From the NCBI RefSeq assembly GCF_026341515.1, contig NZ_JAPEOK010000001.1, forward strand, positions 434,001-498,000: 64,000 nucleotides of DNA, written 5' to 3'. The notes under the pieces are model-generated. The model was not told the DNA's origin. It did not search any database and saw nothing but the letters and a program-made list of their open reading frames with translations. This stretch comes from Streptomyces sp. NBC_00878 (lineage in GTDB: Bacteria > Actinomycetota > Actinomycetes > Streptomycetales > Streptomycetaceae). Below, piece after piece: positions 1 to 64,000 of this stretch. The number at the start of each line of letters is the position of its first letter. Within the stretch, counting starts at the first letter, position 1. A program made the position numbers and the translations under genes.

Positions 1-301
1 CTCGGCGGCCGTGTGTGTCGTGCGGGTCGCCCGGGTAGTGGCCGTCGTCGCTCGCGAAGTCCGCGATGACGGGCGGCAGTTCCTGGGTGTCGTCCTCCGC
101 CGTCCGGGGCAGGGCGGCGGAGGACTGCGTTCCCTGGACCGCGACCGCGATGACCTCGTATCCGTCGTCCGAGTCGCGTTCTCTCTCCTGGGCCTGGCGC
201 ACCAGCTCCGACAGGGCTCCTGACCGGCGGCGGCGCATGACGTGGGTCGGTTCCAACGCCGACCGGTTCGGCGGCAGTTCGGGGTCGTACGGTGTCGACA
301 A
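1..301 (-). CDS. Hypothetical protein, N-terminal part (runs off the left edge)
   Basis: The minus strand is open from a TTG at 301 to the window edge. A purine-rich GGAGGGAG-type ribosome site sits just upstream of that TTG; an internal ATG at about 238 is the alternative start. The visible part is about 100 residues, hydrophilic and acidic, with an Arg cluster (MRRRRSG) followed by a helix-like stretch rich in Glu, Gln and Arg. There is no signal peptide or membrane segment. I recognise no family. The C-terminus lies outside the window, so length and function cannot be judged. The plus-strand reading frames over the same bases look like shadows. Confidence 0.45.
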   Translation of the reverse strand, partial: MSTPYDPELPPNRSALEPTHVMRRRRSGALSELVRQAQERERDSDDGYEVIAVAVQGTQSSAALPRTAEDDTQELPPVIADFASDDGHYPGDPHDTHGRR

Positions 302-480
302 CCTGCTCTCCCTCCGGGCGCTACTGATCCGGGCGCTACTGAGCAGTGGTACGGGTACCCCCGCCCGGAAGTTCAACAGCGGCCCACCGAGTTGACCGGT
401 GATCGGCGTGCGCGGAGGCTCACCGGGCGAGCCCCGCCGCCCGAAGGACGTGAGCGGCGGCGGAGCCCACCCGGTGCCTG

Positions 481-1227
481 TCAGCGGTTCATCAACGCGA
501 AGACTCCCCAGCCCAGGTACTCACGCTGGTACCGGACGTGCCGCACGGGTCCGGTGGCGAGATCCTCGCGCATCTCGTCCGCCATCTCGTCATCGGGATG
601 GGTGTCCAGCCAGCGCCGGGTGGCCAGCCACTGCGCGGCCACGTACCGGTCCCAGCTGTCCTGGTCGGCGAGGACCATCTCCACCACGTCGCAGCCGAGC
701 CGGCCGAAGAGTTCGAGCAGCTCGGGGAGCGGGCGGAAGTCGTCCTTCGTGGTGGCGAAGCAGCCTTCGATGGTGGCCTGGTCCTGGGGCTCGCGGCGCC
801 AGTACGGCTCGCCGATCAGCATGATCCCGCCCGGGGCGAGGCTCCGGCGGAGCAGTTCGAGGGTGCCGGTCGCGCCGTCACCGATCCAGGTGGCGCCGAT
901 GCACGCGGCGATGCCGACGGGTTCGTCGGCGACGTGGCCGGTCGCGTCCCCGTGCCGGAAGGCTACCCGTTCGGCGACTCCGAGCTCCGCCGCCCGAGTC
1001 CGGGCCTTGGCGAGGAACTCGGTACTGATGTCCACTCCGGTGCCGGTCACCTGGTGGTCGCGCGCCCAGGTGCACAGCATCTCGCCGCTGCCGCAGGCGA
1101 GGTCGAGCATGCTCGTCCCGGGTGCCAGGTCGAGGGCCCGGCCCAGGGTGGCCAGCTTCTCGCTGGTGAACGGGTTGTGAATGCGGTGTCCGCTCTCGCG
1201 GATGGTGAAGCTACGTGGCAGATCCAC
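481..1227 (-). CDS. Class I SAM-dependent methyltransferase
   Basis: A 248-residue soluble protein with a Rossmann methyltransferase core. Motif I reads LDLACGSGEM near residue 43, the acidic strand end is GVDIS near residue 66, and a GDATG-type motif follows near residue 93. The C-terminal half carries LAPGGIMLIGEPYWRR, the usual post-motif III strand. Size and layout fit the small-molecule methyltransferases of the Methyltransf_11/25 group; the substrate cannot be told from sequence. The start is a GTG with AAGGAA about 8 nt upstream. It diverges from the metallophore operon that starts at 1609 and shares the intergenic region, so joint control is possible but not shown. Confidence 0.8.
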   Translation of the reverse strand: MDLPRSFTIRESGHRIHNPFTSEKLATLGRALDLAPGTSMLDLACGSGEMLCTWARDHQVTGTGVDISTEFLAKARTRAAELGVAERVAFRHGDATGHVADEPVGIAACIGATWIGDGATGTLELLRRSLAPGGIMLIGEPYWRREPQDQATIEGCFATTKDDFRPLPELLELFGRLGCDVVEMVLADQDSWDRYVAAQWLATRRWLDTHPDDEMADEMREDLATGPVRHVRYQREYLGWGVFALMNR

Positions 1228-1376
1228 TTCTGGGATTCCTTCGGTCCGAGGAGGTCGTGGTGGCTGGAGTGCGCAGCCCGCCGTACGTGGCCGCGCTCGT
1301 CTGGACCGTCATCTCCCGCACCCCACTCTGTAAGGACCCACGCTCGGACCGCCAAGGGCCGGCCGAACAACCAACC

Positions 1377-1412
1377 AAGGACCAGCCCAAGGACCAGCCC
1401 AAGGACCAGCCC
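1377..1412. repeat. Three perfect 12-bp tandem repeats
   Basis: Three consecutive copies of AAGGACCAGCCC lie in the divergent intergenic region between the methyltransferase (ends upstream at 1227) and the Zur-box promoter. Degenerate copies flank them on both sides. No coding role is evident. It is one of many short tandem repeats in this window. Confidence 0.85.
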
Positions 1413-1462
1413 TCGGACCGGCCGAGGCTAAAACCGCGCACCCGGCCCCGTCCACCGGTTTT

Positions 1463-1477
1463 TTGCCGCGACGGCAA
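1463..1477. promoter_or_regulatory. Short inverted repeat upstream of the metallophore promoter
   Basis: TTGCCG and CGGCAA form perfect 6-bp arms around a 3-nt centre, 17 bp upstream of the -35 element. It could be an additional operator or part of an upstream terminator preceded by a T run. Evidence is the palindrome and its position only. Confidence 0.3.
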
Positions 1478-1494
1478 CAAGGCGGGGCAATCAG

Positions 1495-1523
1495 ATGACA
1501 ATGAAAATGATTGTCGATAACGT
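1495..1523 (+). promoter_or_regulatory. Predicted zinc/iron-type (Zur/Fur-family) operator inside a promoter
   Basis: Bases 1497-1515 read GACAATGAAAATGATTGTC, a palindrome with perfect 6-bp arms. It matches the classical 19-bp Fur consensus at 15 positions. The inner 15 bases (1502-1516) match the actinobacterial Zur box TGAAAATGATTTTCA at 13 of 15. It lies between a -35-like ATGACA (1495-1500) and a -10-like TAACGT (1518-1523) with a 17-bp spacer, so a bound repressor would occlude RNA polymerase. A leader of about 80 nt then reaches the first gene at 1609. Actinomycete DtxR/IdeR iron boxes look different (TTAGGTTAG-type), so Zur is favoured over the iron regulator. Binding is inferred. Confidence 0.75.
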
Positions 1524-1608
1524 GTGCGTCGGTCACGCCGTCCGCGCCCCGCCATGGGGTGCCCCCGGCGTGCCCGGAACGTCAACCGGCGTGCGCGAAA
1601 GGGGAGTT

Positions 1609-2865
1609 GTGGCTCATCTGTTGGTGGTCGAAAGCTGGGTCGGGTCGATGAGCAGACTGCTGCCACGGGCGATCCGGGAGGGCGGGCACGAGTTCACGTT
1701 CCTCACCCGCGATCTGCACCACTACCTGCGCTCCGCTCCGGAGGGCACGGCCCACCCCCTGCTCGCGGCCCGCAATGTACTGACCGCCGACACGAACGAC
1801 GTCGACGCCCTGCTTCCGGAGGCGGAACGTCTGCACGGGGCGCTCGCCTTCGACGGGGTGGTGACGTCCTGCGACTACTACCTGCCGACCGTGGCGCGGA
1901 TCGCCGCCCGGCTGGGGCTTCCCGGTCCGACGCCCGAGTCGGTGGAGAACGCCTGCCGCAAGGACACGACCCGCCGCGTCCTCGGCGAGGCGGGTGTCCC
2001 CGGCCCGCGCTTCGCCGTCTGCGCCGACCGGGCCGAGGCGGAGGAGGCCGCACGGGAACTCGGCTTCCCGCTGGTGGTCAAGCCGGTCGATCTGTGCGCG
2101 GGCATGTATGTGCGGCGCGTGGACGGCGAACGTGAGCTGGCGGACGCCTGTCGGGCGATCTCGGGCTTCCCGGTGAACGCCCGCGGTCAGGTCCGGGCGC
2201 CCGTCCTCCTGCTCGAAGAACTCCTCGACGGGCCCGAAGTCAGCGTGGAGACCGTGTCGTTCGACGGTACGACCCACGTCGTGGGCGTGACCGACAAGAG
2301 CGTCGGCGGAGCGCCCGCCTTCATCGAGACCGGCCACATGTTCCCGGCAGCGCTCGCGCGCGCCGACATGGAGGCCGCCCAGGACACCGCGACGCAGGCG
2401 ATCAAGGCGCTCGGTCTCGACTCCGTGGTCGCCCACACCGAGATCAAGCTGACCGCCACCGGTCCGCGTGTCGTCGAGGTGAACCCCCGCCCGGCGGGAA
2501 ACCGCATCACCGAGCTGATCCGGCACGTCACCGGACTCGACCTGGCCGCGGCCTGCGTCGACGTGGCTCTCGGCCACGCCCCCGACCTGCGCCGGAACGA
2601 CACCGGACTGCGCAGCGCCGCCGTCGGCTTCCTCGTCCCGGACGCCACGGGGACGCTGGAGGCGATCGAGGGATCCGAGCAAGTGCGGGGCGCCCAGGGT
2701 GTGTTGGAGGTCCAGCTCGCCGAACCTGGCCGGGCGGTCAACGCCGCGGGCAGCAACAACGAGTACCTCGGTCATGTCATGGCGGGCGACGCCGAGGGCC
2801 TCGGCGCACGGGCCCTCGTCGAGTCACTGCTGTCCGTGTTGCGACCGCGGGTGACGGCCCGATGA
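1609..2865 (+). CDS. ATP-grasp carboxylate-amine ligase (metallophore operon gene 1)
   Basis: A 418-residue soluble enzyme with the ATP-grasp fold: an N-terminal Rossmann-like domain (about 1-95), then the ATP-grasp domain. The phosphate-loop strand reads FPLVVKPVD, the adenine-binding strand reads LLLEELLDGPEVSVE, and the metal-binding motif is VEVNPRPAGNR. The family joins a carboxylate to an amine through an acyl-phosphate, as in BacD-like dipeptide ligases and biotin carboxylase. I place the start at GTG 1609, with AAGG about 6 nt upstream; the frame is open back to 1495, but that would run through the operator. Its stop overlaps the next gene's ATG. In context it probably builds an amide-linked chelator backbone from unusual amino acids. 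The substrates are not predictable. Confidence 0.82.
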   Translation: MAHLLVVESWVGSMSRLLPRAIREGGHEFTFLTRDLHHYLRSAPEGTAHPLLAARNVLTADTNDVDALLPEAERLHGALAFDGVVTSCDYYLPTVARIAARLGLPGPTPESVENACRKDTTRRVLGEAGVPGPRFAVCADRAEAEEAARELGFPLVVKPVDLCAGMYVRRVDGERELADACRAISGFPVNARGQVRAPVLLLEELLDGPEVSVETVSFDGTTHVVGVTDKSVGGAPAFIETGHMFPAALARADMEAAQDTATQAIKALGLDSVVAHTEIKLTATGPRVVEVNPRPAGNRITELIRHVTGLDLAAACVDVALGHAPDLRRNDTGLRSAAVGFLVPDATGTLEAIEGSEQVRGAQGVLEVQLAEPGRAVNAAGSNNEYLGHVMAGDAEGLGARALVESLLSVLRPRVTAR

Positions 2866-3905
2866 GCGCGGCGACCGACACCGGGGCAACGGCTCCCGCC
2901 GTCCAGGAACAGGAAAGGGCACCCTCGACCTCGTACGGCACCTCGACACCGGCCCCGGATCCATCCGGCACCTCGGCCCCGGATCCGTACAGCACCACGA
3001 CACCGGATCCGTACAGCACCACGACACCGGCCTCGTACGACGACCTCGTGAGCCGCGCCCTGGCCGGAGAACTCGGGCCGGACCCCCGCACCCTGCGCAT
3101 CGCCGTGGCCTTCACCACGAGTCAGGTCGTACGTCATGACGGGCGCCACGGCGGATATCGCAACGAGGTGCTCAGCCTGCGCCTCGACCGGGCCGTCGGT
3201 TCGTGTGCGGTCGAGCCGGGTGCGCTGTCCGGCGGCGCGGTGGACGACTGCGCCGGCGCGGACGTGGCGCGGCTGCTGAAGCATCCGTTGCCGCCGGTCA
3301 GGGTGGCGGCACTCGACGCCTATCTGATGCATGTCACCCCGCACACACCGGAGAACGGGGCGCTCCCCCACCCGGTCCCCGCCGGGAACTCCCTGGAGAA
3401 GTCCCGCACGCGGGCGCGGGCCGTCGTCGAGCTGCTGGAGGTGCGGCCGGGACAGACCGTGCTCGTCGTCGGAGTCGTCAACTCCCTTCTGGAGGCGCTC
3501 CGTTCACGCGGCGTCCCGTACATACCGTGCGATCTCAAGGGTGGCCGGACGGAATGGGGCGAGCCGATCGTCACCGACGCGATCGCCGAACTCGACCGCT
3601 GCGACGCCGTGTTGGCGTCCGGCATGACGCTCGGTAACGGGTCCTTCGAGCCGTTGCGGGAGCATGCCCTGCGCACCGACACGCAGTTGGTGATGTTCGC
3701 GCAGACGGGCAGTGCCGTCCTGCCGCGCTTCCTCGGTGCCGGAGTGAGCGCGGTGTGTGCGGAGCCGTACCCCTTCTTCTGGCTGGACGGCGGTCCCGGC
3801 GTCATCCACCGCTACGGACACGGGCGCCGGTCCGGCTACCGACCTGGCCAACTGTCCGGCCTCCCGTCCGGGCATCGCGACGACTGTACGGGGGACGCGC
3901 TGTGA
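2862..3905 (+). CDS. DUF4213/DUF364 'putative heavy-metal chelation' protein
   Basis: A 347-residue protein. Residues 1-60 are a low-complexity Pro/Ser/Thr leader containing a duplicated DPYSTTTP unit. The rest resembles the DUF4213 plus DUF364 pair: an enolase-N-like region (about 65-165), then a Rossmann-like region with TVLVVGVVNSLLEALRSRG, CDLKGGRTEWGEP, LASGMTLGNGS and an aromatic stretch AEPYPFFWLDGG. Pfam names DUF364 a putative heavy-metal chelation domain; the biochemical role is not established. Start and stop overlap both neighbours by 4 nt (ATGA and GTGA), so it is translated as part of the operon. A role in making, carrying or loading a metal chelator is inference from family and context. 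Confidence 0.65.
   Translation: MSAATDTGATAPAVQEQERAPSTSYGTSTPAPDPSGTSAPDPYSTTTPDPYSTTTPASYDDLVSRALAGELGPDPRTLRIAVAFTTSQVVRHDGRHGGYRNEVLSLRLDRAVGSCAVEPGALSGGAVDDCAGADVARLLKHPLPPVRVAALDAYLMHVTPHTPENGALPHPVPAGNSLEKSRTRARAVVELLEVRPGQTVLVVGVVNSLLEALRSRGVPYIPCDLKGGRTEWGEPIVTDAIAELDRCDAVLASGMTLGNGSFEPLREHALRTDTQLVMFAQTGSAVLPRFLGAGVSAVCAEPYPFFWLDGGPGVIHRYGHGRRSGYRPGQLSGLPSGHRDDCTGDAL
2981..3028 (+). repeat. In-frame 24-bp direct duplication in the DUF364 gene
   Basis: Two identical 24-bp copies beginning GGATCCGTACAG encode the repeated DPYSTTTP unit in the disordered leader of the DUF364 protein. The length is a multiple of three, so the frame is kept. Confidence 0.9.
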
Positions 3906-4987
3906 CGACGGCCGCGCCGCGTCCCCTCACCGCCAACCCCGAGCTCCTCGCCCTGCTCGGCCGCACGCCGCTGGCCCGGGTGACCACCGATCTGCCCTGC
4001 CCCCAGCCCGGTTTCTGGGCCAAGCTCGAAGGGCTCGGCGCCGGTGGCATGAAGGCGCGGGCCGCCGTGTCCATGCTGCTCGGCGCCCGGGAGCGGGGTG
4101 AACTGCGGTCCGGCGCACCAGTGGTGGAGTCCACCTCGGGAACGCTGGGAATCGGTCTCGCCTTCGCCGGGCAGGCACTCGGCCATCCCATCGTGCTGGT
4201 CGGCGACACCGAACTGGAGCCGTCCATGCGGCAGTTGCTGCGCGCATACGGGATCCGCCTCGAACTCGTCGACCGTCCGGCGGCCGTGGGCGGCTGGCAG
4301 GCGGCGCGGCTGGCCCGGCTGCGGGAACTGCTCGCGGTGCTCCCGGACGCGTACTGGCCCGACCAGTACAACAACCCGGACAACATCGCCGGTTACGCGT
4401 CGCTCGCCGCCGAACTCGCCACCCAGCTCGACCACTTGGACGTACTGGTGTGCAGTGTCGGCACGGGCGGTCACAGTGCCGGGGTGGTGGGGCCGCTGCG
4501 CAGGCACTGGCCCGGGCTGCGGCTGATCGGGGTGGACGCCACCGGCTCCACCATCTTCGGGCAACCTGCCAGGCCCCGCCTGATGCGCGGCCTGGGCAGC
4601 AGCATCCATCCGCGCAACGTGGCCTACGAAGCCTTCGACGAGGTGCACTGGGTCGGCCCGGCCGAGTCCGCGGACGCCTGCCGGCGCCTCGCGCGCGGGA
4701 GTTTCGTCAGCGGCGGCTGGAGCACGGGAGCCGTCGCGCTCGTCTCCGCCTGGGCCGCCCGCGTCCATCCCGGGGCCGTCGTCGCCACCGTCTTTCCCGA
4801 CGGGCCGCACCGCTATCTCGGCACGGTCTACGACGACGACTTCACGGCTGCGCACGGCCTCGACCCGGCCGGCGCCGCCACCCGGCCCGTCGAGATCCCG
4901 CATCCACGTGCCGTCGAGGCCACCGGCTGGGTCCGCTGCGCCACGGTCACCGACCCCCTGCACACCCCCTTGGAGGGGAGCCCGTGA
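3902..4987 (+). CDS. PLP-dependent cysteine-synthase-like enzyme (SbnA-type)
   Basis: A 361-residue fold-type II PLP enzyme. The cofactor lysine is in GAGGMKARAAVSM near residue 48. The substrate loop STSGTLGIGLA replaces the TSGNTG of cysteine synthases, and SVGTGGHSAGVV is the phosphate-binding Gly loop. These enzymes do beta-replacement on O-acyl- or O-phosphoserine. Relatives in metallophore pathways (SbnA of staphyloferrin B, AesA of the EDDS zincophore) make 2,3-diaminopropionate precursors or similar N-linked amino acids. No SbnB-like dehydrogenase or argininosuccinate-lyase-like partner is present, so the product probably differs. GTG start overlaps the upstream TGA by 4 nt. The activity is family knowledge; its use in chelator synthesis is inference. 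Confidence 0.75.
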   Translation: MTTAAPRPLTANPELLALLGRTPLARVTTDLPCPQPGFWAKLEGLGAGGMKARAAVSMLLGARERGELRSGAPVVESTSGTLGIGLAFAGQALGHPIVLVGDTELEPSMRQLLRAYGIRLELVDRPAAVGGWQAARLARLRELLAVLPDAYWPDQYNNPDNIAGYASLAAELATQLDHLDVLVCSVGTGGHSAGVVGPLRRHWPGLRLIGVDATGSTIFGQPARPRLMRGLGSSIHPRNVAYEAFDEVHWVGPAESADACRRLARGSFVSGGWSTGAVALVSAWAARVHPGAVVATVFPDGPHRYLGTVYDDDFTAAHGLDPAGAATRPVEIPHPRAVEATGWVRCATVTDPLHTPLEGSP

Positions 4988-6084
4988 AGGCCACCCTGCG
5001 TACCGCGCGGCTCACGCTCACCGAGCCGCTGCGCATATCCCGGTCGACGATGACCGCCCGCGACGCCGTCTGGCTGACGGTCGAGCACGAGGGCCTCAGC
5101 GGCCACGGGGAGGCCGTCACCAGCGTCTACTACGGCCTCGACTCGGCAGTACTGGAACGGCAGTTGTACGAGGCCGGCCTGGATCTGGGCCGCTTCGGCG
5201 ACCCCGAGAGTGCGCTGCGCGAGGGGCCCGCGGGCGACCGGCCGCCCGCGGTGACGGCGGCCGTCGAAGCCGCGTTGCTCGACCTGTGCGGCAAGCGGTC
5301 CGGCCTCCCCGTGCACCGGCTGCTCGACGCGAAGAGCGCCCGGACCGCTTGGACCGCTCCGGGCGCTCGGACCACTCCGAGCCCTCCGAGCCCTCCGAGC
5401 GCCCGGACCGCCCGCACCATCGGTATCGTCCCCGTCGAGCGCGCCGCCGCGCAGGCCCGCTCGCTCGCGGACAGCGGCTTCACCGTCATCAAGGTCAAGG
5501 CGGGCACACCGGATCCCGAGGACGACCTCGACCGCGTGCGCGCCATCGCGTCCGCCGCGCCCCGGGCCCGGCTGCTCCTCGACCCCAATGGCGCCTGGAC
5601 GTTCACCGAAGCCCTGCAACTGCTCCCCCCTTACGCGGAGTTGGGCGTCGAGGCCGTCGAACAGCCCCTCGCGGCCGGTGATCCGGAGTCCCTGGCACGG
5701 CTCGCCGAGCGTTCACCGCTGCCCCTGATCGCCGACGAGGACGCCGTCACGTACGAGGACGTACGCCGTCTCGCGGGCCGGGTGCACGGCGTGAACGTCA
5801 AGCTCGCCAAGTGCGGCGGTCCCCACGCGGCCCTGCGGATCGCCGAGTTGATCGAGGGCAGCGGCACCGAGCTGATGCTCGGCTGTCTCACCGCGAGCAC
5901 GCTCGGCCTGGCTCCCGCCGTGCATCTCGCCGACCGCGCCCGCTGGGCCGACCTCGACGGCCATCTGCTGCTCGCCGACGACCCGTGGACCGGTATCGGG
6001 GGCGCCGACGGTGTCGTACGGGCAAATGACCTCCCCGGGCTCGGCGTACGGGAGAGGCGGGTGGGCCGTGAAGACGCTGCATGA
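4984..6084 (+). CDS. Enolase-superfamily dipeptide epimerase-like protein
   Basis: A 366-residue member of the muconate-lactonizing/dipeptide epimerase branch of the enolase superfamily. The capping domain is at about 1-115. The barrel carries the acid-base lysines in TVIKVKAG, metal ligands in LLDPNG, VEQPLA and IADEDA, and the opposite-face lysine in VNVKLAKCGG. Such enzymes epimerise L-Ala-L-Glu-like dipeptides. A low-complexity insert rich in Thr, Pro, Ser and Arg (about 118-143) sits between cap and barrel and is not a normal part of the family. GTGA overlap with the upstream gene shows translational coupling. Next to an ATP-grasp ligase, it likely inverts a stereocentre in the newly made amide. 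Confidence 0.78.
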   Translation: MKATLRTARLTLTEPLRISRSTMTARDAVWLTVEHEGLSGHGEAVTSVYYGLDSAVLERQLYEAGLDLGRFGDPESALREGPAGDRPPAVTAAVEAALLDLCGKRSGLPVHRLLDAKSARTAWTAPGARTTPSPPSPPSARTARTIGIVPVERAAAQARSLADSGFTVIKVKAGTPDPEDDLDRVRAIASAAPRARLLLDPNGAWTFTEALQLLPPYAELGVEAVEQPLAAGDPESLARLAERSPLPLIADEDAVTYEDVRRLAGRVHGVNVKLAKCGGPHAALRIAELIEGSGTELMLGCLTASTLGLAPAVHLADRARWADLDGHLLLADDPWTGIGGADGVVRANDLPGLGVRERRVGREDAA

Positions 6085-7318
6085 GATACGTGGCTTCTCG
6101 CCCGCGATCCGGCTGCTCCTGGTCAACCAGCTCGGCGTCAACACCGGTTTCTATCTGCTCATCCCCTATCTGGCCACGCATCTCGGCGAGGACCTGGGCA
6201 TGTCGGCGGCCGTCGTCGGGATCGTGCTCGGGGTGCGCAATCTCAGCCAGCAGGGGCTGTTCCTCATCGGTGGATCGGCCGCGGACCGGCTCGGAGCACG
6301 CGGCGTGATCATCGCCGGGTGCGCGGTACGTACCGTCGGCTTCGCGCTGTTCGCGCTCGGGGACGGGCTCGCGGTACTGCTGGCCGCGTCCGTGCTGAGC
6401 GGGCTCGCGGGGGCGCTGTTCAACCCGGCCGTGCGGGCCTACCTCGCGCAGGAGGCCGGTGAGCGCAAGGCGGAGGCGTTCGCGCTGTTCAACGTGTTCG
6501 CGACCACGGGTGCGCTGATCGGGCCGTTGCTCGGCAGTGTCCTGCTGCTGGTCGACTTCCGGGCCTCCGCGCTCACGGCCGCGGGGATCTTCGCGGTGCT
6601 GACGGTGGCTCAGGCGCTGGTGCTGCCCTCGCGGGCGGTGCCTCCGAGCTCCGGCGGTGTGCTCGCGGACTGGCGTGAGGTGGTGGGCAACCGCGCGTTC
6701 CTGGCTTTCTCGTGCGCCATGGTCGGCATGTTCACGCTGGAGAACCAGCTGTACTTGCTGCTGCCCGAGGGCGCCCGCCGTGCCACGGGCTGGGACGGCG
6801 CGGCCGGACTCGTCTTCGTCGTCGGCACGCTCGCCAATCTCGCTCTGCAGATGCGGCTGACACGGGCGTTGAAGGCGCGCGGCCGACAGGTCATCGGTGT
6901 CGGGCTCGCGCTGATGGGGCTCGCGTTCGTGCCGCCGATGCTGGTGTCGGGTGCCTCGCCGGAGGTGTGGCACGCCGCACCCGTCCTCGTCGGCGTCCTG
7001 TTCCTCTACGTCGGTGTCATGGTCGCCCAGCCCTTCGTGATGGAGCTGATCCCCGGCTTCGGGCGGCCGGAGCTGACCGGCACGTACTTCGGGATCTTCT
7101 ACATGGTGTCCGGGATCGCGGCGGCGGTGGGCAACACGGTCGTCGGCTGGGCCATGGACACCGGTGACGACCGGAGCGCGGCCTGGCTGCCGTGGGCCTG
7201 CTGTCTGGTCTTCGGGCTGGTGTCGGCGGGCGCGGTCACCTGGCTGCGCCGCCGCGGGGCGCTGCCCGAGCTGCCGGTGCCCAGGTCCCGGTCCGAGCCC
7301 GTGGAGGCGACGGCATGA
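6068..7318 (+). CDS. MFS transporter, probable metallophore exporter
   Basis: A 416-residue major facilitator protein with about 12 hydrophobic segments. The motif A loop is GGSAADRLGARG after TM2, and there is a long central cytoplasmic stretch between TM6 and TM7. Start GTG 6068 overlaps the upstream gene by 17 nt and has a GGGAGAGG-type ribosome site. A single MFS exporter beside biosynthesis genes and a Nik/Cnt-like ABC importer matches the layout of opine metallophore loci, where CntE exports staphylopine. Export of the product of this operon is the simplest reading; a drug-efflux role is the alternative. Confidence 0.8.
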   Translation: MKTLHEIRGFSPAIRLLLVNQLGVNTGFYLLIPYLATHLGEDLGMSAAVVGIVLGVRNLSQQGLFLIGGSAADRLGARGVIIAGCAVRTVGFALFALGDGLAVLLAASVLSGLAGALFNPAVRAYLAQEAGERKAEAFALFNVFATTGALIGPLLGSVLLLVDFRASALTAAGIFAVLTVAQALVLPSRAVPPSSGGVLADWREVVGNRAFLAFSCAMVGMFTLENQLYLLLPEGARRATGWDGAAGLVFVVGTLANLALQMRLTRALKARGRQVIGVGLALMGLAFVPPMLVSGASPEVWHAAPVLVGVLFLYVGVMVAQPFVMELIPGFGRPELTGTYFGIFYMVSGIAAAVGNTVVGWAMDTGDDRSAAWLPWACCLVFGLVSAGAVTWLRRRGALPELPVPRSRSEPVEATA

Positions 7319-8094
7319 CGAGCGGGAATCTGCTGACCGACAACCCGGAGCTGTACGAGGCCCGGTTCCCCGATCCCGAACGACTGGCCGGGCGGTGGGC
7401 CGAGGACTGCCTGCGGCGGTACGCGGCCGGTGCGAGGGTCCTCGACCTGGGCTGCGGCACCGGTCGGGACGCGGCCCAACTGCACGCGTCCGGGCGGACG
7501 GTCGTCGGGGCCGACCTCTCCGAGGCGATGCTGGCGTACGCCCGCGACCGGCATCCGGGTCCGGAGTACGTCCACGCCGATCTGCGGGACTTCTCGCTCG
7601 GGGAGTTCGACGCGGTGGTGTCTCTGGACAGTTCGCTGCTGTACTGCCACACCAATGACGACCTCGACGGCTTCCTCGCCTCCTGCCGCCGGGGCCTGGC
7701 ACCGGGCGGGCTGCTCGTCGCCGAGATGCGCAACGGCGCCTACTTCCTCGGCCGCGACGGCCTGTTGAACACGCCGAGGCCCAACTCCTTTGCCTGGCAC
7801 GGGACTTCGTACCGGTCGACAACCACGCTTCACGTCGACCGCACCGCGCAACTCCTGCGGCGTACCCGTGTATGGACCGCCGACGACGGCTCGGCTCCCG
7901 TCGAACAGCGGTCGGCCTGGCGGCTGCTCCTGCCGCAGGAACTGCGTCACTTCCTGACCTCCCACGGCTTCACCGTGCTCGCGCTGCACGACGGCCCGGG
8001 GCCGCGAACCGAACCGCCGTGGCAGGAAGGCGACCTGCCCGGGACGGCGGCCGAAGCCGACCGGCTGCACGTGGTGGCCCGGCTCGACGCCTGA
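7315..8094 (+). CDS. Class I SAM-dependent methyltransferase (metallophore operon)
   Basis: A 259-residue soluble protein with motif I VLDLGCGTGRDAAQL near residue 43, acidic residue in GADLSEAM, and a post-I HADLRDFSL. The C-terminal half is the lid and substrate region (AWRLLLPQELRHFLTSHGF). It begins at an ATG inside the exporter's stop (ATGA overlap). It probably N- or O-methylates an intermediate of the chelator. The substrate is not visible in sequence. Confidence 0.8.
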   Translation: MTSGNLLTDNPELYEARFPDPERLAGRWAEDCLRRYAAGARVLDLGCGTGRDAAQLHASGRTVVGADLSEAMLAYARDRHPGPEYVHADLRDFSLGEFDAVVSLDSSLLYCHTNDDLDGFLASCRRGLAPGGLLVAEMRNGAYFLGRDGLLNTPRPNSFAWHGTSYRSTTTLHVDRTAQLLRRTRVWTADDGSAPVEQRSAWRLLLPQELRHFLTSHGFTVLALHDGPGPRTEPPWQEGDLPGTAAEADRLHVVARLDA

Positions 8095-8163
8095 TCGCAC
8101 CGCACACCGCTGCCTCATCCACCCCTCCCCACCTCACTCACCTCACACAGCAAGGACATCGTC

Positions 8164-9753
8164 ATGCGGGAATACCCCGGCCTCCGTCGCAGAGGCTTCC
8201 TCGCCGCCGCCTCAGGAGTGGGCGCCCTCGCCCTCGTCGGCTGCGGCGGCTCGGACAATGAATCGGGCAACGACTCCGGCTCGGGTACGGGCGGCGGGAG
8301 CGACGGAAAGCCCCGGCGCGGCGGGCGGCTGCGGGCCGCCTTCGCGGGCGGTGGCGCGAGCGAGACGCTCGATCCGCATCTGGCCAACCTCTTCGCCGAC
8401 GCGGCCCGCGCCAAGGCACTCTTCGACAAGCTCGCCGACTACGGCGACGATCTCTCCGCCCAGCCACGCCTGGCCTCCGGCTGGGAGCCGAACGCGGGCC
8501 TGGACCGCTGGCGGGTCACCCTGCGGAAGGCGGACTTCCACGACGGGAAGCCCGTCACCGCCGAGGATGTGCTGTTCAGCTACCGCCGGATCGCCGACCC
8601 CGAGAAGGCGTTCCGTGCCAGGGCGTCCCTCGAACCCATCGACCTGAAGGCGAGCCGGGCCGTCGGCGAACGGACCATGGAATTCGTCCTCAAGCGGCCG
8701 ATCGCCGAATTCCCCAACGTCCTGGCCGCGTTCGGCGCATACATCGTGCCCGACGGGACGTCGGATGCCGACTTCGACAAGAAGCCGGTCGGCTCCGGGC
8801 CGTTCCGTTTCGTGTCGTTCGCGCCGGGCCGCTCGGCGGTCTTCCGCCGCAACGACGCCTACTGGGACGGCGCCCCGCACCTCGACGAGCTGGAGTTCGT
8901 CGTCGCCAACGAGGAGTCCGCGCGGGTCAACGCGCTGCTCGGCGGGCAGGTCGAGTACGCCCATGAGCTCAACCCGACGACCGCACGCGCCCACGAGGGC
9001 AAGGGCCGGATCCAGATCGTACGGTTGCGGAACAGCGCCATGCAGGCCTTCGCCATGAAGACGGACCGGGCCCCCTTCGACGACAAGCGGGTCCGGGAGG
9101 CGTTCTTCCTGATCGCCGACCGGCAGGAGCTGATCGACGGCGCACTGTCCGGGGCGGGCGTGGTCGGCAACGATCTGTTCGGCAAGGGGTACGAGTACTA
9201 CGCGGAAGGTCTGCCGCAGCGTCGGCAGGACCTCGACCGGGCCCGCTCCCTCCTGAAGAAGGCGGGCGCGGAGAAGCTGAAGGTCACGCTGGACACGTCG
9301 GCGGTCGCGGCCGGTTTCACCGAGGCGGCCGGCATCTTCCGCGACCAGGCCGCCAAGGCCGGAGTCACCGTCGACGTGAAGATGGGCAGCAAGGACTCGT
9401 ACTGGGCGGACATCCTCGATTCCGGGACCCTGTGCTGCTACCGCTCGGGGGCCATGCCCATCGAGTCGCACATCTCGCAGCGGCTGCTCACCGACTCCAC
9501 CACCAACGCCACCCAGTGGCACCACAAGGACTTCGACGCGCTCTACCACCAGGCGCAGTCCACGAAGGACGAGACGGAACGCACCGCCGTGTTCGGGCGG
9601 ATGCAGCGCAGGCTGTACGCCGAGGGCGGCTTCCTGGTGTGGGGGTTCGCCGACTGGATCATCGGAACGGGCCGTGCTGTCAAGGGAGTTGAGCGGTCAG
9701 CGCCCGCGAACTCACTGGACTGGGCGCGGTTCGACAAGGTCTGGCTGGCGTGA
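8164..9753 (+). CDS. ABC transporter substrate-binding lipoprotein (SBP family 5, NikA/DppA/CntA type)
   Basis: A 529-residue extracellular solute-binding lipoprotein. The signal has a twin-arginine motif (RRRGFLAAAS) and a lipobox ending LALVGC, followed by a Gly/Ser linker. The mature part has family-5 landmarks: WRVTLRKADFHDGKPVTAEDVLFSYRRI and PVGSGPFRF. This family binds oligopeptides, nickel chelates and opine-metal complexes. It follows the methyltransferase by 69 nt with an AAGGA site, the only real gap in the operon, and overlaps the permease start (GTGA). It most likely captures the metal-loaded product of the upstream genes at the cell surface. Confidence 0.85.
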   Translation: MREYPGLRRRGFLAAASGVGALALVGCGGSDNESGNDSGSGTGGGSDGKPRRGGRLRAAFAGGGASETLDPHLANLFADAARAKALFDKLADYGDDLSAQPRLASGWEPNAGLDRWRVTLRKADFHDGKPVTAEDVLFSYRRIADPEKAFRARASLEPIDLKASRAVGERTMEFVLKRPIAEFPNVLAAFGAYIVPDGTSDADFDKKPVGSGPFRFVSFAPGRSAVFRRNDAYWDGAPHLDELEFVVANEESARVNALLGGQVEYAHELNPTTARAHEGKGRIQIVRLRNSAMQAFAMKTDRAPFDDKRVREAFFLIADRQELIDGALSGAGVVGNDLFGKGYEYYAEGLPQRRQDLDRARSLLKKAGAEKLKVTLDTSAVAAGFTEAAGIFRDQAAKAGVTVDVKMGSKDSYWADILDSGTLCCYRSGAMPIESHISQRLLTDSTTNATQWHHKDFDALYHQAQSTKDETERTAVFGRMQRRLYAEGGFLVWGFADWIIGTGRAVKGVERSAPANSLDWARFDKVWLA

Positions 9754-10703
9754 GCGGACTGGGCTCGTGGGCCGCCCGGCGGCTGCTGCTCGGAGGTGCG
9801 CAGACCGTGGCCGTGGTGCTGCTGGTCTTCGTACTCACCGAGGCGCTGCCGGGCGACGCGGCGGTGGCCCTGGTCGGCGACCAGCCGGATCCGGCGCGGA
9901 TCGCCGCCGTCCGCGAGGCGCTGGACCTGGACCGCCCCGCGTACGAGCGGCTCGCCGACTGGGCAACTGGCCTGCTACACGCAGACTTTGGGGACTCACT
10001 GACATCCGGGCGGCCCGTCTCCTCGTACATATCCGACGCCTTCGGGCCCACCCTGCTCCTCGCCGGTCTCACGGTCGCGTTGCTGGTCCCGGTCGGGTTC
10101 GGGCTCGGAGTGCTGGCCGCGCGGTTCGAGGGGCGGTTCGTGGACCGGCTGGTCAGTTCGGTGACGCTCGGGGTGTACGCGGTACCGGAGTTCGCGTTCG
10201 GGGTGCTGCTGGTGACGGTCTTCGCGCTGCGGCTCGACTGGCTGCCACCGACGGCGGTCGGTTACGGCACGGATCTGCTCGGGCATCCGGCCGCGCTCGT
10301 GCTGCCGGTGCTCGTCCTGCTGTCGCGGCCGGTGTGCTCGCTGTCCCGGCTGGTGCGCGCCGGGATGATCGACGCGCTCGCCTCGCCGTACGTCGCACAG
10401 GCCCGCCGGTACGGGATCCCGGGCGCCCGGGTGCGATACGCGCACGCGCTGCCGAACGCGATGGCACCGGCAGCACAACAACTCGCCCGCACCGTCGACT
10501 GGTTGTTGTGCGGGGTGATCGTGGTGGAGGCACTGTTCGTGATTCCCGGGCTGGGGACCGTACTGATGAACGCCGTCGCCGAGCGGGATGTGCCGGTGGT
10601 GCAGGGGCTGGCGGTGGTCTTCGGGGTGATCACCGTGGTGCTGAACCTGGGGGCCGATCTCGTCGCGCACCGGTTCGCGCCACGGGCGGAGGTGGCCGCG
10701 TGA
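9750..10703 (+). CDS. ABC transporter permease, DppB/NikB type
   Basis: A 317-residue inner-membrane permease with about six hydrophobic helices. It has the N-terminal RRLLLGGAQTVAVVLLVFVL helix of this family and the LPGD periplasmic motif. The cytoplasmic EAA-type loop reads ARRYGIPGARVRYAHALPNA and contacts the ATPase. GTG start within the upstream stop and the same arrangement downstream put it in the import module. Works with the second permease and the fused ATPase. Confidence 0.88.
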   Translation: MSGLGSWAARRLLLGGAQTVAVVLLVFVLTEALPGDAAVALVGDQPDPARIAAVREALDLDRPAYERLADWATGLLHADFGDSLTSGRPVSSYISDAFGPTLLLAGLTVALLVPVGFGLGVLAARFEGRFVDRLVSSVTLGVYAVPEFAFGVLLVTVFALRLDWLPPTAVGYGTDLLGHPAALVLPVLVLLSRPVCSLSRLVRAGMIDALASPYVAQARRYGIPGARVRYAHALPNAMAPAAQQLARTVDWLLCGVIVVEALFVIPGLGTVLMNAVAERDVPVVQGLAVVFGVITVVLNLGADLVAHRFAPRAEVAA

Positions 10704-11572
10704 GAGGACGGACGAAGTGGCTGCCGTCGGGGCGCTTCGCGCTCGCGGCCGCTCTCGTTTGCGTACCGCTGGTCCTGGTTCTGTTCGGGCCGCTGTTCGC
10801 GGGTGAACCCGGGCCGCGGGCCACGTCGTTCACGCTCGGCGGCGGGCACTGGCTCGGCACGGACTTCGTGGGGCGTGACGTGTGGCGACAGGTGCTGCTC
10901 GGCGGCCGACCCGTGGTGGTCGTGGCGCTCGCGGCGACGACGCTGGCGTATCTGGTGGCGCTGCCGGTCGGGCTGATCAGCGCACTCACTCACCGAACTT
11001 GGTTGGAGGAGGTGCTGATGCGACCGTTGGACGTGCTCCTCGCCGTGCCGTCGCTGCTGATGATCCTGCTGGTCGCGTCGGTGTTCTCGCCCGGGGCGGG
11101 TGGTCTCGCTCTGCTGGTGGCGCTCGTCAATATCCCGGACGCGGCGCGCATCGTGCGCGCCGCGGCGGCTGATGTGGCCTCGCGTCCGGCGGTGGAGGCG
11201 CTGCGGATGCAGGGCGAGTCGTGGTGGCGCATCGCCGTCGGACATGTCGGCCGGTCGATCCTGCGGCCGCTCGCCGCCGACGCGGGGGTACGGCTGACAG
11301 GCGCCCTCTATCTGGTGGCCACGGCCGCCTTCCTGGGCATCGGAGTGGCCCCGGACGCGGCCGACTGGGCGGTGATGGTGGACCGCAACCGTACGGGGCT
11401 GTTCGTGCAGCCGTGGGCCGTGGTGGTCCCGGCACTGCTGATCGTGACGCTGACGATGGGGTGCAATCTGCTGTTCGACGCGCTGCTGCTCAGCACCGAA
11501 CGGGCTGACGTTCGGAACGGCGTTCGCCATGGGGTTCGTGCTCGTGACCATGTGAAGGAGCCACGTCCGTGA
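10700..11572 (+). CDS. ABC transporter permease, DppC/NikC type
   Basis: A 290-residue membrane protein. After the first helix comes the family motif GGGHWLGTDFVGRDVWRQVL, matching the HxLGTDxxGRD signature of the DppC/NikC group. Helices follow, with the EAA loop EALRMQGESWWRIAVGH. The last residues are hydrophilic and Arg-rich. GTGA overlaps on both sides link it to the partner permease and ATPase. Confidence 0.88.
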   Translation: MRGRTKWLPSGRFALAAALVCVPLVLVLFGPLFAGEPGPRATSFTLGGGHWLGTDFVGRDVWRQVLLGGRPVVVVALAATTLAYLVALPVGLISALTHRTWLEEVLMRPLDVLLAVPSLLMILLVASVFSPGAGGLALLVALVNIPDAARIVRAAAADVASRPAVEALRMQGESWWRIAVGHVGRSILRPLAADAGVRLTGALYLVATAAFLGIGVAPDAADWAVMVDRNRTGLFVQPWAVVVPALLIVTLTMGCNLLFDALLLSTERADVRNGVRHGVRARDHVKEPRP

Positions 11573-13167
11573 GCGAGTCGACCGCGGTCGCGGAGATCGA
11601 GGAGCTGACCGTCGAGGTCGGCGGGCGGCGCATCGTCGACGGGGTGAGCCTGCGGGTTCTGCCGGGAAAGGTGACCGCGCTGGTCGGTGCCTCCGGCAGC
11701 GGGAAGACGACGACAGGGCGTGCGCTGCTCGGCGAGTTCCCGTCGGGCGCGCGGGTGACGGGCTCCGTACGGTTGGAAGGCTCCGTACGGGTGAACGGCC
11801 TCGCACGAGTGGACGAGGCCTTGGTCGGTTATGTCCCGCAGCATCCGGCGGCGGTGCTCAACCCCGCGCGGCGGGTGGGTGCGCTGCTGTTCGACATCGC
11901 GCGCGGCCATGTGCGCGAACTGCCCCGCCGTGCTCGTCGGGCCGCGGCGCGCGAGCATGTCCTGCGGGCCTTGGACATGGCTCAACTACCGGACGGATCA
12001 CGCCTGTTGAGACACTTCCCGCATCAGCTCTCGGGCGGGCAGCAGCAGCGTGTCGTCCTCGCACAGGCCCTGCTTCTCGGCGCGCGGGTCGTCGTCGCGG
12101 ACGAGCCCACCACCGGGCAGGACGCGCTGACGAAGCGACGCGTGGTGGACGAGCTGGCGGCGGTCGCCGCGCGGGGTATCGGCATCGTCCTGCTCAGCCA
12201 CGACCTGGAGACCGTACGCGCACTCGCCGACGAGGTACTGGTCATGCGGGACGGCCGGGTCGTGGAGTCCGGGCCCACGGAACGGGTGTGGCTCGCGCCC
12301 TCTCATCCGTGGACGCGTGAACTCCTCGCGGACCGGCCGACGTTGACGGGCGAGGCACCGGAAAGGTCGGACTCGCACACCGTGCTGCGGGTCCGCGGTC
12401 TCCGTGCCCGGCACCGCGGCGTCGAGGTGCTGCATGCCCCGGAACTCGCCCTGCGGTCCGGCGAGTGCGTCGCTGTCCTCGGCCGCTCGGGCAGCGGAAA
12501 GACGACACTGGCCCGCTGCATTGCCGGGCTCCACCGCACGTACGAAGGAGAGGTGCTGCTCGACGAGGTCCCGCTGCCGCCCAGTCTGCGCGACCGTACG
12601 CGCGGTCAACTGGCCGCCGTGCAGTACGTGTTCCAGGACGCGCGGGCCTCCTTCGACGAACGTCGGCCGGTGTTCGACCAGGTGGCCCGTACGGCGGTAC
12701 GGCTGCGTGGGGTGCCTCCCCAGGCGGCGCGAGCGGAGGCGTCAGCCGTGCTCAACAGCCTCGGCCTGGCGGACGAGTTGGCGGCCCGGTCCCCTGCCGG
12801 GCTCTCCGGTGGTGAACTCCAACGGGCCGCGCTGGCACGGGCCCTGCTCGCCCGGCCGCGGGTCCTGGTGTGCGACGAGATCACCTCCGGGCTCGACACG
12901 GTCACCCGCCGGGGCATCCTCGACCTGCTCGCCGGGCTGCTGCGCGACCGCGGCGACCTGTCCCTCGTACTGATCACGCACGACCTGGACACGGCCCGAC
13001 TCGCCGCCAGGATCGCGGTGTTGGACGCCGGAGAGGTGGTCGAGCAAGGGGCGGCCCAGGACATCCTGACGGCGCCCGCGCATCCATTCACCGTGTCATT
13101 GCTGGAGAAGCGATCGATGGAGAAGCGATGTGCGGAGAGACGATTGGTGGAGAAGCGGCGGGGTTAG
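11569..13167 (+). CDS. Fused ABC transporter ATPase (DppD-DppF type)
   Basis: A 532-residue protein with two complete nucleotide-binding domains. NBD1: Walker A GASGSGKTT near residue 42, signature LSGGQQQRV, Walker B VVVADEPT. NBD2: Walker A GRSGSGKTT near residue 307, signature LSGGELQRA, Walker B VLVCDEIT. The fusion replaces the two separate ATPases of Nik/Opp systems. It powers the two upstream permeases. The C-terminal tail is a run of imperfect EKR-containing repeats (about 512-531) with no family equivalent. GTG start overlaps the permease stop. It is the last gene of the operon; no clear terminator follows. Confidence 0.9.
   Translation: MSESTAVAEIEELTVEVGGRRIVDGVSLRVLPGKVTALVGASGSGKTTTGRALLGEFPSGARVTGSVRLEGSVRVNGLARVDEALVGYVPQHPAAVLNPARRVGALLFDIARGHVRELPRRARRAAAREHVLRALDMAQLPDGSRLLRHFPHQLSGGQQQRVVLAQALLLGARVVVADEPTTGQDALTKRRVVDELAAVAARGIGIVLLSHDLETVRALADEVLVMRDGRVVESGPTERVWLAPSHPWTRELLADRPTLTGEAPERSDSHTVLRVRGLRARHRGVEVLHAPELALRSGECVAVLGRSGSGKTTLARCIAGLHRTYEGEVLLDEVPLPPSLRDRTRGQLAAVQYVFQDARASFDERRPVFDQVARTAVRLRGVPPQAARAEASAVLNSLGLADELAARSPAGLSGGELQRAALARALLARPRVLVCDEITSGLDTVTRRGILDLLAGLLRDRGDLSLVLITHDLDTARLAARIAVLDAGEVVEQGAAQDILTAPAHPFTVSLLEKRSMEKRCAERRLVEKRRG
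13103..13159 (+). repeat. 12-bp imperfect tandem repeats at the ATPase 3' end
   Basis: Four imperfect copies of TGGAGAAGCGAT encode the EKR/ERR-rich C-terminal tail of the fused ATPase and stop just before its TAG codon. Confidence 0.75.
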
Positions 13168-13464
13168 CTCGTACCAGGAGTCAGATCCAGCCCTGTTCCC
13201 ACGCATGCCGTCCGCGGAACGCCGTACGGCCCGGCCTCCTTCGGGATCCAGGCGGCGGGGGCGGTCGTCTTCGCCGCGCTCGCACTCGTGGGACTCGCGG
13301 TCGATCCGGACCTGGGCCGCTGTCTCGTGGCGGCCGGCTGGTTCTTCCACGGCGTCTGGGACTTCGTCCATCTGAGGCTCGACAAGGTCGTCGCCCGGTC
13401 GTTCGCCGAGTGGTGCGCAGTGGTGGACGTCCTGATCGCCGTCCACCTGCTCTTCCTGGTGTGA
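13168..13464 (+). pseudogene. 5'-truncated membrane protein remnant
   Basis: The frame that continues directly after the ATPase stop codon is open for 98 codons and reads like the C-terminal half of a small Streptomyces membrane protein: a hydrophobic helix (IQAAGAVVFAALALVGLAV), then AAGWFFHGVWDFVHLR and AEWCAVVDVLIAVHLLFLV before TGA. No ATG or ribosome site precedes the conserved part, and the first helices expected of such proteins are missing. I therefore call it a remnant cut off at its 5' end where the metallophore operon begins to abut it. A short functional protein from an internal GTG is possible but less likely. Confidence 0.55.
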
Positions 13465-13493
13465 CCGCTCCTCAGCGAAGGTGCACGCGCTCC

Positions 13494-14006
13494 TCAGCGG
13501 AAGTCCACGTCCAGTGGAGCGGCCGTGACCGTCGTACGAGGCACCCGCGCGACGAGTGCCAGAAGTTCCTCCCGCTCGCTGCCCACGGGCAGGCCGAAGC
13601 CGCCCAGCCACTCCTCCGGCCGGGCGGCTTCGGTGCTGAGCGTGAGGGTGTAGCGGCAGCGGCCGGGACGCTCGGGGACGTAGTGGGCGAACGTCATGAG
13701 CGGCAGGCAGCCGGGGCCGGCGGTCGGGTCGAAGGACTCGCCGGGGGCCAGTCTCCGCAGGTCGCCGGGCCTGAGCGGTCCGACGAGGGGATCCTCGGCC
13801 GGGGCGGGCCGCGCGACGACACTGCCGTCCTCGACGCATGTAACGGTGGGCAGATAGCGCGGACAGCGCAGTCCGTTCTCGGAGCCGTCGAGCACGCCCG
13901 CGATCCAGAGGTCCCGGGAACCCGTGTTGCGGATCTCCACCCGGACGGGGGCGGGGCGGCCGACGGGCTGGGGGCCGCTCGGCCCGTACAGGACGAGGTC
14001 GAGCAT
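13494..14006 (-). CDS. Hypothetical beta-rich protein
   Basis: A 170-residue protein starting at ATG with GGAAGGAG about 7 nt upstream. The N-terminus (LVLYGPSGPQPVGRPAPVRVEIRN) looks like an Ig-like or Cu-chaperone-like beta sandwich strand pattern used for modulating or carrier domains, with alternating hydrophobic residues throughout. Three cysteines are present. No signal peptide, no enzyme motif. Downstream on the same strand is the upstream-oriented metzincin gene, separated by about 200 nt. Function unknown. Confidence 0.6.
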   Translation of the reverse strand: MLDLVLYGPSGPQPVGRPAPVRVEIRNTGSRDLWIAGVLDGSENGLRCPRYLPTVTCVEDGSVVARPAPAEDPLVGPLRPGDLRRLAPGESFDPTAGPGCLPLMTFAHYVPERPGRCRYTLTLSTEAARPEEWLGGFGLPVGSEREELLALVARVPRTTVTAAPLDVDFR

Positions 14007-14080
14007 GCGACAGCTCCTTCCCGGGCCGTGGCCGACGCCGTTGTCCGGGCGGGCCCGGTCGCGATGCTGCCACAGTCACC

Positions 14081-14157
14081 CGGCAAGGGCACCGGCACGA
14101 GCACGGGCAGGAGCACCGGCAACCGACCACCGGTGCCGACACCGGCACCGGCACCGG
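14081..14157. repeat. GCACCG-type simple repeats in the 14,007-14,215 gap
   Basis: The 209-nt space between the hypothetical gene and the metzincin gene holds degenerate GCACCGG/GCACGGG units arranged so that parts can pair with each other. It may act as a terminator or promoter spacer; I see no clear -10/-35 pair. Confidence 0.5.
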
Positions 14158-14215
14158 GAGGGCGCTCACGGGCAGAGGGGTCGCCCGTGAGTGCCCTCCC
14201 GGACAGCGGCCGCGG

Positions 14216-16435
14216 TCAGTCGCCGAACTCGGCGGTGAGGCGGGCCTTCGTGGTGTCGACCTGGTCGCGTACGGCGTCCACGACGTACGGCTTGAACGCG
14301 GGGGTGTCGAAGTGCCGCATCAGCCGGTCGAGCGTGGAGTTGGCCTCTTCGAGGTCGCCCTGGCGGGCGTAGGCGCGGGCGAGGCGGCGGGTGGCCAGGT
14401 TGAGCGTCAGGTTGTCGACGCCCTTGCCCTGTTCGGAGACCTTGACGACCTGGGCGAGCTGCTCGATGCCGGACTTGGGGTCCGGGGGCCGTACGGTCAG
14501 CTCGGTCTTGTCCGGGCTCAGGCTCTTGAATTCGTGCTCGAAGTTGAGCCCCTTGGCGAGGCGCGCGTACACCGCGAACGGGTGCGTGCCGTGCCGTTCG
14601 ATGATCTCCTGGAGGGCGTCGTTGCCGGACCGCAGCGACGGTGAGTCGGAGCCGCGCAGGGCGAGGATCTTGCCCTGCTCCTCGCCCATCATCAGCTCGG
14701 CGAGCTGGGTGTCGCTCTGGCTGACGGGGTGCCTGACGTTGAGCCGCAGCACCGGCGAGACGATCCGGGAACCGTCCGACGCCAGATAGGCGGCGCGCAG
14801 CTGGTAGGTGCCCGGCTGCTGGAAGTAGTGCCCGTCGCGGCCGTAGCCGATGTAGGCGCTGCTGTAGATCGCGGGCCGGCCGGCGTCCAGGCGGACGGTC
14901 TGGTCCTGGTCGACACAGCGGCGCAGCAGCGGCCGGTAGAGCACGGTGCGGCCGGAGGGCTGGCGGATGGCGATGTTGACGAGTTCGTCGTCGGGGTGGA
15001 GGTGGTTGTGCGTGGAGCGCCCGCGCAGGTCGGTCGTCTCCAACTTCAGCTCCACGACGACGGGTTCGCCGAAGGAGAAGCCGTCCTTGTCGGCGCGCAG
15101 ATCCAGCCGAAGTCCGGACTCGTCGGTGAGCGGCTCGTCGAAGAGTTCGGGTTCGATGTCGGCGGCGCCGGTGGCGAAGGCGTTGGCGCCCATGATGACG
15201 TTCCGGTAGAAGCCGTGCCGCAGATGGATCTGCTCGTTGTCGGTGAACTGGAAGGGGAAGGCTCCCCAGTAGGCTGCCGCTCCGCCGTTCCCGTTCAACG
15301 GCTGGTAGTTCTGCGGGTAGTTCATCCAGGACAGGTCGGCGAAGCCGTTGTTGCCGCCGAGCGGGGCCGGGGGTTGGGCCAGGTTCTTCTGCCAGGAGTG
15401 CAGCAGGTTGAAGGAGTGGCCGAGTTCGTGCACGTACGTGCGCAGCATGGCGCGTTGCGCTTCAGGGTCGGTGCCCTGGACGAGGTCGTAGAAGATCGCG
15501 CAGCCCTGTCGCTGGAAGGCGTCGGACGCGTCGAACATGATGCCGCGCACGCCCGCCGTGCCTTCGTAGCTGCTGGCGACCAGGAGCCACAGTTTCCATT
15601 GCGGGGCATTGCGCCACAGGCTGAAGTTGGTCTCCATCGCGGCGTGCAGTTCGGTGTTGGTCCAGCCGTTCTGGCTGTTCGCGATGGTGTTCGCGGTGCC
15701 GGAGACGAGCAGTTCGATACCGGCCTCGGCGTAGGCCCGGGGCACGGTGAGGACACGGGCCGGGCTGTTGGCGGGCTGCGGGAGTGATCCCGTGTCGTAC
15801 GCGAGGAAGGGCACGGCCCCGGTCACGGAGTCCTGCTCCCACTCGACGGTGCGGAAGTACGGAGAGACGTACGGGCAGACGTAGGTGGCGCCCAACTGGC
15901 CCGGCGGGCGCAGGAATTCCACGGTCGCGGCGCCGGGCCGCTGGGTGATCCTGCTGCGCGGGATGGTGATCCGTACGATCACGTGGGCGGTCTTCCAGGT
16001 GTACTCGGCGACTCCCGTGACGACGACCCTGGTCGCGGTCCACGCCACGGTGGGCGCGTCCACGATGAAGGAGCCGAAGTAGGTCTTCGTACCGCCGGCC
16101 GTGCTGAAGAAGTCTCCGCTGGCCTTCCGCAGGACCTTCGGTCCGCCGGGCACGCTGTCGACGTCCACGCGGAGGTCGAGTTCGTAGCCGCCGCTGTTGC
16201 CGCGGTAACGGCCGCGGGTGGGGCGGTGGATGGGCGCGGGGGCGCCGGGCTCGACGTGCACCGCGGCTGCTGCCCCGACTGTCAGTTGTTCTGCTGTCCC
16301 GCTCACTTCGGTAGTGCTCTGACCCGAGATCGCGTCCTGGCCGTTGTCCCCCTCGTCGGGAACGGATGCGTCGGCCAAGGGCGCCGCCGAGAAGTCGGCC
16401 GTCCCCGTTGTCGGGTCTCCACTGGCTGTTGACAT
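14216..16435 (-). CDS. Metzincin-type zinc metallopeptidase with Ig-like and helical C-terminal domains
   Basis: A 739-residue protein. The zinc site YVHELGHSFNLLH near residue 336 is the extended HExxHxxxxxH of metzincins, here with His at the third ligand position and a later Met (SWMNYPQ) that could be the Met-turn. Residues 1-75 are Ala/Thr/Gly-rich; 75-200 are beta-rich. After the peptidase comes an Ig-like segment (LRLDLRADKDGFSFGEPVVV) and a C-terminal helical part like TPR repeats. I chose ATG 16435 with GGAGG upstream; the frame stays open further but would then overlap the divergent methyltransferase. There is no obvious signal peptide, so its location and substrate are open. Confidence 0.75.
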   Translation of the reverse strand: MSTASGDPTTGTADFSAAPLADASVPDEGDNGQDAISGQSTTEVSGTAEQLTVGAAAAVHVEPGAPAPIHRPTRGRYRGNSGGYELDLRVDVDSVPGGPKVLRKASGDFFSTAGGTKTYFGSFIVDAPTVAWTATRVVVTGVAEYTWKTAHVIVRITIPRSRITQRPGAATVEFLRPPGQLGATYVCPYVSPYFRTVEWEQDSVTGAVPFLAYDTGSLPQPANSPARVLTVPRAYAEAGIELLVSGTANTIANSQNGWTNTELHAAMETNFSLWRNAPQWKLWLLVASSYEGTAGVRGIMFDASDAFQRQGCAIFYDLVQGTDPEAQRAMLRTYVHELGHSFNLLHSWQKNLAQPPAPLGGNNGFADLSWMNYPQNYQPLNGNGGAAAYWGAFPFQFTDNEQIHLRHGFYRNVIMGANAFATGAADIEPELFDEPLTDESGLRLDLRADKDGFSFGEPVVVELKLETTDLRGRSTHNHLHPDDELVNIAIRQPSGRTVLYRPLLRRCVDQDQTVRLDAGRPAIYSSAYIGYGRDGHYFQQPGTYQLRAAYLASDGSRIVSPVLRLNVRHPVSQSDTQLAELMMGEEQGKILALRGSDSPSLRSGNDALQEIIERHGTHPFAVYARLAKGLNFEHEFKSLSPDKTELTVRPPDPKSGIEQLAQVVKVSEQGKGVDNLTLNLATRRLARAYARQGDLEEANSTLDRLMRHFDTPAFKPYVVDAVRDQVDTTKARLTAEFGD

Positions 16436-16709
16436 GGCGAAAAGTCCTCCGCTCGCCTGAGTTGCGCCGTTCAGTGGGTGGCGTCCGGTCGACGCCACCC
16501 CGGGTCCCGGCCGGCCGGGAGGACTGGTGCGTGCACGTTGGCACCGCGCTGTGACCGCGTCAACGATCCTTTCCGTTGTCCCGCAGAAATACGACGGAAC
16601 TCGTGTGGCCTGCGCACCTGGTGCTGGCCGGATCCCGTCCGGCAGCCGGGGCGACGGCTTTACGTTGTGTCGTGAAACCGACGATGGCGCATGTTGAGGA
16701 GGCTGTTCC

Positions 16710-17522
16710 GTGACGCACGATTCGTCCGCACCGGCGGGCCCGTGGTCGAAGATCGACACATCGGTGCCGCATTCGGCCCGGATCTGGAACTACTGGCTGG
16801 GCGGGAAGGACAACTACCCCGTCGACCAGGAGGTGGGCGACGCGTTCCGTGAGTCCTTTCCGGGCATCGAGGAACTCGCGCGGGGCTCCCGGGCCTTCCT
16901 CGGCCGGGCCGTGCGCCACCTGGCGGACAAGGAAGGGGTCCGGCAGTTTCTGGACGTCGGTACCGGACTGCCCACCGTCGACAACACGCATCAGACGGCC
17001 CAGCGGGTGGCCCCCGAGGCACGGATCGTCTACGTCGACAACGACCCGCTGGTGCTGGCCCACGCCCGGGCGCTGCTGACCAGCACCCCGCAGGGGGTGA
17101 CCGACTACATCGACGCGGACCTGCACGATCCCGACGCGATCCTGCGCCAGGCGGCCAGGACGCTGGACCTGACCCGGCCGGTGGCGCTCACCCTGATGCA
17201 GGTCAGCGGGCACATAGCCGACTACGACGAGGCACGGTCCATCGTGAACCGGCTGCTGGAGGCCCTGCCGTCCGGCAGCTTCCTGGCGTTCAACGACAGC
17301 GTGGACACCCACAAGGACAACGCGGAGGCCACCCGGCGCTACAACGAGAGCGGCGCCGCCCCGTACTTCCTCCGCAGCCCGGAACAACTGGCCGGTTTCT
17401 TCGAGGGTCTTGAGCTGCTGGAGCCCGGCGTGGTCCCGCTGGCGGAGTGGCGTCCCGACCCGGGCGCCCCCGCGATCCCGGTCGAGGTGATCGCCCTCGG
17501 CGGTGTCGGCCGCAAGCCCTGA
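16710..17522 (+). CDS. SAM-dependent methyltransferase, PF04672 (Methyltransf_19) family
   Basis: A 270-residue protein typical of the expanded actinomycete PF04672 family. The N-terminal signature SARIWNYWLGGKDNYPVDQ is diagnostic. The SAM motif is FLDVGTGLPTVDNTH, followed by VYVDNDPLVLAHARAL. Many Streptomyces carry dozens of paralogues, and their substrates are not known. GTG start with GAGGAGG 7 nt upstream. It diverges from the metzincin gene and is followed by a 305-nt non-coding stretch. Confidence 0.9.
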   Translation: MTHDSSAPAGPWSKIDTSVPHSARIWNYWLGGKDNYPVDQEVGDAFRESFPGIEELARGSRAFLGRAVRHLADKEGVRQFLDVGTGLPTVDNTHQTAQRVAPEARIVYVDNDPLVLAHARALLTSTPQGVTDYIDADLHDPDAILRQAARTLDLTRPVALTLMQVSGHIADYDEARSIVNRLLEALPSGSFLAFNDSVDTHKDNAEATRRYNESGAAPYFLRSPEQLAGFFEGLELLEPGVVPLAEWRPDPGAPAIPVEVIALGGVGRKP

Positions 17523-17827
17523 TATCCGGCCAATCCCCGTTACCCGTACGCCTGTTACCCGTACGCCCGCTACCTGTACCCATAGCGGCGCCCACGGCGG
17601 CTGCCGCAGCCGCGCCTGCGCCCGGATGTCGGGCGGGCCGGTCCGGAACCTCGTCGGGCGGGCCGGTCCGGAGCTCCCTCCATGGCTGAGTCTTTGCCGC
17701 GGCCAAAGGATCTCCTGACCGGCCCCAGCCGTACTCCCGGGCATCCGCACCCGCTCACCGCGGGGGCGACCACAGCGTTCCCGGAGCACTCCACTCCGGG
17801 GGCGGATGTCCTGGGCCAGGAGGAGCC
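17523..17827. other. Non-coding gap with 15-bp direct repeats
   Basis: About 300 bases without a convincing gene. Near its start (17540-17582) there are two near-identical 15-bp copies of GTTACCCGTACGCC followed by a third degenerate one. Further on are GC-rich direct repeats around GGGCGGGCCGGTCCGGA. A promoter for the DUF4142 gene is expected near the end, but I cannot pick out a convincing -10/-35 pair. Confidence 0.5.
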
Positions 17828-18565
17828 ATGCGTATGTCCCGGAACGCGGCGGGAACGGTCTTCGTCGTGAGCAGCCTGACGCTGACCCTCGCCGCGCTCG
17901 CCTATCCCGCGATGCTCGGGGTGCAGAACGCGTCGAGTTCCCCGTCACGCGTCATCGCCCACACGCCGACCGGCCCGCTCACGGAGGCGGACCGCGATTT
18001 CGTCGTCAAGGTGCGCTCCGCCGGGCTCTGGGAGTTCCCCTCCGGCGAGCTGGCCCTGACGAAGGGCACGACCCAGCCCGTCAGAACGGCGGGCGAGCAT
18101 CTGATCTCGGGCCACGCCGCGCTCGACGCCGAGTGCCGGCTGATCGCTCCCCGGCTGGGGATCACCCTGCCCAACCAGGCGTCCCCGCAGCAGCAGGGTT
18201 TCGTGGCAACGCTGACCGCGGACCACGGCAAGCAGTTCGACACCGATCTCGCCAACATCCTGCGGGTGACCCACGGCCAGATCTTCCCGGCAGTCGCGAA
18301 GATCCGGGCCACGACCGAGAACTCCCTGGTCCGTGAACTGGCCGACCAGGCCAACGACACCGTTCTGGACCACATCTCCGTCCTGGAGAAGACCGGGCTG
18401 GTCGACTTCGACTCGGTCCTCTTCCAGGAGACGACCCCTCCGAAGCTGCCCGCCGGCGACGTCACTCCGCCCGCGCCCCCTCGGGGAGCGCCGGTCGTCG
18501 CTCTCACCCCGCCCGCGAACAGCTCCGCGACACCTACGCCCACCCCGTCACCGACGGTGGGGTAG
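17828..18565 (+). CDS. DUF4142 secreted ferritin-like helical protein
   Basis: A 245-residue protein. Residues 1-35 form a signal or anchor helix (GTVFVVSSLTLTLAALAYPA). The body matches DUF4142: LTEADRDFVVKVRSAGLWEFPSGELAL, the AGEHLISGHAALDAE helix and the DHGKQFDTDLANILR helix, predicting a four-helix bundle related to the ferritin fold. The C-terminal 40 residues are Pro/Thr-rich. AGGAGG lies 5 nt before the ATG. It converges on the VOC gene with a 1-nt gap. Function of the family in Streptomyces is not established. Confidence 0.85.
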   Translation: MRMSRNAAGTVFVVSSLTLTLAALAYPAMLGVQNASSSPSRVIAHTPTGPLTEADRDFVVKVRSAGLWEFPSGELALTKGTTQPVRTAGEHLISGHAALDAECRLIAPRLGITLPNQASPQQQGFVATLTADHGKQFDTDLANILRVTHGQIFPAVAKIRATTENSLVRELADQANDTVLDHISVLEKTGLVDFDSVLFQETTPPKLPAGDVTPPAPPRGAPVVALTPPANSSATPTPTPSPTVG

Positions 18566-18566
18566 G

Positions 18567-19049
18567 TCAGCGCACGGTCGTGCCGTACATCTCGCCGAGC
18601 GGATCCGCGAGCAGCTCGACGCGGGTGCCGTCGGGGTCACGGAAGTAGATCGAGGTACCGCTCTCCTCCTGGTAGTCCACCCCGGCCGCGTCGAGCCGGT
18701 CGCGCAGGCGGCGCCAGTTGTCGGGTTCGACGGAGATGGCCAGGTGGTGGAGGCCGCCGAGGACTTCCGCGTACGGGCCGAGGCCGAGGCCGGGGAAGTC
18801 GAAGAAGGCGAGCAGGTTCCCGTGCCCGATGTCGAAGAAGAAGTGGGTCGAGCCCTTGTAGTCGCGGTTCTCGAACATCTCCGTGAGCGGGAACTCCAGC
18901 AGTTCCTGGTAGAAGCGCACCGTCCGCTCGACATCGCCGGAGAGCAGTGCGACATGGTGCACGCCCCGGGCCGAACTGGGTCCCCTGTCCGGGGCCAGAT
19001 AGGCGTCCCTGATCCGTGCCCTCTCGGTTTCGATCGCCGTCAGGTCCAA
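18567..19049 (-). CDS. VOC (glyoxalase/dioxygenase) superfamily protein
   Basis: A 160-residue protein with two beta-alpha-beta-beta-beta modules: [20 protein letters not shown] (metal ligand His) and [17 protein letters not shown] (second His), ending with [17 protein letters not shown] (metal ligand Glu). It may bind a divalent metal and act on a small substrate. I prefer the TTG at 19049, which has AGGAGGAG 8 nt upstream; a GTG at 19085 in the same frame is the alternative. Divergent from the alcohol dehydrogenase gene across about 185 nt, which suggests they may share regulation. Confidence 0.85.
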
Positions 19050-19234
19050 GGGGTTCTCCTCCTGGCTCGACACGTACGCGCACACTCCTCACACAATGGA
19101 AGGGGACGTCGGCCGCGACGACCGGGGCCGGCGCGTCACCGGCATCACCGAAACGGTTTGCCGTTCAACCACTGGTCACTCTAGGCATCCCCTCCGTCCG
19201 GTCAAGGCCGCGGAGCCGGAGGAACGGAGACGAC

Positions 19235-20260
19235 ATGACCACGATGTACGCCTGGGAGGTGGCCGAGCCGGGACCGATCGAGCAGGACCCGTTGCGGCGT
19301 GTCGAGAAGCCGGTCCCCGTGCCCGGGCCTGACGAACTTCTCGTCCGCGTCCGCGCCTGCGGCGTCTGCCGCACCGATCTGCACGTCAGCGAGGGTGACC
19401 TGCCGGTGCGCCGGCCGCGGGTGACACCCGGCCACGAGGTCGTCGGGCGGGTGGCGGCCAGGGGCGCCGCCGCGACCGGATTCGCCGTCGGCGACCGGGT
19501 CGGGGTGGCCTGGCTGAGCCGTACCGACGGCACCTGCGGGTACTGCGTGCGCGGGGCGGAGAACCTCTGCCCGGACTCGCGCTACACGGGCTGGGACACC
19601 GACGGCGGCTACGCCCAGTACACGACGGTGCCCGCCGCCTTCGCCCACCCGCTGCCCGGCGACCTCGACGACGTCGCCCTGGCTCCGCTGCTGTGCGCGG
19701 GCATCATCGGCTACCGCGCCCTGCGCCGCGCCGCGCTGCCTCCCGGCGGACGCCTCGGCCTGTACGGGTTCGGCGGCAGCGCCCACCTCTGCGCCCAGCT
19801 GGCCCTGGCCCAGGGCGCGACCGTCCACGTACTGACCCGGGACCCGGCCGCCCGACGCCTCGCCCTCGCTCTGGGAGCCGCCTCGGCGTCCGGGGCGTAC
19901 GACGCGCCTCCGGAACCCCTGGACAGCGCCATCCTCTTCGCCCCGGTCGGCGATCTCGTACCGGTCGCGCTGCGCGCCCTGGACCGCGGTGGCGTGCTCT
20001 CGATCGCGGGCATCCACCTCAGCGAGATCCCGCCGCTCGCCTACGAGCGCGAGCTGTTCTACGAGAAGGAGGTGCGCAGTGTCACCTCCAACACCCGTAA
20101 GGACGCCCGCGACTTCCTGGCCCTCGCGGCCCGCCACGGTATCCGCGCGACCACCCACACCTACCCGATGTCCCAGGCCCCGCGGTCGCTCCGGGATCTC
20201 AAGGCGGGCCGCTTCGACGGGGCGGCCGTGCTGGTCGATGATGGCGGGTCGTGGGACTGA
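19235..20260 (+). CDS. Zinc-dependent alcohol dehydrogenase (MDR superfamily)
   Basis: A 341-residue medium-chain dehydrogenase. The catalytic zinc ligands are in [18 protein letters not shown] and PGHEVVGRV. The structural zinc site is partly present as [15 protein letters not shown], with three of the usual four cysteines. The NAD(P) Rossmann motif is [15 protein letters not shown]. It fits the AdhP-like/zinc-binding alcohol dehydrogenases with bulky preferred substrates. ATG has GGAG 5 nt upstream. The divergent VOC gene may be functionally linked. Confidence 0.88.
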
Positions 20261-20299
20261 CCCCGCCGGCGCCGCCCCCAGGACGAACGGACTCACACC

Positions 20300-20770
20300 A
20301 TGGACCTGCTTCCCTTCAGCACCGCGTACGCGACGACCGTGGCGACCTGGCCGGTGTCCGCCGTGGAGGTCTCGATGTGGTGCGGGCGGGCGGAGTTCCC
20401 CATGGCCTGGCAGACCGTCGCGGACTGGCAGGGGGAGCCGGACGTGACGGCTCACCTGCTCATGGAGGGCGAACGGCCCGTCGCGTACGGGGAGTTGTGG
20501 TTCGACGCCGAGGAGGACGAGGTGGAGCTGGCCCGGATCATCGTGGCGCCCGAGGTGCGCGGGCGTGGCCTCGGACGTGTGCTGGTCCGGGGGCTCCTCG
20601 GCGAGGCCGACCGCTCCGGGCACTCGGACGTGTTCATGCGGGTGCACCCGGACAACGACGCGGCCCTGCGCTGCTATCGGGGCGCCGGGTTCGTCCCCGT
20701 CGGCCCGGAGCTGGCCGAGGCCTGGAACGCCGTACAGCCCGTCGACTACGTCTGGCTACGGCACCAGTGA
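20300..20770 (+). CDS. GNAT family N-acetyltransferase
   Basis: A 156-residue GNAT protein. The acetyl-CoA pyrophosphate loop is APEVRGRGLGRVLV, preceded by the beta4 strand EVELARIIV and followed by FMRVHPDNDAALRCYRGAGF, a standard GNAT C-terminal half. Substrate unknown. It lies 39 nt after the alcohol dehydrogenase and its 3' end overlaps the convergent PPOX gene by 15 nt. Confidence 0.88.
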   Translation: MDLLPFSTAYATTVATWPVSAVEVSMWCGRAEFPMAWQTVADWQGEPDVTAHLLMEGERPVAYGELWFDAEEDEVELARIIVAPEVRGRGLGRVLVRGLLGEADRSGHSDVFMRVHPDNDAALRCYRGAGFVPVGPELAEAWNAVQPVDYVWLRHQ

Positions 20771-21142
20771 CACCCGGATGCCGATCGTCCCCTTCTTCCC
20801 GCGGCGCAGTCGGCTGCCGAGCAGGGTGAGCCGGCCGAGGATGCCGTATTTGCGGACGATGAGCCCGCGATAGTGCTCGGTGACGTCCTGGTCGCAGACC
20901 TCGGCGGTGGCGGGGATCTGTTCGCCGGTCGGCTTGCCGCGGACGTCGCAGGGGCCGACGAGAACGTCGGCGCGGTTGCGGATCCGCTTCACCTTCCAGG
21001 AGTCCGTGGGCGTCCACACTCCTAGCGTGTCGCCGTCGCGGACCACCCACACCGGGGTCGCGACCGGCGTGCCGTTCTTCCGGTAGCTGGTGACCAGCAG
21101 GTACGAGCCGGCACCGAGCCGCTCCAGGGTTGTCTTGTCCAC
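20756..21142 (-). CDS. PPOX-class probable F420-dependent enzyme
   Basis: A 128-residue split-barrel flavin/deazaflavin protein. It has the family start ERLGAGSYLLVTSYRKNGTPVATPVWVVRDGD and the WKVKRIRNRADVLVGPCD strand. The size matches the Rv2061-like group that uses F420 in actinobacteria. GTG start. Cofactor choice between F420 and FMN is by family resemblance only. Confidence 0.8.
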   Translation of the reverse strand: MDKTTLERLGAGSYLLVTSYRKNGTPVATPVWVVRDGDTLGVWTPTDSWKVKRIRNRADVLVGPCDVRGKPTGEQIPATAEVCDQDVTEHYRGLIVRKYGILGRLTLLGSRLRRGKKGTIGIRVSLVP

Positions 21143-21306
21143 GCGGTGAGTCTAGGCGCGGGCGGGCCCGGCGGGGCCCTGGGCCGGACGAGCGCTCCCT
21201 GACGGCTCGTCAGCGATGCGCCGGGCTTTCGGGCACGGGATGTGAGAGGGAGTCGGAGAGGAGTCGATTCGTACGACAATCAATCAGTCCGCCCGGAGGA
21301 CCTCGC

Positions 21307-21984
21307 ATGTCTGTCTCGCCACTCCCCCGCACCGGCCGCACCGCCCGAGTCACGCGCGCCACCCGCGTCGTCCGCGCTCGTACCGCCCGCTCCCGCACAG
21401 GAGCCGTCGGCCTCACGGCGCTCGCCCTCGCCGGAACCGCCCTCCTCGGCGCCCCGGCCGCCCTCGCCGCCCCCGGTGACAACGGCGACGTCAGGATCCA
21501 CGCGGACACGACGGCCGCCACCGACCAGCGCGACAACCCGAAGGTCTGCCAGTTCTATCTCGCGGCCTTCGACTTCGACCGAGGTCGGGGGGTCACCTGG
21601 ATCATCGAGCCCGAGCCGGCGAACCGGGGCAGCGCCACGCTCACCGGCACCCTGGCGCTGCCCACCGGTACCGGCCGGACGAGCGGTCTGCTGGCCCTGC
21701 CCGACGGTCAGTACAAGCTCACCTGGCAGATCACGGATACCAACGGCACGGGAAACAAGGTGTTCGAGGTCGACTGCAAAAAGACCTCGCCCGCGGGCGG
21801 ACCCGAGGGCGTGGCACCCGGCGGTCCCGACGGCGGCGTGCCCGCGGGCGGCGGAGGTCTCACCGAGTCGCCGAGCGTGTCGGCGGTCAGCGCCGCGGCG
21901 GCGGTCGGCCTGGTCGGTGTGTCGGGCTTCGTCTACGTCCGGATGCTGCGCCGCCGGCCCGATGGCCGCGCGCCTACCGTCTGA
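21307..21984 (+). CDS. Secreted, membrane-anchored surface protein (sortase neighbour)
   Basis: A 225-residue protein. An Arg-rich start leads into a signal helix (GLTALALAGTALLGAPAALA). The mature part holds two cysteines (KVCQFYLAAFDFDRG and EVDCKK) likely to pair in a beta domain. A Gly/Pro-rich linker then leads to a C-terminal hydrophobic helix (VSAAAAVGLVGVSGFVYV) with an Arg tail. There is no LPxTG, but the layout is that of the surface proteins that sit beside class F sortases in Streptomyces, and a sortase gene follows at once. GGAGG 7 nt before ATG. Confidence 0.75.
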   Translation: MSVSPLPRTGRTARVTRATRVVRARTARSRTGAVGLTALALAGTALLGAPAALAAPGDNGDVRIHADTTAATDQRDNPKVCQFYLAAFDFDRGRGVTWIIEPEPANRGSATLTGTLALPTGTGRTSGLLALPDGQYKLTWQITDTNGTGNKVFEVDCKKTSPAGGPEGVAPGGPDGGVPAGGGGLTESPSVSAVSAAAAVGLVGVSGFVYVRMLRRRPDGRAPTV

Positions 21985-22013
21985 CGAGGACGGTCGCGCT
22001 GGCCCTCTTCCTG

Positions 22014-22674
22014 GTGATGGGCGGCATCTGGTGGGCCGAGGACGACGGCCGCCCCGCGGGTCCGGCCGCCGGGCCCGGGGACACCGAGGCATCCTCGGGG
22101 CCCTCCGCCGCCGTGCCACCGGAGCCCCGGCGCGGCCACGTCGCCGTGCCGCCTGCCGCCCACCGCCCGAGCCCGGCGCCCCAACCGCTCCCGCGGTCCA
22201 GGGCGACGGTCCTGAGCATCCCGTACCTCGGTCTGGAGGCCCCGGTCGTCGGACTGCGCCTGGACCGGAAACGGCGGCTCACCACTCCGCCGGTGGACAG
22301 CCCCGAACTGGCCGGCTGGTACGAGGACGGCCCCTCGCCCGGAGAGCCGGGCACCGCCGTGGTGGTCGGCCTCCGGGACACCGCCACCGTGCCCGCCGTC
22401 TTCGCCGGCCTGAACGGACTGACGCCCGGCCGGCTCGTCGAGGCGCGCCGCGCCGACGGCCGCACCGCCGTCTACACGGTGGATGCAGTGCGCACGTACG
22501 ACAAGGAGCGCTTCCCCAGTCAGGAGGTGTACGACGCCGGAGGGCGTCCCGAGCTGCGGCTGATCACCTGCGCGGGGCGTACGACCGGGGGACCGGGGGA
22601 CCGGCTGCCGGAGCAACCTCGTCGTCTTCGCGCATCTGGCACGGACGCGGGGGCCCGCGCGCCCCGGCCGGTGA
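22014..22674 (+). pseudogene. Class F sortase, frameshifted near the active site
   Basis: The frame encodes a class F sortase: TM-like start, Pro/Ala-rich linker, then VLSIPYLGLEAPVVGLRLD, GEPGTAVVVGLRDT (in place of the usual His motif) and the catalytic RLITCAG. Right after TCAG the reading frame fails. The expected YDRGTG appears in a second frame and RSNLVVFAHLARTRG in a third, ending with TGA at 22672-22674. Both shifts fall in G runs (about 22576 and 22597) and each equals one missing G. Either the gene is dead or these are homopolymer errors. Hydrophobic codons upstream of 22014 are in frame, so the true start is unclear. Confidence 0.7.
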
Positions 22675-22770
22675 CCGTACCGACTCGGACGTTCCACGAA
22701 CACAGCCTCCGCGCACATCACTTCTGGCCCTCCGCCCCCACGGTCCGATCCCCCGTGTCAGACTCCGACG

Positions 22771-23652
22771 ATGAGCTCGGAGACGATCAACGCGGCGGCA
22801 GCGGGGACTTGGCGGCTCGGCGACCTCACGGTCAACCGGCTCGGTTTCGGGACCATGCGGCTGACCGGAAGCGGCGCTTTCGACCAGGGCACCCCGAGCG
22901 ACCGTGAACGGTCACTCGGCGTGCTCCGGCGCGCTCTGGAACTGGGTGTCAACCACATCGACACCGCCGCCTTCTACTTCTCGTCCCTGCGCTCGGCCAA
23001 CGAGCTGGTCAACTCGGCGCTGGCCCCGTATCCGGACGACCTGGTCATCGTCACCAAGGTCGGTCCCGGGCGCGATCCGTCGGGCGCGTGGCTGCCCTGG
23101 GCCAGGCCCGAGCAGCTGCGCGGACAGGTGGAGGAGAACCTGCGCCAGCTCGGCCGCGACCACCTCGACGTGGTCAACCTGCGGACGCACGGGCGCCATT
23201 CGATCGCCGAGCACTTCGGCGCACTGGCCGCACTGCGCGAGGCCGGGCTCGTCCGCCACCTCGGGGTGTCCGATGTCGACCCCGAGCAGCTCGCCGAGGC
23301 ACAGGCCATCGCGCCGGTGGTCTGCGTCCAGAACCGGTACGCCCTCGACACGCGTACCGAGAGCGACGAGGTCCTGCGGATCTGCGGTGAACAGGGCATC
23401 GCCTTCGTGCCGTTCTTCGCGATAGTGGGCTCAGGCGGCAGCAAGGGCGCCTCCGGCGCCCAGGACGCCGAGGTTCTCGCCGTGGCACGGGCCCACGGCG
23501 TGACCCCCGCGCAGATCCGGCTGGCCTGGACACTGCACCGCGGTGCGCACGTCCTGGCCATCCCGGGCACCGGCGATCCGGACCATCTCGTGCAGAACGT
23601 GGCCGCGGGCGCGATCCGTCTGTCGGACGACGAACTCGCCCGGCTCGTCTGA
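22771..23652 (+). CDS. Aldo/keto reductase
   Basis: A 293-residue (alpha/beta)8 barrel oxidoreductase. Landmarks: GFGTMRL, catalytic Asp in HIDTAAFYFSSLRSANEL (Tyr in the same stretch), Lys in VIVTKVG, His-equivalent in VVNLRTHG, and the NADPH-binding end AIPGTGDPDHLVQNVAA. Size is normal for the family. It is a soluble NADPH-dependent carbonyl reductase of unknown substrate. Neighbours give no specific pathway. Confidence 0.9.
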   Translation: MSSETINAAAAGTWRLGDLTVNRLGFGTMRLTGSGAFDQGTPSDRERSLGVLRRALELGVNHIDTAAFYFSSLRSANELVNSALAPYPDDLVIVTKVGPGRDPSGAWLPWARPEQLRGQVEENLRQLGRDHLDVVNLRTHGRHSIAEHFGALAALREAGLVRHLGVSDVDPEQLAEAQAIAPVVCVQNRYALDTRTESDEVLRICGEQGIAFVPFFAIVGSGGSKGASGAQDAEVLAVARAHGVTPAQIRLAWTLHRGAHVLAIPGTGDPDHLVQNVAAGAIRLSDDELARLV

Positions 23653-23672
23653 GAGCTGGGGATCTCTTCGCG

Positions 23673-24212
23673 ATGGGTGACAGCACTCTGTGGGTGGCCG
23701 CGCTGACGGCCGGGACCGCCGTGCTCGCGAGCTGGGTGACCAGCCGCGGCACCTACCGGGCCGCCCGCATCCAGGCGGACGCGGCCGCCGCGTCCGTACA
23801 GGCGGACCGGCTCCGGGCGGCCCGGCGGGCGGCGTACGTCGACGTCATCGAGCAGGCCCAGCGCATGGGCGACCTCTACTGGAAGGTGTCCGACGCCGGT
23901 CAGCTCAGCGACCCGGACGAGCGGCTCGCCGCGCTCAAGGACCTGCGGGTACGGCTCCGTGGCGAGTACGCCGTGCTGCGTCAACGGGTCTGGGTGGCCG
24001 ACCTGGAGGGCCCCTCCGCGGTCGCCTCGGCCGCGGACCGGGTCCGCCGCGCGACGAGCGACAACTGGCGGGCGCTCGGCGCGATGATCGCGGGCGAGGA
24101 GGACGCGGGCCGACGGTTCAACGACTGCTACGCCCCGTTCTGGGAGTCGGTCGTGAACTTCGTCGACATCGCCCGCACGGCCCTGCACGAGACACGTACG
24201 TCTACCCCTTGA
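23673..24212 (+). CDS. Hypothetical membrane-anchored helical protein
   Basis: A 179-residue protein. An N-terminal hydrophobic helix (LWVAALTAGTAVLASWV) is followed by a long Ala/Arg/Gln-rich helical region (about 25-75) that could form a coiled coil, then further helices. Proteins of this shape are common and uncharacterised in Streptomyces. The 3' end overlaps the convergent hydrolase gene by 11 nt. Confidence 0.65.
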   Translation: MGDSTLWVAALTAGTAVLASWVTSRGTYRAARIQADAAAASVQADRLRAARRAAYVDVIEQAQRMGDLYWKVSDAGQLSDPDERLAALKDLRVRLRGEYAVLRQRVWVADLEGPSAVASAADRVRRATSDNWRALGAMIAGEEDAGRRFNDCYAPFWESVVNFVDIARTALHETRTSTP

Positions 24213-25194
24213 GGGATCCCAGCCAGGTGGTCAGCAGCCGGTTGACCTCGTCGGGGCGTTCCTGCTGCACCCAGTGGCCGCAGCCCTCGACGAGGTGCGA
24301 GGAGACCAGGCCGGGGAGTGTGGTGGGGAACGCGTCGATGGCGTCCGCCAACCAGGCGATGGAGGCGTCGAGTTCGCCCGCGACGAACAGCGACGGCTGG
24401 GTGATCGGGGCGCCTTCCCACTTGGCGAGGTACTCCCAGTCCTGGTCCATGCTGCGGTAGCGGTTGAGCGCGCCCGTGAGTCCGGTGCGCTCGAACTCGC
24501 CGACGCAGAAGTCGAGTTCCTCGTCCGAGAGCCAGGACGGCCGGTCCCGCACGAACCGGTCGGAGAGCTTTCCGCCCGGCGGGACGAAGAAGACACCGGC
24601 GTCTTTCGACTCCGGCATGGTGTCGGCCGACAGCGTGGCGTAGAAGCCCGTCAGCCAGCCCCGTACGTCCCGCTCGATCTCCGCCTCCGCCCGGCCCGGC
24701 TCCTGGAAGTAGCGGACGTAGAACTCCTCGTCCCCGCCGATCATGGCGAAGGCGTCGGTCGGCCGGATGCCGCCCCGCGGCGCGTACGGCACGCCGAGCA
24801 GCCCCACCGCGGAGAAGACATCGGGCCGGAGCAGCGCGGAGTCGGCGGCGATGGTCGAGCCCCAGTCGTGGCCGACGATGACGGCGGTCTCCTCGCCGAG
24901 GGCACGGACCACCGCCACGTTGTCCTCGACATGGGTCCCGATGCGGTACGCCTCCACCGCGTGAGGCGCGGAGGAGCGCCCGTAGCCGCGTACGTCGATG
25001 GCCACCGCGCGGTAGCCCGCCGCGGCGAGCGCGGGGAGCTGGTGGCGCCACGAGTACCAGAGCTCGGGAAAGCCGTGCACCAGCAGGACCAGGGGGCCGG
25101 TGCCCTGCTCCACCAGGTGGATACGGCCATCGGGGACGTCCACCACTCGGTGCTGGGCGTCGCCCGGTGTGAAGGGGTTGGCGGCCTGCGGCAT
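24202..25194 (-). CDS. Alpha/beta hydrolase, epoxide hydrolase type
   Basis: A 330-residue soluble hydrolase. The oxyanion motif is HGFPELWYSW. The nucleophile elbow VGHDWGS has Asp in the catalytic position, as in epoxide hydrolases and dehalogenases. The C-terminal catalytic His is in GCGHWVQQERPDEVN, and FVAGELDASIAWL supplies the acid region. I chose ATG 25194 because GAGGAGGAAG lies directly upstream; a longer frame opens from 25263. It probably hydrolyses epoxides to diols. Confidence 0.88.
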   Translation of the reverse strand: MPQAANPFTPGDAQHRVVDVPDGRIHLVEQGTGPLVLLVHGFPELWYSWRHQLPALAAAGYRAVAIDVRGYGRSSAPHAVEAYRIGTHVEDNVAVVRALGEETAVIVGHDWGSTIAADSALLRPDVFSAVGLLGVPYAPRGGIRPTDAFAMIGGDEEFYVRYFQEPGRAEAEIERDVRGWLTGFYATLSADTMPESKDAGVFFVPPGGKLSDRFVRDRPSWLSDEELDFCVGEFERTGLTGALNRYRSMDQDWEYLAKWEGAPITQPSLFVAGELDASIAWLADAIDAFPTTLPGLVSSHLVEGCGHWVQQERPDEVNRLLTTWLGSLKG

Positions 25195-25479
25195 GCTTCC
25201 TCCTCGGTTGGGTTCCACTGCTGCCGATCTTCGCGCCGCGTACCCCGGAGGGACGAAGGACATTGCTGTTTCGGCAACAGCGCTCCGGCACTCTCCCTCG
25301 GCGTGGTCGGGGGCGGCAGGGATTGCAAGGGACTACAGGCGGGTTCTGGCCGACTCCGAACACTCGGACTGACCGCTGAACCATCCCGCGCGACGGCACG
25401 TACTGGAGGAGGGCGTTCACCTCACGGGGAATGCCCACAGCATTGACGCTGTGTCAGGACAGTCGCACGGGAGCCGTGG

Positions 25480-26877
25480 ATGAGGCATGCACGACGGAAC
25501 GTTCAGCGGATCGCACGGTTCGCCGCCATCGGCGGACTGGTGAGCGGAGGGCTGATGGTCTCGCATGCCGTGGCCAGCGAGACGTCGGACGAGTCCCAGG
25601 CTCCGAACGCCGAGACCCGGGCCGCCCGGACCGGCCAGGAACTGGTCTCCGACCTGGGTACGTCGCGTACGGCCGGCAGCTGGATCGACGCGAAGGGGCG
25701 CCCGGTCGTCGCGGTGACCGACGAGAAGGCGGCGACCGCCGTACGTGACGCGGGCGCCGTCGCCAAGGTCGTCCCCTACGCCATGAACGATCTCCGCTCC
25801 ACCACCGCGGCCCTCAAGGACGCTCCCCGGGTGGCCGGTACGTCGTGGTCGATGGACTACGCGTCCAACCAGGTGGTGGTCCGCGCCGACACCACGGTCT
25901 CCGCCGCCGAGTGGGACCGGATCGCCAAGGTCGCCGAGAGCCTCGGCAAGACCGTCCGCATGGAGCGCACGGAGGGCACGTTCACCCCGCGGCTGAACGG
26001 CGCGGCCCCGCTCTTCGGGGGCAGCGGACGCTGTTCGGCGGGGTTCAACGTGACCAACGGCCAGGCCAACTTCATTCTCACGGCCGGCCACTGCGGCCCG
26101 GTGGGCACGACGTGGTTCGCGGACCAGCAGGGCAGCGAGCAGGTCGGAGCGACCGTGACCGGCTCGTTCCCCGGCGGCGACTTCTCGCTCGTCCAGTACG
26201 GCCCCGGCACCGTGCTGAGCGGCGCCGACATCGTGGCCGTGGGCAACGGCCAGGGCATACGGATCGTCGGCGCGGCCGACCCCGCCGTAGGACAGAAGGT
26301 GTTCCGCAGCGGCAGCACGACCGGGCTCCAGTCCGGCGAGGTGACGGGACTGAACGCCACGGTGAACTACCCGCAGGGCACGGTCACCGGGCTCATCGAG
26401 ACCACGGTGTGCGCCGAGCCGGGCGACAGCGGCGGCCCGATGTTCGCCGACGGGCTGGCCCTGGGCGTCACCTCGGGCGGCAACGGGGACTGCCAGAAGG
26501 GCGGTACAACGTTCTTCCAGCCGGTCACCAAGGCACTGGACTCGCTCGGTGTGACGCTGGCCAGCGACCCCGCGGGCAACCAGGCGACACCCTCCGCCGG
26601 GAACACGGGCAGCGCCAACAGCGGTTCGGGCGCGGCGGTCCCGCCGGGCACGTCCTCGGCCGCCCCCGGCGCGGTCCTGCCCGGGGCGGGGGGCTCGGGG
26701 TCCGGGGGGCAGACCGACAGCGTGGCCTCGGCGCTGGAGCGGGTCGCGGACTTCAAGAGTCTCGGTCCCGGGCTGTTCGTCATCGCGGGCAGTCTGGTCG
26801 CGCTGGTGGCCCTCCGCATCCGCTCGGAGCGAGGGCGCAGGCGCTACCGCAACGAGTATTCGCAGAGCTGGGGCTGA
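25480..26877 (+). CDS. S1-family serine protease with C-terminal membrane anchor
   Basis: A 465-residue secreted chymotrypsin-like protease of the streptogrisin/alpha-lytic type. A signal sequence (about 1-32) leads to a propeptide (about 33-170) and a catalytic domain: His in ILTAGHCGP, Asp in GGDFSLVQ, Ser in EPGDSGGPMF. A Gly/Ser/Ala linker (about 365-430) precedes a hydrophobic helix (LFVIAGSLVALVALRI) and an Arg-rich cytoplasmic tail. Streptogrisins normally lack this anchor, so the enzyme probably stays at the cell surface. GGGAG precedes the ATG. Confidence 0.88.
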   Translation: MRHARRNVQRIARFAAIGGLVSGGLMVSHAVASETSDESQAPNAETRAARTGQELVSDLGTSRTAGSWIDAKGRPVVAVTDEKAATAVRDAGAVAKVVPYAMNDLRSTTAALKDAPRVAGTSWSMDYASNQVVVRADTTVSAAEWDRIAKVAESLGKTVRMERTEGTFTPRLNGAAPLFGGSGRCSAGFNVTNGQANFILTAGHCGPVGTTWFADQQGSEQVGATVTGSFPGGDFSLVQYGPGTVLSGADIVAVGNGQGIRIVGAADPAVGQKVFRSGSTTGLQSGEVTGLNATVNYPQGTVTGLIETTVCAEPGDSGGPMFADGLALGVTSGGNGDCQKGGTTFFQPVTKALDSLGVTLASDPAGNQATPSAGNTGSANSGSGAAVPPGTSSAAPGAVLPGAGGSGSGGQTDSVASALERVADFKSLGPGLFVIAGSLVALVALRIRSERGRRRYRNEYSQSWG

Positions 26878-27032
26878 CGACGCCGACGGCGGCGGCGCGA
26901 CCGGGCCGGAGGCCGAGTGCGCTCTCACCCGTCGCGGCCAGGCAGTGCCCTAGCCACTGAGGCCAGGCAGCGGCCCGGCAGCGGTCGCTTTCCGCTGACG
27001 GGCCGTCCCGACTCCCGGCCCCCGGGAAGCGC

Positions 27033-27081
27033 GGACGGTTTGCTGGGGGAAGGACTACCGGGGGACGGTTTACTGGGGGAA
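27033..27081 (+). repeat. 19-bp direct repeat at the DUF89 start
   Basis: Two copies of GGACGGTTTNCTGGGGGAA, 30 bp apart, differ at one base. The second ends in the A of the DUF89 gene's ATG. They may be duplicated regulatory or ribosome-binding sequence. Confidence 0.6.
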
Positions 27082-28337
27082 TGACGCGCCCCAGTCACAG
27101 CCCCGGCCGAGCCCCCACCGACGCCGACGCCGCCACCACTCCCGCCGGCGCCGCCGCTTCGGCTCTCGCTTCCGCTTCCGCCGAAGACCGTGCCCCCGTC
27201 ATCGTCGGCACCCCCGGCTCCTTCGCGCGGAGCGTGCTGGACGAGCGGCACCCGGCCCTCATCGAGCGCGTACGGCGGGCCACTCCGTATCCGCCCGAGC
27301 AGCAGCGCGCGCTGGACGCCCTCCTGGAGGAGATCAGCGAGGGGGTCATCGAGCCGCTCGACGAGGACGAGCCCGGCTCCGAGCGGTGGCGGGACGAGCC
27401 CTACTACGGGCAGCGCTGGCCGGACGTGCCGTTCCTGTGGGCGGAGAGTTTCTTCTACCGCAGGCTCCTCGCCGCCCTGCGCCACTTCACGCCGGGCCCC
27501 TGGCAGGGCATCGACCCCTTCGCCCCCTTCAAGAACGCCGAACTCACGAGCTCCAAGGTCGACGACGAACTGGCCGCGCTCGACCGCCTGCCCGGACTCC
27601 CGGCGGACGAACAGGACCGCACCCTGCTGCTCTCCTCCCTCTGGGGCAACCGGGCCGATCTCGGCTTCCAACTGTCCGCGGGCGCCGAGGGGTTGGGCGA
27701 GCGGGTGACGGGCCTCGTCGTCGACGACTCCCCCGCGATCCTGGAGACCCTCGAAGCCGGCGAGCCCGGAAAGGTCTGTCTGGTCGCCGACAACGCCGGT
27801 CCCGAGCTGCTTCCCGATCTCGTCCTCGTCGACCACCTCCTGGCCACGCGGCGGGCGGCCACCGTCGTACTGCATCTCAAGCCGTACCCGTACTACGTCT
27901 CCGACGCCACCACCACCGACGCTCTCGCCTGCCTCGACCGGATGAGCGGGGCGTCCGGACACGCGGCGGAGATCGGCGAGCGGCTGCGGCAGGCGGTCCG
28001 CGACGGCAGCCTCATCCTGCGCACCCACCCGTTCTCCTGCGCACCGCATCCCTATGAGCGGATGCCGGCCGACCTCCGGGAGGACTTCGCGTCCGCCGCG
28101 CTCACCGTCATGAAGGGCGACCTCAACTACCGCCGTCTGGTGGGCGACCGCCACTGGCCGGCCACGACACCGTTCGCCGAGGCCACGGCGTACTTCCCGG
28201 GCCCGGTGGCGGCGCTGCGGACGCTCAAGTCGGACGTCGTGACCGGACTCGCGCCCCGGACGCTGAAGGAGCTGGACGCGGGCGAGGAGGCCTGGCGCAC
28301 GAGCGGGACGCACGCCCTGATCCAGTTCGGGCCTTGA
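27081..28337 (+). CDS. DUF89 damage-control phosphatase (ARMT1-like)
   Basis: A 418-residue metal-dependent phosphatase of the DUF89 family, subfamily III. It has the metal-binding core LVADNAGPELLPDL (Asp-Asn and Glu) and the conserved KGDLNYRRLVGDR substrate motif. These enzymes remove phosphate from sugar phosphates and damaged metabolites. The first 35 residues are an Ala/Thr-rich extension. The start ATG is at the end of a duplicated 19-bp sequence. Confidence 0.82.
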   Translation: MTRPSHSPGRAPTDADAATTPAGAAASALASASAEDRAPVIVGTPGSFARSVLDERHPALIERVRRATPYPPEQQRALDALLEEISEGVIEPLDEDEPGSERWRDEPYYGQRWPDVPFLWAESFFYRRLLAALRHFTPGPWQGIDPFAPFKNAELTSSKVDDELAALDRLPGLPADEQDRTLLLSSLWGNRADLGFQLSAGAEGLGERVTGLVVDDSPAILETLEAGEPGKVCLVADNAGPELLPDLVLVDHLLATRRAATVVLHLKPYPYYVSDATTTDALACLDRMSGASGHAAEIGERLRQAVRDGSLILRTHPFSCAPHPYERMPADLREDFASAALTVMKGDLNYRRLVGDRHWPATTPFAEATAYFPGPVAALRTLKSDVVTGLAPRTLKELDAGEEAWRTSGTHALIQFGP

Positions 28338-28386
28338 GCGTTCCGGTTGCGGCGGGCAGCCCTTTCCAGCCGTACGCCGGGCCGTT

Positions 28387-29775
28387 CTACGGGTGACTCC
28401 CTGTGCTCCTGGCGCCCAGGCCCTCGGGATCCGGGCGCCTGTCCCCCGCCGAGACGGGCAGTCTGGTGCCCAGGAGGGCGCCGAGCGCGGCGACGGCGGC
28501 GAGGACGGCCAGCGCGGTTCCTCGCGCGAAGACGCCGGCCGGTGCGAGCGTCGTGGCCACGGCCACCCCGAGGGTCGGGCCGACGTTCATCGCGGTCTGC
28601 TGGAGTCCGCCGGAGACTCCCGCCGACCGTACGGACGCCTCCCGTACGACGACCGCCGTCGCCGTGACCATCACCGGGACGAAGCCGGCGCCCAGCAGCA
28701 GGAAGCAGCCGCCGATCGCCACGGAGCCCGATGTCTCGTCGAGGCGGGACATCAGCAGGGTGGCCAGGGCCACAAGTGCCATGCCCGCCACAGTCGTTCG
28801 GCGCGGGCCGTAACGGCGGAGCAGCACGGCCGAGACCGGTGCGCCGATCACCATGGCCGCCGCGAGCGGCAGCGCGTGCAGGCTGCTGCGAAGGGGGTCC
28901 AGGCCGAGCACCTCCTGGAGGTAGTAGGTGCCGAGGAACAGCGCGCCGCACAGCACCGCCGACACGGTGAGCAGCACACCGAGTGCCGAAGTGACCGTGG
29001 TCGAGCGGAACACGTCGGGTGGCACCAATGGCTCTGCCGTACGCCGCTCATGGCGGACGAAGGCGACACCCGCGGCCGCCGTGCAGAGGAGTCCGAGCGC
29101 GGTCGCGGCCGTCCAGCCGGTTTCCGGCAGACCGACGAGGGTGTGGACCAGACACACCAGTGTCACGCCCAGGAGACCCGCGCCGGGCAGGTCGAGGTGG
29201 ACGTCCGAGGTCACCGCCGGTGCCCGCGCCACCAGCGCGAGCACGCCCGCCCCGAGCGCCGGGACCACGCTCAGGAAGAAGACCGACCGCCAGCCGAAGT
29301 GAGCGACCAACGCCCCGCCGAGCAGCGGGCCGAGCGCGGCGGCGGCCCCGATGGCACTCGTACGCAGGGCTATCGGCATACCGAGGCGGTCGGACGGATA
29401 GGCGGCGCGCAGCATTCCCAGCGTCGCCGGTTGCAGCAGGGCGCCGAAAACCCCCTGGCCGACGCGCAGGCCGATGACCCAGCCCACGCCCGGTGCCAGG
29501 CCGATCGCCGCCGAGGTGACGGCGAAGCCCAGGACCCCCAGGGCGAAGATCCGCCGGTGGCCGTAGCGGTCGCCGAGGCGTCCGGCGAAGACGAGCAGGC
29601 TCGCGACGGCGATGAGATAGCCGGTACTGGTCCACTGGACCTGGACGAACGAGGCATCGAGGTCGCGTTGCAGGCTGGGCTGCGCGACGGTCAGCACGGT
29701 CCCGTCGAGGGCGACCAGCGCGGCCCCGGTGATGCCGGCGGTGAGCGCGAGGCGCTGGTGGCTCGTCGGGTTCAC
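28387..29775 (-). CDS. MFS drug-efflux transporter, EmrB/QacA (DHA2) type
   Basis: A 462-residue transporter with about 14 hydrophobic segments. Motif C-like and motif A elements are visible: ALVALDGTVLTVAQPSL in TM1, WTSTGYLIAVASLLVFAG with GRLGDRYGHRR in the TM2-3 loop. GTG 29775 overlaps the stop of the upstream TetR gene by 4 nt, so the two are one operon under the TetR operators at 30386-30423. It probably expels a toxic compound by proton antiport. Confidence 0.88.
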   Translation of the reverse strand: MNPTSHQRLALTAGITGAALVALDGTVLTVAQPSLQRDLDASFVQVQWTSTGYLIAVASLLVFAGRLGDRYGHRRIFALGVLGFAVTSAAIGLAPGVGWVIGLRVGQGVFGALLQPATLGMLRAAYPSDRLGMPIALRTSAIGAAAALGPLLGGALVAHFGWRSVFFLSVVPALGAGVLALVARAPAVTSDVHLDLPGAGLLGVTLVCLVHTLVGLPETGWTAATALGLLCTAAAGVAFVRHERRTAEPLVPPDVFRSTTVTSALGVLLTVSAVLCGALFLGTYYLQEVLGLDPLRSSLHALPLAAAMVIGAPVSAVLLRRYGPRRTTVAGMALVALATLLMSRLDETSGSVAIGGCFLLLGAGFVPVMVTATAVVVREASVRSAGVSGGLQQTAMNVGPTLGVAVATTLAPAGVFARGTALAVLAAVAALGALLGTRLPVSAGDRRPDPEGLGARSTGSHP

Positions 29776-30386
29776 CGCGACTCCGGCCCGAGGTGGGCGT
29801 CCAGGGCGGCTCGTACGAGGGGTTCGACGCCGTCGGCCCCTGTGGCGAGCTGGAGGCTGCCCCAGCCCCACAGTTGGGCGATGCCGTGCAGGTTCGCCCA
29901 GAGAGCGCCCGCGACGTCGGGTGCCCGGACGTCGGGGCGTACGCGACTCACCAGGTCCACAAGGGAGTTGAACAGCGGCAGACTGGTCTCGCGCAGGCCA
30001 AGGCTGTTGCTCTCCAGCAGATCGTGACGGAACATCAGCTCGTACATCCCGCGGTGGGACAGCGCGAAGTCGACGTAGATCCGGGCCAGCGCGGCGAGTT
30101 GGGCACGCGGGTTCTCCTCACCGCCGCTCGGCTCGTTGTCGCTGCCCGGTTCCTTGCCGTCCCGCAGTTGCTCGGCGACCTCGGCCCCCAGTTCGGCGAA
30201 ACCCTCTCGCGCGATCGCGGAGAGCAGCTCCAGGTGGGTCGGGAAGTAGCGACGCGGGGCGCCGTGCGAGACACCCGCCCTGCGGGCGATCTCCCGCAGA
30301 GACAGGGCCTGCGCCCCTTCCTGGGTCACCAGATCCACACCCACGGCCACCAGACGGGCGCGAAGTCCCGCTTCCCGTTCGCTCAT
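29772..30386 (-). CDS. TetR-family repressor of the adjacent efflux pump
   Basis: A 204-residue regulator. The helix-turn-helix is at about 26-50 (LSLREIARRAGVSHGAPRRYFPT). The C-terminal ligand domain is all-helical and contains the LSHRGMYELMF helix often seen in TetR_C proteins. ATG 30386 sits inside the first of two palindromic operators, so the repressor most likely blocks its own operon, including the downstream EmrB-like pump. Confidence 0.88.
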   Translation of the reverse strand: MSEREAGLRARLVAVGVDLVTQEGAQALSLREIARRAGVSHGAPRRYFPTHLELLSAIAREGFAELGAEVAEQLRDGKEPGSDNEPSGGEENPRAQLAALARIYVDFALSHRGMYELMFRHDLLESNSLGLRETSLPLFNSLVDLVSRVRPDVRAPDVAGALWANLHGIAQLWGWGSLQLATGADGVEPLVRAALDAHLGPESR

Positions 30387-30423
30387 AGACACTGTCTACC
30401 AGCCGCGAGTAGACAGTGTCTAC
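30386..30423. promoter_or_regulatory. Paired palindromic operators for the TetR repressor
   Basis: TAGACACTGTCTA (30386-30398) and GTAGACAGTGTCTAC (30409-30423) are both perfect palindromes with the shared half-site GTAGACA-type sequence. Their centres are 24 bp apart, a spacing that allows two dimers on nearly the same face of the helix. The first overlaps the repressor's start codon; the second lies upstream, where the promoter is expected. Confidence 0.8.
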
Positions 30424-30502
30424 CGGGGAGGTGGGGGCGCCTCCCCCACTCATCAGCGGGGTCCTCGAAACGCTGTCGCGGGCACCGCATACCATCTCCG
30501 TG

Positions 30503-30910
30503 ATGAGCAGCCGGACACCACAGCGACCGCACCGCGTCACGCGGGACACGGTGCTGTGCCCTGCTCTCGCGTCCCTCGCCGTGCTGCTCACGGTGTTGGT
30601 GATGTGTCTCGGATACATGCCGTCGCACGGCGGGGCGGCTTCGGCCGCCGATCCGGAGACGGTCACCCATCCCCTGGTCACCGTCTCCGTCGCCGAGGAG
30701 CGGCTGGGCTCCCCCGCCGAGCACGACCAGTGCTGCGGCCTGCCCACCCGGGAGTCGCGAGCCGTACTGCCCGTGGGAGCGCATCCCCTGCCCGCGGTTC
30801 TGCCGCGTATGCCGGTCGTGGCGCGACCTGTCGGGATGTCGCACGTCCCCGTCCTGCCGCCCGCGCGGGGCGCTCCCGATCTCCATGTCCTCCAGGTGCA
30901 GCGGATCTAG
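30503..30910 (+). CDS. Small membrane-anchored protein (DUF6153-like?)
   Basis: About 135 residues. One hydrophobic helix near the N-terminus (LASLAVLLTVLVMCLGYMP) is followed by a Pro/Val/His-rich outside region with a CC pair (HDQCCGLP). It precedes the DUF3105 gene, an arrangement I recall for DUF6153-type proteins, but I cannot confirm the family. The start is the second codon of a GTG-ATG pair. Function unknown. Confidence 0.5.
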   Translation: MSSRTPQRPHRVTRDTVLCPALASLAVLLTVLVMCLGYMPSHGGAASAADPETVTHPLVTVSVAEERLGSPAEHDQCCGLPTRESRAVLPVGAHPLPAVLPRMPVVARPVGMSHVPVLPPARGAPDLHVLQVQRI

Positions 30911-30999
30911 ACCGGCGTCCGTACCCACGACGTCCGTCCGACCCCTCACCCACCGCCGCCCGAAGAAGCCGACGCGGCGGGGACAAGGAACGCGTTCCC

Positions 31000-31656
31000 A
31001 TGAGCAAGACCAGCAAGAAGTCGGCCGCCACCGCGCGCAAGGCACGCGTCGAGGAGATGCGGCGCGCCGAGAAGGCCCGCGAGCGCAGAAACCGCATCCT
31101 CACGATCTCGATCAGTGCGGCCATCGTCGCCGGGCTGGTCGCCTTCGGCGCCTACGGCCTGAACAAGGCGAACGACAAGGACGAGCAGCAGCAGGCGGCC
31201 GCGAAGAAGCCCGTGAAGGGCGAGAAGTCCTGGAACGCGAAGAAGCTGACGCAGAACCATGTCGCGAAGGCCGTGTCGTACCCGATGAACCCGCCGGTCG
31301 GCGGCGACCACAACCAGGCGTGGATGACCTGTGACGGCTCGGTCTACACGAAGGCGATAGCGAACGAGAACGCGGTGCACTCGCTGGAGCACGGCGCGGT
31401 CTGGGTGACGTACAACGACAAGGCGGCGGACGCCGACGTGAAGGCTCTCGCCGACAAGGTCACCAAGACTCCGTACACGCTGATGAGCCCGGTGAAGGAC
31501 CAGGCCGGGGCCATCATGCTGTCGGCCTGGGGCAAGCAGCTGACCGTGGACAAGGCGTCCGATCCGCGGGTCCAGCAGTTCCTCACGAAGTACGTGCAGG
31601 GCGCGCAGACCCCGGAGCCGGGGGCCGCGTGCACGAACGGGATCGACGCGTCCTGA
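31000..31656 (+). CDS. DUF3105 single-pass membrane protein
   Basis: A 218-residue protein. The Lys/Arg-rich cytoplasmic N-terminus (about 1-32) leads to one transmembrane helix (ILTISISAAIVAGLVAFGAY). The external domain carries the DUF3105 hallmarks: MNPPVGGDHNQAWMTCDGSVY and VHSLEHGAVWVTY, with His residues that could bind metal, and a second Cys near the end (GAACTNG) that could pair with the first. Function of the family is not established. A strong terminator follows 3 nt after the stop. Confidence 0.88.
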   Translation: MSKTSKKSAATARKARVEEMRRAEKARERRNRILTISISAAIVAGLVAFGAYGLNKANDKDEQQQAAAKKPVKGEKSWNAKKLTQNHVAKAVSYPMNPPVGGDHNQAWMTCDGSVYTKAIANENAVHSLEHGAVWVTYNDKAADADVKALADKVTKTPYTLMSPVKDQAGAIMLSAWGKQLTVDKASDPRVQQFLTKYVQGAQTPEPGAACTNGIDAS

Positions 31657-31659
31657 CCG

Positions 31660-31695
31660 TGTGGCGCCGGGCTCATTCGTGAGCCCGGCGCCACA
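31660..31695 (+). terminator. Perfect 16-bp stem with TTCG tetraloop
   Basis: TGTGGCGCCGGGCTCA and its exact reverse complement flank a TTCG loop. The structure is very stable, starts 3 nt after the DUF3105 stop codon and lacks a long U tract, as is usual for Streptomyces terminators. Confidence 0.85.
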
Positions 31696-31810
31696 CCGCG
31701 CCCCATCGCGCCCCATCGCACCGCCCATCTCTGGCAGGCTCACCTCACGCGCATGGTTCCGACCCCTAGCGGGACGCCCCCGACAGGACGTCCCGAGCAG
31801 GAGGCGTGAG

Positions 31811-32545
31811 ATGGAGACGCTCGACTCGCAGGATCCCCTCGCCGTCGCGGTGACCGAGGCGATCCGCGGCGGTGACCTGCCGGGGCTCCTGCAGTGCCTC
31901 GCCGAACATCCCGGCCTGGCCGACACGCGGATCGTGCGGCGCGGCGCGGGAGCGGGGACGCGCGGCCTGCTGCACATCGTCGCGGACTGGCCCGGCCACT
32001 TCCCCAACGGTCCCGCGGTCGTCGCCACCCTCGTGGCGGCGGGCGCCGACCCCAACGCCCGCTTCGAGGGCGCCCATTCCGAGACCCCGCTGCACTGGGC
32101 GGCCAGCAGCAACGACGTGCCCGTGCTCGACGCCCTCGTCGAGGCGGGCGCCGACATCGAGGCCATGGGTGCGGTGATCGGCGGCGGCACCCCGCTCGCC
32201 GACGCGCGCGGCTTCGGCCAGTGGCGGGCGGCGTACCGGCTGGTCGAACTGGGCGCTCGTACGACGCTTCAGGACGCCGCGACACTCGGTCTGCTGGACC
32301 GGGTGAAGGAGGTCGTCGAGGGCCCCGAACCGCCGGACCGCGACGCCGTCACCCGTGCCTTCTGGGGCGCCTGCCACGGCGGCCAACTGGCCGCCGCTGA
32401 CTACCTGTTGGCGCGGGGCGCCGATCTCGACTGGATCGGCTACGACAAGAAGACCCCCCTCGACATCGCACGGTCGGCCGACGCGGACGGGGTGGTCCAG
32501 TGGCTGCGGGAGCGGGGCGCGAAGGGCCGCGCCGAACTGCCCTGA
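31811..32545 (+). CDS. Ankyrin-repeat protein
   Basis: A 244-residue soluble protein of ankyrin repeats: ALVAAGADPNARF followed by SETPLHWAASSNDVPVLDALVEAGADIEAM, and later GGQLAAADYLLARGADLDWIGYDKKTPLDIAR. These helical pairs mediate protein-protein contacts. The central part (about 115-175) is more diverged. AGGAGG precedes the ATG by 6 nt. Partner unknown; it stands alone between a terminator and the convergent PucR gene. Confidence 0.85.
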   Translation: METLDSQDPLAVAVTEAIRGGDLPGLLQCLAEHPGLADTRIVRRGAGAGTRGLLHIVADWPGHFPNGPAVVATLVAAGADPNARFEGAHSETPLHWAASSNDVPVLDALVEAGADIEAMGAVIGGGTPLADARGFGQWRAAYRLVELGARTTLQDAATLGLLDRVKEVVEGPEPPDRDAVTRAFWGACHGGQLAAADYLLARGADLDWIGYDKKTPLDIARSADADGVVQWLRERGAKGRAELP

Positions 32546-32661
32546 CCGTTCGGGACACCGGAAGGACGACCGGCCGCTCGCCGAACGGACGGCGGCGGTA
32601 CGGGACCCTCGCGTCGCTCGGTGCCCAGGCCCGCGCCTGCGCTTACGCCGCCCCCATCCCC

Positions 32662-33996
32662 CTACGCCTGCTTCGGCCTGCTCGGCGTGTGCGCGCCAGG
32701 CGTGTGCGCGCCAGGTCCGCCACTCGCCTCGATCGCCCTGGCCCGCCATCTGACCGCGCCGTCGTCCCCGGTGCCGGGGGACAGCAGCCGGGTCAGTACG
32801 AGCATGGTCTCCAGGTGGCGTTCGGGGTTCGGGCAGGTGCCGTCGGTGAGCTGGGTGATCTGGCGGAGGCGGTAGCGGACCGTCTGTTCGTGGACGTGCA
32901 GGCGGTCCGCCGTGAGGACGGCGTTGTCGCCGCAGCGGAGATACACCAGCAGGGTTTCGAGGAGCGGTTCGCGGCGGCGGGACGGGAGTTCGAGGAGCGG
33001 CCCGAGGAGTTCGGCCGCGGCGGCTTCGAGGAGGTCGCCCGACCGGAAGGCGGTGAGGACGGCCACGTGGTCGACGCAGCGCAGCGGTGTGCCGGCGGGC
33101 AGCGCCCCGCGCTCGACGAGGTCCAGGCCGCGCCGCGCCCATCGCAGCGACACCGTGCCCCGGTCGGCGGGCACCACAGGACCGAGGACCGCACCCTTGG
33201 TCTTCGGCAGCCAACGCGGGCCGGGGGTCCGGGGGTTGGGCAGGATGAGGTAGGGCCCGGCGGGGCTGCGGTCGGCGAGTACCTCGGGCGGCAGGACGTG
33301 TGTCTGCGGGTGGTCGCCCGGTGGCAGGGCGAGGACGGCGAGCTTGCCGGGCAGCCGCCAGTCGGCCGCCGCCGCCAGCTCGGCGAGCGGCCGGGCCCGC
33401 TCGTCGGGCTCGGCGACCAGGGCGTCCCGCAGCCGGTCGCGCTGTACGTCGAGCGGGGCACGGTGGCTCTCCTCGGCGTAGCCGCGTGTCGCGGCCGCGA
33501 TGGCCGTCCCGATCAGGGTGAACGTGTCCTCGGTGAGCGTCGCGAGCAGGGGCGCGGGCCAGTGGAGGCGGTACGCGTCCTTGATGAGCCGGCGGCACGC
33601 CACCCGCCCCGCCAGGTCGAGGGCGTCCCGCAGCGCGTCGAGGGGGCAGCCCAGGCGGCCGTGCCGCGCGCCGATGCGTTCGTACAGGGCGATGATCTCG
33701 GCGGTGGCGGCCGGGCCGGGCCGGCCGGTGTCGTGGAGCGAGACGAAGCAGTTGACCGTGCGGTCGATGATCTGGCGCACCGAGTAGCCGTACGTGCCGT
33801 CGACGATGTGCGTGTAGTGCGGCAGGCCGGTGCGGACGGCTTCCTCCATCTCGTCGATGGCGGCAGGCATGTGCCGCAGCAGCATCCGGCACAACTCGCC
33901 CGGGAGCGGCGCGGCGTCCTGTGGGTACGGGGCCTTCGAGCGCGCGGCCCGTTCGTGCGTGTGCGTGCGCGCGGCCCGTTCATGCGTGGGGGTCAA
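32662..33996 (-). CDS. PucR/CdaR-type transcriptional regulator
   Basis: A 444-residue regulator. The N-terminal helical sensor region (about 20-200) contains ALDLAGRVACRRLIKDAYRL, shared with the regulator at 35710. The C-terminal PucR helix-turn-helix (about 365-425) reads DNAVLTADRLHVHEQTVRYRLRQI. I chose TTG 33996, which has GGGAGG 4 nt upstream; residues just after it contain a duplicated HERAART unit. The C-terminus has a repeated GAHTP. It probably senses a small ligand; targets may be genes near the divergent paralogue. Confidence 0.82.
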   Translation of the reverse strand: MTPTHERAARTHTHERAARSKAPYPQDAAPLPGELCRMLLRHMPAAIDEMEEAVRTGLPHYTHIVDGTYGYSVRQIIDRTVNCFVSLHDTGRPGPAATAEIIALYERIGARHGRLGCPLDALRDALDLAGRVACRRLIKDAYRLHWPAPLLATLTEDTFTLIGTAIAAATRGYAEESHRAPLDVQRDRLRDALVAEPDERARPLAELAAAADWRLPGKLAVLALPPGDHPQTHVLPPEVLADRSPAGPYLILPNPRTPGPRWLPKTKGAVLGPVVPADRGTVSLRWARRGLDLVERGALPAGTPLRCVDHVAVLTAFRSGDLLEAAAAELLGPLLELPSRRREPLLETLLVYLRCGDNAVLTADRLHVHEQTVRYRLRQITQLTDGTCPNPERHLETMLVLTRLLSPGTGDDGAVRWRARAIEASGGPGAHTPGAHTPSRPKQA

Positions 33997-34132
33997 GGTG
34001 CCTCCCGTGGATTCCCGTGGGGCTGGGCAAGTTTCCGGGACGCCTGTGACGTACGTCAGATTCCGCGCGGGGACCGGCGGCGAAAGTGTCACCCGGCTTA
34101 CACTCCCGTCCACGACGACTCACTGTTCCGTG

Positions 34133-35254
34133 CTAGTGTCCTGCGCCAGAGATCCGTCGGCAGAAGCGGGCGAGGGAGTCGAGGATCTCTTCGGCGGTCT
34201 TGGTCCAGATGAACGGCTTGGGGTCTTGGTTCCAGTCTTTGACCCAGGCGCGGATGTCGGCTTCGAGGGCCTGGACGTTCTTGTGTGCGCCGCGGCGGAT
34301 CATTTGGTGGGCGAGGTAGCCGAACCACCGCTCGACCTGGTTGATCCAGGAAGAGCCGGTAGGGGTGAAGTGCAGCTCGAACCGCGGGTGCTTGGCCAGC
34401 CATGTCTTGATCGCCGGGGTCTTGTGGGTGCCGTAGTTGTCCACGATCAAGTGGATCTGCAGGTGAGCGGGCACCTCCTTGTCGATCCGGATGAGGAACT
34501 TCTTGAACTCCACGGCCCGGTGCCGGCGGTGCAGGGCCGTGATGACCTCGCCGGTGGCGACATCGAAGGCGGCGAACAGAGTGGTCAGGCCGTTGCGGAC
34601 GTAGTCGTGGGTGCGCCGCTCGGGCATGCCCGGCATTATCGGCAGCACCGGCTGGGACCGGTCCAGGGCCTGGATCTGCGACTTCTCGTCCACCGAGAGC
34701 ACCACCGCACCCTCGGGCGGGTTGAAGTACAGGCCCACGACGTCGTAGACCTTCTCCACGAACAGCGGGTCTGTCGACAGCTTGAAGGTGTCCGCGAGAT
34801 GCGGCTTGAGCTGGAACTGGCGCCAGATCCGGCCCACGGTCGACTTCGACAGGCCGCTGTGCTGGGCCATCGATTTCCTGGACCAGTGGGTGGCGTTCTT
34901 CGGCAGCTGTTCCAGCGTGGTGACCACTACCGCTTCCACCTGGTCGACGCCGATGGTGGGCGGCCGGCCCGGCCTGGGCTCGTCGACCAGACCGTCCAGC
35001 CGCTCGGCGAGAAACCGGCGCCGCCACTTGCGGACCGTGTCCGCGGCCACCCGCAACTCCCGGGCGACCGCGACAATCGGCGGTACTTCCGGCCCCGCAC
35101 ACGCCAGGACAATCCGAGCCCGCAGCGCCAGGGCCTGGGCCGATGTCGCCCGACGTGTCCACCGCTCCAACTCCGCCCGCTCCTCCCCGGACAGCAGCAA
35201 CGGCTCCAATTTGGGACCCCGACGAGGAACTGACGCACCAGCAGTAGTAGTCAC
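34133..35254 (-). CDS. IS630-family transposase
   Basis: About 373 residues from GTG 35254 (a TTG at 35272 is the alternative). The N-terminal helix-turn-helix region contains LRVAADTVRKWRRRFLAERL. The DDE catalytic core is complete: Asp in VLSVDEKSQIQ, Asp in HLIVDNYGTHKT, Glu in SSWINQVERWFGYLAHQMI. No frameshift. The stop codon TAG is formed by the target TA plus the flanking G, exactly at the element's edge. Confidence 0.92.
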   Translation of the reverse strand: MTTTAGASVPRRGPKLEPLLLSGEERAELERWTRRATSAQALALRARIVLACAGPEVPPIVAVARELRVAADTVRKWRRRFLAERLDGLVDEPRPGRPPTIGVDQVEAVVVTTLEQLPKNATHWSRKSMAQHSGLSKSTVGRIWRQFQLKPHLADTFKLSTDPLFVEKVYDVVGLYFNPPEGAVVLSVDEKSQIQALDRSQPVLPIMPGMPERRTHDYVRNGLTTLFAAFDVATGEVITALHRRHRAVEFKKFLIRIDKEVPAHLQIHLIVDNYGTHKTPAIKTWLAKHPRFELHFTPTGSSWINQVERWFGYLAHQMIRRGAHKNVQALEADIRAWVKDWNQDPKPFIWTKTAEEILDSLARFCRRISGAGH

Positions 35255-35291
35255 ACAACTACTAACGATCAACTACTGGCGCAGGACACTA
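34134..35291. mobile_element. IS630-family insertion sequence (complete)
   Basis: The element body is bounded by 17-bp perfect inverted repeats, CTAGTGTCCTGCGCCAG at 34133-34149 and its complement at 35276-35292. Both ends carry TA (34134-34135 and 35290-35291), the target duplication of IS630/Tc1-type elements, within a CTAG target. It carries one intact transposase. It sits between two divergent PucR genes and directly against a MITE-like element that shares the right-hand CTAG. Confidence 0.88.
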
Positions 35292-35498
35292 GGTCCTGTC
35301 GTCAAATTCCCGTCGTCGCCCGAAGGGCGGCCTCGCGGCGTCAGGTGCGTGCTCTCGGTGCGCCGGGCGTAGACCCTCGTACTGGACGTACTTGGGGCTA
35401 CGCCCGGTGCGGCGAGTGGGGGCACCTCCCACGCCCTTAAGGCAGTGGGGGAGCGTGCATGGCGTCGCGAGGCAGACGGGAGTTGGCGACAGGACCTA
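35290..35498. mobile_element. MITE-like element A
   Basis: About 205 bp without coding capacity, flanked by TA within CTAG at both ends. Terminal inverted repeats of about 22 bp: left starts GGTCCTGTCGTCAAATTCCC (35292), right ends as the complement of GGTCCTGTCGCCAACTCCC (35475-35496). The outer bases resemble the neighbouring IS630 ends (GTGTCCTGCGCCAG), so an IS630-type transposase probably mobilised it. The interior has GC-rich hairpins such as GGGGGCACCTCCC. Confidence 0.72.
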
Positions 35499-35520
35499 GG
35501 CCCTGTCGCCAACTCCCGTC
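35475..35520. repeat. 46-bp near-perfect palindrome at the MITE junction
   Basis: GACGGGAGTTGGCGACAGG and its exact reverse complement flank an 8-nt centre containing CCTAGG. It is made of the right end of element A and the left end of element B meeting at one CTAG. The stem could act as a terminator or interfere with replication. Confidence 0.9.
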
Positions 35521-35694
35521 GTCCGCCCGGAGGGCGGGCCCTTCGGCGTCATGGGGGTCCCCCTGGTCGAGCGAGGCGGAGAGTTCGCAGCAGCGTGCTC
35601 TCGGCGTGCCGGGCGCGAGCGTGCGCCTGGCCTCGCAGAGCTGGGGGCACCTCCCGGCCGAAGGCTGGGGGAGGGAGTTCGACTACTGGGCCTA
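35497..35694. mobile_element. MITE-like element B
   Basis: A second, diverged copy in the same orientation as element A: left end GGCCCTGTCGCCAACTCCCG (35499), right end GGGAGTTCGACTACTGGGCC (to 35692) followed by TA. Internal blocks GCGTGCTCTCGG and GGGGGCACCTCCC are shared with A in the same order. It shares its left TA with A's right TA. Its right end is only 3-10 nt from the ribosome site of the PucR gene at 35710. Confidence 0.6.
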
Positions 35695-35709
35695 TCAAGG
35701 GAGTTGGAC

Positions 35710-36867
35710 GTGTCAGCTGTCGATCCGCTCTTATCCAGGCGCCCGTGGCACGATCTGCCTCCGGCGCTCGCCCCGCTGCTCCGGGCCCGGATTCCGGAGC
35801 TCACCACGGAGATGGTGCAGGCCATACGCAGAGAGGTGCGCGGCTACCGGCAGCCGATCGGCTCCGCCGTCGCCCACGACCTCGCCGAGGCGGTCCGGCT
35901 GGCCGCGACGCAGTTCACCGAGCTGGTGGAGGAGCCGGACGCGCCGCAGCAGCACTATGTGCCGCGTTTCAAGCGGCTGGGCAGACTGGAGTATCTGAAC
36001 GGGCGCGGTATGGACGGTCTGCAGGCCGCGTACCGGATCGGCGCCCGGGTGGCGTGCCGCCGCTACATGGACGTCGCCCGGGAGGCGGCGTTCTCCGGTG
36101 AGATCGCCGTCCCGCTGAGCGAGGCCGTGCTCACGCACATCCACGCGATGGCCGAGGAGTCGGTGGCGGGCTTCGAGGAGGCGCGGGCCGGGGCGGCCGA
36201 CGAGGTGCTGCGTACCCGGCGGCTGCTCGCCGCGCGGCTGCTGGAGCGCCACCCGGATCCGCTCGCGGAACCGCTCCCCGACCTCGCCCGCAGGGCCGCC
36301 TGGCCGCTGCCGGAACGGGTGCGGTGCGCGGTGCTGCCCGCCTCCGCCGACCTGACCGCGGTCGACGAGGACGTACTGCGGGTGAGCCGGGGCGGTGAGC
36401 TGCATCTGGTGGCGTCCGACGACAGGCAGTTGGCCGACCTCCTGGACGGGTCCGGAGTCGCGGTGGGTCCGAGCGTGCTGCTGAACGAGGCGTGGGTCTC
36501 GCTGCACTGCGCCCGGCTGGGGCGGCGCCTCGGGCGACTCAGGGCCGAGGACCATCTCTGCGAACTGCATCTCCTGCACGGCTCGCCGATCGGAACTCTC
36601 CTGACCGACCAGGTACTTGAGCCGTTGCGCGCCCTGCCACCGGGCAAGGCCGAGCGGCTCACGGACACTCTCGACGCGCTGCTCACCTCCGGCGGACGGA
36701 CGGCTCCGGAGGTCGCCGCCACGCTGGGCATCCATCCGCAGACCGCCCGCAACCGGCTGCGGCAGCTCGCCGCCCTGTACGGCGACAGGCTCGACGACCC
36801 GGCCTTCCGGTTCGACGCGCAGCTCGCACTGCGCAGCAGGTCGATGCGCCGCTCCTTGCTGCCCTGA
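35710..36867 (+). CDS. PucR/CdaR-type transcriptional regulator
   Basis: A 385-residue regulator, paralogous to the one at 32662-33996. It shares the sensor-region motif GLQAAYRIGARVACRRYMDVA. The C-terminal HTH reads TAPEVAATLGIHPQTARNRLRQLAALYGD. I chose GTG 35710, with AAGGGAG 6 nt upstream; the frame is open further back but that runs into MITE B. The esterase gene follows 71 nt downstream in the same direction but has its own promoter-like sequence. It could control that gene. Confidence 0.85.
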   Translation: MSAVDPLLSRRPWHDLPPALAPLLRARIPELTTEMVQAIRREVRGYRQPIGSAVAHDLAEAVRLAATQFTELVEEPDAPQQHYVPRFKRLGRLEYLNGRGMDGLQAAYRIGARVACRRYMDVAREAAFSGEIAVPLSEAVLTHIHAMAEESVAGFEEARAGAADEVLRTRRLLAARLLERHPDPLAEPLPDLARRAAWPLPERVRCAVLPASADLTAVDEDVLRVSRGGELHLVASDDRQLADLLDGSGVAVGPSVLLNEAWVSLHCARLGRRLGRLRAEDHLCELHLLHGSPIGTLLTDQVLEPLRALPPGKAERLTDTLDALLTSGGRTAPEVAATLGIHPQTARNRLRQLAALYGDRLDDPAFRFDAQLALRSRSMRRSLLP

Positions 36868-36892
36868 CAAACTTCCGTACGGAGTTCAGCAG

Positions 36893-36920
36893 TTGAGCGA
36901 GAAGCGGTACTGACTATTGT
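36893..36920 (+). promoter_or_regulatory. Predicted housekeeping promoter of the esterase gene
   Basis: TTGAGC (-35) and TATTGT (-10) are separated by 16 nt, resembling HrdB-type promoters. The expected start site lies about 12 nt before the ATG at 36939, so the transcript would be nearly leaderless; no ribosome site is visible. Confidence 0.5.
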
Positions 36921-36938
36921 TCAGCATGCTCTGGCCGC

Positions 36939-37817
36939 ATGAGACATGCCAGCACCCGCACAGCGAAACGCCTCGGCCTCCTCTCCGGCGCCGCCGTTCT
37001 TGCGGTGGGCGCGAGCCTCCTTCCCCAGGAGGCCCAGGCCGGGCCGGGAGACTTCCAACGGGGCCCCGACCCCACCGAACAGTCCATCACCGCCGAGCGT
37101 GGCCCGTTCGCCACGGCGCAGACCACGGTCGACGGCCCGACCTTCAAACAGGGCACCGCCTACTACCCCACCGACACCAGCCAGGGCACGTTCGGAGCCG
37201 TGGTCGTCAGCCCCGGCTTCGTGACCCCGGAGGCACTGATCAGCTGGTACGGCCCCCGCCTCGCCTCCCAGGGCTTCGTCGTCCTGACCCTGGAGACCAA
37301 CTCGGGCTTCGACCAGCCCGACGACCGCGCCACCCAGATGCTCAACGCGCTCGACCACCTCGTCCAGTCCAGCTCCGTACGGACCCGTATCGACCCCAAC
37401 CGCCTTGCCGTGATGGGTCATTCGATGGGCGGGGGCGGCTCGCTCAAGGCGTCCGAGTCGCGCCCCTCGCTCAAGGCGGCCGTACCGCTGATGCCGTGGA
37501 GCAACGACAAGACCTGGCAGACCGACCGGGTTCCCACGATGATCATCGGTGCCGAGAACGACGTCATCGCCTCACCGGCCTCGCACGCGGAGGTGTTCTA
37601 CAACAGCCTCACCGCCGCGCCGGAGAAGGCGTACGTGGAGCTCCGGGGCGCCGACCACAACGTGGCGCTCAGCTCCAACGCGACGATCGCGAAGTACAGC
37701 ATCGCCTGGCTGAAGCGGTTCGTCGACGAGGACGTGCGGTACGAGCAGTTCCTCTGCCCGGCGCCCGTGCCCAACACGCAGATCAGCGAGTACCGGAACA
37801 CCTGCCCCACGGGATAG
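36939..37817 (+). CDS. Secreted cutinase/polyester-hydrolase-like esterase
   Basis: A 292-residue secreted alpha/beta hydrolase. The signal peptide is about 1-34 (AVLAVGASLLPQEAQA). The mature part follows the actinomycete cutinase pattern: oxyanion motif SPGFVTPE, nucleophile GHSMGGGGSL (Ser162), aromatic VPLMPW (Trp187), acid Asp208 in GAENDVI and His240 in GADHNVA. A C-terminal pair CP...NTCP would form the family disulfide. These are the hallmarks of type I PET-hydrolase-like cutinases such as TfCut2. Natural substrates are probably polyesters like cutin or lipids. A strong terminator follows. Confidence 0.87.
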   Translation: MRHASTRTAKRLGLLSGAAVLAVGASLLPQEAQAGPGDFQRGPDPTEQSITAERGPFATAQTTVDGPTFKQGTAYYPTDTSQGTFGAVVVSPGFVTPEALISWYGPRLASQGFVVLTLETNSGFDQPDDRATQMLNALDHLVQSSSVRTRIDPNRLAVMGHSMGGGGSLKASESRPSLKAAVPLMPWSNDKTWQTDRVPTMIIGAENDVIASPASHAEVFYNSLTAAPEKAYVELRGADHNVALSSNATIAKYSIAWLKRFVDEDVRYEQFLCPAPVPNTQISEYRNTCPTG

Positions 37818-37833
37818 GCCCCGAGGGGAGATG

Positions 37834-37863
37834 GCCGCGCGGTCCGTACACGGACCGCGCGGC
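37834..37863 (+). terminator. GC-rich hairpin after the esterase gene
   Basis: GCCGCGCGGTCCGT pairs with ACGGACCGCGCGGC across two bases, a perfect 14-bp inverted repeat 17 nt after the stop codon. No T tract. Confidence 0.8.
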
Positions 37864-38066
37864 TTGCCATGCCCGGGACCGAGGACGCGCGGCCCACCCG
37901 CCCCCCGAAGTTATGTTGCGCAGATTATTGACCACCGATGCAATCATGCCTAGCTTCACAGTGCCCGCCCCGTCACAGGGAGCCCGTTGTGCTCATGCCG
38001 CGCCAACTGCCGCAGGAATACCCCCAGTTACGCCGCCCCGCCCTCCACCACTGAAGGGATCCCCTC

Positions 38067-39443
38067 GTGAATCGCCGACTCCTCCTCTCGGTCGCCGTCC
38101 TGCTGACGGTGACCGCGGCCCCGGCTCATGCCGCCACCGCAGAGGACGTCCACGTCGAGGGCACACTCGCCTCCGGCGCGACGTACGTCATGGACGTCCC
38201 CGCCGACTGGAACGGCACCGTGCTCCTGTTCAGCCACGGCTTCCGGCCGAACGGCGCGCCCAACCCGGCCCAGAACGTCACCGACCCCGCCACCCGTGAG
38301 CTCCTCCTCAAGGACGGCTACGCGCTGGCCGGTTCCTCGTACGCCACCACGGGCTGGGCGGTGGAGCACGCGGTGCCGGACCAGTTGGCGACGCTCGACG
38401 CGTTCACCGAGCGGTTCGGAGCGGCCCGGCGGACCCTCGCCTGGGGGCAGTCGTACGGCGGGTTCGTCACCACGAGGATCGCCGAGCACCACGGCGACCG
38501 GATCGACGGATCGCTGTCCGTCTGCGGGCTGGTCCACGGCGGGGTCGCCAACTGGAACAACACGCTCGATCCGGTCTTCGCCCTCAAGACCCTCCTGGCG
38601 CCCGACGCCTCGATCCCCCTGGCCGGCTTCCGGGACCAGGCCGCCGCCACGACCGCCGCCGCCACGCTGTCCGGTGTCGTCACCGCGGCCCAGAACACCG
38701 CGGACGGCCGTGCGCGTATCGCCCTCGCGGCGGCCCTGCACAACATCCCCGGCTGGAACGACCCCGCCCAGCCCCGCCCGGCGCCCGACGACTGGAACGC
38801 CCAGCAGGCCAACCAGTACACGGCCGTCCGGGGCCTCCTCGCGACCGCGGCGTTCAGCTGGCGCCAGGACACGGAGGCACTGGCGGGCGGCAACTCGTCC
38901 TGGAACACGGGGGTCGACTACACGAAACTGCTGCGCAAGTCCTCGGCCTACAGGGAGGTCAAGGGTCTCTACAAGGCCGCCGGGCGCTCGCTGAAGACCG
39001 ATCTCAGGGCGCTCAACACCGCCCCGCGCGTCAAGGCCGACAAGAACGCGGTCGACTGGATGAGCCGGACCAGTGCCTTCACCGGACGGCTGACGAAGCC
39101 TCAGCTCACCCTCCACACCACCGGCGACGCCCTCGTCCCCGTACAGACCGAGAGCGCCTACCTGCGCGCCGCCACAGCCGCCGGTTCGCGCCCGCTGCTG
39201 CGCCAGGCATACGTCGACAACGCGGGCCACTGCGCGTTCAGTCCCGCCGAACAAGTCGCCGCCCTGGACACGCTGGACCACCGGGTCGACACGGGCCGCT
39301 GGGGCGACACGGGGGCCGACGCCCTCAACTCACGGGCGGCGCAGGCCGATCCGACGACACCGGCCCGCTACACCGCGTACCGCCCCACCCAGTACCTGCG
39401 CCCCTACGACCTGGCCCACCCGGGCGACGCGTACCGGCCCTGA
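38067..39443 (+). CDS. Secreted alpha/beta hydrolase (peptidase/esterase-like)
   Basis: A 458-residue secreted hydrolase. The signal peptide is about 1-22 (LLLSVAVLLTVTAAPAHAAT). GTVLLFSHGF gives the oxyanion strand, AWGQSYGGFVT the Ser nucleophile elbow, LHTTGDALVPVQTES the acid loop and DNAGHCAFSPAEQ the catalytic His. The insertion between nucleophile and acid (about 150-330) is long, which suggests a helical cap. Substrate unknown. GTG start. It is followed by a bidirectional terminator. Confidence 0.82.
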   Translation: MNRRLLLSVAVLLTVTAAPAHAATAEDVHVEGTLASGATYVMDVPADWNGTVLLFSHGFRPNGAPNPAQNVTDPATRELLLKDGYALAGSSYATTGWAVEHAVPDQLATLDAFTERFGAARRTLAWGQSYGGFVTTRIAEHHGDRIDGSLSVCGLVHGGVANWNNTLDPVFALKTLLAPDASIPLAGFRDQAAATTAAATLSGVVTAAQNTADGRARIALAAALHNIPGWNDPAQPRPAPDDWNAQQANQYTAVRGLLATAAFSWRQDTEALAGGNSSWNTGVDYTKLLRKSSAYREVKGLYKAAGRSLKTDLRALNTAPRVKADKNAVDWMSRTSAFTGRLTKPQLTLHTTGDALVPVQTESAYLRAATAAGSRPLLRQAYVDNAGHCAFSPAEQVAALDTLDHRVDTGRWGDTGADALNSRAAQADPTTPARYTAYRPTQYLRPYDLAHPGDAYRP

Positions 39444-39492
39444 CGCGTCCCGCCCGGCGGGGCACCGACCACTTGGGGCCATGAACACCACG

Positions 39493-39519
39493 GGGCCGGT
39501 CCCCTCAGGGGACCGGCCC
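39493..39519. terminator. Bidirectional terminator hairpin between convergent genes
   Basis: GGGCCGGTCCCCT pairs with AGGGGACCGGCCC around a single base, 50 nt after the secreted hydrolase and 54 nt after the antitoxin-like gene on the other strand. It can serve both. Confidence 0.8.
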
Positions 39520-39572
39520 GTAGCGGCGGCGAGGCAGGCCCTTCGCCGCCGGTATGCGAGCGCCGTGTCCAG

Positions 39573-39767
39573 TCAGGACTGCGGCGGCCGGTCCTGGTCC
39601 GGGTTCGAACCGAACTGGTCCTTGAGCTTGTCCTGGCCGCTGTCGACCTGACCGCTGTACTTGCCCTCGGTCTTCTCGTCGACGAAGTCTCCGGTCTTGT
39701 CGACACCCTTGTTGGCCTGGTCCGGGTGGCCCTTCAGCATGCCCTTGATCTTGTCCATAACGGACAT
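39573..39767 (-). CDS. MT0933-type antitoxin-like small protein
   Basis: A 64-residue, very hydrophilic protein. The family core is KGVDKTGDFVDEKTEGKYS followed by QVDSGQDKLKDQFG, as in the Pfam MT0933_antitox family of mycobacteria and streptomycetes. AGGAGG lies 7 nt before the ATG. No toxin-sized gene is adjacent: the neighbours are RNase HI upstream and a hydrolase on the other strand. In Streptomyces the family is usually orphan, and it may have a stress role unrelated to toxin control. Confidence 0.82.
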   Translation of the reverse strand: MSVMDKIKGMLKGHPDQANKGVDKTGDFVDEKTEGKYSGQVDSGQDKLKDQFGSNPDQDRPPQS

Positions 39768-39877
39768 GAGACATCCTCCTGATCAGATCACCCCCACGCA
39801 TCCAGGGTCACCGCAGGTGGCGGATTCCGCATCCGGACGGGAAACCCACCGGTCAAGGGCCGGGAACCAGCGCTTTC

Positions 39878-40597
39878 CTAAGCCTCGGTGCGGCACTCCG
39901 GGTGGCCCCAGCCGTCGGCGTTCTTCGCGATGGTCTCGCCCGCGGCGTACGCCCGGCCGCAGCGGCAGCGGCCGGGGAACTTCGCCTTGAGCGTGCGCGA
40001 GGACGCGGACGATGACGAGGACGACGACCCGGCGGACGAGGACGAGGCGCGCTTGCGTGGCGCCGCCGCACTCTTGGCCGTCTTCTTGGCCGTCTTCTTG
40101 GCCGCGGGCGACTTCGGCGGCTCCGGAGAGCCCTGGTCGCTCCCCGCCGGTTCCTGGACGAAGGCCGCCTGGCTGGCGGCCCGGTCCGCGAAGTCGTTGA
40201 GCGGATCGCCGTCCACCTGGTGCGCGGGCACGTACCGGAACTCGACCGAGCGGCCGCCGAGCAGTTCGTCGATCCGTACGACGAGTTCCTGGTTGGCCAC
40301 CGGCTTGCCCGCCGCCGTCTTCCAGCCCTTGCGCTTCCAGCCCGGAAGCCAGGTCGTGACGGCCTTCATGGCGTACTGGGAGTCCATCCGGATCTCCAGC
40401 GGCACATCCGGGTCCACGGCCGTCAACAGCCGCTCCAGCGCGGTCAGTTCGGCGACGTTGTTGGTCGCCGTGCCCAGCGGGCCTGCCTCCCACTCGGTGG
40501 GAGTGCCCGTTCCGTCGGCGATGACCCAGGCCCAGCCGGCGGGACCCGGGTTTCCCTTCGATGCCCCGTCGCATGCGGCGATTACGCGTTCACCCAT
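39878..40597 (-). CDS. rnhA: Ribonuclease HI with C-terminal low-complexity and Cys-rich extension
   Basis: A 239-residue protein. Residues 1-142 are a complete RNase HI: Asp10 (IAACDGAS), Glu50 (NNVAELTAL), Asp72 (IRMDSQYA), His126 and Asp135 (VDGDPLNDFADRA). It cleaves the RNA strand of RNA-DNA hybrids. Residues 150-205 are Lys/Ala- then Ser-rich and probably disordered. The last 35 residues (GRCRCGRAYAAGET to HPEC) carry three cysteines and a His that could bind zinc. This tail is absent from E. coli RNase HI. Confidence 0.9.
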   Translation of the reverse strand: MGERVIAACDGASKGNPGPAGWAWVIADGTGTPTEWEAGPLGTATNNVAELTALERLLTAVDPDVPLEIRMDSQYAMKAVTTWLPGWKRKGWKTAAGKPVANQELVVRIDELLGGRSVEFRYVPAHQVDGDPLNDFADRAASQAAFVQEPAGSDQGSPEPPKSPAAKKTAKKTAKSAAAPRKRASSSSAGSSSSSSSASSRTLKAKFPGRCRCGRAYAAGETIAKNADGWGHPECRTEA

Positions 40598-40732
40598 GGG
40601 TCGATCATGCCAGGCTGCGGGATCCCTCCGGGACGGCGGGTACTGACCGCCGAGCCCTCCTTTCTGTGAGCGCCGAGCCCTCCTATGTGTGAGCTATGTT
40701 GAACCCGAGTGGGACACGAAGGAGGCGCACCG

Positions 40733-41656
40733 GTGCCATCGCCGCAGCAGGCCCGCGCGCAGGCGTCTGCGATCAGTTCGGGGAAACCGGTCCCGGAGGA
40801 GGAGGCCGCTCCCACCACACGGCTGCGGGCCCTGTTCGACGGCCCCCGGCTCTCTCCCGGGCAGCGCCGCATCGCCCAGTACCTGATCGAGCACATCACC
40901 GAGGCCGCGTTCCTGTCGATCACGGATCTCGCGGAGCGGGTGGGGGTGAGCCAGCCGTCGGTGACCCGCTTCGCCACGGCCGTGGGCTTCAGCGGCTATC
41001 CCGCGCTGCGCGAGCGCCTGCAGTCGATCGCGCTCAGCAAGCTCGCCAGCACGCCCGACGCGGCCGAAGAGGCCCGGCCGAACGAACTGCAGGCCGCCGT
41101 CGACGCCGAGATCGACAACCTGGAGAACCTGCGCCGCGACTTCGCGGACCCGGAGCAGGTCATCGAGACCGGCCGCGCGCTGTCACGTTCGACCCCGCTC
41201 ACCATCCTCGGGCTGCGGATCTCCGGCTCGCTGGCCGAATACTTCGCGTACGCCGCCCGCCGTGTCCACCCCGATGTCCGGCTGGTCACGCGGGGCGGCA
41301 GCGTCGCGTACGACGCCCTGCTCCAGTCGCGCGAGGCGGGCGGCACGTGGGTGCTGGCCTTCACCATGCCCCGGCACGCGCACGAGACGCTGACGGCCAT
41401 GCGGGTCGCCCGGCGGGCCGGGCTGAGCGTCGCACTTGTCACCGATCTGGGGCTCGGGCCGCTGGCCGACGAGGCCGACGTCGTCTTCGCCACCGGCACC
41501 GGTTCGCGCCTCGTCTTCGACTCCTACGCGGCGCCCGTCGTACTGTCCGCCGCCCTGCTCCAGGCCATGACCGACGCCGATCCCGAACGTACGCAGGCCC
41601 GCCTGGAGGACTACGAACAGGTCGCGGACGAGCACGCCTTCTTCCTCAAGGACTGA
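40733..41656 (+). CDS. MurR/RpiR-family transcriptional regulator
   Basis: A 307-residue regulator. The HTH_6 domain is at about 25-100 (LSITDLAERVGVSQPSVTRFATAVGFSGYPALRERL). The SIS sugar-phosphate-binding domain is at about 130-290 (TILGLRISGSLAEYFAYAARR, VLAFTMPRHAHETL). Such proteins control sugar or amino-sugar use. I place the start at GTG 40733, with AAGGAGG 7 nt upstream. No sugar genes are adjacent; the target may be elsewhere. Confidence 0.9.
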   Translation: MPSPQQARAQASAISSGKPVPEEEAAPTTRLRALFDGPRLSPGQRRIAQYLIEHITEAAFLSITDLAERVGVSQPSVTRFATAVGFSGYPALRERLQSIALSKLASTPDAAEEARPNELQAAVDAEIDNLENLRRDFADPEQVIETGRALSRSTPLTILGLRISGSLAEYFAYAARRVHPDVRLVTRGGSVAYDALLQSREAGGTWVLAFTMPRHAHETLTAMRVARRAGLSVALVTDLGLGPLADEADVVFATGTGSRLVFDSYAAPVVLSAALLQAMTDADPERTQARLEDYEQVADEHAFFLKD

Positions 41657-41964
41657 CCTCGGAGTCCGGCCTCAGGGACGGGCCTATCCGGCATGCGGTG
41701 ACCCGTGTCCGCATACCGTGATTCAGGCTACCCTCACATGAATTTTTACATACCCTTGCGTACCAGACGGTATATATGAATACTTCTCGCTGATCGGGAT
41801 CCGGTGGGGTTCCGGTCGGCCCGGGAACGGCGCTCCCTTCTCGCATCGGCCCCGGGCGCATGGAACGGGCACCGCTCGAGCACGCCCGTGGCGGCCCCGG
41901 TCAATCCCCTGGGCCGGGGCCGCCAAGAAGGACCCGAATCACCCGCAGGCCACCCTCGGAAGCG
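41657..41964. other. Intergenic region with an AT-rich patch
   Basis: About 300 bases without a convincing gene. Bases 41735-41790 are strikingly AT-rich for this genome (ATTTTTACATACCC and GGTATATATGAATACTTC) and hold a GTAT/ATAC inverted repeat at 41770-41783. This is probably the promoter region of the following gene, with a possible operator. Confidence 0.45.
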
Positions 41965-42354
41965 ATGTCCATGTCCCTGACGTACTCCCCCATCAGCACG
42001 GATTGGCCCTGCCAGGTCAAGACGCCCGGCAACCGGGACTGGGAACGCTCGGCGGCCAAGTGGCTGCGAGAGCTGGTGCCCGCCCGCTACGCCAGCTATC
42101 CGCTGCTGATCCGTCAGCCGGTGCTGCTCGCCCGTCACGCGCAGATCCAGCTCCAGCACGAGATCCGGGTGGTGCGCACCGCGCTGCACAGCGCCCGGGC
42201 CGAACTGCCCGCCCTGGGGATGCCGGAGACCGTCATCGAGAACGCGATCAAGCTGTACGCGGCCGAGCTCACACAGTTGAACCACATCGCCCGAGGCGTA
42301 CGCGTCGTCTCCCAGGCCCTGGTGGAGAGCCACAACGCGCGGCACGGCCACTGA
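41965..42354 (+). CDS. Hypothetical soluble helical protein
   Basis: About 129 residues starting at ATG 41965 or ATG 41971, with GGAAG upstream. The sequence is helical and basic: RDWERSAAKWLRELVPARYA, then long helices (LLARHAQIQLQHEIRVVRTALHS) with heptad-like spacing. No membrane segment, no cysteine cluster (one Cys). It looks like a conserved Streptomyces protein of unknown function. Confidence 0.65.
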   Translation: MSMSLTYSPISTDWPCQVKTPGNRDWERSAAKWLRELVPARYASYPLLIRQPVLLARHAQIQLQHEIRVVRTALHSARAELPALGMPETVIENAIKLYAAELTQLNHIARGVRVVSQALVESHNARHGH

Positions 42355-42486
42355 CAGGAGACCCGGTCCCTACTCGTCGGCGCCTCGAACCGGCTCGTAC
42401 CCGGCCCCGCCAGGGATGGCACTCAGTTCCCCGGCCGGAGCACACCGAGTGCCATTTCCGCCTCCTCCGGTGCTAGGTTCCCCACC

Positions 42487-43281
42487 ATGAGCGAGGCACT
42501 CCGCCCTGACCAGGCGGCCGACGCGACGCCCCCGAAACCGCCGATGCGGGACTCGCTCGTCGCGGCCGCGTTCCAGTTGTTCCTGGAGCGCGGGTACGAG
42601 CAGACCACCGTGGACGACGTCGTGGCCCTCGCGGGGGTCGGACGGCGGTCCTTCTTCCGCTACTTCCCGTCCAAGGAGGACGTGGTCTTCCCGGACCACG
42701 AGCGCTGCCTGGCGGAGATGAACGACTTCCTCGCCAGCGGCGACGGCAACGGCGACGGCAACGGCGAGGACGGGGACGCGGACGACCCGGTGGCCCGGGT
42801 CTGCGACGCCGCGCGCGTCGTACTGCGCATGTACGCCGAGAACCCGACGTTCTCCGTCCAGCGCTACCGCCTCACCAAGAAGGTCCCAGGACTGCGGACG
42901 TACGAACTCTCGGTGGTCTGGCAGTACGAGCAGGCGCTCGCCGCGTATCTGCGCGGGCGCTTCACGGGGCGTGACGGGACGCTGCGGGCCGACGTGATCG
43001 CCGCGGCCGTGGTCGCCGCCCACAACAACGGGCTGCGGTCCTGGCTGCGCTCGGGCGGCCGGAGCGACGCGACCGCGGAGGTGGACCACGCGCTCGCCCT
43101 CGTCCAGCGGGCCTTCGGCCCGGACTCGGACCCGGGCGCCGAACCGGCGCGAGAGCCGACCGACGAGTCGGCGAAGGAGTCGGCGGCGGACGACGTGGTC
43201 GTCGTCATCTCCAGGCGCGGTGTACCGATGTGGCGGGTCGTCCAGCAGGTCGAGACGGCCCTCGGTCGAGATCTCGACTAG
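42487..43281 (+). CDS. TetR-family transcriptional regulator
   Basis: A 264-residue regulator. The HTH is at about 40-65 (TTVDDVVALAGVGRRSFFRYFPSKEDVVF). A DGNGDGNGEDGDADD low-complexity loop interrupts the ligand-binding domain near residue 80. The C-terminal region (about 225-240) is Glu/Ser/Ala-rich before a conserved-looking end RRGVPMWRVVQQV. It precedes the DUF35 gene by about 110 nt in the same direction and may regulate it. Confidence 0.88.
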   Translation: MSEALRPDQAADATPPKPPMRDSLVAAAFQLFLERGYEQTTVDDVVALAGVGRRSFFRYFPSKEDVVFPDHERCLAEMNDFLASGDGNGDGNGEDGDADDPVARVCDAARVVLRMYAENPTFSVQRYRLTKKVPGLRTYELSVVWQYEQALAAYLRGRFTGRDGTLRADVIAAAVVAAHNNGLRSWLRSGGRSDATAEVDHALALVQRAFGPDSDPGAEPAREPTDESAKESAADDVVVVISRRGVPMWRVVQQVETALGRDLD

Positions 43282-43391
43282 TTGAGGGTACTGAGTGCCT
43301 TTACGCGTGACACTGCGTGCCATATTCTGGGGTCGTGCGCGGTGCTCCGCGCACTTCTTCAGATTCCGGCCCAGCGCAGGGAGATGGCATC

Positions 43392-43796
43392 GTGTTCCAC
43401 CGAGGAAGCGGGATCACGGCGGGCGTACTCGACCCGGAGACGACGACCACCGGCTCGGCCGAGGAAGGGCTGCTCTACCAGCGCTGCCGCTGGTGCGGGA
43501 CCGCCATGTTCCACCGGCTGCTCTGCCCGGTCTGCGCGGGCAGCGACCTGCGGACGCAACGCAGCGCGGGCCTGGGCGTCATCCGCCACGCGACCGTCGT
43601 CCAGCGCAACACTCCGGGCGCGCGCAATGTGTCGCTCGTCGAGATGGCAGAGGGTTTCACCGTCCGGGGCCGGGTCTCGGGACCGCTCATAGCGATCCGT
43701 ACCGGCGACCGCGTCCAGCTCACCACGGCGTCGGACCCGGTCCGCCGCGAACCGGTGTTCAAGCTCTGCGAGGAGCCCTACTCCGGCTGGCACTGA
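43392..43796 (+). CDS. DUF35 family Zn-ribbon/OB-fold protein
   Basis: About 134 residues. The N-terminal rubredoxin-like zinc ribbon has four cysteines (CRWCGTAMFHRLLCPVC). The OB-fold follows (GVIRHATVVQRNTPGA, VRGRVSGPLIAIRTGDRVQL). DUF35 proteins act as acyl-CoA-binding partners of thiolases or similar enzymes. I chose GTG 43392 with AGGGAG 8 nt upstream; the frame extends to 43317. No thiolase gene is adjacent. Confidence 0.85.
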   Translation: MFHRGSGITAGVLDPETTTTGSAEEGLLYQRCRWCGTAMFHRLLCPVCAGSDLRTQRSAGLGVIRHATVVQRNTPGARNVSLVEMAEGFTVRGRVSGPLIAIRTGDRVQLTTASDPVRREPVFKLCEEPYSGWH

Positions 43797-43884
43797 CCGG
43801 CTCGCTCACTGGCGCGACGCGCGCGGCGGGTCCGCGGGGGACACTGGGCAGGGACAGGAACCCGCGGAGAGCGTGGAGGAGCCC

Positions 43885-44394
43885 ATGCACGCCAAGGACG
43901 TTCTGGTCGACGCGTTCGGTCGCATCCGGGAAGAGGTGCACGCCGTCGTCGACGACCTCTCCCCCGACGAGCTCAACGCCCGCGTCGACGACCGGACCAA
44001 CTCGATCACCTGGCTGGTCTGGCATCTCACCCGCGTCCAGGACGACCACATCGCCGACGCTTTCGGCCTGAAACAGATCTGGCTGTCACAGGACTGGCCG
44101 GACCGCTTCGCCCTGGGCCTGCCCGACCGGGACACGGGCTACGGACACACACCGCAAAAGGTCGCCAAGGTCCACGTGGACTCGGGTGACCTGCTGCTCG
44201 GCTACCACGACGCCGTCCACGAGCAGACGCTGGCCGCCCTGCGCGACCTGCGCGCCGACGACCTGGACCGGGTCGTCGACGCGAACTGGTCCCCGCCCGT
44301 CACCCTGGGCGTCCGCCTGATCAGCGTCCTCTCCGACGACCTGCAGCACGTGGGCCAAGCCGCGTTCGTACGGGGAATGCTGGAGAACCGTTGA
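43885..44394 (+). CDS. DinB/DUF664 family protein
   Basis: A 169-residue four-helix-bundle protein of the DinB superfamily. His residues that bind metal in the family are present: ITWLVWHLTRVQDDH (first helix pair), LLGYHDAVHEQTLAAL and VLSDDLQHVGQAAFVRG. Relatives include mycothiol- or bacillithiol-dependent transferases. ATG 43885 has GGAGGA 5 nt upstream. It converges on the PKS operon's last gene. Confidence 0.85.
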   Translation: MHAKDVLVDAFGRIREEVHAVVDDLSPDELNARVDDRTNSITWLVWHLTRVQDDHIADAFGLKQIWLSQDWPDRFALGLPDRDTGYGHTPQKVAKVHVDSGDLLLGYHDAVHEQTLAALRDLRADDLDRVVDANWSPPVTLGVRLISVLSDDLQHVGQAAFVRGMLENR

Positions 44395-44450
44395 GGACGG
44401 CCGTTCCGTAGGCACGCCGACACCACCCGCTCGGTCGTCGCGTCAGCCGC

Positions 44451-44504
44451 GTCGGCTGCCTCAGTCGCGTCGGCTGCGTCAGTCGCGTCGGCTGCGTCAG
44501 TCGC
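44451..44504. repeat. Three 18-bp tandem repeats at the end of the PKS operon
   Basis: Three near-perfect copies of GTCGGCTGCGTCAGTCGC, with a degenerate fourth upstream, overlap the stop codon of the methyltransferase at 44497-44499. The repeat supplies the stop and the 3' untranslated sequence. Confidence 0.88.
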
Positions 44505-45603
44505 GGCGCGCCAGGAGCCGGTAGGCGTTCGACAGACCCAGCCGGTGCGACAGAGGTTTGATCACGAACCGGTCCAGCAGGGTGCTCAGGATCAGGACGG
44601 GCACACCGGCGATGAGCAGCGCCGTGCGCAGCGTCCGCTGCCAACGGTTCGGCGGGTGCGGCAGCCACGGCAGGTCCTCGCGTGGAGTGGCCGTGTCGAG
44701 GGCCAGCCAGACGCCGGCGAGGAGGTCGACCGGGTCGTGCGGCTCGGCATGCTGTTCCGCCACCACTGTGAAGCCGAGCTCGGTCAGTCTGCTCCGCATG
44801 TTCTCGACCGGAACGAGGTGCAGGTGCTGCGGCTGGAGCCAGGGCAGCCACCAGCGGCCGAGGAGGCGGGCGAATCGGCTGTCGGGGTCGGGGACCTCGA
44901 TGAGCAGATGGCCGCCGGGACGTATCACCTGGTGCGCGGCCTCCAGTTCGCGACTGGGCTCCGTGCTGTGCTCCAGGTAGTGGAACATGCTCACCACGTC
45001 GTACGCGCCGGTGAGTTCCCCGGCCAGGTCGGGAAAGCTGCCGCGGTAGCCCCGCTCCACCCGTCCGGCACGCTCGGCGAGTTCGGCGCCGTCGGTGAAG
45101 TCGAGCCCGTCGAAGGTCGTGGCGGGGTAAACAGTCCGTGCCGACTCGCAGAAGTGGCCATGGCCGGTGCCGACGTCCAGCCAGTTCTTGGGGGTCGCGG
45201 CGAACGGCAGCAGGGATTCCGCGCGCTGCCGGTACATCGCGGTCCGGCCCCCGAAGGTGTTGCCGAGCTGCTTCTCCCCCAGGCCGTCGTAGAAGTCGCG
45301 GTAGTAGAACTCCAGCCCCTCGGCGCTCAGTCGAGGGTTTTGGAAGGTGTGCCGGCAGTCCTGGCAGCGGTCGAGGACGAAGTGGCCCGGCTTGTGCTGA
45401 ATCACGTCGGTGGTGCGCAGACGCGTCTTCAGCCGTGCCGAGCCGCACCAGGGGCAGTCGGCGCGCGGGGGTTCGAAGAACCGGTCCAGGCCACGCGCCA
45501 GGTCGGCCTGGTAGCCGGGGCGCAGCGCGGCGACCTGCTCGGTGCGACTACTGGGCGTCGGCTCGCCGTCGGTCTGTTGTGGTGCGTGCTCTTCGTCGCT
45601 CAT
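44497..45603 (-). CDS. SAM-dependent methyltransferase with N-terminal zinc ribbon and C-terminal hydrophobic tail
   Basis: A 368-residue protein. Residues 50-100 carry two CxxC pairs (CPWCGSARLK and CQDCRHTFQNPRLS), as in the zinc-ribbon C-methyltransferase-like group. The SAM core has NWLDVGTGHGHFCE and YDVVSMFHYLEH. The end (about 325-368) holds a hydrophobic helix (LLIAGVPVLILSTLLDRFVI) followed by a basic tail, suggesting membrane attachment. ATG overlaps the glycosyltransferase stop (ATGA). It is the last gene of the PKS operon and probably methylates the finished lipid or its sugar. Confidence 0.82.
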   Translation of the reverse strand: MSDEEHAPQQTDGEPTPSSRTEQVAALRPGYQADLARGLDRFFEPPRADCPWCGSARLKTRLRTTDVIQHKPGHFVLDRCQDCRHTFQNPRLSAEGLEFYYRDFYDGLGEKQLGNTFGGRTAMYRQRAESLLPFAATPKNWLDVGTGHGHFCESARTVYPATTFDGLDFTDGAELAERAGRVERGYRGSFPDLAGELTGAYDVVSMFHYLEHSTEPSRELEAAHQVIRPGGHLLIEVPDPDSRFARLLGRWWLPWLQPQHLHLVPVENMRSRLTELGFTVVAEQHAEPHDPVDLLAGVWLALDTATPREDLPWLPHPPNRWQRTLRTALLIAGVPVLILSTLLDRFVIKPLSHRLGLSNAYRLLARRD

Positions 45604-46883
45604 GGGGCCTCCTTGGAGGGTGCGCCGGCGGCCAGTTCTTCGAGGTGAGTGGCTGCCGCGGGGGCACCACCCGCGCTGCGGAACGCGGTACGGATCCGCT
45701 CGGCGGCGGCGCGGTAGCCGGGTTCGTGGAGTACGGCGTCGATCGCCGCGCCCAGCTTGGGCGCGGTGACCCGCCCGAACCTGACACGGATGCCCGCTCC
45801 CGCGTCGGTGACCTGCCCGGCCACGACGGGCTGGTCGTCGCGGATGGGGGCCACCACGAGGGGGACGCCGTGCCACAGCGCCTCGCACACGGTGTTGTGC
45901 CCGGCGTGGCAGACGACCGCGTCGACCCGTTCGAGGAGCGGGAGTTGGGGGACGGAGGAACGGATCAGTACGTCCTTGTCGTCCCTGTCGCCCTCGTCGC
46001 CCTTGTCGTCCAGGTCCGCATGCGCGCCGAGCACGTTCGCGGGGTCGACGATCACCGCCTGCACCCGGTCCGCACGGCCGCGGAGGGCATCGCGGCACTC
46101 GGCGAGGAAGCGGGCCCCGACATCGGTGTTGGCGGTGCCGAGGGTCACGAGCACCGTGGCACGGGCGGGGTCGAGCCAGCTCCAGGGGAAGTCGGCCGCG
46201 GCCGGCCGAGGCGCCATCGAGGGCCCGACCCAGCGGATCCGGTCACCCGCCCCGGCCCCCGACCCTGCCTCCGCGCCTGCACCTGCACCTGCACCTGCGC
46301 CTGCACCTGCGCCGACCAACTCCGGTGTGCTGAACGCGAGTACCAGGTGCGGGGAGAACCGCGGATCGGCCGTGCCCGACGGGTCACCGATACGGCCACG
46401 CAGTCCATGGAGCAGCGCGTCGAGCCAGTCCGCGACCTTGGGCATACCCGCCAGCGCGTCGGCGAAGGTGAATTCGGCCGAGGTGGTGGACGAGGTGGCC
46501 CACGGCACGCGCAGCCGCTCGGCGATCAGCCCTCCGGCGAAGGCCTGCTGATCGGCGACGACGGCATCGGGGCCGAACTCCTGGACGGCCACCCGTACTC
46601 CGGGGGCCATCGCCTCGGCCAGTGGCACCAGGAACCATTCCCACAGGAACTTCAGCGCCTCCGGCCCCCGGAGCTCCGGGGGCCGCACTCCGTCCTCCCC
46701 TGTCAGGGCCGGTCCCGCGCACGGGAACACCACCGCATCCTCCCCCGCGAGCCGCCGGACGAGTCCGGGATCGGCACACGCCCAGGCCACTTGGTGTCCC
46801 CGCGCGGTGAGTTCCGCCGCCACGCCCACCGTCGGGTTGATGTGGCCGACCAGCGGCGGAACGACGAACAGGAAGCGGCTCAC
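45600..46883 (-). CDS. GT1-family (MGT/UGT-like) glycosyltransferase
   Basis: A 427-residue GT-B glycosyltransferase. The N-terminal acceptor domain starts SRFLFVVPPLVGHINPTVGV. The C-terminal donor domain has the NDP-sugar signature CHAGHNTVCEALWHGVPLVV with PIRDDQPVVAGQV. Between the domains is a Gly-Ala run (GAGAGAGAGAGAGAEAGSG), and near residue 290 an Asp/Lys-rich insert. GTG overlaps the upstream stop. It probably glycosylates the PKS product, as for macrolide and glycolipid enzymes of this family; the sugar is unknown. Confidence 0.88.
   Translation of the reverse strand: MSRFLFVVPPLVGHINPTVGVAAELTARGHQVAWACADPGLVRRLAGEDAVVFPCAGPALTGEDGVRPPELRGPEALKFLWEWFLVPLAEAMAPGVRVAVQEFGPDAVVADQQAFAGGLIAERLRVPWATSSTTSAEFTFADALAGMPKVADWLDALLHGLRGRIGDPSGTADPRFSPHLVLAFSTPELVGAGAGAGAGAGAGAEAGSGAGAGDRIRWVGPSMAPRPAAADFPWSWLDPARATVLVTLGTANTDVGARFLAECRDALRGRADRVQAVIVDPANVLGAHADLDDKGDEGDRDDKDVLIRSSVPQLPLLERVDAVVCHAGHNTVCEALWHGVPLVVAPIRDDQPVVAGQVTDAGAGIRVRFGRVTAPKLGAAIDAVLHEPGYRAAAERIRTAFRSAGGAPAAATHLEELAAGAPSKEAP
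46273..46312 (-). repeat. 6-bp repeats encoding the Gly-Ala run in the glycosyltransferase
   Basis: About six units of GCACCT/GCGCCT (plus-strand view) encode the alternating Gly-Ala linker between the acceptor and donor domains. Confidence 0.85.
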
Positions 46884-47788
46884 GGGGCCTCAGCCCTCAC
46901 GAGCGAGGCCACGCCCCGCTCGGCCGCGCCCTGTTCGACCACGCCCCGCTCGACCACGCCCTGCTCGCCCACGCCCTGCTCAGCCGCGCCCCGCTCGTCC
47001 GTCTCCCCCTGGATCATGGAGAGGATGTGGCCGCCGACCGTTCCCGGCGCCTCGACGAGCACGGAGTGCTCGTGCCCCGGCACCACGACGGTCCGGCAGT
47101 CGGGCAACAGCGACTCCAGCCACGGTGCCCGCTCGACGAGCGCCGACTCGGCACCGTAGACGGCGAGCACCGGACAGCGTACGGACCGGATCTGGTCCTC
47201 GGTCAGCACCTGGCTGACCGGAATGTCCCGAGCGAGGGTGGTCTCGCGGGCCAGGCGGGCCGCGCCCTTCGCCAGGCGGGCGGTGTTCTGGCTGCGGTTG
47301 GCGGTGATCCAGGCCAGCGCGGCGGCCTCGTTGTGCGCCAGCTCGGTCAGCACCTGCCGCAGCACCCCGTCCATGGTCGCCGCCCATCCCGCGGTCGCCG
47401 GCTCCGATTCGATCAAGGAGACGCCTGCCGCCCGCTCCGGGTGGCGGGCGGCGTAGCCGAAGGCGACGGACCCGCCGAAGGAGTTGCCGACCAGATGGAC
47501 CGGTCCTGTCACCTCCAGTCGGTCGAGCAGCGCCGCCAGGTCGTCGAGGTGGTCGTCGAGGCGGTAGCCGCTCTCCGGGCGCTCGCTGCGGCCGTGGCCG
47601 CGCAGGTCGTACATGATCACGTCGATGCCGGACACCGCGAACACGGGTGCCAGGGTGAAGTAGTAGCTGGCCAGGCTGTCGGTGAGCAGACCGTGGACGA
47701 GAACCGCGGTCGCGGTGACGGGACGCCCTACCTTGGGGGTCATCCGCTGGACGTGCAGCCGGACGTCGCCGGTGTCGACTATTGCCAT
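46880..47788 (-). CDS. Alpha/beta hydrolase (probable chain-release thioesterase)
   Basis: A 302-residue hydrolase. The oxyanion motif is VLVHGLLTDSL, the Ser nucleophile is in LVGNSFGGSVAFG, the acid lies in the YGAESALVE region and the His is in PGHEHSVLVEAPG. The core ends near residue 262. The last 40 residues are repeats of EQGVVERGV type with no fold expected. ATG is 3 nt after the ACP stop. No thioesterase domain exists in the PKS proteins, so this enzyme is the natural candidate to release the chain; a lipase role is possible. Confidence 0.82.
   Translation of the reverse strand: MAIVDTGDVRLHVQRMTPKVGRPVTATAVLVHGLLTDSLASYYFTLAPVFAVSGIDVIMYDLRGHGRSERPESGYRLDDHLDDLAALLDRLEVTGPVHLVGNSFGGSVAFGYAARHPERAAGVSLIESEPATAGWAATMDGVLRQVLTELAHNEAAALAWITANRSQNTARLAKGAARLARETTLARDIPVSQVLTEDQIRSVRCPVLAVYGAESALVERAPWLESLLPDCRTVVVPGHEHSVLVEAPGTVGGHILSMIQGETDERGAAEQGVGEQGVVERGVVEQGAAERGVASLVRAEAP
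46911..46998 (-). repeat. 15-bp imperfect repeats encoding the hydrolase tail
   Basis: About six 15-bp units around ACGCCCTGCTCGACC (plus-strand view) encode the EQGVV/ERGVV tail of the alpha/beta hydrolase. Confidence 0.8.
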
Positions 47789-47791
47789 GAC

Positions 47792-48130
47792 TCAGACCGC
47801 CTCCGCCGCTTCGAGGCTCCGCACGACGTACTCGACGAGCCGGCCGACGGTGAGTTCGATGATCTCGTCGAACTCCATGCCGGCCAGGAACTCTGCGAAG
47901 TTGACCTGATCCCCGTACCGCTCCCCCAGGAGACCCGCCAGGGTCACGAGGTCGATGCTCTCCAGTTCCAGATCGCGGTTGAACGTGGTCTCCATGCGGA
48001 CCTCGACGTCGTCGAGGCCGTACTCGTCGAGGAGGTTCGCGAGCATGCCGGTGAGGTCGGCGAGGACCGACTCCTCGTCCGCGCGCACGGGGTCGGCCTC
48101 GGTCGCACCGGTCGGCTGACTCGGGTTCAT
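47792..48130 (-). CDS. Discrete acyl carrier protein
   Basis: A 112-residue acidic carrier protein. The phosphopantetheine serine is in NRDLELESIDLVTLAGLL near residue 62, with the helix II pattern after it. Its ATG overlaps the PKS2 stop (ATGA). The cognate phosphopantetheinyl transferase is probably the C-terminal domain of PKS2. It supplements the single ACP embedded in PKS1. Confidence 0.9.
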   Translation of the reverse strand: MNPSQPTGATEADPVRADEESVLADLTGMLANLLDEYGLDDVEVRMETTFNRDLELESIDLVTLAGLLGERYGDQVNFAEFLAGMEFDEIIELTVGRLVEYVVRSLEAAEAV

Positions 48131-51100
48131 CGATCGCTCTCCTCTTGGTCCCTCGGGCCGGTCGTCCAGGCCACGACGTAGTCCCTGTCCGGCAGTCCCG
48201 GCGGGTTGCCGGTCCGCTCGCAGTGCACGATGTACGCGCGTTCGAGGCGCCCCGAGACCACCAGTCTGTCCCCGGCGTTTCCGGTGTCTGCAGCATCCCC
48301 GGCATCCCCGGCATCCCCGGCATCCCCGGTATCTCCGGCATCTCCGGCATCCCCGGCCGTCGCTTCGCGCACGGTGAAGTCCCGTGGCCGTCCGTCGAAG
48401 CCCGTGCCCTCCGCCTTGGCGACCGCTTCCTTGGCCGCCCAGAACCGGGTGAACCACAGCGCCTCCGATTCGCCGGTGGTGGCGCATCGGGCGCGCAGCA
48501 GCCGCAACTCGTCCTCGCCGAGGGCGACGGCGAGGGTCTGCGCGTCCCGCTCGACGACCTCTTCGATGTCGATGCCGGGCCCCGGTCCGGGCGTGTGCGG
48601 CCGTACGATCGCGACCCCGGCCTCCGCGCGGTGGGCCAGCGAGATGTCCAGCCGCGGCAGCGTCCGGCCGTGCAGCCCCGTGACGTACGGGCGGCCCGAC
48701 TCGTCGTTGCGCACCCGGATCTCGGCCGGGAAGACCGGTCCTTCGCCGTGGTCCCACAGCCACTGCCGTACGGCGTCCTTGGCGGCGATCCGGCCGAGCA
48801 GCCACTGCCTGCGCCCCCGGGGAGCGTGCCGCTCGTACTCCGAACGCTCGGCGCCGCTGAGGGAGTTGCGCATGATCAGGTCACGCGAGGCGAGGTCCGG
48901 CCAGCGCTCATGGAGCAGGGACCAGCCGCCGGGCCGCGCCTGCGAGAGGGTGTTGCGCTCGGGGAACCGCTCTACGGGCTTGGTCTGCGGGTCGTTGTCG
49001 AAACGGCGGTCCTGCCAGCCAGTGAGCTCCGCCCACACCTCGCCCGCGACGACCAGTTGGACGTCGGCTTCGAGGACGGTGTCGGTGAGGGAGGTGATCC
49101 TCACCAGGCAGTCCACGTCGGTCCCGGGGCGCGGGTGCGTCCCGTAGAACCGCATGTGCCGCATCTGGACGGGGAACACGACGGTCCGTTCCGTCCCGGT
49201 CGCCATGATCCAGTAGCCGAGGAGCTGGCCCACGTTGTCGAGCAGGGCGCCGGGGGCCGACGGCGTGGTGAGCACGCCTCGTACGTGCATGTCGCCGATC
49301 GCGGTGAGTTCGGTGACCCCTTGGAAAGCGGGTCCGTGGAACATCCAGCGCTCGGCGTAGAGCTGGGCCGCGGTGTGTTCGGGGGCTCGTTCGGAGTCGG
49401 GGTCCGCTCGCCACGGGGTGGGGGGTGGCACCGGGAAGCGGGCCGCGAGCTCGACCACCGCACGTGCCCGCGGTCCGAAGCAGACCGCGAGGCGGCCGGG
49501 GCCGTCGGGGACGGCCGTGACCGGTACCTCGACGGCCGGTGTGGCGGTGAGCCACTGGTCGAACCGGGCCCCGTGCACGGCGACCGCCCGCAAGCCGGGG
49601 GCCGCGTCCTCGGCCGCCTCCATGATGTGGTGAACGATCGTGGTCGCGGGGACGACCGGCCAACGGTCGGCCACATCGGGCCAGCCGGGCCGCTGCGGGA
49701 AGAAACAGTGGTCGAGGAGGTACGGCATCGCTTCCGGGGATACGCGTACGGCGGTGCGCCATACCTGGGCGGCGGGGGTCGGCTTGGGGGCGGGGGGCAG
49801 CTTGGGGGCGAGGGGCGCGGATGTGCGGTGAGGAGCCGTCGGAACGGGGGCTTGAGCGGGAGCAGGCGCCACGGCCGGGCCGGAGTGACGGCTGCTGCCT
49901 GCCGTGATCAGTGCGGCGGCCGTGTCGGCCGTGTCCCGTAACAGCGCGCTCAGTTCGGCGGCGACCGGCATGTGCGCGGCGAGCGCGTCCAGGGGCGACG
50001 GGCCCGTGGCGACCGCCGCGGGGACGGCTTCGCTCGGGGCCGGTGTGCCGCGCAGCTCGGCGCGCAGTTGTATGAGGGCCGGGCCGTGTAGCGAGACGAG
50101 CGCTCCGCCGAGGTCGAGGCGGACGGTCGACCGGTTCACGCGTACGGGGCGCACCGAGTCGGCGGGCCCTGCGGTACGGGCGGAGGGACCGCCGGAAGGA
50201 GCAGTGGCAAGTGTGGTGGAAGGAGCAGCGGAGGGAGCGGCGGAACGGGCAGTCGGCGGCAGCGCCGGAGCGACCGCCGCGCCCACGGTCCACAGCGCCG
50301 TCGCCACCCGGCTGAGCTGGGCGAGGCCGGTGCGGTGGGGCGAGTTGGCCGCCACGACCAGGTGGTCGCGCCCGTTCAGCGTGTCGCCGATGAGTGAGCC
50401 GAGCTGCCCGGTGCCGACCTGGACGAAGGCGCGATGGCCCGCCGCGTACATGGCCTCGATCAACTGCTGGAAGCGGACCGGCTCCAGCAGATGCCTGACG
50501 AACAGCTCGCGTACGGCGGCCTCGCCGACGGGGAACGGCGCCGCGCTCGTTCCCGACCACAGGGGCACGGTCGGCGGATACAGCCGGAACTGGTTCGCCG
50601 CTTCCTCGATGGGCGCGAGGTAGGGCTTCAGCATCGGAGTGTGGAAGCCGGACCGGAAGGGCAGCACCTGGCTGAGTACGCCCCGGGCGCGGAAGGAGCG
50701 TACGAACTCCTCCACCGCGTCCCGCGGTCCGCACACCATCGACTGGTTCGGCGCGTTGTCGTGGGAGAGGACGATTCCGGCGTCCGTCCACCCGTCGTCG
50801 AGGGCCTCCAGGACGCGCCCGGCGGGGGCGCCGAGAGCGGCGAAGGACAGGCCCGGGACGGTCAGCGCGTCGGGGTCGAACGACGCCATGAAGTCGCTCA
50901 CTTCGGCCCCGTCGTACATCCCGGCGGCCGCCATCGCCGTCCACTCGCCGACGCTGTGCCCGGCCACCGCGTCCGGGACGACGCCCATGCGGCGCAGCGC
51001 GCCGTCGAGCAGCCGACCGACGCCGACGACACCGAATCCGTGCCGGCCCACGTCCGAGACCCGCTCCTTCTCGGCGTTCGGGGTGGGTCCCGGGACGCGG

Positions 51101-53121
51101 GGAAGGCCGAAGTGGGCGGCGACGTCGTCGACATGGGGCTCGAAGTCGCCTTCGAGCCCCGGGAAGACGAAGGCCAGCTTGCCGCTCGTGTTCTCGTCCC
51201 CACCGCCGCCGCCGAGCAGCGGAGTCGGCGTGAACCAGAGGTCGCTGCGGCCGTGCCAGGCGCGTCCCTTGGCGACCGCCCGGCGGGCCAGGGCGAGCCG
51301 CTTGGCGGTCGGGGCGACGATGCCGAGCCGGGCTCGGCCCGCGTCCGGATGTGTCCGGCCGGTGTCGAGACCGGCCGCGAGGAGAGCCGAGTCGTCGGCC
51401 TCCAGCAGTGCGGCGAGGTCCTCGGGGCTGTCGGCGGCGAGCAGGAGCACCTGCTCCGACTCGACGACGGAAGCGGTCGCGGCAGTCCCGGAAAGGGCCG
51501 GGGGCGCGGGCTCGGGCACAGGCAGGGATGGGGACTCGGGCACGGGCACAGGCAGGGATGGGGACTCGGGCACAGGCAGGGGCGGGGAAGCGGTAGTCGC
51601 GTACTGGGTGGCCGGTATGCCAGGCGCCTGCTCCAGTACGACATGGGCGTTGATCCCGCCGAAGCCGAACGCGTTGACGGCTGCCCGGCGCACCGGCCGC
51701 CCGGGACCGGTCTCCCAGGGCGTCGCCGTCTCCAGCGGACGGAACCGGGTGGCCGCGAGCGCGGGGTGCGGGTCGTCGCAGTGGAGCGTCGGCAGGAGCA
51801 TCCCATGGTGGACGGCGAGGGCCGCCTTCACCAGACCGGCCACTCCGGCGGCGGGCATGGTGTGGCCGATCATCGACTTCACCGAGCCGATCACCGCGGG
51901 GTCACCGTCCGTGCCGGGACCGAACACCTCGGCCAGGGTGGCCAGTTCGGCCGCGTCACCGGCCGGGGTCGCGGTGCCGTGGGCCTCCAGGAGACCGATG
52001 GATCCGGGCTGGGCGGGGTCGAGGCCCGCGGCGTGCCAGGCCTGGCGTACGGCGTGGGCCTGGCCGCCGGGGTCGGGGTTGACGAGACCGGCGGCGCGGC
52101 CGTCGCTCGCCACGCCGGTGCCCCGGATGACCGCGTAGATCCGGTCGCCGTCGCGTTCGGCGTCGGCCAGTCGCTTGAGTGCCACCACGCCGGTGCCCTC
52201 GCCGATCAGGATGCCGTCGGCGCCGCGGTGGAAGGGGCGGATCCGCTGGCTCGGGGAGAGCGCGCGGAGTTGGGAGAAGACGCTCCACAGGGTGATGTCG
52301 TGGCAGTGGTGCACTCCCCCGGCGAGCATCAAGTCGCAGCGTCCGGAGGCGAGTTCGCGCACCGCCTGGTCGACGGCGACCAGCGAGGACGCGCAGGCGG
52401 CGTCCACGGTGTAGGCGGGGCCGCGCAGGTCGAGACGGTTGGCGACGCGCGAGGCCGCGAGGTTGGGCACCAGGCCGATGGCCGACTCGGGGCTGTCGGG
52501 CCCGAGTCGCTCGGTGAACGCCGCGCGGACCCGGTCGAGTTGGCCGGCGTCCAGGTCGGGCAGCAACTCGCCGAGCGTACGGACGAGTTGACCGGCGGTG
52601 CGGACCCGCTGGTCGAGGCGGACCAGGCCGGGGGTGAGGTAGCCGCCCCGGCCGAGGACGACGCCGATGCGGTGCCGGTCGGGCAGCCGGTCCTCGCCGC
52701 CCGCGTCGGCGAGGGCGGCGGCGGCCACGTTCAGCGCGATGAGCTGGTCGGGTTCGGTGCCGGGCACCGAGTTCGGCATGATCCCGAACCGGGTGACCTC
52801 CACGTCGGCGAGTTCGTCGACGAAGCCGCCGCGCCGGCAGTACACCTGGTCGGCGACGGCCGGCCCGCTCGCGGAATCGGGGCGGTAGTAGTCGGCGTCC
52901 CACCGCCCGTCGGGTACGTCGGTGATGGCGTCCGTGCCCGCCAGCAGGTTCCGCCAGTACGCGTCGAGGTCTGCGGCACCGGGCAGCAGCACCGCCATCC
53001 CCACGATGGCGACGGGAGACGGAAGTTGACGCTCCCTCAGTTGATCCCGGCCCAGTTGATCCCGGCCCAGTTGATCCCGGCTCAGTTGGTCCCGATCGGC
53101 TTGATCCGTCAGGTCGTTCAT
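48127..53121 (-). CDS. Iterative PKS/PUFA-synthase-like protein 2: KS-AT-DH-PPTase
   Basis: A 1664-residue multidomain enzyme. KS at about 38-495 (Cys in VDAACASSLVA near 243, His in EAHGTATP and SMIGHTMPAAG). AT at about 650-930 (FVFPGLEGD, AGHSVGEWTA). DH of the hot-dog type at about 1130-1380 (LLDHCFFPQRPGW, VVPATTIVHHIMEAA, later LLDNVGQLLGY). Sfp-type phosphopantetheinyl transferase at about 1410-1664 (GRIAAKDAVR, GIDIEEV, FWAAKEAVAKAEG). An Ala/Pro/Thr-rich linker (about 940-1120) separates AT and DH. I chose ATG 53121, 1 nt after the PKS1 stop; a GTG at 53184 would overlap. The in-line PPTase can self-prime the cluster's ACPs. Confidence 0.88.
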   Translation of the reverse strand: MNDLTDQADRDQLSRDQLGRDQLGRDQLRERQLPSPVAIVGMAVLLPGAADLDAYWRNLLAGTDAITDVPDGRWDADYYRPDSASGPAVADQVYCRRGGFVDELADVEVTRFGIMPNSVPGTEPDQLIALNVAAAALADAGGEDRLPDRHRIGVVLGRGGYLTPGLVRLDQRVRTAGQLVRTLGELLPDLDAGQLDRVRAAFTERLGPDSPESAIGLVPNLAASRVANRLDLRGPAYTVDAACASSLVAVDQAVRELASGRCDLMLAGGVHHCHDITLWSVFSQLRALSPSQRIRPFHRGADGILIGEGTGVVALKRLADAERDGDRIYAVIRGTGVASDGRAAGLVNPDPGGQAHAVRQAWHAAGLDPAQPGSIGLLEAHGTATPAGDAAELATLAEVFGPGTDGDPAVIGSVKSMIGHTMPAAGVAGLVKAALAVHHGMLLPTLHCDDPHPALAATRFRPLETATPWETGPGRPVRRAAVNAFGFGGINAHVVLEQAPGIPATQYATTASPPLPVPESPSLPVPVPESPSLPVPEPAPPALSGTAATASVVESEQVLLLAADSPEDLAALLEADDSALLAAGLDTGRTHPDAGRARLGIVAPTAKRLALARRAVAKGRAWHGRSDLWFTPTPLLGGGGGDENTSGKLAFVFPGLEGDFEPHVDDVAAHFGLPRVPGPTPNAEKERVSDVGRHGFGVVGVGRLLDGALRRMGVVPDAVAGHSVGEWTAMAAAGMYDGAEVSDFMASFDPDALTVPGLSFAALGAPAGRVLEALDDGWTDAGIVLSHDNAPNQSMVCGPRDAVEEFVRSFRARGVLSQVLPFRSGFHTPMLKPYLAPIEEAANQFRLYPPTVPLWSGTSAAPFPVGEAAVRELFVRHLLEPVRFQQLIEAMYAAGHRAFVQVGTGQLGSLIGDTLNGRDHLVVAANSPHRTGLAQLSRVATALWTVGAAVAPALPPTARSAAPSAAPSTTLATAPSGGPSARTAGPADSVRPVRVNRSTVRLDLGGALVSLHGPALIQLRAELRGTPAPSEAVPAAVATGPSPLDALAAHMPVAAELSALLRDTADTAAALITAGSSRHSGPAVAPAPAQAPVPTAPHRTSAPLAPKLPPAPKPTPAAQVWRTAVRVSPEAMPYLLDHCFFPQRPGWPDVADRWPVVPATTIVHHIMEAAEDAAPGLRAVAVHGARFDQWLTATPAVEVPVTAVPDGPGRLAVCFGPRARAVVELAARFPVPPPTPWRADPDSERAPEHTAAQLYAERWMFHGPAFQGVTELTAIGDMHVRGVLTTPSAPGALLDNVGQLLGYWIMATGTERTVVFPVQMRHMRFYGTHPRPGTDVDCLVRITSLTDTVLEADVQLVVAGEVWAELTGWQDRRFDNDPQTKPVERFPERNTLSQARPGGWSLLHERWPDLASRDLIMRNSLSGAERSEYERHAPRGRRQWLLGRIAAKDAVRQWLWDHGEGPVFPAEIRVRNDESGRPYVTGLHGRTLPRLDISLAHRAEAGVAIVRPHTPGPGPGIDIEEVVERDAQTLAVALGEDELRLLRARCATTGESEALWFTRFWAAKEAVAKAEGTGFDGRPRDFTVREATAGDAGDAGDTGDAGDAGDAGDAADTGNAGDRLVVSGRLERAYIVHCERTGNPPGLPDRDYVVAWTTGPRDQEESDR
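48294..48356 (-). repeat. Seven 9-bp tandem repeats inside the PPTase domain
   Basis: Seven units of CATCCCCGG (plus strand; two variants with CTCC) encode a Gly-Asp-Ala run near residues 1588-1610 of PKS2. It lies between the catalytic core and the last strand of the phosphopantetheinyl transferase, so it is probably a surface loop. Confidence 0.9.
53038..53097 (-). repeat. Four 15-bp tandem repeats at the PKS2 N-terminus
   Basis: Four units of CAGTTGATCCCGGCC (plus strand) encode RDQLG/RDQLS repeats ahead of the KS domain. The charged helical repeat may serve as a docking segment, or be neutral. Confidence 0.88.
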
Positions 53122-53122
53122 G

Positions 53123-56100
53123 TCACCAGCCCGACGAGGTGTAGACGACGGCTCCGGCGGACTCGTCGCCCCAGGCGAGTTCACGGAGCAGCGCCGCGGT
53201 GCCCTCCTCCGGGTCGATCAGCTTGATCCCGCGCCTGGCGTACTCGCGGCCGAGTTCCGGGGTCACCATTCCGGTGTGGCCGCCGGTCGGCGCCCACGGT
53301 CCCCAGTGCACGGTCAGGGCACGGTGACCGGTGCGGGCGGCCCAGTCGGCGCCGAGGCTCTGCAGGGCGTCGTTGGCGGCCGCGTAGTCGACCTGGCCTC
53401 GGTTGCCGAGGACGGCCGAGATGCTGCCGAACAGGACGGCGAACGCAGGACCGTTCGGGAACTCCGCCAGCGCTGCCAGCAGGGTCTCCGCGCCGCTCGT
53501 CTTCGTGTCGTACACGCGCTGGAACGACTCGGCGGTCTTGTCGGCGATCAGGCGGTCCTCGATCACTCCGGCCGCGTAGACGACGCCGTCGAGCCGGCCG
53601 TGCTCGGCGTGGATCTCCTTCACCGCCTGGAGCGCGGCGTCCGGCTCCCGGAAGTCCACGGAGTGGTAGCGGGCCGTGCTGCCGAGCGCGGTGAGTTCGG
53701 CCAGGGTGGCGGTGATCTCCCGCTGGGCCAGGACGAGTTCGGCTTCGCGGTTGATGTCGGCGGGCGTCACGCCGCTGCCCGCGCGGGCAGCCAGTGCCGT
53801 ACGCAGCGCCGCGCGGTCAGCGGCGGCGGCGATGGCCGGATCCTCGGGGCCGGTCGGCGCCGGGGTCCTGCCGAGCAGTTCGATACGGCACCGGGAGGCC
53901 GCGGCGAGCGCGGCGGCGAAGGTCGCGGTGATGCCGCGTGCCCCGCCGACCAACAGCACCACGGAGTCCCGGTCGAGGCCGATGGCGGCGGCCTCGGCGG
54001 CGCCGTCACCCGCGGGTCCGGCGCCGGTGGTACCGAGGGCGCCCAGCGGGGTCTCGACGAGGTCCAGCCCATGGCGACCGGCCGCCGTGCGCAGGACGAC
54101 CGGGGCCGGGTCGGACGCGAGCAGCTCGTCGACCAGCGCGTCGGCGACGGCGGCGGGCGTGGTGTCGTCGAGGTCGACGATCCGCGCGACGGTCTCGGGA
54201 TACTCGCGTGCGACGGTACGGAAGAGACCGTGGAGCCCTGCCGACCGGAGGCCCGGGGAGTCCCCGTCGGCGGGCCGGGCGGCGAGCAGCCAGCGCGGGC
54301 CCCGGCGCAGGGCGGCCTGGAACACAGGAAACGCGTCGGGCAGCACCGGTATCGCGGAATCGGTGAGGGAGTCGAGGTACAGCACCCCGTCGACCTGGCC
54401 GTCCGCCTCGGTGAGCAGATGGTCCCGGCCCAGGAACACCGTGTCGGCTCCGTGCGCCGCGAGCCGCGAGCGGACCTCCCGGGACACGCCCTGGCTCTCG
54501 TCGCCGAGGAGGACAAACCGCTTTCCGGCCAGTACGGCCGACGGGTCCAGCGAGCCGTCGCCGTCCTGCCGCTCCAGAAGCACCGGCCGGAGCTGGAAGC
54601 GCTTCGGGGCCTCGCCGCCAACTTCCATCAGCTCCGGCGTCCGGGTCTGCCCGACCGCTGTGCCGTTCGGCGACCCCTCCGGCTGTCCGGCCGTCATCGG
54701 AGTCGCAGTCGGAGACGTACTCGGAGGCGTACTCGGAGGCGTACTCGGAGGCGTACTCGGCGTCGTAGTGCCGGGCGGTTCGGCGGGTCCCGCGAGGCGC
54801 GCGGCGAGCCAGCCCGTCACCGCTGCGGCCGTACGGGCCTTCGCGAGGTCCTCCAGCTCCGCGTCGTCCAGCCCGGCGATGTCCACACCGCCCCCGGCTC
54901 CCAGGCGCTTGGCCAGTTCACCGGCGATCTCGGCCCGCTTGATGGAGTCGATGCTGAGGTCGGCCTCCAGGTCGAGATCGGGCTCGATCATGTCCACGGG
55001 ATAGCCGGTGCGCTCGCTGATGATGTCCAGCACGACCGACAGGACGTCCGCTTCCGTGACCGCCGTCGGGACCGCTTGCGTGACCGCCTCAGGGGCGGGC
55101 GTCCCTGCGGTGGCGAGCGCGGGTGCCAACTCCGGCCGCGGAACCTGCTGTTGGGCCACGGGAAGCTCAGCGGCCGGTGCGGCCTGCTGGTGGGGGCCGA
55201 CCACGGCGGGCGCCGCGGGCGCGGGAATCCACTGCCCCGGCGCGGCGCCGAAGTAGGTCAGCAGCACGTCGCGCTGGGCGGCCACCATCTCGCGGCTGGT
55301 GCGCAGGAAATCGGCGATCAGCGCGTCCTTGTCGGCCGGGACGCCGGCCGCGTGGTTCGTGTGGTTCGAGTGGCTCGTCGTCACTGTCGTCTCCACAACG
55401 CGTCGGGCCGGTGCGAGGGCACCGGGGAGGAGTTCTCCGGCGGCGGTACGGACCAGTTGCCCGTCGACCGTCCATCCGGGCCGTTTGGGCTCCGGCGTCC
55501 GGGTCGCGTCGACGGCGTCGCGTCCCTGGAACAGCCATCCGGTGCGTACCGGCAGCCCCGCCACGGCCAGTTGGGCGAGTGCGTCGAGCCAGCCGCGCAG
55601 TCCGCTGTCGTGGCGCGGCTCGCACGCGACGGTGCGGTGCGGGCGGTCGCCGAGGATGTGCGTGACCAGCCGGGTGAGTACGGAGCCGGGGCCGGCCTCG
55701 ACGAAGATCCTCGCCCCGTCCTCGTACATGGCCTCGATCTGTGCGACGAATCCGACGGGGGCGCCGATCTGGGCGGCGAGTTCCGCACGGATCTCGTCGG
55801 CACGGTCGCCATATGGAGCCGCTGTGCGGTTGGACCACACCGGGAACTCGGGCGAACGTATGGTCCGGTTCGCGAGTGCCTCGGCGAACCGCTCCCCACC
55901 GGCGGCCACGAGCGGGCTGTGGAAGGCGCAGGCGACGGGGATGGGATCGGCACCGTATCCCGCCGCGCGCAGCAGCGGCACAGCGGTGGCCATCGCCTCT
56001 GTCGGTCCTGAAATCACCGTCTGCCGGGGCGAGTTGAGGTTGGCGACGACGACCGATTCGGGGGCGCCCGTCTCGCGCAGGGCCCGTGAGACGTCTTCGG

Positions 56101-59100
56101 CACCGGCCGCGACGGCCGCCATGGTTCCCGGGTCCTCGCCGACGGCCGAGAGGATCGCCGCCGCCCGCTCGGCGCTCAGTTCCAGCAGCGCTTCCGGGGT
56201 GATCGCGCCCGCCGCACAGAGGGCGACCAGTTCGCCGTAGCTGTGTCCGGCCGCCATGTCGGGTCGTACACCGGCCGCGCTGAGCAGTGCGTGGGCGGCG
56301 AGTCCGGCGACGCCCAGCGCGGGCTGGGCGACCCGGGTGTCGGTGATCCCGGCCCGCTGGCGGTCCCGGGCGGCCGTGTCGAAGGCGGCAGGCGGGTACA
56401 GCGCGTCGGCGTGGTCGCGGCCGAGGTGCAGGTAGTGCTGGAGCTCGGGGAAGGCGATGAACACGTCCGCGAGCATCCCGGGCCGCTGGCTGCCCTGGCC
56501 CGGGAAGAGGAACGCGACCTTGCCGTCGGCCGCCGTCGGTCGACGCGGGCCGGACGGCACCTGCTCCGCGTCCGCCCCCGCCTGCTCACTTCCGTCGGCC
56601 CCGGCCCGTCCGGCGTCCGCGAGGTGGATGCCTCCGGCCGGATCGTGCTCACCCGCCAGAGCCCGGCGCAGCTGACCGATCAGTCCGTCCACGTCGGTGG
56701 CCACGACGGCCACCTGGACCGGTTCGTGGCGGGCGTCGGCGCGACGGGACGCGCTCAGTGCGAGGTCGCGCAGGCGCCACGGGCGGCCGTCGGTCTCGGC
56801 GGCCTTGAGTACGTCCTCGATGGTTCGCCGGGTCGCCGCGGGATCCGTACCGCGGAAGGTGAACAGCTCGGCGGGCCAGCTGTCCAGACCGTGGGCGGGT
56901 GGTTCGGCGGCCGTGTGGGCGCTGAGCACCACATGGAAGTTGGTCCCGCCGAAGCCGAACGCGCTGAGTCCGGCGACGCGTTCCTCGGCCGGGGCCGCCC
57001 AGGGCCGTGGCCGCGCGTGGAAGACGAACGGGCTGCTCTCCTCCTGCCACGCGGGGTTCGGCCGCTTCATGTGCAGGGTGGGCGGTTTGACTCCCGTGTG
57101 CAGGGACAGCACGGTCTTGATCAGACCCGCGAGACCGGCGGCGCACTTGGTGTGCCCGATCTGCGACTTGACCGAACCGAGCGCGCAGCCGCCCGCCTTG
57201 GCCCCGGCCTCGGTGAACACCTCGCTGAGGATGGTGAGTTCGGTACGGTCGCCGACCACGGTGCCCGTGCCATGGGCCTCGACCAGGCCGACGTCGGCCG
57301 GTGAGATCCCCGCGTTGCGGTAGGCCCGCTCCAGTGCGGCGCGCTGGCCCTCGGGGCGGGGCGCGGTGAGGCCGAGTGAGCGGCCGTCGCTGGAGCTGCC
57401 GACTCCCTTGATCACTCCGTAGATCCGGTCGCCGTCGCGTTCGGCGTCCGCGAGCCGCTTGAGCACGACACAGGCGATGCCCTCGCCCAGGGCTATCCCG
57501 TCCGCCGAGCTGTCGAAGGCCCGCGACCGGCCGGTCGGGGAGAGGGCGTGCACGGAGGAGAAGAGGGCGTAGTCGTTGATGCCGTTGTGCAGGTCGGCAC
57601 CCCCGCACAGGACGACGTCGCTCGTACCGCCGACGAGTTCCTTGCACGCCACGTCGACGGCGGCCAGTGACGACGCGCAGGCCGCGTCGACGGTGTAGTT
57701 GGCGCCGCCCAGGTCCAGCCGGTTGGCGATCCGCCCCGAGATGACGTTGGCGAGCATGCCGGGGAAGGAGTCCTCGGTGAGCCGGGGCAGTTGCTCGTCC
57801 AGACCTCCCGGCACCTCCCCGTAGTAGGAGGGCAGCACAGCTCGCAGGGTGGCGGCGTTGGACAGGTCGCTGCCCGCTTCGGCGCCGAAGACCACGGAGG
57901 TCCGCGACCGGTCGAAGCCCCGGCCCCGCTCCCCGTACCCGGCGTCCTCCAGTGCCCGCCGCGCGGCTTCGAGCGCCAGCAGCTGTACGGGCTCGATGCT
58001 GCCCAGCGATGTCGGCGGGATGCCGTAGCGCAGCGGGTCGAAGGGGATCCGCGGCAGGAAGCCGCCCCACTTCGACGGGGTGGCGCCGTCCGCGTCCTGC
58101 GAATAGTGCACGGCGGGGTCCCAGCGGTCGGCGGGGACCTCACCGACGCCGTCGTGGCCGCTGAGGATGTTCGCCCAGAAGGCGGCCAGGTCGGGGGCCT
58201 GCGGGAACATGCAGGCCATGCCGACCACGGCCACGTCCAGCGGCTCGGGCGCCGCGGACTCCTCGGCCGTGTCCATCTCCAGGCGTTCCCGGAGCAGAGC
58301 CGCGCGTGCGGCGAGTAAGCCCGCCGCGCCGGTGGTGACGGAGCCGTGCAGCGCGCTGATCGTGGTGGTGGCGGAGCGCAGCACGGCCACTTCCCCGGCC
58401 ATGAACATGCCCTCGGAGAGCTGGCGTTCCTCGGCCACGGCCGTCAGTTCGCCGGCGGTGTCCCGCTCGATCCCCTTGCTGGCGATCCGCAGCCGGCCGA
58501 CGTTGAGCCGTTCCAGTTCCTCCCAGATCCGCCGCTCGGGCACGCCGCGCTCGCGCAGCTCCGCCTCGAACTCCCGGTAGTTCTCGCTGAACGGGCTGGG
58601 CACACAGCGGGTGGCGTGGCCGGGCGCGGTCTCCAGCAGTGCGGTGCGGGTGGCGGCCACGACCTGCTGCTGGAAGAGCGGCTGGACGGCCCCGCACTCC
58701 ACCGCTTCGTCGGTGAACAGGTAGGCGGTCCCCATGAGGACGCCGACGGCGGCGCCGCGCGCGATCAGGGGCGCGGCGAGCGCGGCGACCATCGCGGACG
58801 AGCGCTCGTCGTGGACGCCGCCCGCGAAGAACACCTCGACGCGTTCGGCCGTTTCGGCGTCCGCTCCGGCCAAGAAGTCTTCCAGCACGGCGAGTTGGGC
58901 CTCCCACAGGGGGAAGCTCGCGCGCGGTCCGACGTGGCCGCCGCATTCGGAGCCCTCGAAGACGAAGCGGCGGGCGCCGGCGTCGAGGAACTGGCGGAGC
59001 AGTCCCGGCGAGGGCACGTGCAGGAAGGTGCTGATCCCGGCCCGCTCCAGCGCCTCGGCCTGGGACGGTCGGCCGCCCGCGATGATCGCGTGCGTGGGCC

Positions 59101-60337
59101 GCATCTCCCGTACGGCTTCGAGCTGGGCGTTTCTGGTCTCCTCGGGGGCGAAGCCGAGCACGCCGACACCCCAGGGCCGTCCGGCCGCGGCGGCGCGGGT
59201 CTCCTCCAGGACCGCCCGCGTCTGCTCACCGCTCGCGAGGGCCAGCGCGATGAAGGGCAGGGCGCCGTCCGCGGCGACGGCCGCGGCGAACCGTGCCTGG
59301 TCGCTGACCCGGGTCATCGGCCCCTGGGCGACGGGTATGCGCGTGCCGAGCGCGCGGCTCATCGGGGACCCTGAACGCAGTGCCCCGGCCGGCCCGTCAT
59401 CGCGTACGGCGTCCTGTACGGAGGTGGTCAGGGCGCGGACCGTCCGGCCGGCGTCGCCCCAGCGCTCGGCGAAGCGGGCGGCGAGGAAGCCGTCCTGACC
59501 GACCGGCAGGAGCTGGGCACGCGGGTCCTGGGCACCGAGCATCTCCGCCACGAGCGCTGGATCGTCGGCCGGGACGCGCGGGGCGTCCGGGCCCCTGCGG
59601 TGCAGCACCCGGTGCCCGCCCACCACGACGGTCTCCGAGCCGTCCATGGACCGCAGCGCCGCGGCCGCCGGTTCCGGCAGCCTCGCCTCGGCGAGCAGGG
59701 CCAGCTGGCTGTCCAGGACCACTCCGGCCGCCCCGCCGACCACGGCGGCCGCCGCCGTACGGAGGCCGATGCCGCCGCAGGCCCAGACGGGGAGGTCCAC
59801 GCCGGGCTCGGCGAGCAGGTGCTGGAGCAGGACGAAGGTGCTGAGCTCCCCGGTCCGGCCGCCGCTCTCGCTGCCCCGGGCGATCAGGCCGTGTGCTCCG
59901 GCCCGGACCGCGGCCAGAGCCTGCTCCAGGTCCGTCACCTCCACCAGGACCCGGTACGTCGCGGTGACCTCGTCGATCTGCCATCGCGAATCCGCGCCGA
60001 GGACGACGGTATGGAGGCCGCCGCCGTCTTGCATTCCCGGCTTTCCGCTCTTCTTGCCAGGCGCGAATTCTCCGGGTTCGAGTTTCCCGGGAGCGAGTTC
60101 TCCGGGAGCGAGTTCTCCGGGAGCGATCCGGCAGTGCGCTCCGACGCGTACTCCGAACGGTCCGGGCGCCCAGCGCCGGAGGACGGCGAGCGCCTCTCTG
60201 GCTCTTCGGTCACCGATTCCCAGGTCCAGTACCCCGAGTCCGCCTGCACGGCTGACGGCGGCGGCAAGCCTGGCTTCGGGTTCACCGAACGGGGTGATTC
60301 CGATGATCATGTCCTCGGCGCGCACAGCAGACGTCAT
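53123..60337 (-). CDS. Iterative PKS/PUFA-synthase-like protein 1: NMO-NMO-KS-AT-ACP-KR
   Basis: A 2404-residue multidomain enzyme. Two FMN-type nitronate-monooxygenase/PfaD-like barrels: barrel 1 at about 8-265 (ARGSESGGRTG), barrel 2 at about 320-640 (FEGSECGGHVGP near 466). KS at about 699-1131 (Cys in VDAACASSLAA near 886, His in EAHGTGT and GHTKCAAG). AT at about 1275-1570 (FLFPGQGSQ, AGHSYGELVA near 1364). ACP at about 1770-1820 (DLSIDSIKR near 1797). KR at about 1860-2400 (LLVGGARGITATF, LFGSISAVLGNRGQ). PfaD-like barrels act as enoyl reductases in PUFA synthases. ATG has GGAGA upstream. First gene of the operon. Confidence 0.9.
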   Translation of the reverse strand: MTSAVRAEDMIIGITPFGEPEARLAAAVSRAGGLGVLDLGIGDRRAREALAVLRRWAPGPFGVRVGAHCRIAPGELAPGELAPGKLEPGEFAPGKKSGKPGMQDGGGLHTVVLGADSRWQIDEVTATYRVLVEVTDLEQALAAVRAGAHGLIARGSESGGRTGELSTFVLLQHLLAEPGVDLPVWACGGIGLRTAAAAVVGGAAGVVLDSQLALLAEARLPEPAAAALRSMDGSETVVVGGHRVLHRRGPDAPRVPADDPALVAEMLGAQDPRAQLLPVGQDGFLAARFAERWGDAGRTVRALTTSVQDAVRDDGPAGALRSGSPMSRALGTRIPVAQGPMTRVSDQARFAAAVAADGALPFIALALASGEQTRAVLEETRAAAAGRPWGVGVLGFAPEETRNAQLEAVREMRPTHAIIAGGRPSQAEALERAGISTFLHVPSPGLLRQFLDAGARRFVFEGSECGGHVGPRASFPLWEAQLAVLEDFLAGADAETAERVEVFFAGGVHDERSSAMVAALAAPLIARGAAVGVLMGTAYLFTDEAVECGAVQPLFQQQVVAATRTALLETAPGHATRCVPSPFSENYREFEAELRERGVPERRIWEELERLNVGRLRIASKGIERDTAGELTAVAEERQLSEGMFMAGEVAVLRSATTTISALHGSVTTGAAGLLAARAALLRERLEMDTAEESAAPEPLDVAVVGMACMFPQAPDLAAFWANILSGHDGVGEVPADRWDPAVHYSQDADGATPSKWGGFLPRIPFDPLRYGIPPTSLGSIEPVQLLALEAARRALEDAGYGERGRGFDRSRTSVVFGAEAGSDLSNAATLRAVLPSYYGEVPGGLDEQLPRLTEDSFPGMLANVISGRIANRLDLGGANYTVDAACASSLAAVDVACKELVGGTSDVVLCGGADLHNGINDYALFSSVHALSPTGRSRAFDSSADGIALGEGIACVVLKRLADAERDGDRIYGVIKGVGSSSDGRSLGLTAPRPEGQRAALERAYRNAGISPADVGLVEAHGTGTVVGDRTELTILSEVFTEAGAKAGGCALGSVKSQIGHTKCAAGLAGLIKTVLSLHTGVKPPTLHMKRPNPAWQEESSPFVFHARPRPWAAPAEERVAGLSAFGFGGTNFHVVLSAHTAAEPPAHGLDSWPAELFTFRGTDPAATRRTIEDVLKAAETDGRPWRLRDLALSASRRADARHEPVQVAVVATDVDGLIGQLRRALAGEHDPAGGIHLADAGRAGADGSEQAGADAEQVPSGPRRPTAADGKVAFLFPGQGSQRPGMLADVFIAFPELQHYLHLGRDHADALYPPAAFDTAARDRQRAGITDTRVAQPALGVAGLAAHALLSAAGVRPDMAAGHSYGELVALCAAGAITPEALLELSAERAAAILSAVGEDPGTMAAVAAGAEDVSRALRETGAPESVVVANLNSPRQTVISGPTEAMATAVPLLRAAGYGADPIPVACAFHSPLVAAGGERFAEALANRTIRSPEFPVWSNRTAAPYGDRADEIRAELAAQIGAPVGFVAQIEAMYEDGARIFVEAGPGSVLTRLVTHILGDRPHRTVACEPRHDSGLRGWLDALAQLAVAGLPVRTGWLFQGRDAVDATRTPEPKRPGWTVDGQLVRTAAGELLPGALAPARRVVETTVTTSHSNHTNHAAGVPADKDALIADFLRTSREMVAAQRDVLLTYFGAAPGQWIPAPAAPAVVGPHQQAAPAAELPVAQQQVPRPELAPALATAGTPAPEAVTQAVPTAVTEADVLSVVLDIISERTGYPVDMIEPDLDLEADLSIDSIKRAEIAGELAKRLGAGGGVDIAGLDDAELEDLAKARTAAAVTGWLAARLAGPAEPPGTTTPSTPPSTPPSTPPSTSPTATPMTAGQPEGSPNGTAVGQTRTPELMEVGGEAPKRFQLRPVLLERQDGDGSLDPSAVLAGKRFVLLGDESQGVSREVRSRLAAHGADTVFLGRDHLLTEADGQVDGVLYLDSLTDSAIPVLPDAFPVFQAALRRGPRWLLAARPADGDSPGLRSAGLHGLFRTVAREYPETVARIVDLDDTTPAAVADALVDELLASDPAPVVLRTAAGRHGLDLVETPLGALGTTGAGPAGDGAAEAAAIGLDRDSVVLLVGGARGITATFAAALAAASRCRIELLGRTPAPTGPEDPAIAAAADRAALRTALAARAGSGVTPADINREAELVLAQREITATLAELTALGSTARYHSVDFREPDAALQAVKEIHAEHGRLDGVVYAAGVIEDRLIADKTAESFQRVYDTKTSGAETLLAALAEFPNGPAFAVLFGSISAVLGNRGQVDYAAANDALQSLGADWAARTGHRALTVHWGPWAPTGGHTGMVTPELGREYARRGIKLIDPEEGTAALLRELAWGDESAGAVVYTSSGW
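54709..54756 (-). repeat. 12-bp tandem repeats in the ACP-KR linker of PKS1
   Basis: Four units of TCGGAGGCGTAC (plus strand, the first with one change) encode a Thr-Pro-Pro-Ser repeat linking ACP to KR. Confidence 0.88.
60061..60120 (-). repeat. 15-bp tandem repeats inserted in the first barrel of PKS1
   Basis: Four units of GAGCGAGTTCTCCGG (plus strand, two degenerate) encode a Pro-Gly-Glu-Leu-Ala-type run near residues 73-92, between two secondary-structure elements of barrel 1. Confidence 0.85.
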
Positions 60338-60893
60338 GATTCTCCGAATAATCGGTGAGACTGCACGGTGGGGAGTTGCCTGGAGACGACGAATTGGCCC
60401 ACGCGGACATACACCGTTTAAGCGGCATCCTGAAAACTCTCACACGCAAACCAACCGGTCGGAAACTAGCGCCTCAGTTACCCACCGGTCAACATCGCAA
60501 CTACCTGCCGCTACGCCGTGGAATCGATTCGGCCATACCCCGTCGGACCTCAAGAACCGAAAACCCGGCCAATTCCAATCAGTCACTACGCTAGCCGGAC
60601 GACAGCGCCGCAAGCCGACCAAAGCAGCCATCGGATTCATCCCGGCATCGCCGGCGTGAAACACGGACGGCAGCGCGACGCCGCTTTGTAAAATTCACAT
60701 GTCCGCACCGACGGCCCTCATCGAGCCGCACACGGCACGCCCGCACGTGGCGCGTTGTCGAGAAACAACATCCCTGGACATCCGCCTGTCACTGGGTGCG
60801 CCTCCGGTTCATTTCCGGAGTTTTCTCTTTCGCCCGCCGCACTCCCCGAATCGCCGGCCGGACTTTACCCCGCGGCAACCAAGATACGTTTCT
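60338..60893. promoter_or_regulatory. Upstream region of the PKS operon
   Basis: About 555 bases without a convincing gene; composition is less GC-rich than the coding parts. A 12-bp inverted repeat CCGAATAATCGG (60344-60355) lies directly beside the PKS1 ribosome site. AT-richer stretches near 60415-60450 (CCGTTTAAGCGG) could hold the operon promoter, but I cannot define a firm -10/-35. A small reading frame at 60699-60956 has no codon bias or ribosome site and is not called. Confidence 0.45.
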
Positions 60894-61115
60894 TCAGCCG
60901 CCCGGTTCCGGTCCCCAGTAGGACGGTCCTCCACCGCGCCACTCGATGAGCGGTGACGCCGCGACCTCGTTGTCGTCGAACTCCAGGCCCGCGCGGCGCA
61001 GGAACTCGACGACGTCCAGGAGGTTCATGGCGACGCCGATCGACTCGCCGTGGACCGTCACGCGCCGACCGCCCGTCTCCTGCGGCGGATGCACGACTAC
61101 GGGATGTTCCGACAT
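60894..61115 (-). CDS. Small conserved Streptomyces protein
   Basis: A 73-residue protein: SEHPVVVHPPQETGGRRVTV, then a strand-helix pattern (AMNLLDVVEFLRRAGLEF) and a Trp-rich end (SPLIEWRGGGPSYW). I recall this type as a widespread, uncharacterised small Streptomyces protein. No membrane segment or metal motif. The ATG overlaps the end of the secreted-peptide frame upstream. Confidence 0.7.
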   Translation of the reverse strand: MSEHPVVVHPPQETGGRRVTVHGESIGVAMNLLDVVEFLRRAGLEFDDNEVAASPLIEWRGGGPSYWGPEPGG

Positions 61116-61396
61116 GCCCTCAGCCTCTCACCCGGACCGCACACGCGCGCATCCGGGAGGGGTCTGCCATGGTCATGAAAGTTGAACACGCCAAGACCGC
61201 ACGCGGCGTGTGCCTCGAGAGGAGGCACACGCCGATGGACCGGGCCGTTCGGTCTCACGGCGAGCGAGTCGAGCATCGCGACGGGGTTCAGCTTTCCCGT
61301 CTCCGGAGTGGCGGCAGCGCTCGCGGACGGTACGGCAAGGCCCGTGATGGCGATTGCGAGGCCAACGGCGGCGGCGATACGTCGTGTTGAGATCAT
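61097..61396 (-). CDS. Possible small secreted protein
   Basis: The first 28 residues are a convincing signal peptide (IAAAVGLAIAITGLAVPSASAAA) followed by TPETGKLNPVAMLDSLAV. After that the composition turns irregular, and the frame ends by overlapping the next gene's start by 19 nt, so the C-terminus may be wrong (a frameshift or an earlier natural end is possible). No function recognised. Confidence 0.4.
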   Translation of the reverse strand: MISTRRIAAAVGLAIAITGLAVPSASAAATPETGKLNPVAMLDSLAVRPNGPVHRRVPPLEAHAACGLGVFNFHDHGRPLPDARVCGPGERLRACRNIP

Positions 61397-61545
61397 GCCT
61401 GTCCGCGGGCGGCGGGCCGCCCGCGGACACGGACCCGCTGCGCTTGCCGTGGCCGCCGCGGCGGAGGAGGCTCGAAGGGGAGGCCCTCAGCGGCCCGCTC
61501 CGTACCGGCCGCGGCCTTCGTCAGTGGTCCACAAGGAGGTCCATC

Positions 61546-61917
61546 ATGGGCACTGCGGCAAGTCCCGGCTTCGACACCGAAACGCTGCGCCGGGGCATCG
61601 AAGGCCAGAACGCGTCGGCACTGCTGTCGCTGTACGCCGACGACGCCGAGATGCGCGTCGTCGACCGCAACACGCAGCCCAGCCACCCCAAGGTCATGCA
61701 CGGCCGCGAGCAGATCAGCGCGATGCTCGACGACGTCTACAGCCGCGACATGACGCACAAGCTGGAGCAGTGCGTGATCCAGGGCGACCATGTCGCCTTC
61801 ACCGAGTCCTGCCAGTACGCGGACGGCGTCAGGGTGCTCGCCAGCTCCATGGTGTCGCTGCGCGACGGCAAGATCGTCGACCAGACGGTGCTGCAGGCAT
61901 GGGACGACCAAGACTAG
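61546..61917 (+). CDS. SnoaL-like/NTF2-fold protein
   Basis: A 123-residue protein with the SnoaL/ketosteroid-isomerase-like pattern: an opening helix (TETLRRGIEGQNASALLSLYADDAEMRVVD), HGREQISAMLDDVY, and strands HVAFTESCQYADGVRVLASS and VSLRDGKIVDQTVLQAW. Such cone-shaped barrels bind small hydrophobic ligands; catalytic residues vary. AAGGAGG 7 nt before the ATG. Neighbours give no pathway. Confidence 0.82.
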   Translation: MGTAASPGFDTETLRRGIEGQNASALLSLYADDAEMRVVDRNTQPSHPKVMHGREQISAMLDDVYSRDMTHKLEQCVIQGDHVAFTESCQYADGVRVLASSMVSLRDGKIVDQTVLQAWDDQD

Positions 61918-61941
61918 GCAGGGGCATGCCGAGGGTCCGGA

Positions 61942-62220
61942 TCACGACTCGTCTGACCTGGACCTTCTCGGCTCGGACGCGTCCGGCTCGGCCTCTTCGG
62001 CCGCGACCGGCCTTCGGACCAGGTCGGCGAGCGTCCGTTTCTCTCCTGCTGTCAGCACTGAGAACAGCACGCTCTCGCCATGCTCGTCACAGGCCGCGTG
62101 CCACTCGAAGGCGTCGTATCCCTCCGCGGTGAGTCGTGCGTGGAGGCGTATCGCGCGGTTCCCCGCGGCCCTTACGAGGCGCGGGGTTCCGTACGCGGGC
62201 TCGCCGCATCGCAGTGTCAC
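61942..62220 (-). CDS. Small hypothetical protein, possible MarR C-terminal remnant
   Basis: A 92-residue frame. The segment SVLFSVLTAGEKRTLADLVRRPV resembles the end of MarR-family regulators (dimerisation helix), but no winged-helix region precedes it, and the first half has no recognised fold. It lies 32 nt downstream of the M6 protease gene on the same strand. Either a small protein or a 5'-truncated regulator. Confidence 0.45.
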   Translation of the reverse strand: MTLRCGEPAYGTPRLVRAAGNRAIRLHARLTAEGYDAFEWHAACDEHGESVLFSVLTAGEKRTLADLVRRPVAAEEAEPDASEPRRSRSDES

Positions 62221-62251
62221 CGGGATCGGAAGCCGGCCCGGTGACGGCCTC

Positions 62252-63691
62252 CTACGCCACGGTGACGTGGACCGTCATCTCGTCGGCCCCAGGGGTGCCG
62301 ACCGTCTCGATGGTGACCCCCGTCCAGGTGCCCTGGGGCAGGTTCAGTGCCGGATTCGTCTTCTCGCCGATCGTGGTGTTGTCCTTGAACGGGTACAGGT
62401 CGTCGCTGTCGCCGCGGTTGCCGCGGCCGAACATCCGGGAGAGGTCGCCGCGGCCGTCCGCCTGGATGAGCTCGATGGCCAGGTTCTGTTCGTCGTTGAC
62501 GTTGTCGATCGACTCGTCGACGACGTAGACGGCGATCCCCTCGTCGGGCAGGAAGGCGTCCTGGCCGCGACGGCGACGGTACTCGACAAGGATGTACTGG
62601 CTGTCGGACATGGTCGCGGGGTTCTGGATGAAGACCGCCTCGCCGTCCTCGGCGGCGGGCCGCAGTCTGATGTCCCGGGTGGTCTTGTTCACCACCTGGG
62701 GCTCGGACCAGCCGTGGAACATCCGCAGCATGGCGGTCGGGAAGGTCGGGGTCAGACCGCCGTTGCCCCATGAACCGCCCGCCATCAGGCAGTAGTTGCC
62801 GAGTCCGGCCGAGCGCGTCAGCTGCTGCTGGCCGGTGTCGTAGTAGTCGGCCCAGCGTGCCGCGAGGTGGCCCCATTCGTGGGCGCAGACGCCGACGGCA
62901 CAGTCCTCGGGGACGGTCAGGAAGGTGCGCGCGGACAGGCCCGGACCGACGTCGACGCCGCCGGGGATCGTCCACTTGAGGCTCCACAGGTCACCGCGCC
63001 GGGTCGTCTGCTCGGCGCCGCGTCCGGCGTGGATGACGAACAGGGCGGTGACCGCTCCCTCGTCGAGCGCGTCGAAGGAGGTGAAGTCGACTCCGGCGTC
63101 ACGGGCCGCCAGTACGGCGTCACGCGCCAACCCCTGTGAGTTGCGCGGGAAGTTGGCGTTCATGCCCGAGTTGCCGTCGGCATAGAAGGAGAGCGGCTGC
63201 GGCATACGGAACCAGCCGTGCACCGCTCCCTGGACGTCGATGCCGGTGCTCGGTGACGTGTCGAAGGCGCTGACGTCACGGTAGAACGAGCGCATGCTGC
63301 CGGTCGGGAACTCGTCGAGGCCGAAGAGCATGCTGTCGTAGTGGCCGGGGCCGTGGTCGCCCTCGTGCGGCTGGTCCGGGAAGTCGACGAGCAGCACCAA
63401 CGTCCTGATGGTTCCCCGGAGTTGGGCCGTCGGCCGGGTGATGAGCTGCTTGTCGGTACTGGGGCCCGGGTCGACGGCTCCGTCGTCGAGGCCGACGAGG
63501 TTCTCACCCCGTCGTCCCGCGCGCCAGACGGTGTAGTACTCCTCGAACGTCATGTTCCTGGGCAGGCGGCGTTCCTTGCGCAGTTCGAGATAGCGGGCGT
63601 ACAGCTGCGCGAGCGCCTGGGGCGCCAGCGGTACGGGACAGGCGGCGGCACAGTCGTGAACTGGTCGTACAGGGCTGAGCGAATGGCGCAT
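62252..63691 (-). CDS. M6-family (immune inhibitor A-like) metalloprotease
   Basis: A 479-residue zinc protease. The zinc motif HEWGH is near residue 273 in [17 protein letters not shown]. Upstream is the M6 propeptide/catalytic pattern ([39 protein letters not shown]). After the zinc site comes [12 protein letters not shown] and the beta-rich end ([47 protein letters not shown]). The N-terminus has no clear signal peptide although M6 enzymes are normally secreted. ATG with AAGGGGG upstream. Confidence 0.87.
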
Positions 63692-63878
63692 CAGGCACCC
63701 CCTTCAGGGGACGAACCCCTCTTGCCGGACACGGAGGATCCAGAAAAATCAGGCCATACGAAGACCGTATGCCTTCTCATAGTTGGCGGCGGCTTTTCTG
63801 TCAATGTCCGGGTACGGAGCGGAACTTGGGCTCCCGCGAGCGGCGGTCACCGATCCCGGACCGTTCCCCCACCGGAGC

Positions 63879-64000
63879 CTACGTGCCCTCCGGCCGCCAC
63901 CCCGGCGGTCGCAGGATCCCCAGCAGCAGCGCGACCAGTTCGTCCACGACCTCGTCGAGACTCGCGTCGACCCAGCCCGAACTCCAGTCGTGCAGCAGTC
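63879..64000 (-). CDS. TetR-family regulator, C-terminal end (runs off the right edge)
   Basis: The last 40 codons of a minus-strand gene: DWSSGWVDASLDEVVDELVALLLGILRPPG and a short hydrophilic end before TAG. The helix pattern is that of the final dimerisation helix of TetR regulators. The DNA-binding part lies outside the window. About 190 nt without a gene separate it from the M6 protease. Confidence 0.5.
   Translation of the reverse strand, partial: LLHDWSSGWVDASLDEVVDELVALLLGILRPPGWRPEGT

Follow-up and report, generated by a model that had tools for sequence, protein, structure and literature searches.

A conserved ten-gene Streptomyces operon behind a Zur-type operator, predicted to make a zinc chelator without an NRPS

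Ten genes of Streptomyces sp. NBC_00878 form a compact operon behind a Zur-type operator, and the operon and its box recur together in other Streptomyces and in other families. We consider it probable, at about three chances in four, that the operon serves to synthesize a small zinc chelator without an NRPS, to release it and to take it up again. This is the best explanation of the gene content, the layout and the conservation of the unit and its box that we observed.

The operon and its operator

The window, which is the whole stretch of 64,000 nucleotides analyzed here, corresponds to positions 434001-498000 within the 11.1-Mb genome. The sequence-only reading of this DNA had proposed ten coupled genes behind a Zur-type operator. 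All ten were found on one strand, nearly gapless from 1609 to 13167, with the operator ahead of them at 1496-1520. At eight of the nine junctions the neighboring genes overlap, by 4-17 nt; only the methyltransferase and binding protein genes are separated, by 69 bp. Profile scans of all ten proteins agreed with the gene families assigned earlier. The features are as follows.

1496-1520, plus strand: Zur-type operator; 15-bp core at 1502-1516, overlapping second register from 1496
1609-2865, plus strand: ATP-grasp ligase of the L-amino acid ligase type (PF13535, 74 bits; LAL_C2, 53.5 bits)
2862-3905, plus strand: DUF364 protein, probable chelator-assembly enzyme (DUF364 profile)
3902-4987, plus strand: SbnA-like PLP beta-substitution enzyme (PALP; TIGR03945, 240 bits)
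4984-6084, plus strand: enolase-superfamily epimerase of the dipeptide epimerase type (MR_MLE_C, 141.9 bits)
6068-7318, plus strand: MFS transporter, probable exporter by inferred direction (MFS_1, 114.6 bits)
7315-8094, plus strand: SAM-dependent methyltransferase (Methyltransf_25, 70.2 bits)
8164-9753, plus strand: solute-binding protein of the importer (SBP_bac_5, 259.6 bits)
9750-10703, plus strand: ABC permease 1 (BPD_transp_1, 93 bits)
10700-11572, plus strand: ABC permease 2 (BPD_transp_1, 70.4 bits)
11569-13167, plus strand: double ABC ATPase (ABC_tran, two stretches)

The ATP-grasp gene had been placed at 1495. The gene itself stood, but this start did not: only the open frame begins at 1495, just 5ʹ of the operator. 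The codon GTG at 1609 stands behind AAAGGGGAG, is conserved as a start in relatives, and is most likely where the gene begins. Divergent to the ligase gene, a gene that by eye resembles a secreted alpha/beta hydrolase was seen in some loci (L085:8350-9843, L137:8349-9854 and L138:8327-9835).

The operator core, TGAAAATGATTGTCG (1502-1516), agreed at 10 of 11 fixed positions with tGaNNatSatNNtCa, the ChIP-derived motif of Zur in S. coelicolor (PMC5472717, excerpt), and stands about 100 bp before the ligase start. The sequence TGAAAATGATTNTC had a single exact match in the genome, at the operator. When one mismatch to the published 15-bp motif was allowed, 141 sites were found in the same genome, so the loose motif by itself cannot identify an operator. 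The operator was judged instead by its conservation, by a 25-bp matrix and by control tiles. The matrix was built from 38 distinct sites of the 80 named loci described below, and was applied outside those loci because their promoters are orthologous and hence not independent. By this matrix of the relatives the operator scored 50.2 bits, while the rest of the 64-kb window gave at most 6.3 bits, overlapping registers aside. When 12 upstream regions were aligned, the box was the main conserved block, with only 7 of the 11 positions matched in one locus, L049. On these sequence grounds, the operon is very probably controlled by Zur.

Conservation of the operon and of its box

Of 150 genomes of the genus, counting the one studied here, 40 had an orthologue of the DUF364 gene with at least 64% identity, and the operon was complete and collinear in 10 of the 11 loci of such orthologues that were examined. 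The named loci are the best 80 of 236 matches, of which 79 are from Streptomyces, S. flavidovirens (L136) among them, and one is from Wenjunlia; 75 of the 80 had enough downstream sequence to be testable. The whole operon was collinear, complete and on one strand in 73 of these 75. The two exceptions were L083, which ends at the edge of the locus, and L095, which has lost the genes from the MFS transporter to the ATPase. L049 has lost the methyltransferase and the importer.

The same gene set was sought in other genomes, as the sequence-only reading had advised, and the operon was found to recur also beyond Streptomyces. In another family (f46), a ligase of 59-65% identity was present in 16 of 120 genomes, and the full collinear operon was found at 49-74% identity in 14 of 14 loci, which represent 14 of the 16 carriers (G390 was counted as L158 and G585 was left out). 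Two loci of other families, L157 and L158, possessed all ten genes at 44-71% identity. Since the importer is kept with the biosynthetic genes over such distance, synthesis, export and import would serve one molecule.

A GNAT acetyltransferase gene, absent from the window, adjoins the cluster in at least 26 of the 80 named loci (best 80 of 236, some of them short), in 12 of the 14 f46 loci, and in both L157 and L158. Examples are L194:2060-2668 and L049:2007-2609, and a Zur-type box lies near the gene in L193-L196. Modification of the ligand and protection of the cell are possible roles of the acetyltransferase.

Homologous operons without a metal-regulator box had been named beforehand as the observation that would speak against zinc control. 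A box matching at least 8 of the 11 positions was found upstream in all 80 named loci (best 80 of 236), with 10 matches in 40 loci, 9 in 39 and 8 in one; a match of 9 or more was found in 146 of 3787 random 400-bp windows. A box was likewise present in all 14 f46 loci; it scored 13.3-31.5 bits and lay 56-75 bp upstream, in either orientation. The box scored 27.7 bits in L157 and 20.8 bits in L158. The earlier proposal withstood this check.

The matrix was also applied to known kinds of Zur target, which in S. coelicolor include znuA and genes of alternative ribosomal proteins (PMC6103462, excerpt). Around znuA of the own genome, the top matches in the surrounding 5.5 kb lay just before and across the start, with 17.7 and 14.6 bits. 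For the L33/L31 ribosomal pair the top match, of 20.1 bits, was upstream in the 3.2 kb scanned around L31; this test consists of one locus, L172, whose L33 gene was recognized by eye from the DNA. At L168, which holds a plus-strand L28 gene, no site matched more than 6 of the 11 positions. Ten control stretches of 9.4 kb gave at most 4.2 bits, and of 918 control tiles, each 400 bp long and taken from 20 of the 80 named loci, none reached 13 bits.

In the f46 loci, 7 of 747 tiles reached 13 bits. High-scoring sites were located ahead of the importer genes in L194 and L195, and close to the distal end of the operon in L193-L196. The extra Zur-type site stands directly before the importer genes at L194:8217-8247 and L195:7323-7347, which suggests that in some species zinc controls the importer genes through a promoter of their own. 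Another ATP-grasp ligase, of 39-45% identity, was found in 7 of the 120 f46 genomes; in L203-L208 the rest of the operon was absent, and an upstream Zur-type site of 11-23.5 bits was present in 6 of 6 loci.

Enzymes, transporters and the predicted chelator

The ligase has ATP-grasp_4 and LAL_C2 domains, and its closest solved protein is BL00235 (3vot, 4.8e-34). The second protein scored 30.1 bits with the DUF364 profile (PF04016) against a cut-off of 23, and the DUF364 fold was confirmed. Chelator synthesis was proposed for DUF364 in a structure paper of 2010 (PMC2954201, excerpt), and the names of the 120 relatives listed give the domain, call the protein hypothetical, or are lacking. The protein of the window has a repetitive Pro/Thr/Ser-rich N-terminal extension of 57 residues (2862-3032); many relatives among the matches listed are of only about 280 residues.

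The best solved match of the PLP enzyme was SbnA (7.7e-44), followed by CmnB. We term it SbnA-like only, because its score of 240 bits with TIGR03945 is under the equivalog cut-off of 349.95. Arg132 and Tyr152 of SbnA correspond to R136 and Y156 of the enzyme, and Ser185 is replaced by G187. Across 81 sequences, the first two of these O-phosphoserine residues were kept in at least 98% and the third was Gly.

The epimerase belongs to the MR_MLE enolase superfamily. Its closest solved protein was 3iji, followed by 4gfi and the dipeptide epimerase 3jva. Dipeptide epimerases have a KxK motif, D/E/D metal ligands, a KxxK motif and a DxD motif, and KVK, DPN, EQP, ADED, KLAK and DLDG are all present in the window protein. 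DLDG was found in 78 of 81 relatives and the other motifs in 75-80 of the 81, counted with a strict pattern and with some relatives incomplete. Both the PLP enzyme and the epimerase were under every equivalog cut-off listed; for the epimerase, DgcA gave 201 bits against 400, and the E. coli Ala-Glu epimerase 125 bits against 343. The types of the ligase and the epimerase fit the making of an L,D-dipeptide (PMC13338154, excerpt). A methylated, amide-linked chelator with one inverted center is a reasonable prediction from the L-amino acid ligase type of the first enzyme and the DxD dipeptide motif of the epimerase.

An MFS transporter and a Nik/Cnt-like ABC importer had also been proposed. Both families were found, the importer being of the Opp/Nik type with scores below the cut-offs of the Nik and Cnt models. 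The binding protein gave 142 bits with the NikA-type model NF045468, the double ATPase was closest to NikD (297 bits), CntF (284 bits) and CntD, and solved proteins close to the binding protein include peptide and opine binders. The MFS protein is a probable exporter, and the chelator is the predicted cargo of the importer.

We infer the following scheme, in which the zinc response, the order of steps, the substrates, the product and the directions of transport are all predicted. Under zinc shortage, Zur would dissociate from the operator (1496-1520), and transcription of the operon would follow. The SbnA-like enzyme would couple the amine of a second amino acid to an activated serine, probably in the form of O-phospho-L-serine. 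The resulting N-(2-amino-2-carboxyethyl)-amino acid would remain intact, since no SbnB that could cleave it is encoded in the operon. On the same skeleton, the DUF364 protein would catalyze a partner step. An amide bond would come from the ATP-grasp ligase, inversion at the C-terminal alpha carbon of the dipeptide from the epimerase, and the capping of one group from the methyltransferase. The chelator would then be exported by the MFS protein, and its metal complex retrieved by the Opp/Nik-type ABC system.

The product might instead be a metallophore for other or several metals, such as nickel, cobalt or copper, which came under Zur control by chance, like the broad-range opine metallophores. 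The importer is indeed closest to the nickel and staphylopine ABC families; however, its Nik name is family history with every score below the cut-off, and the box fits Zur rather than a nickel box and is the same motif that marks znuA and the L33/L31 pair. We regard this as unlikely. Slightly less likely still is a weapon of zinc starvation, that is, an antibiotic or an inhibitor of zinc enzymes released at scarcity, with the importer serving something else. Chemistry of the ligase, SbnA-like and dipeptide epimerase kinds also occurs in antibiotic pathways, and CmnB is the next solved match of the PLP enzyme after SbnA. The importer, however, stays in the operon in 73 of the 75 testable loci and has its own box in L194 and L195, and the operon contains no resistance or target gene.

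The zinc chelator we favor was compared with known metallophores. Coelibactin, EDDS and pseudopaline are among the published metallophores under Zur control (PMC6103462, excerpt), and EDDS is made without NRPS or NIS (PMC4993170 and PMC6103462, excerpts). The [S,S]-EDDS system of Amycolatopsis japonicum is like the operon in both respects, whereas the operon instead has a ligase, a DUF364 protein, an epimerase and a methyltransferase. The EDDS pathway has an SbnA-like enzyme, and its genes reportedly include SbnB-like and lyase-type enzymes; family scans found no SbnB-like dehydrogenase or lyase-type enzyme among the ten operon proteins. This absence among the ten proteins also speaks against an EDDS- or L-Dap-type pathway whose PLP enzyme feeds an SbnB-like cleavage encoded elsewhere in the genome. 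We regard such a pathway as very unlikely, even though the operon has an SbnA-like enzyme and a Zur box, and EDDS too is Zur-controlled and formed without NRPS or NIS (PMC4993170, excerpt).

Staphylopine and pseudopaline resemble the operon in having an MFS transporter; staphylopine also has an Opp/Nik-type importer, and pseudopaline is Zur-controlled. They differ in their nicotianamine-synthase-like enzyme and opine dehydrogenase, and neither of these nor a DapF-type racemase had a match among the ten operon proteins. Coelibactin of S. coelicolor is likewise a Zur-controlled Streptomyces metallophore, but its pathway is an NRPS. Staphyloferrin B, which is Fur-controlled in Staphylococcus (PMC12414870, excerpt), shares the SbnA-like PLP enzyme, of which the operon version keeps two of the three O-phosphoserine residues; it differs in SbnB and its IucA/IucC synthetase, which were not matched in the operon. 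NRPS modules and IucA/IucC synthetases were absent from the ten proteins, consistent with the NRPS independence claimed earlier. Full-text searches of open-licence PMC papers found no description of the ten-gene set, and the earlier claim that no described system has this enzyme set still holds within the literature searched.

That the operon serves peptide salvage, with an oligopeptide importer, a dipeptide epimerase and an incidental Zur box, is hardly credible: Opp-type importers and Ala-Glu-type epimerases do serve the recycling of cell-wall peptides (PMC13338154, excerpt), but salvage leaves unexplained the ligase, the PLP enzyme, the DUF364 protein, the MFS transporter and the box kept in two families.

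A second system with DUF364 and a PLP enzyme

DUF364 proteins of 36-43% identity were found in 27 of the 150 genomes, and the named carriers include Nocardiopsis, Amycolatopsis and S. ambofaciens ATCC 23877. In 15 of 15 such loci read (L051-L058 and L159-L165), the neighborhood of the DUF364 gene includes an SbnA/CysK-like enzyme with 29-35% identity. A box of 20-37 bits was present in 14 of the 15 (L052-L058, L159-L165), and L051 had no Zur-type box by the matrix (1.1 bits). Two distant DUF364 loci, L059 (14.3 bits) and L167 (6.1 bits), in which no relative of the PLP enzyme was found, were left out of this count. This second system resembles the operon in its DUF364 protein, its SbnA/CysK-like enzyme, its Zur-type box and, where annotated, its MFS transporter (L053, L161). 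It differs in having a FecCD/Peripla_BP_2 importer (L052), a GHMP kinase (L058, L161) or a PhyH dioxygenase (L053), and another methyltransferase, which was weakly matched. No relative of the ligase or the epimerase of the operon was found in the 15-19 kb read at these loci. A gene for a Fur-family regulator (PF01475, 61.3 bits) adjoins the second-system cluster at L053:6626-7036.

Only 1 of the 150 genomes had both systems, compared with an expected 7.2 (Fisher p 0.0016, without correction for kinship), and in that genome the ten-gene operon is the decayed one of L049. We read the two systems as alternatives that would meet the same need. We lean slightly towards the view that DUF364 and an SbnA-like PLP enzyme are the catalytic core of an unrecognized class of actinobacterial zincophores. 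The class would have at least two versions, usually one per genome: one with the ligase, epimerase and methyltransferase and an Opp/Nik importer, and one with a kinase or dioxygenase and a FecCD importer. If this is true, DUF364 is a chelator-assembly enzyme, which would answer a question open since the structure paper of 2010.

In the genus, roughly one sampled genome in four (40 of 150) has a DUF364 orthologue of the operon type. If a zincophore is made, it would be among the commoner routes of zinc acquisition in soil actinobacteria, and it would give DUF364 enzymes a first role, so that their function would become directly testable. It would also represent a compact pathway to natural chelators of zinc, such as inhibitors of zinc enzymes and metal-mobilizing ligands, which searches for NRPS or NIS genes would miss.
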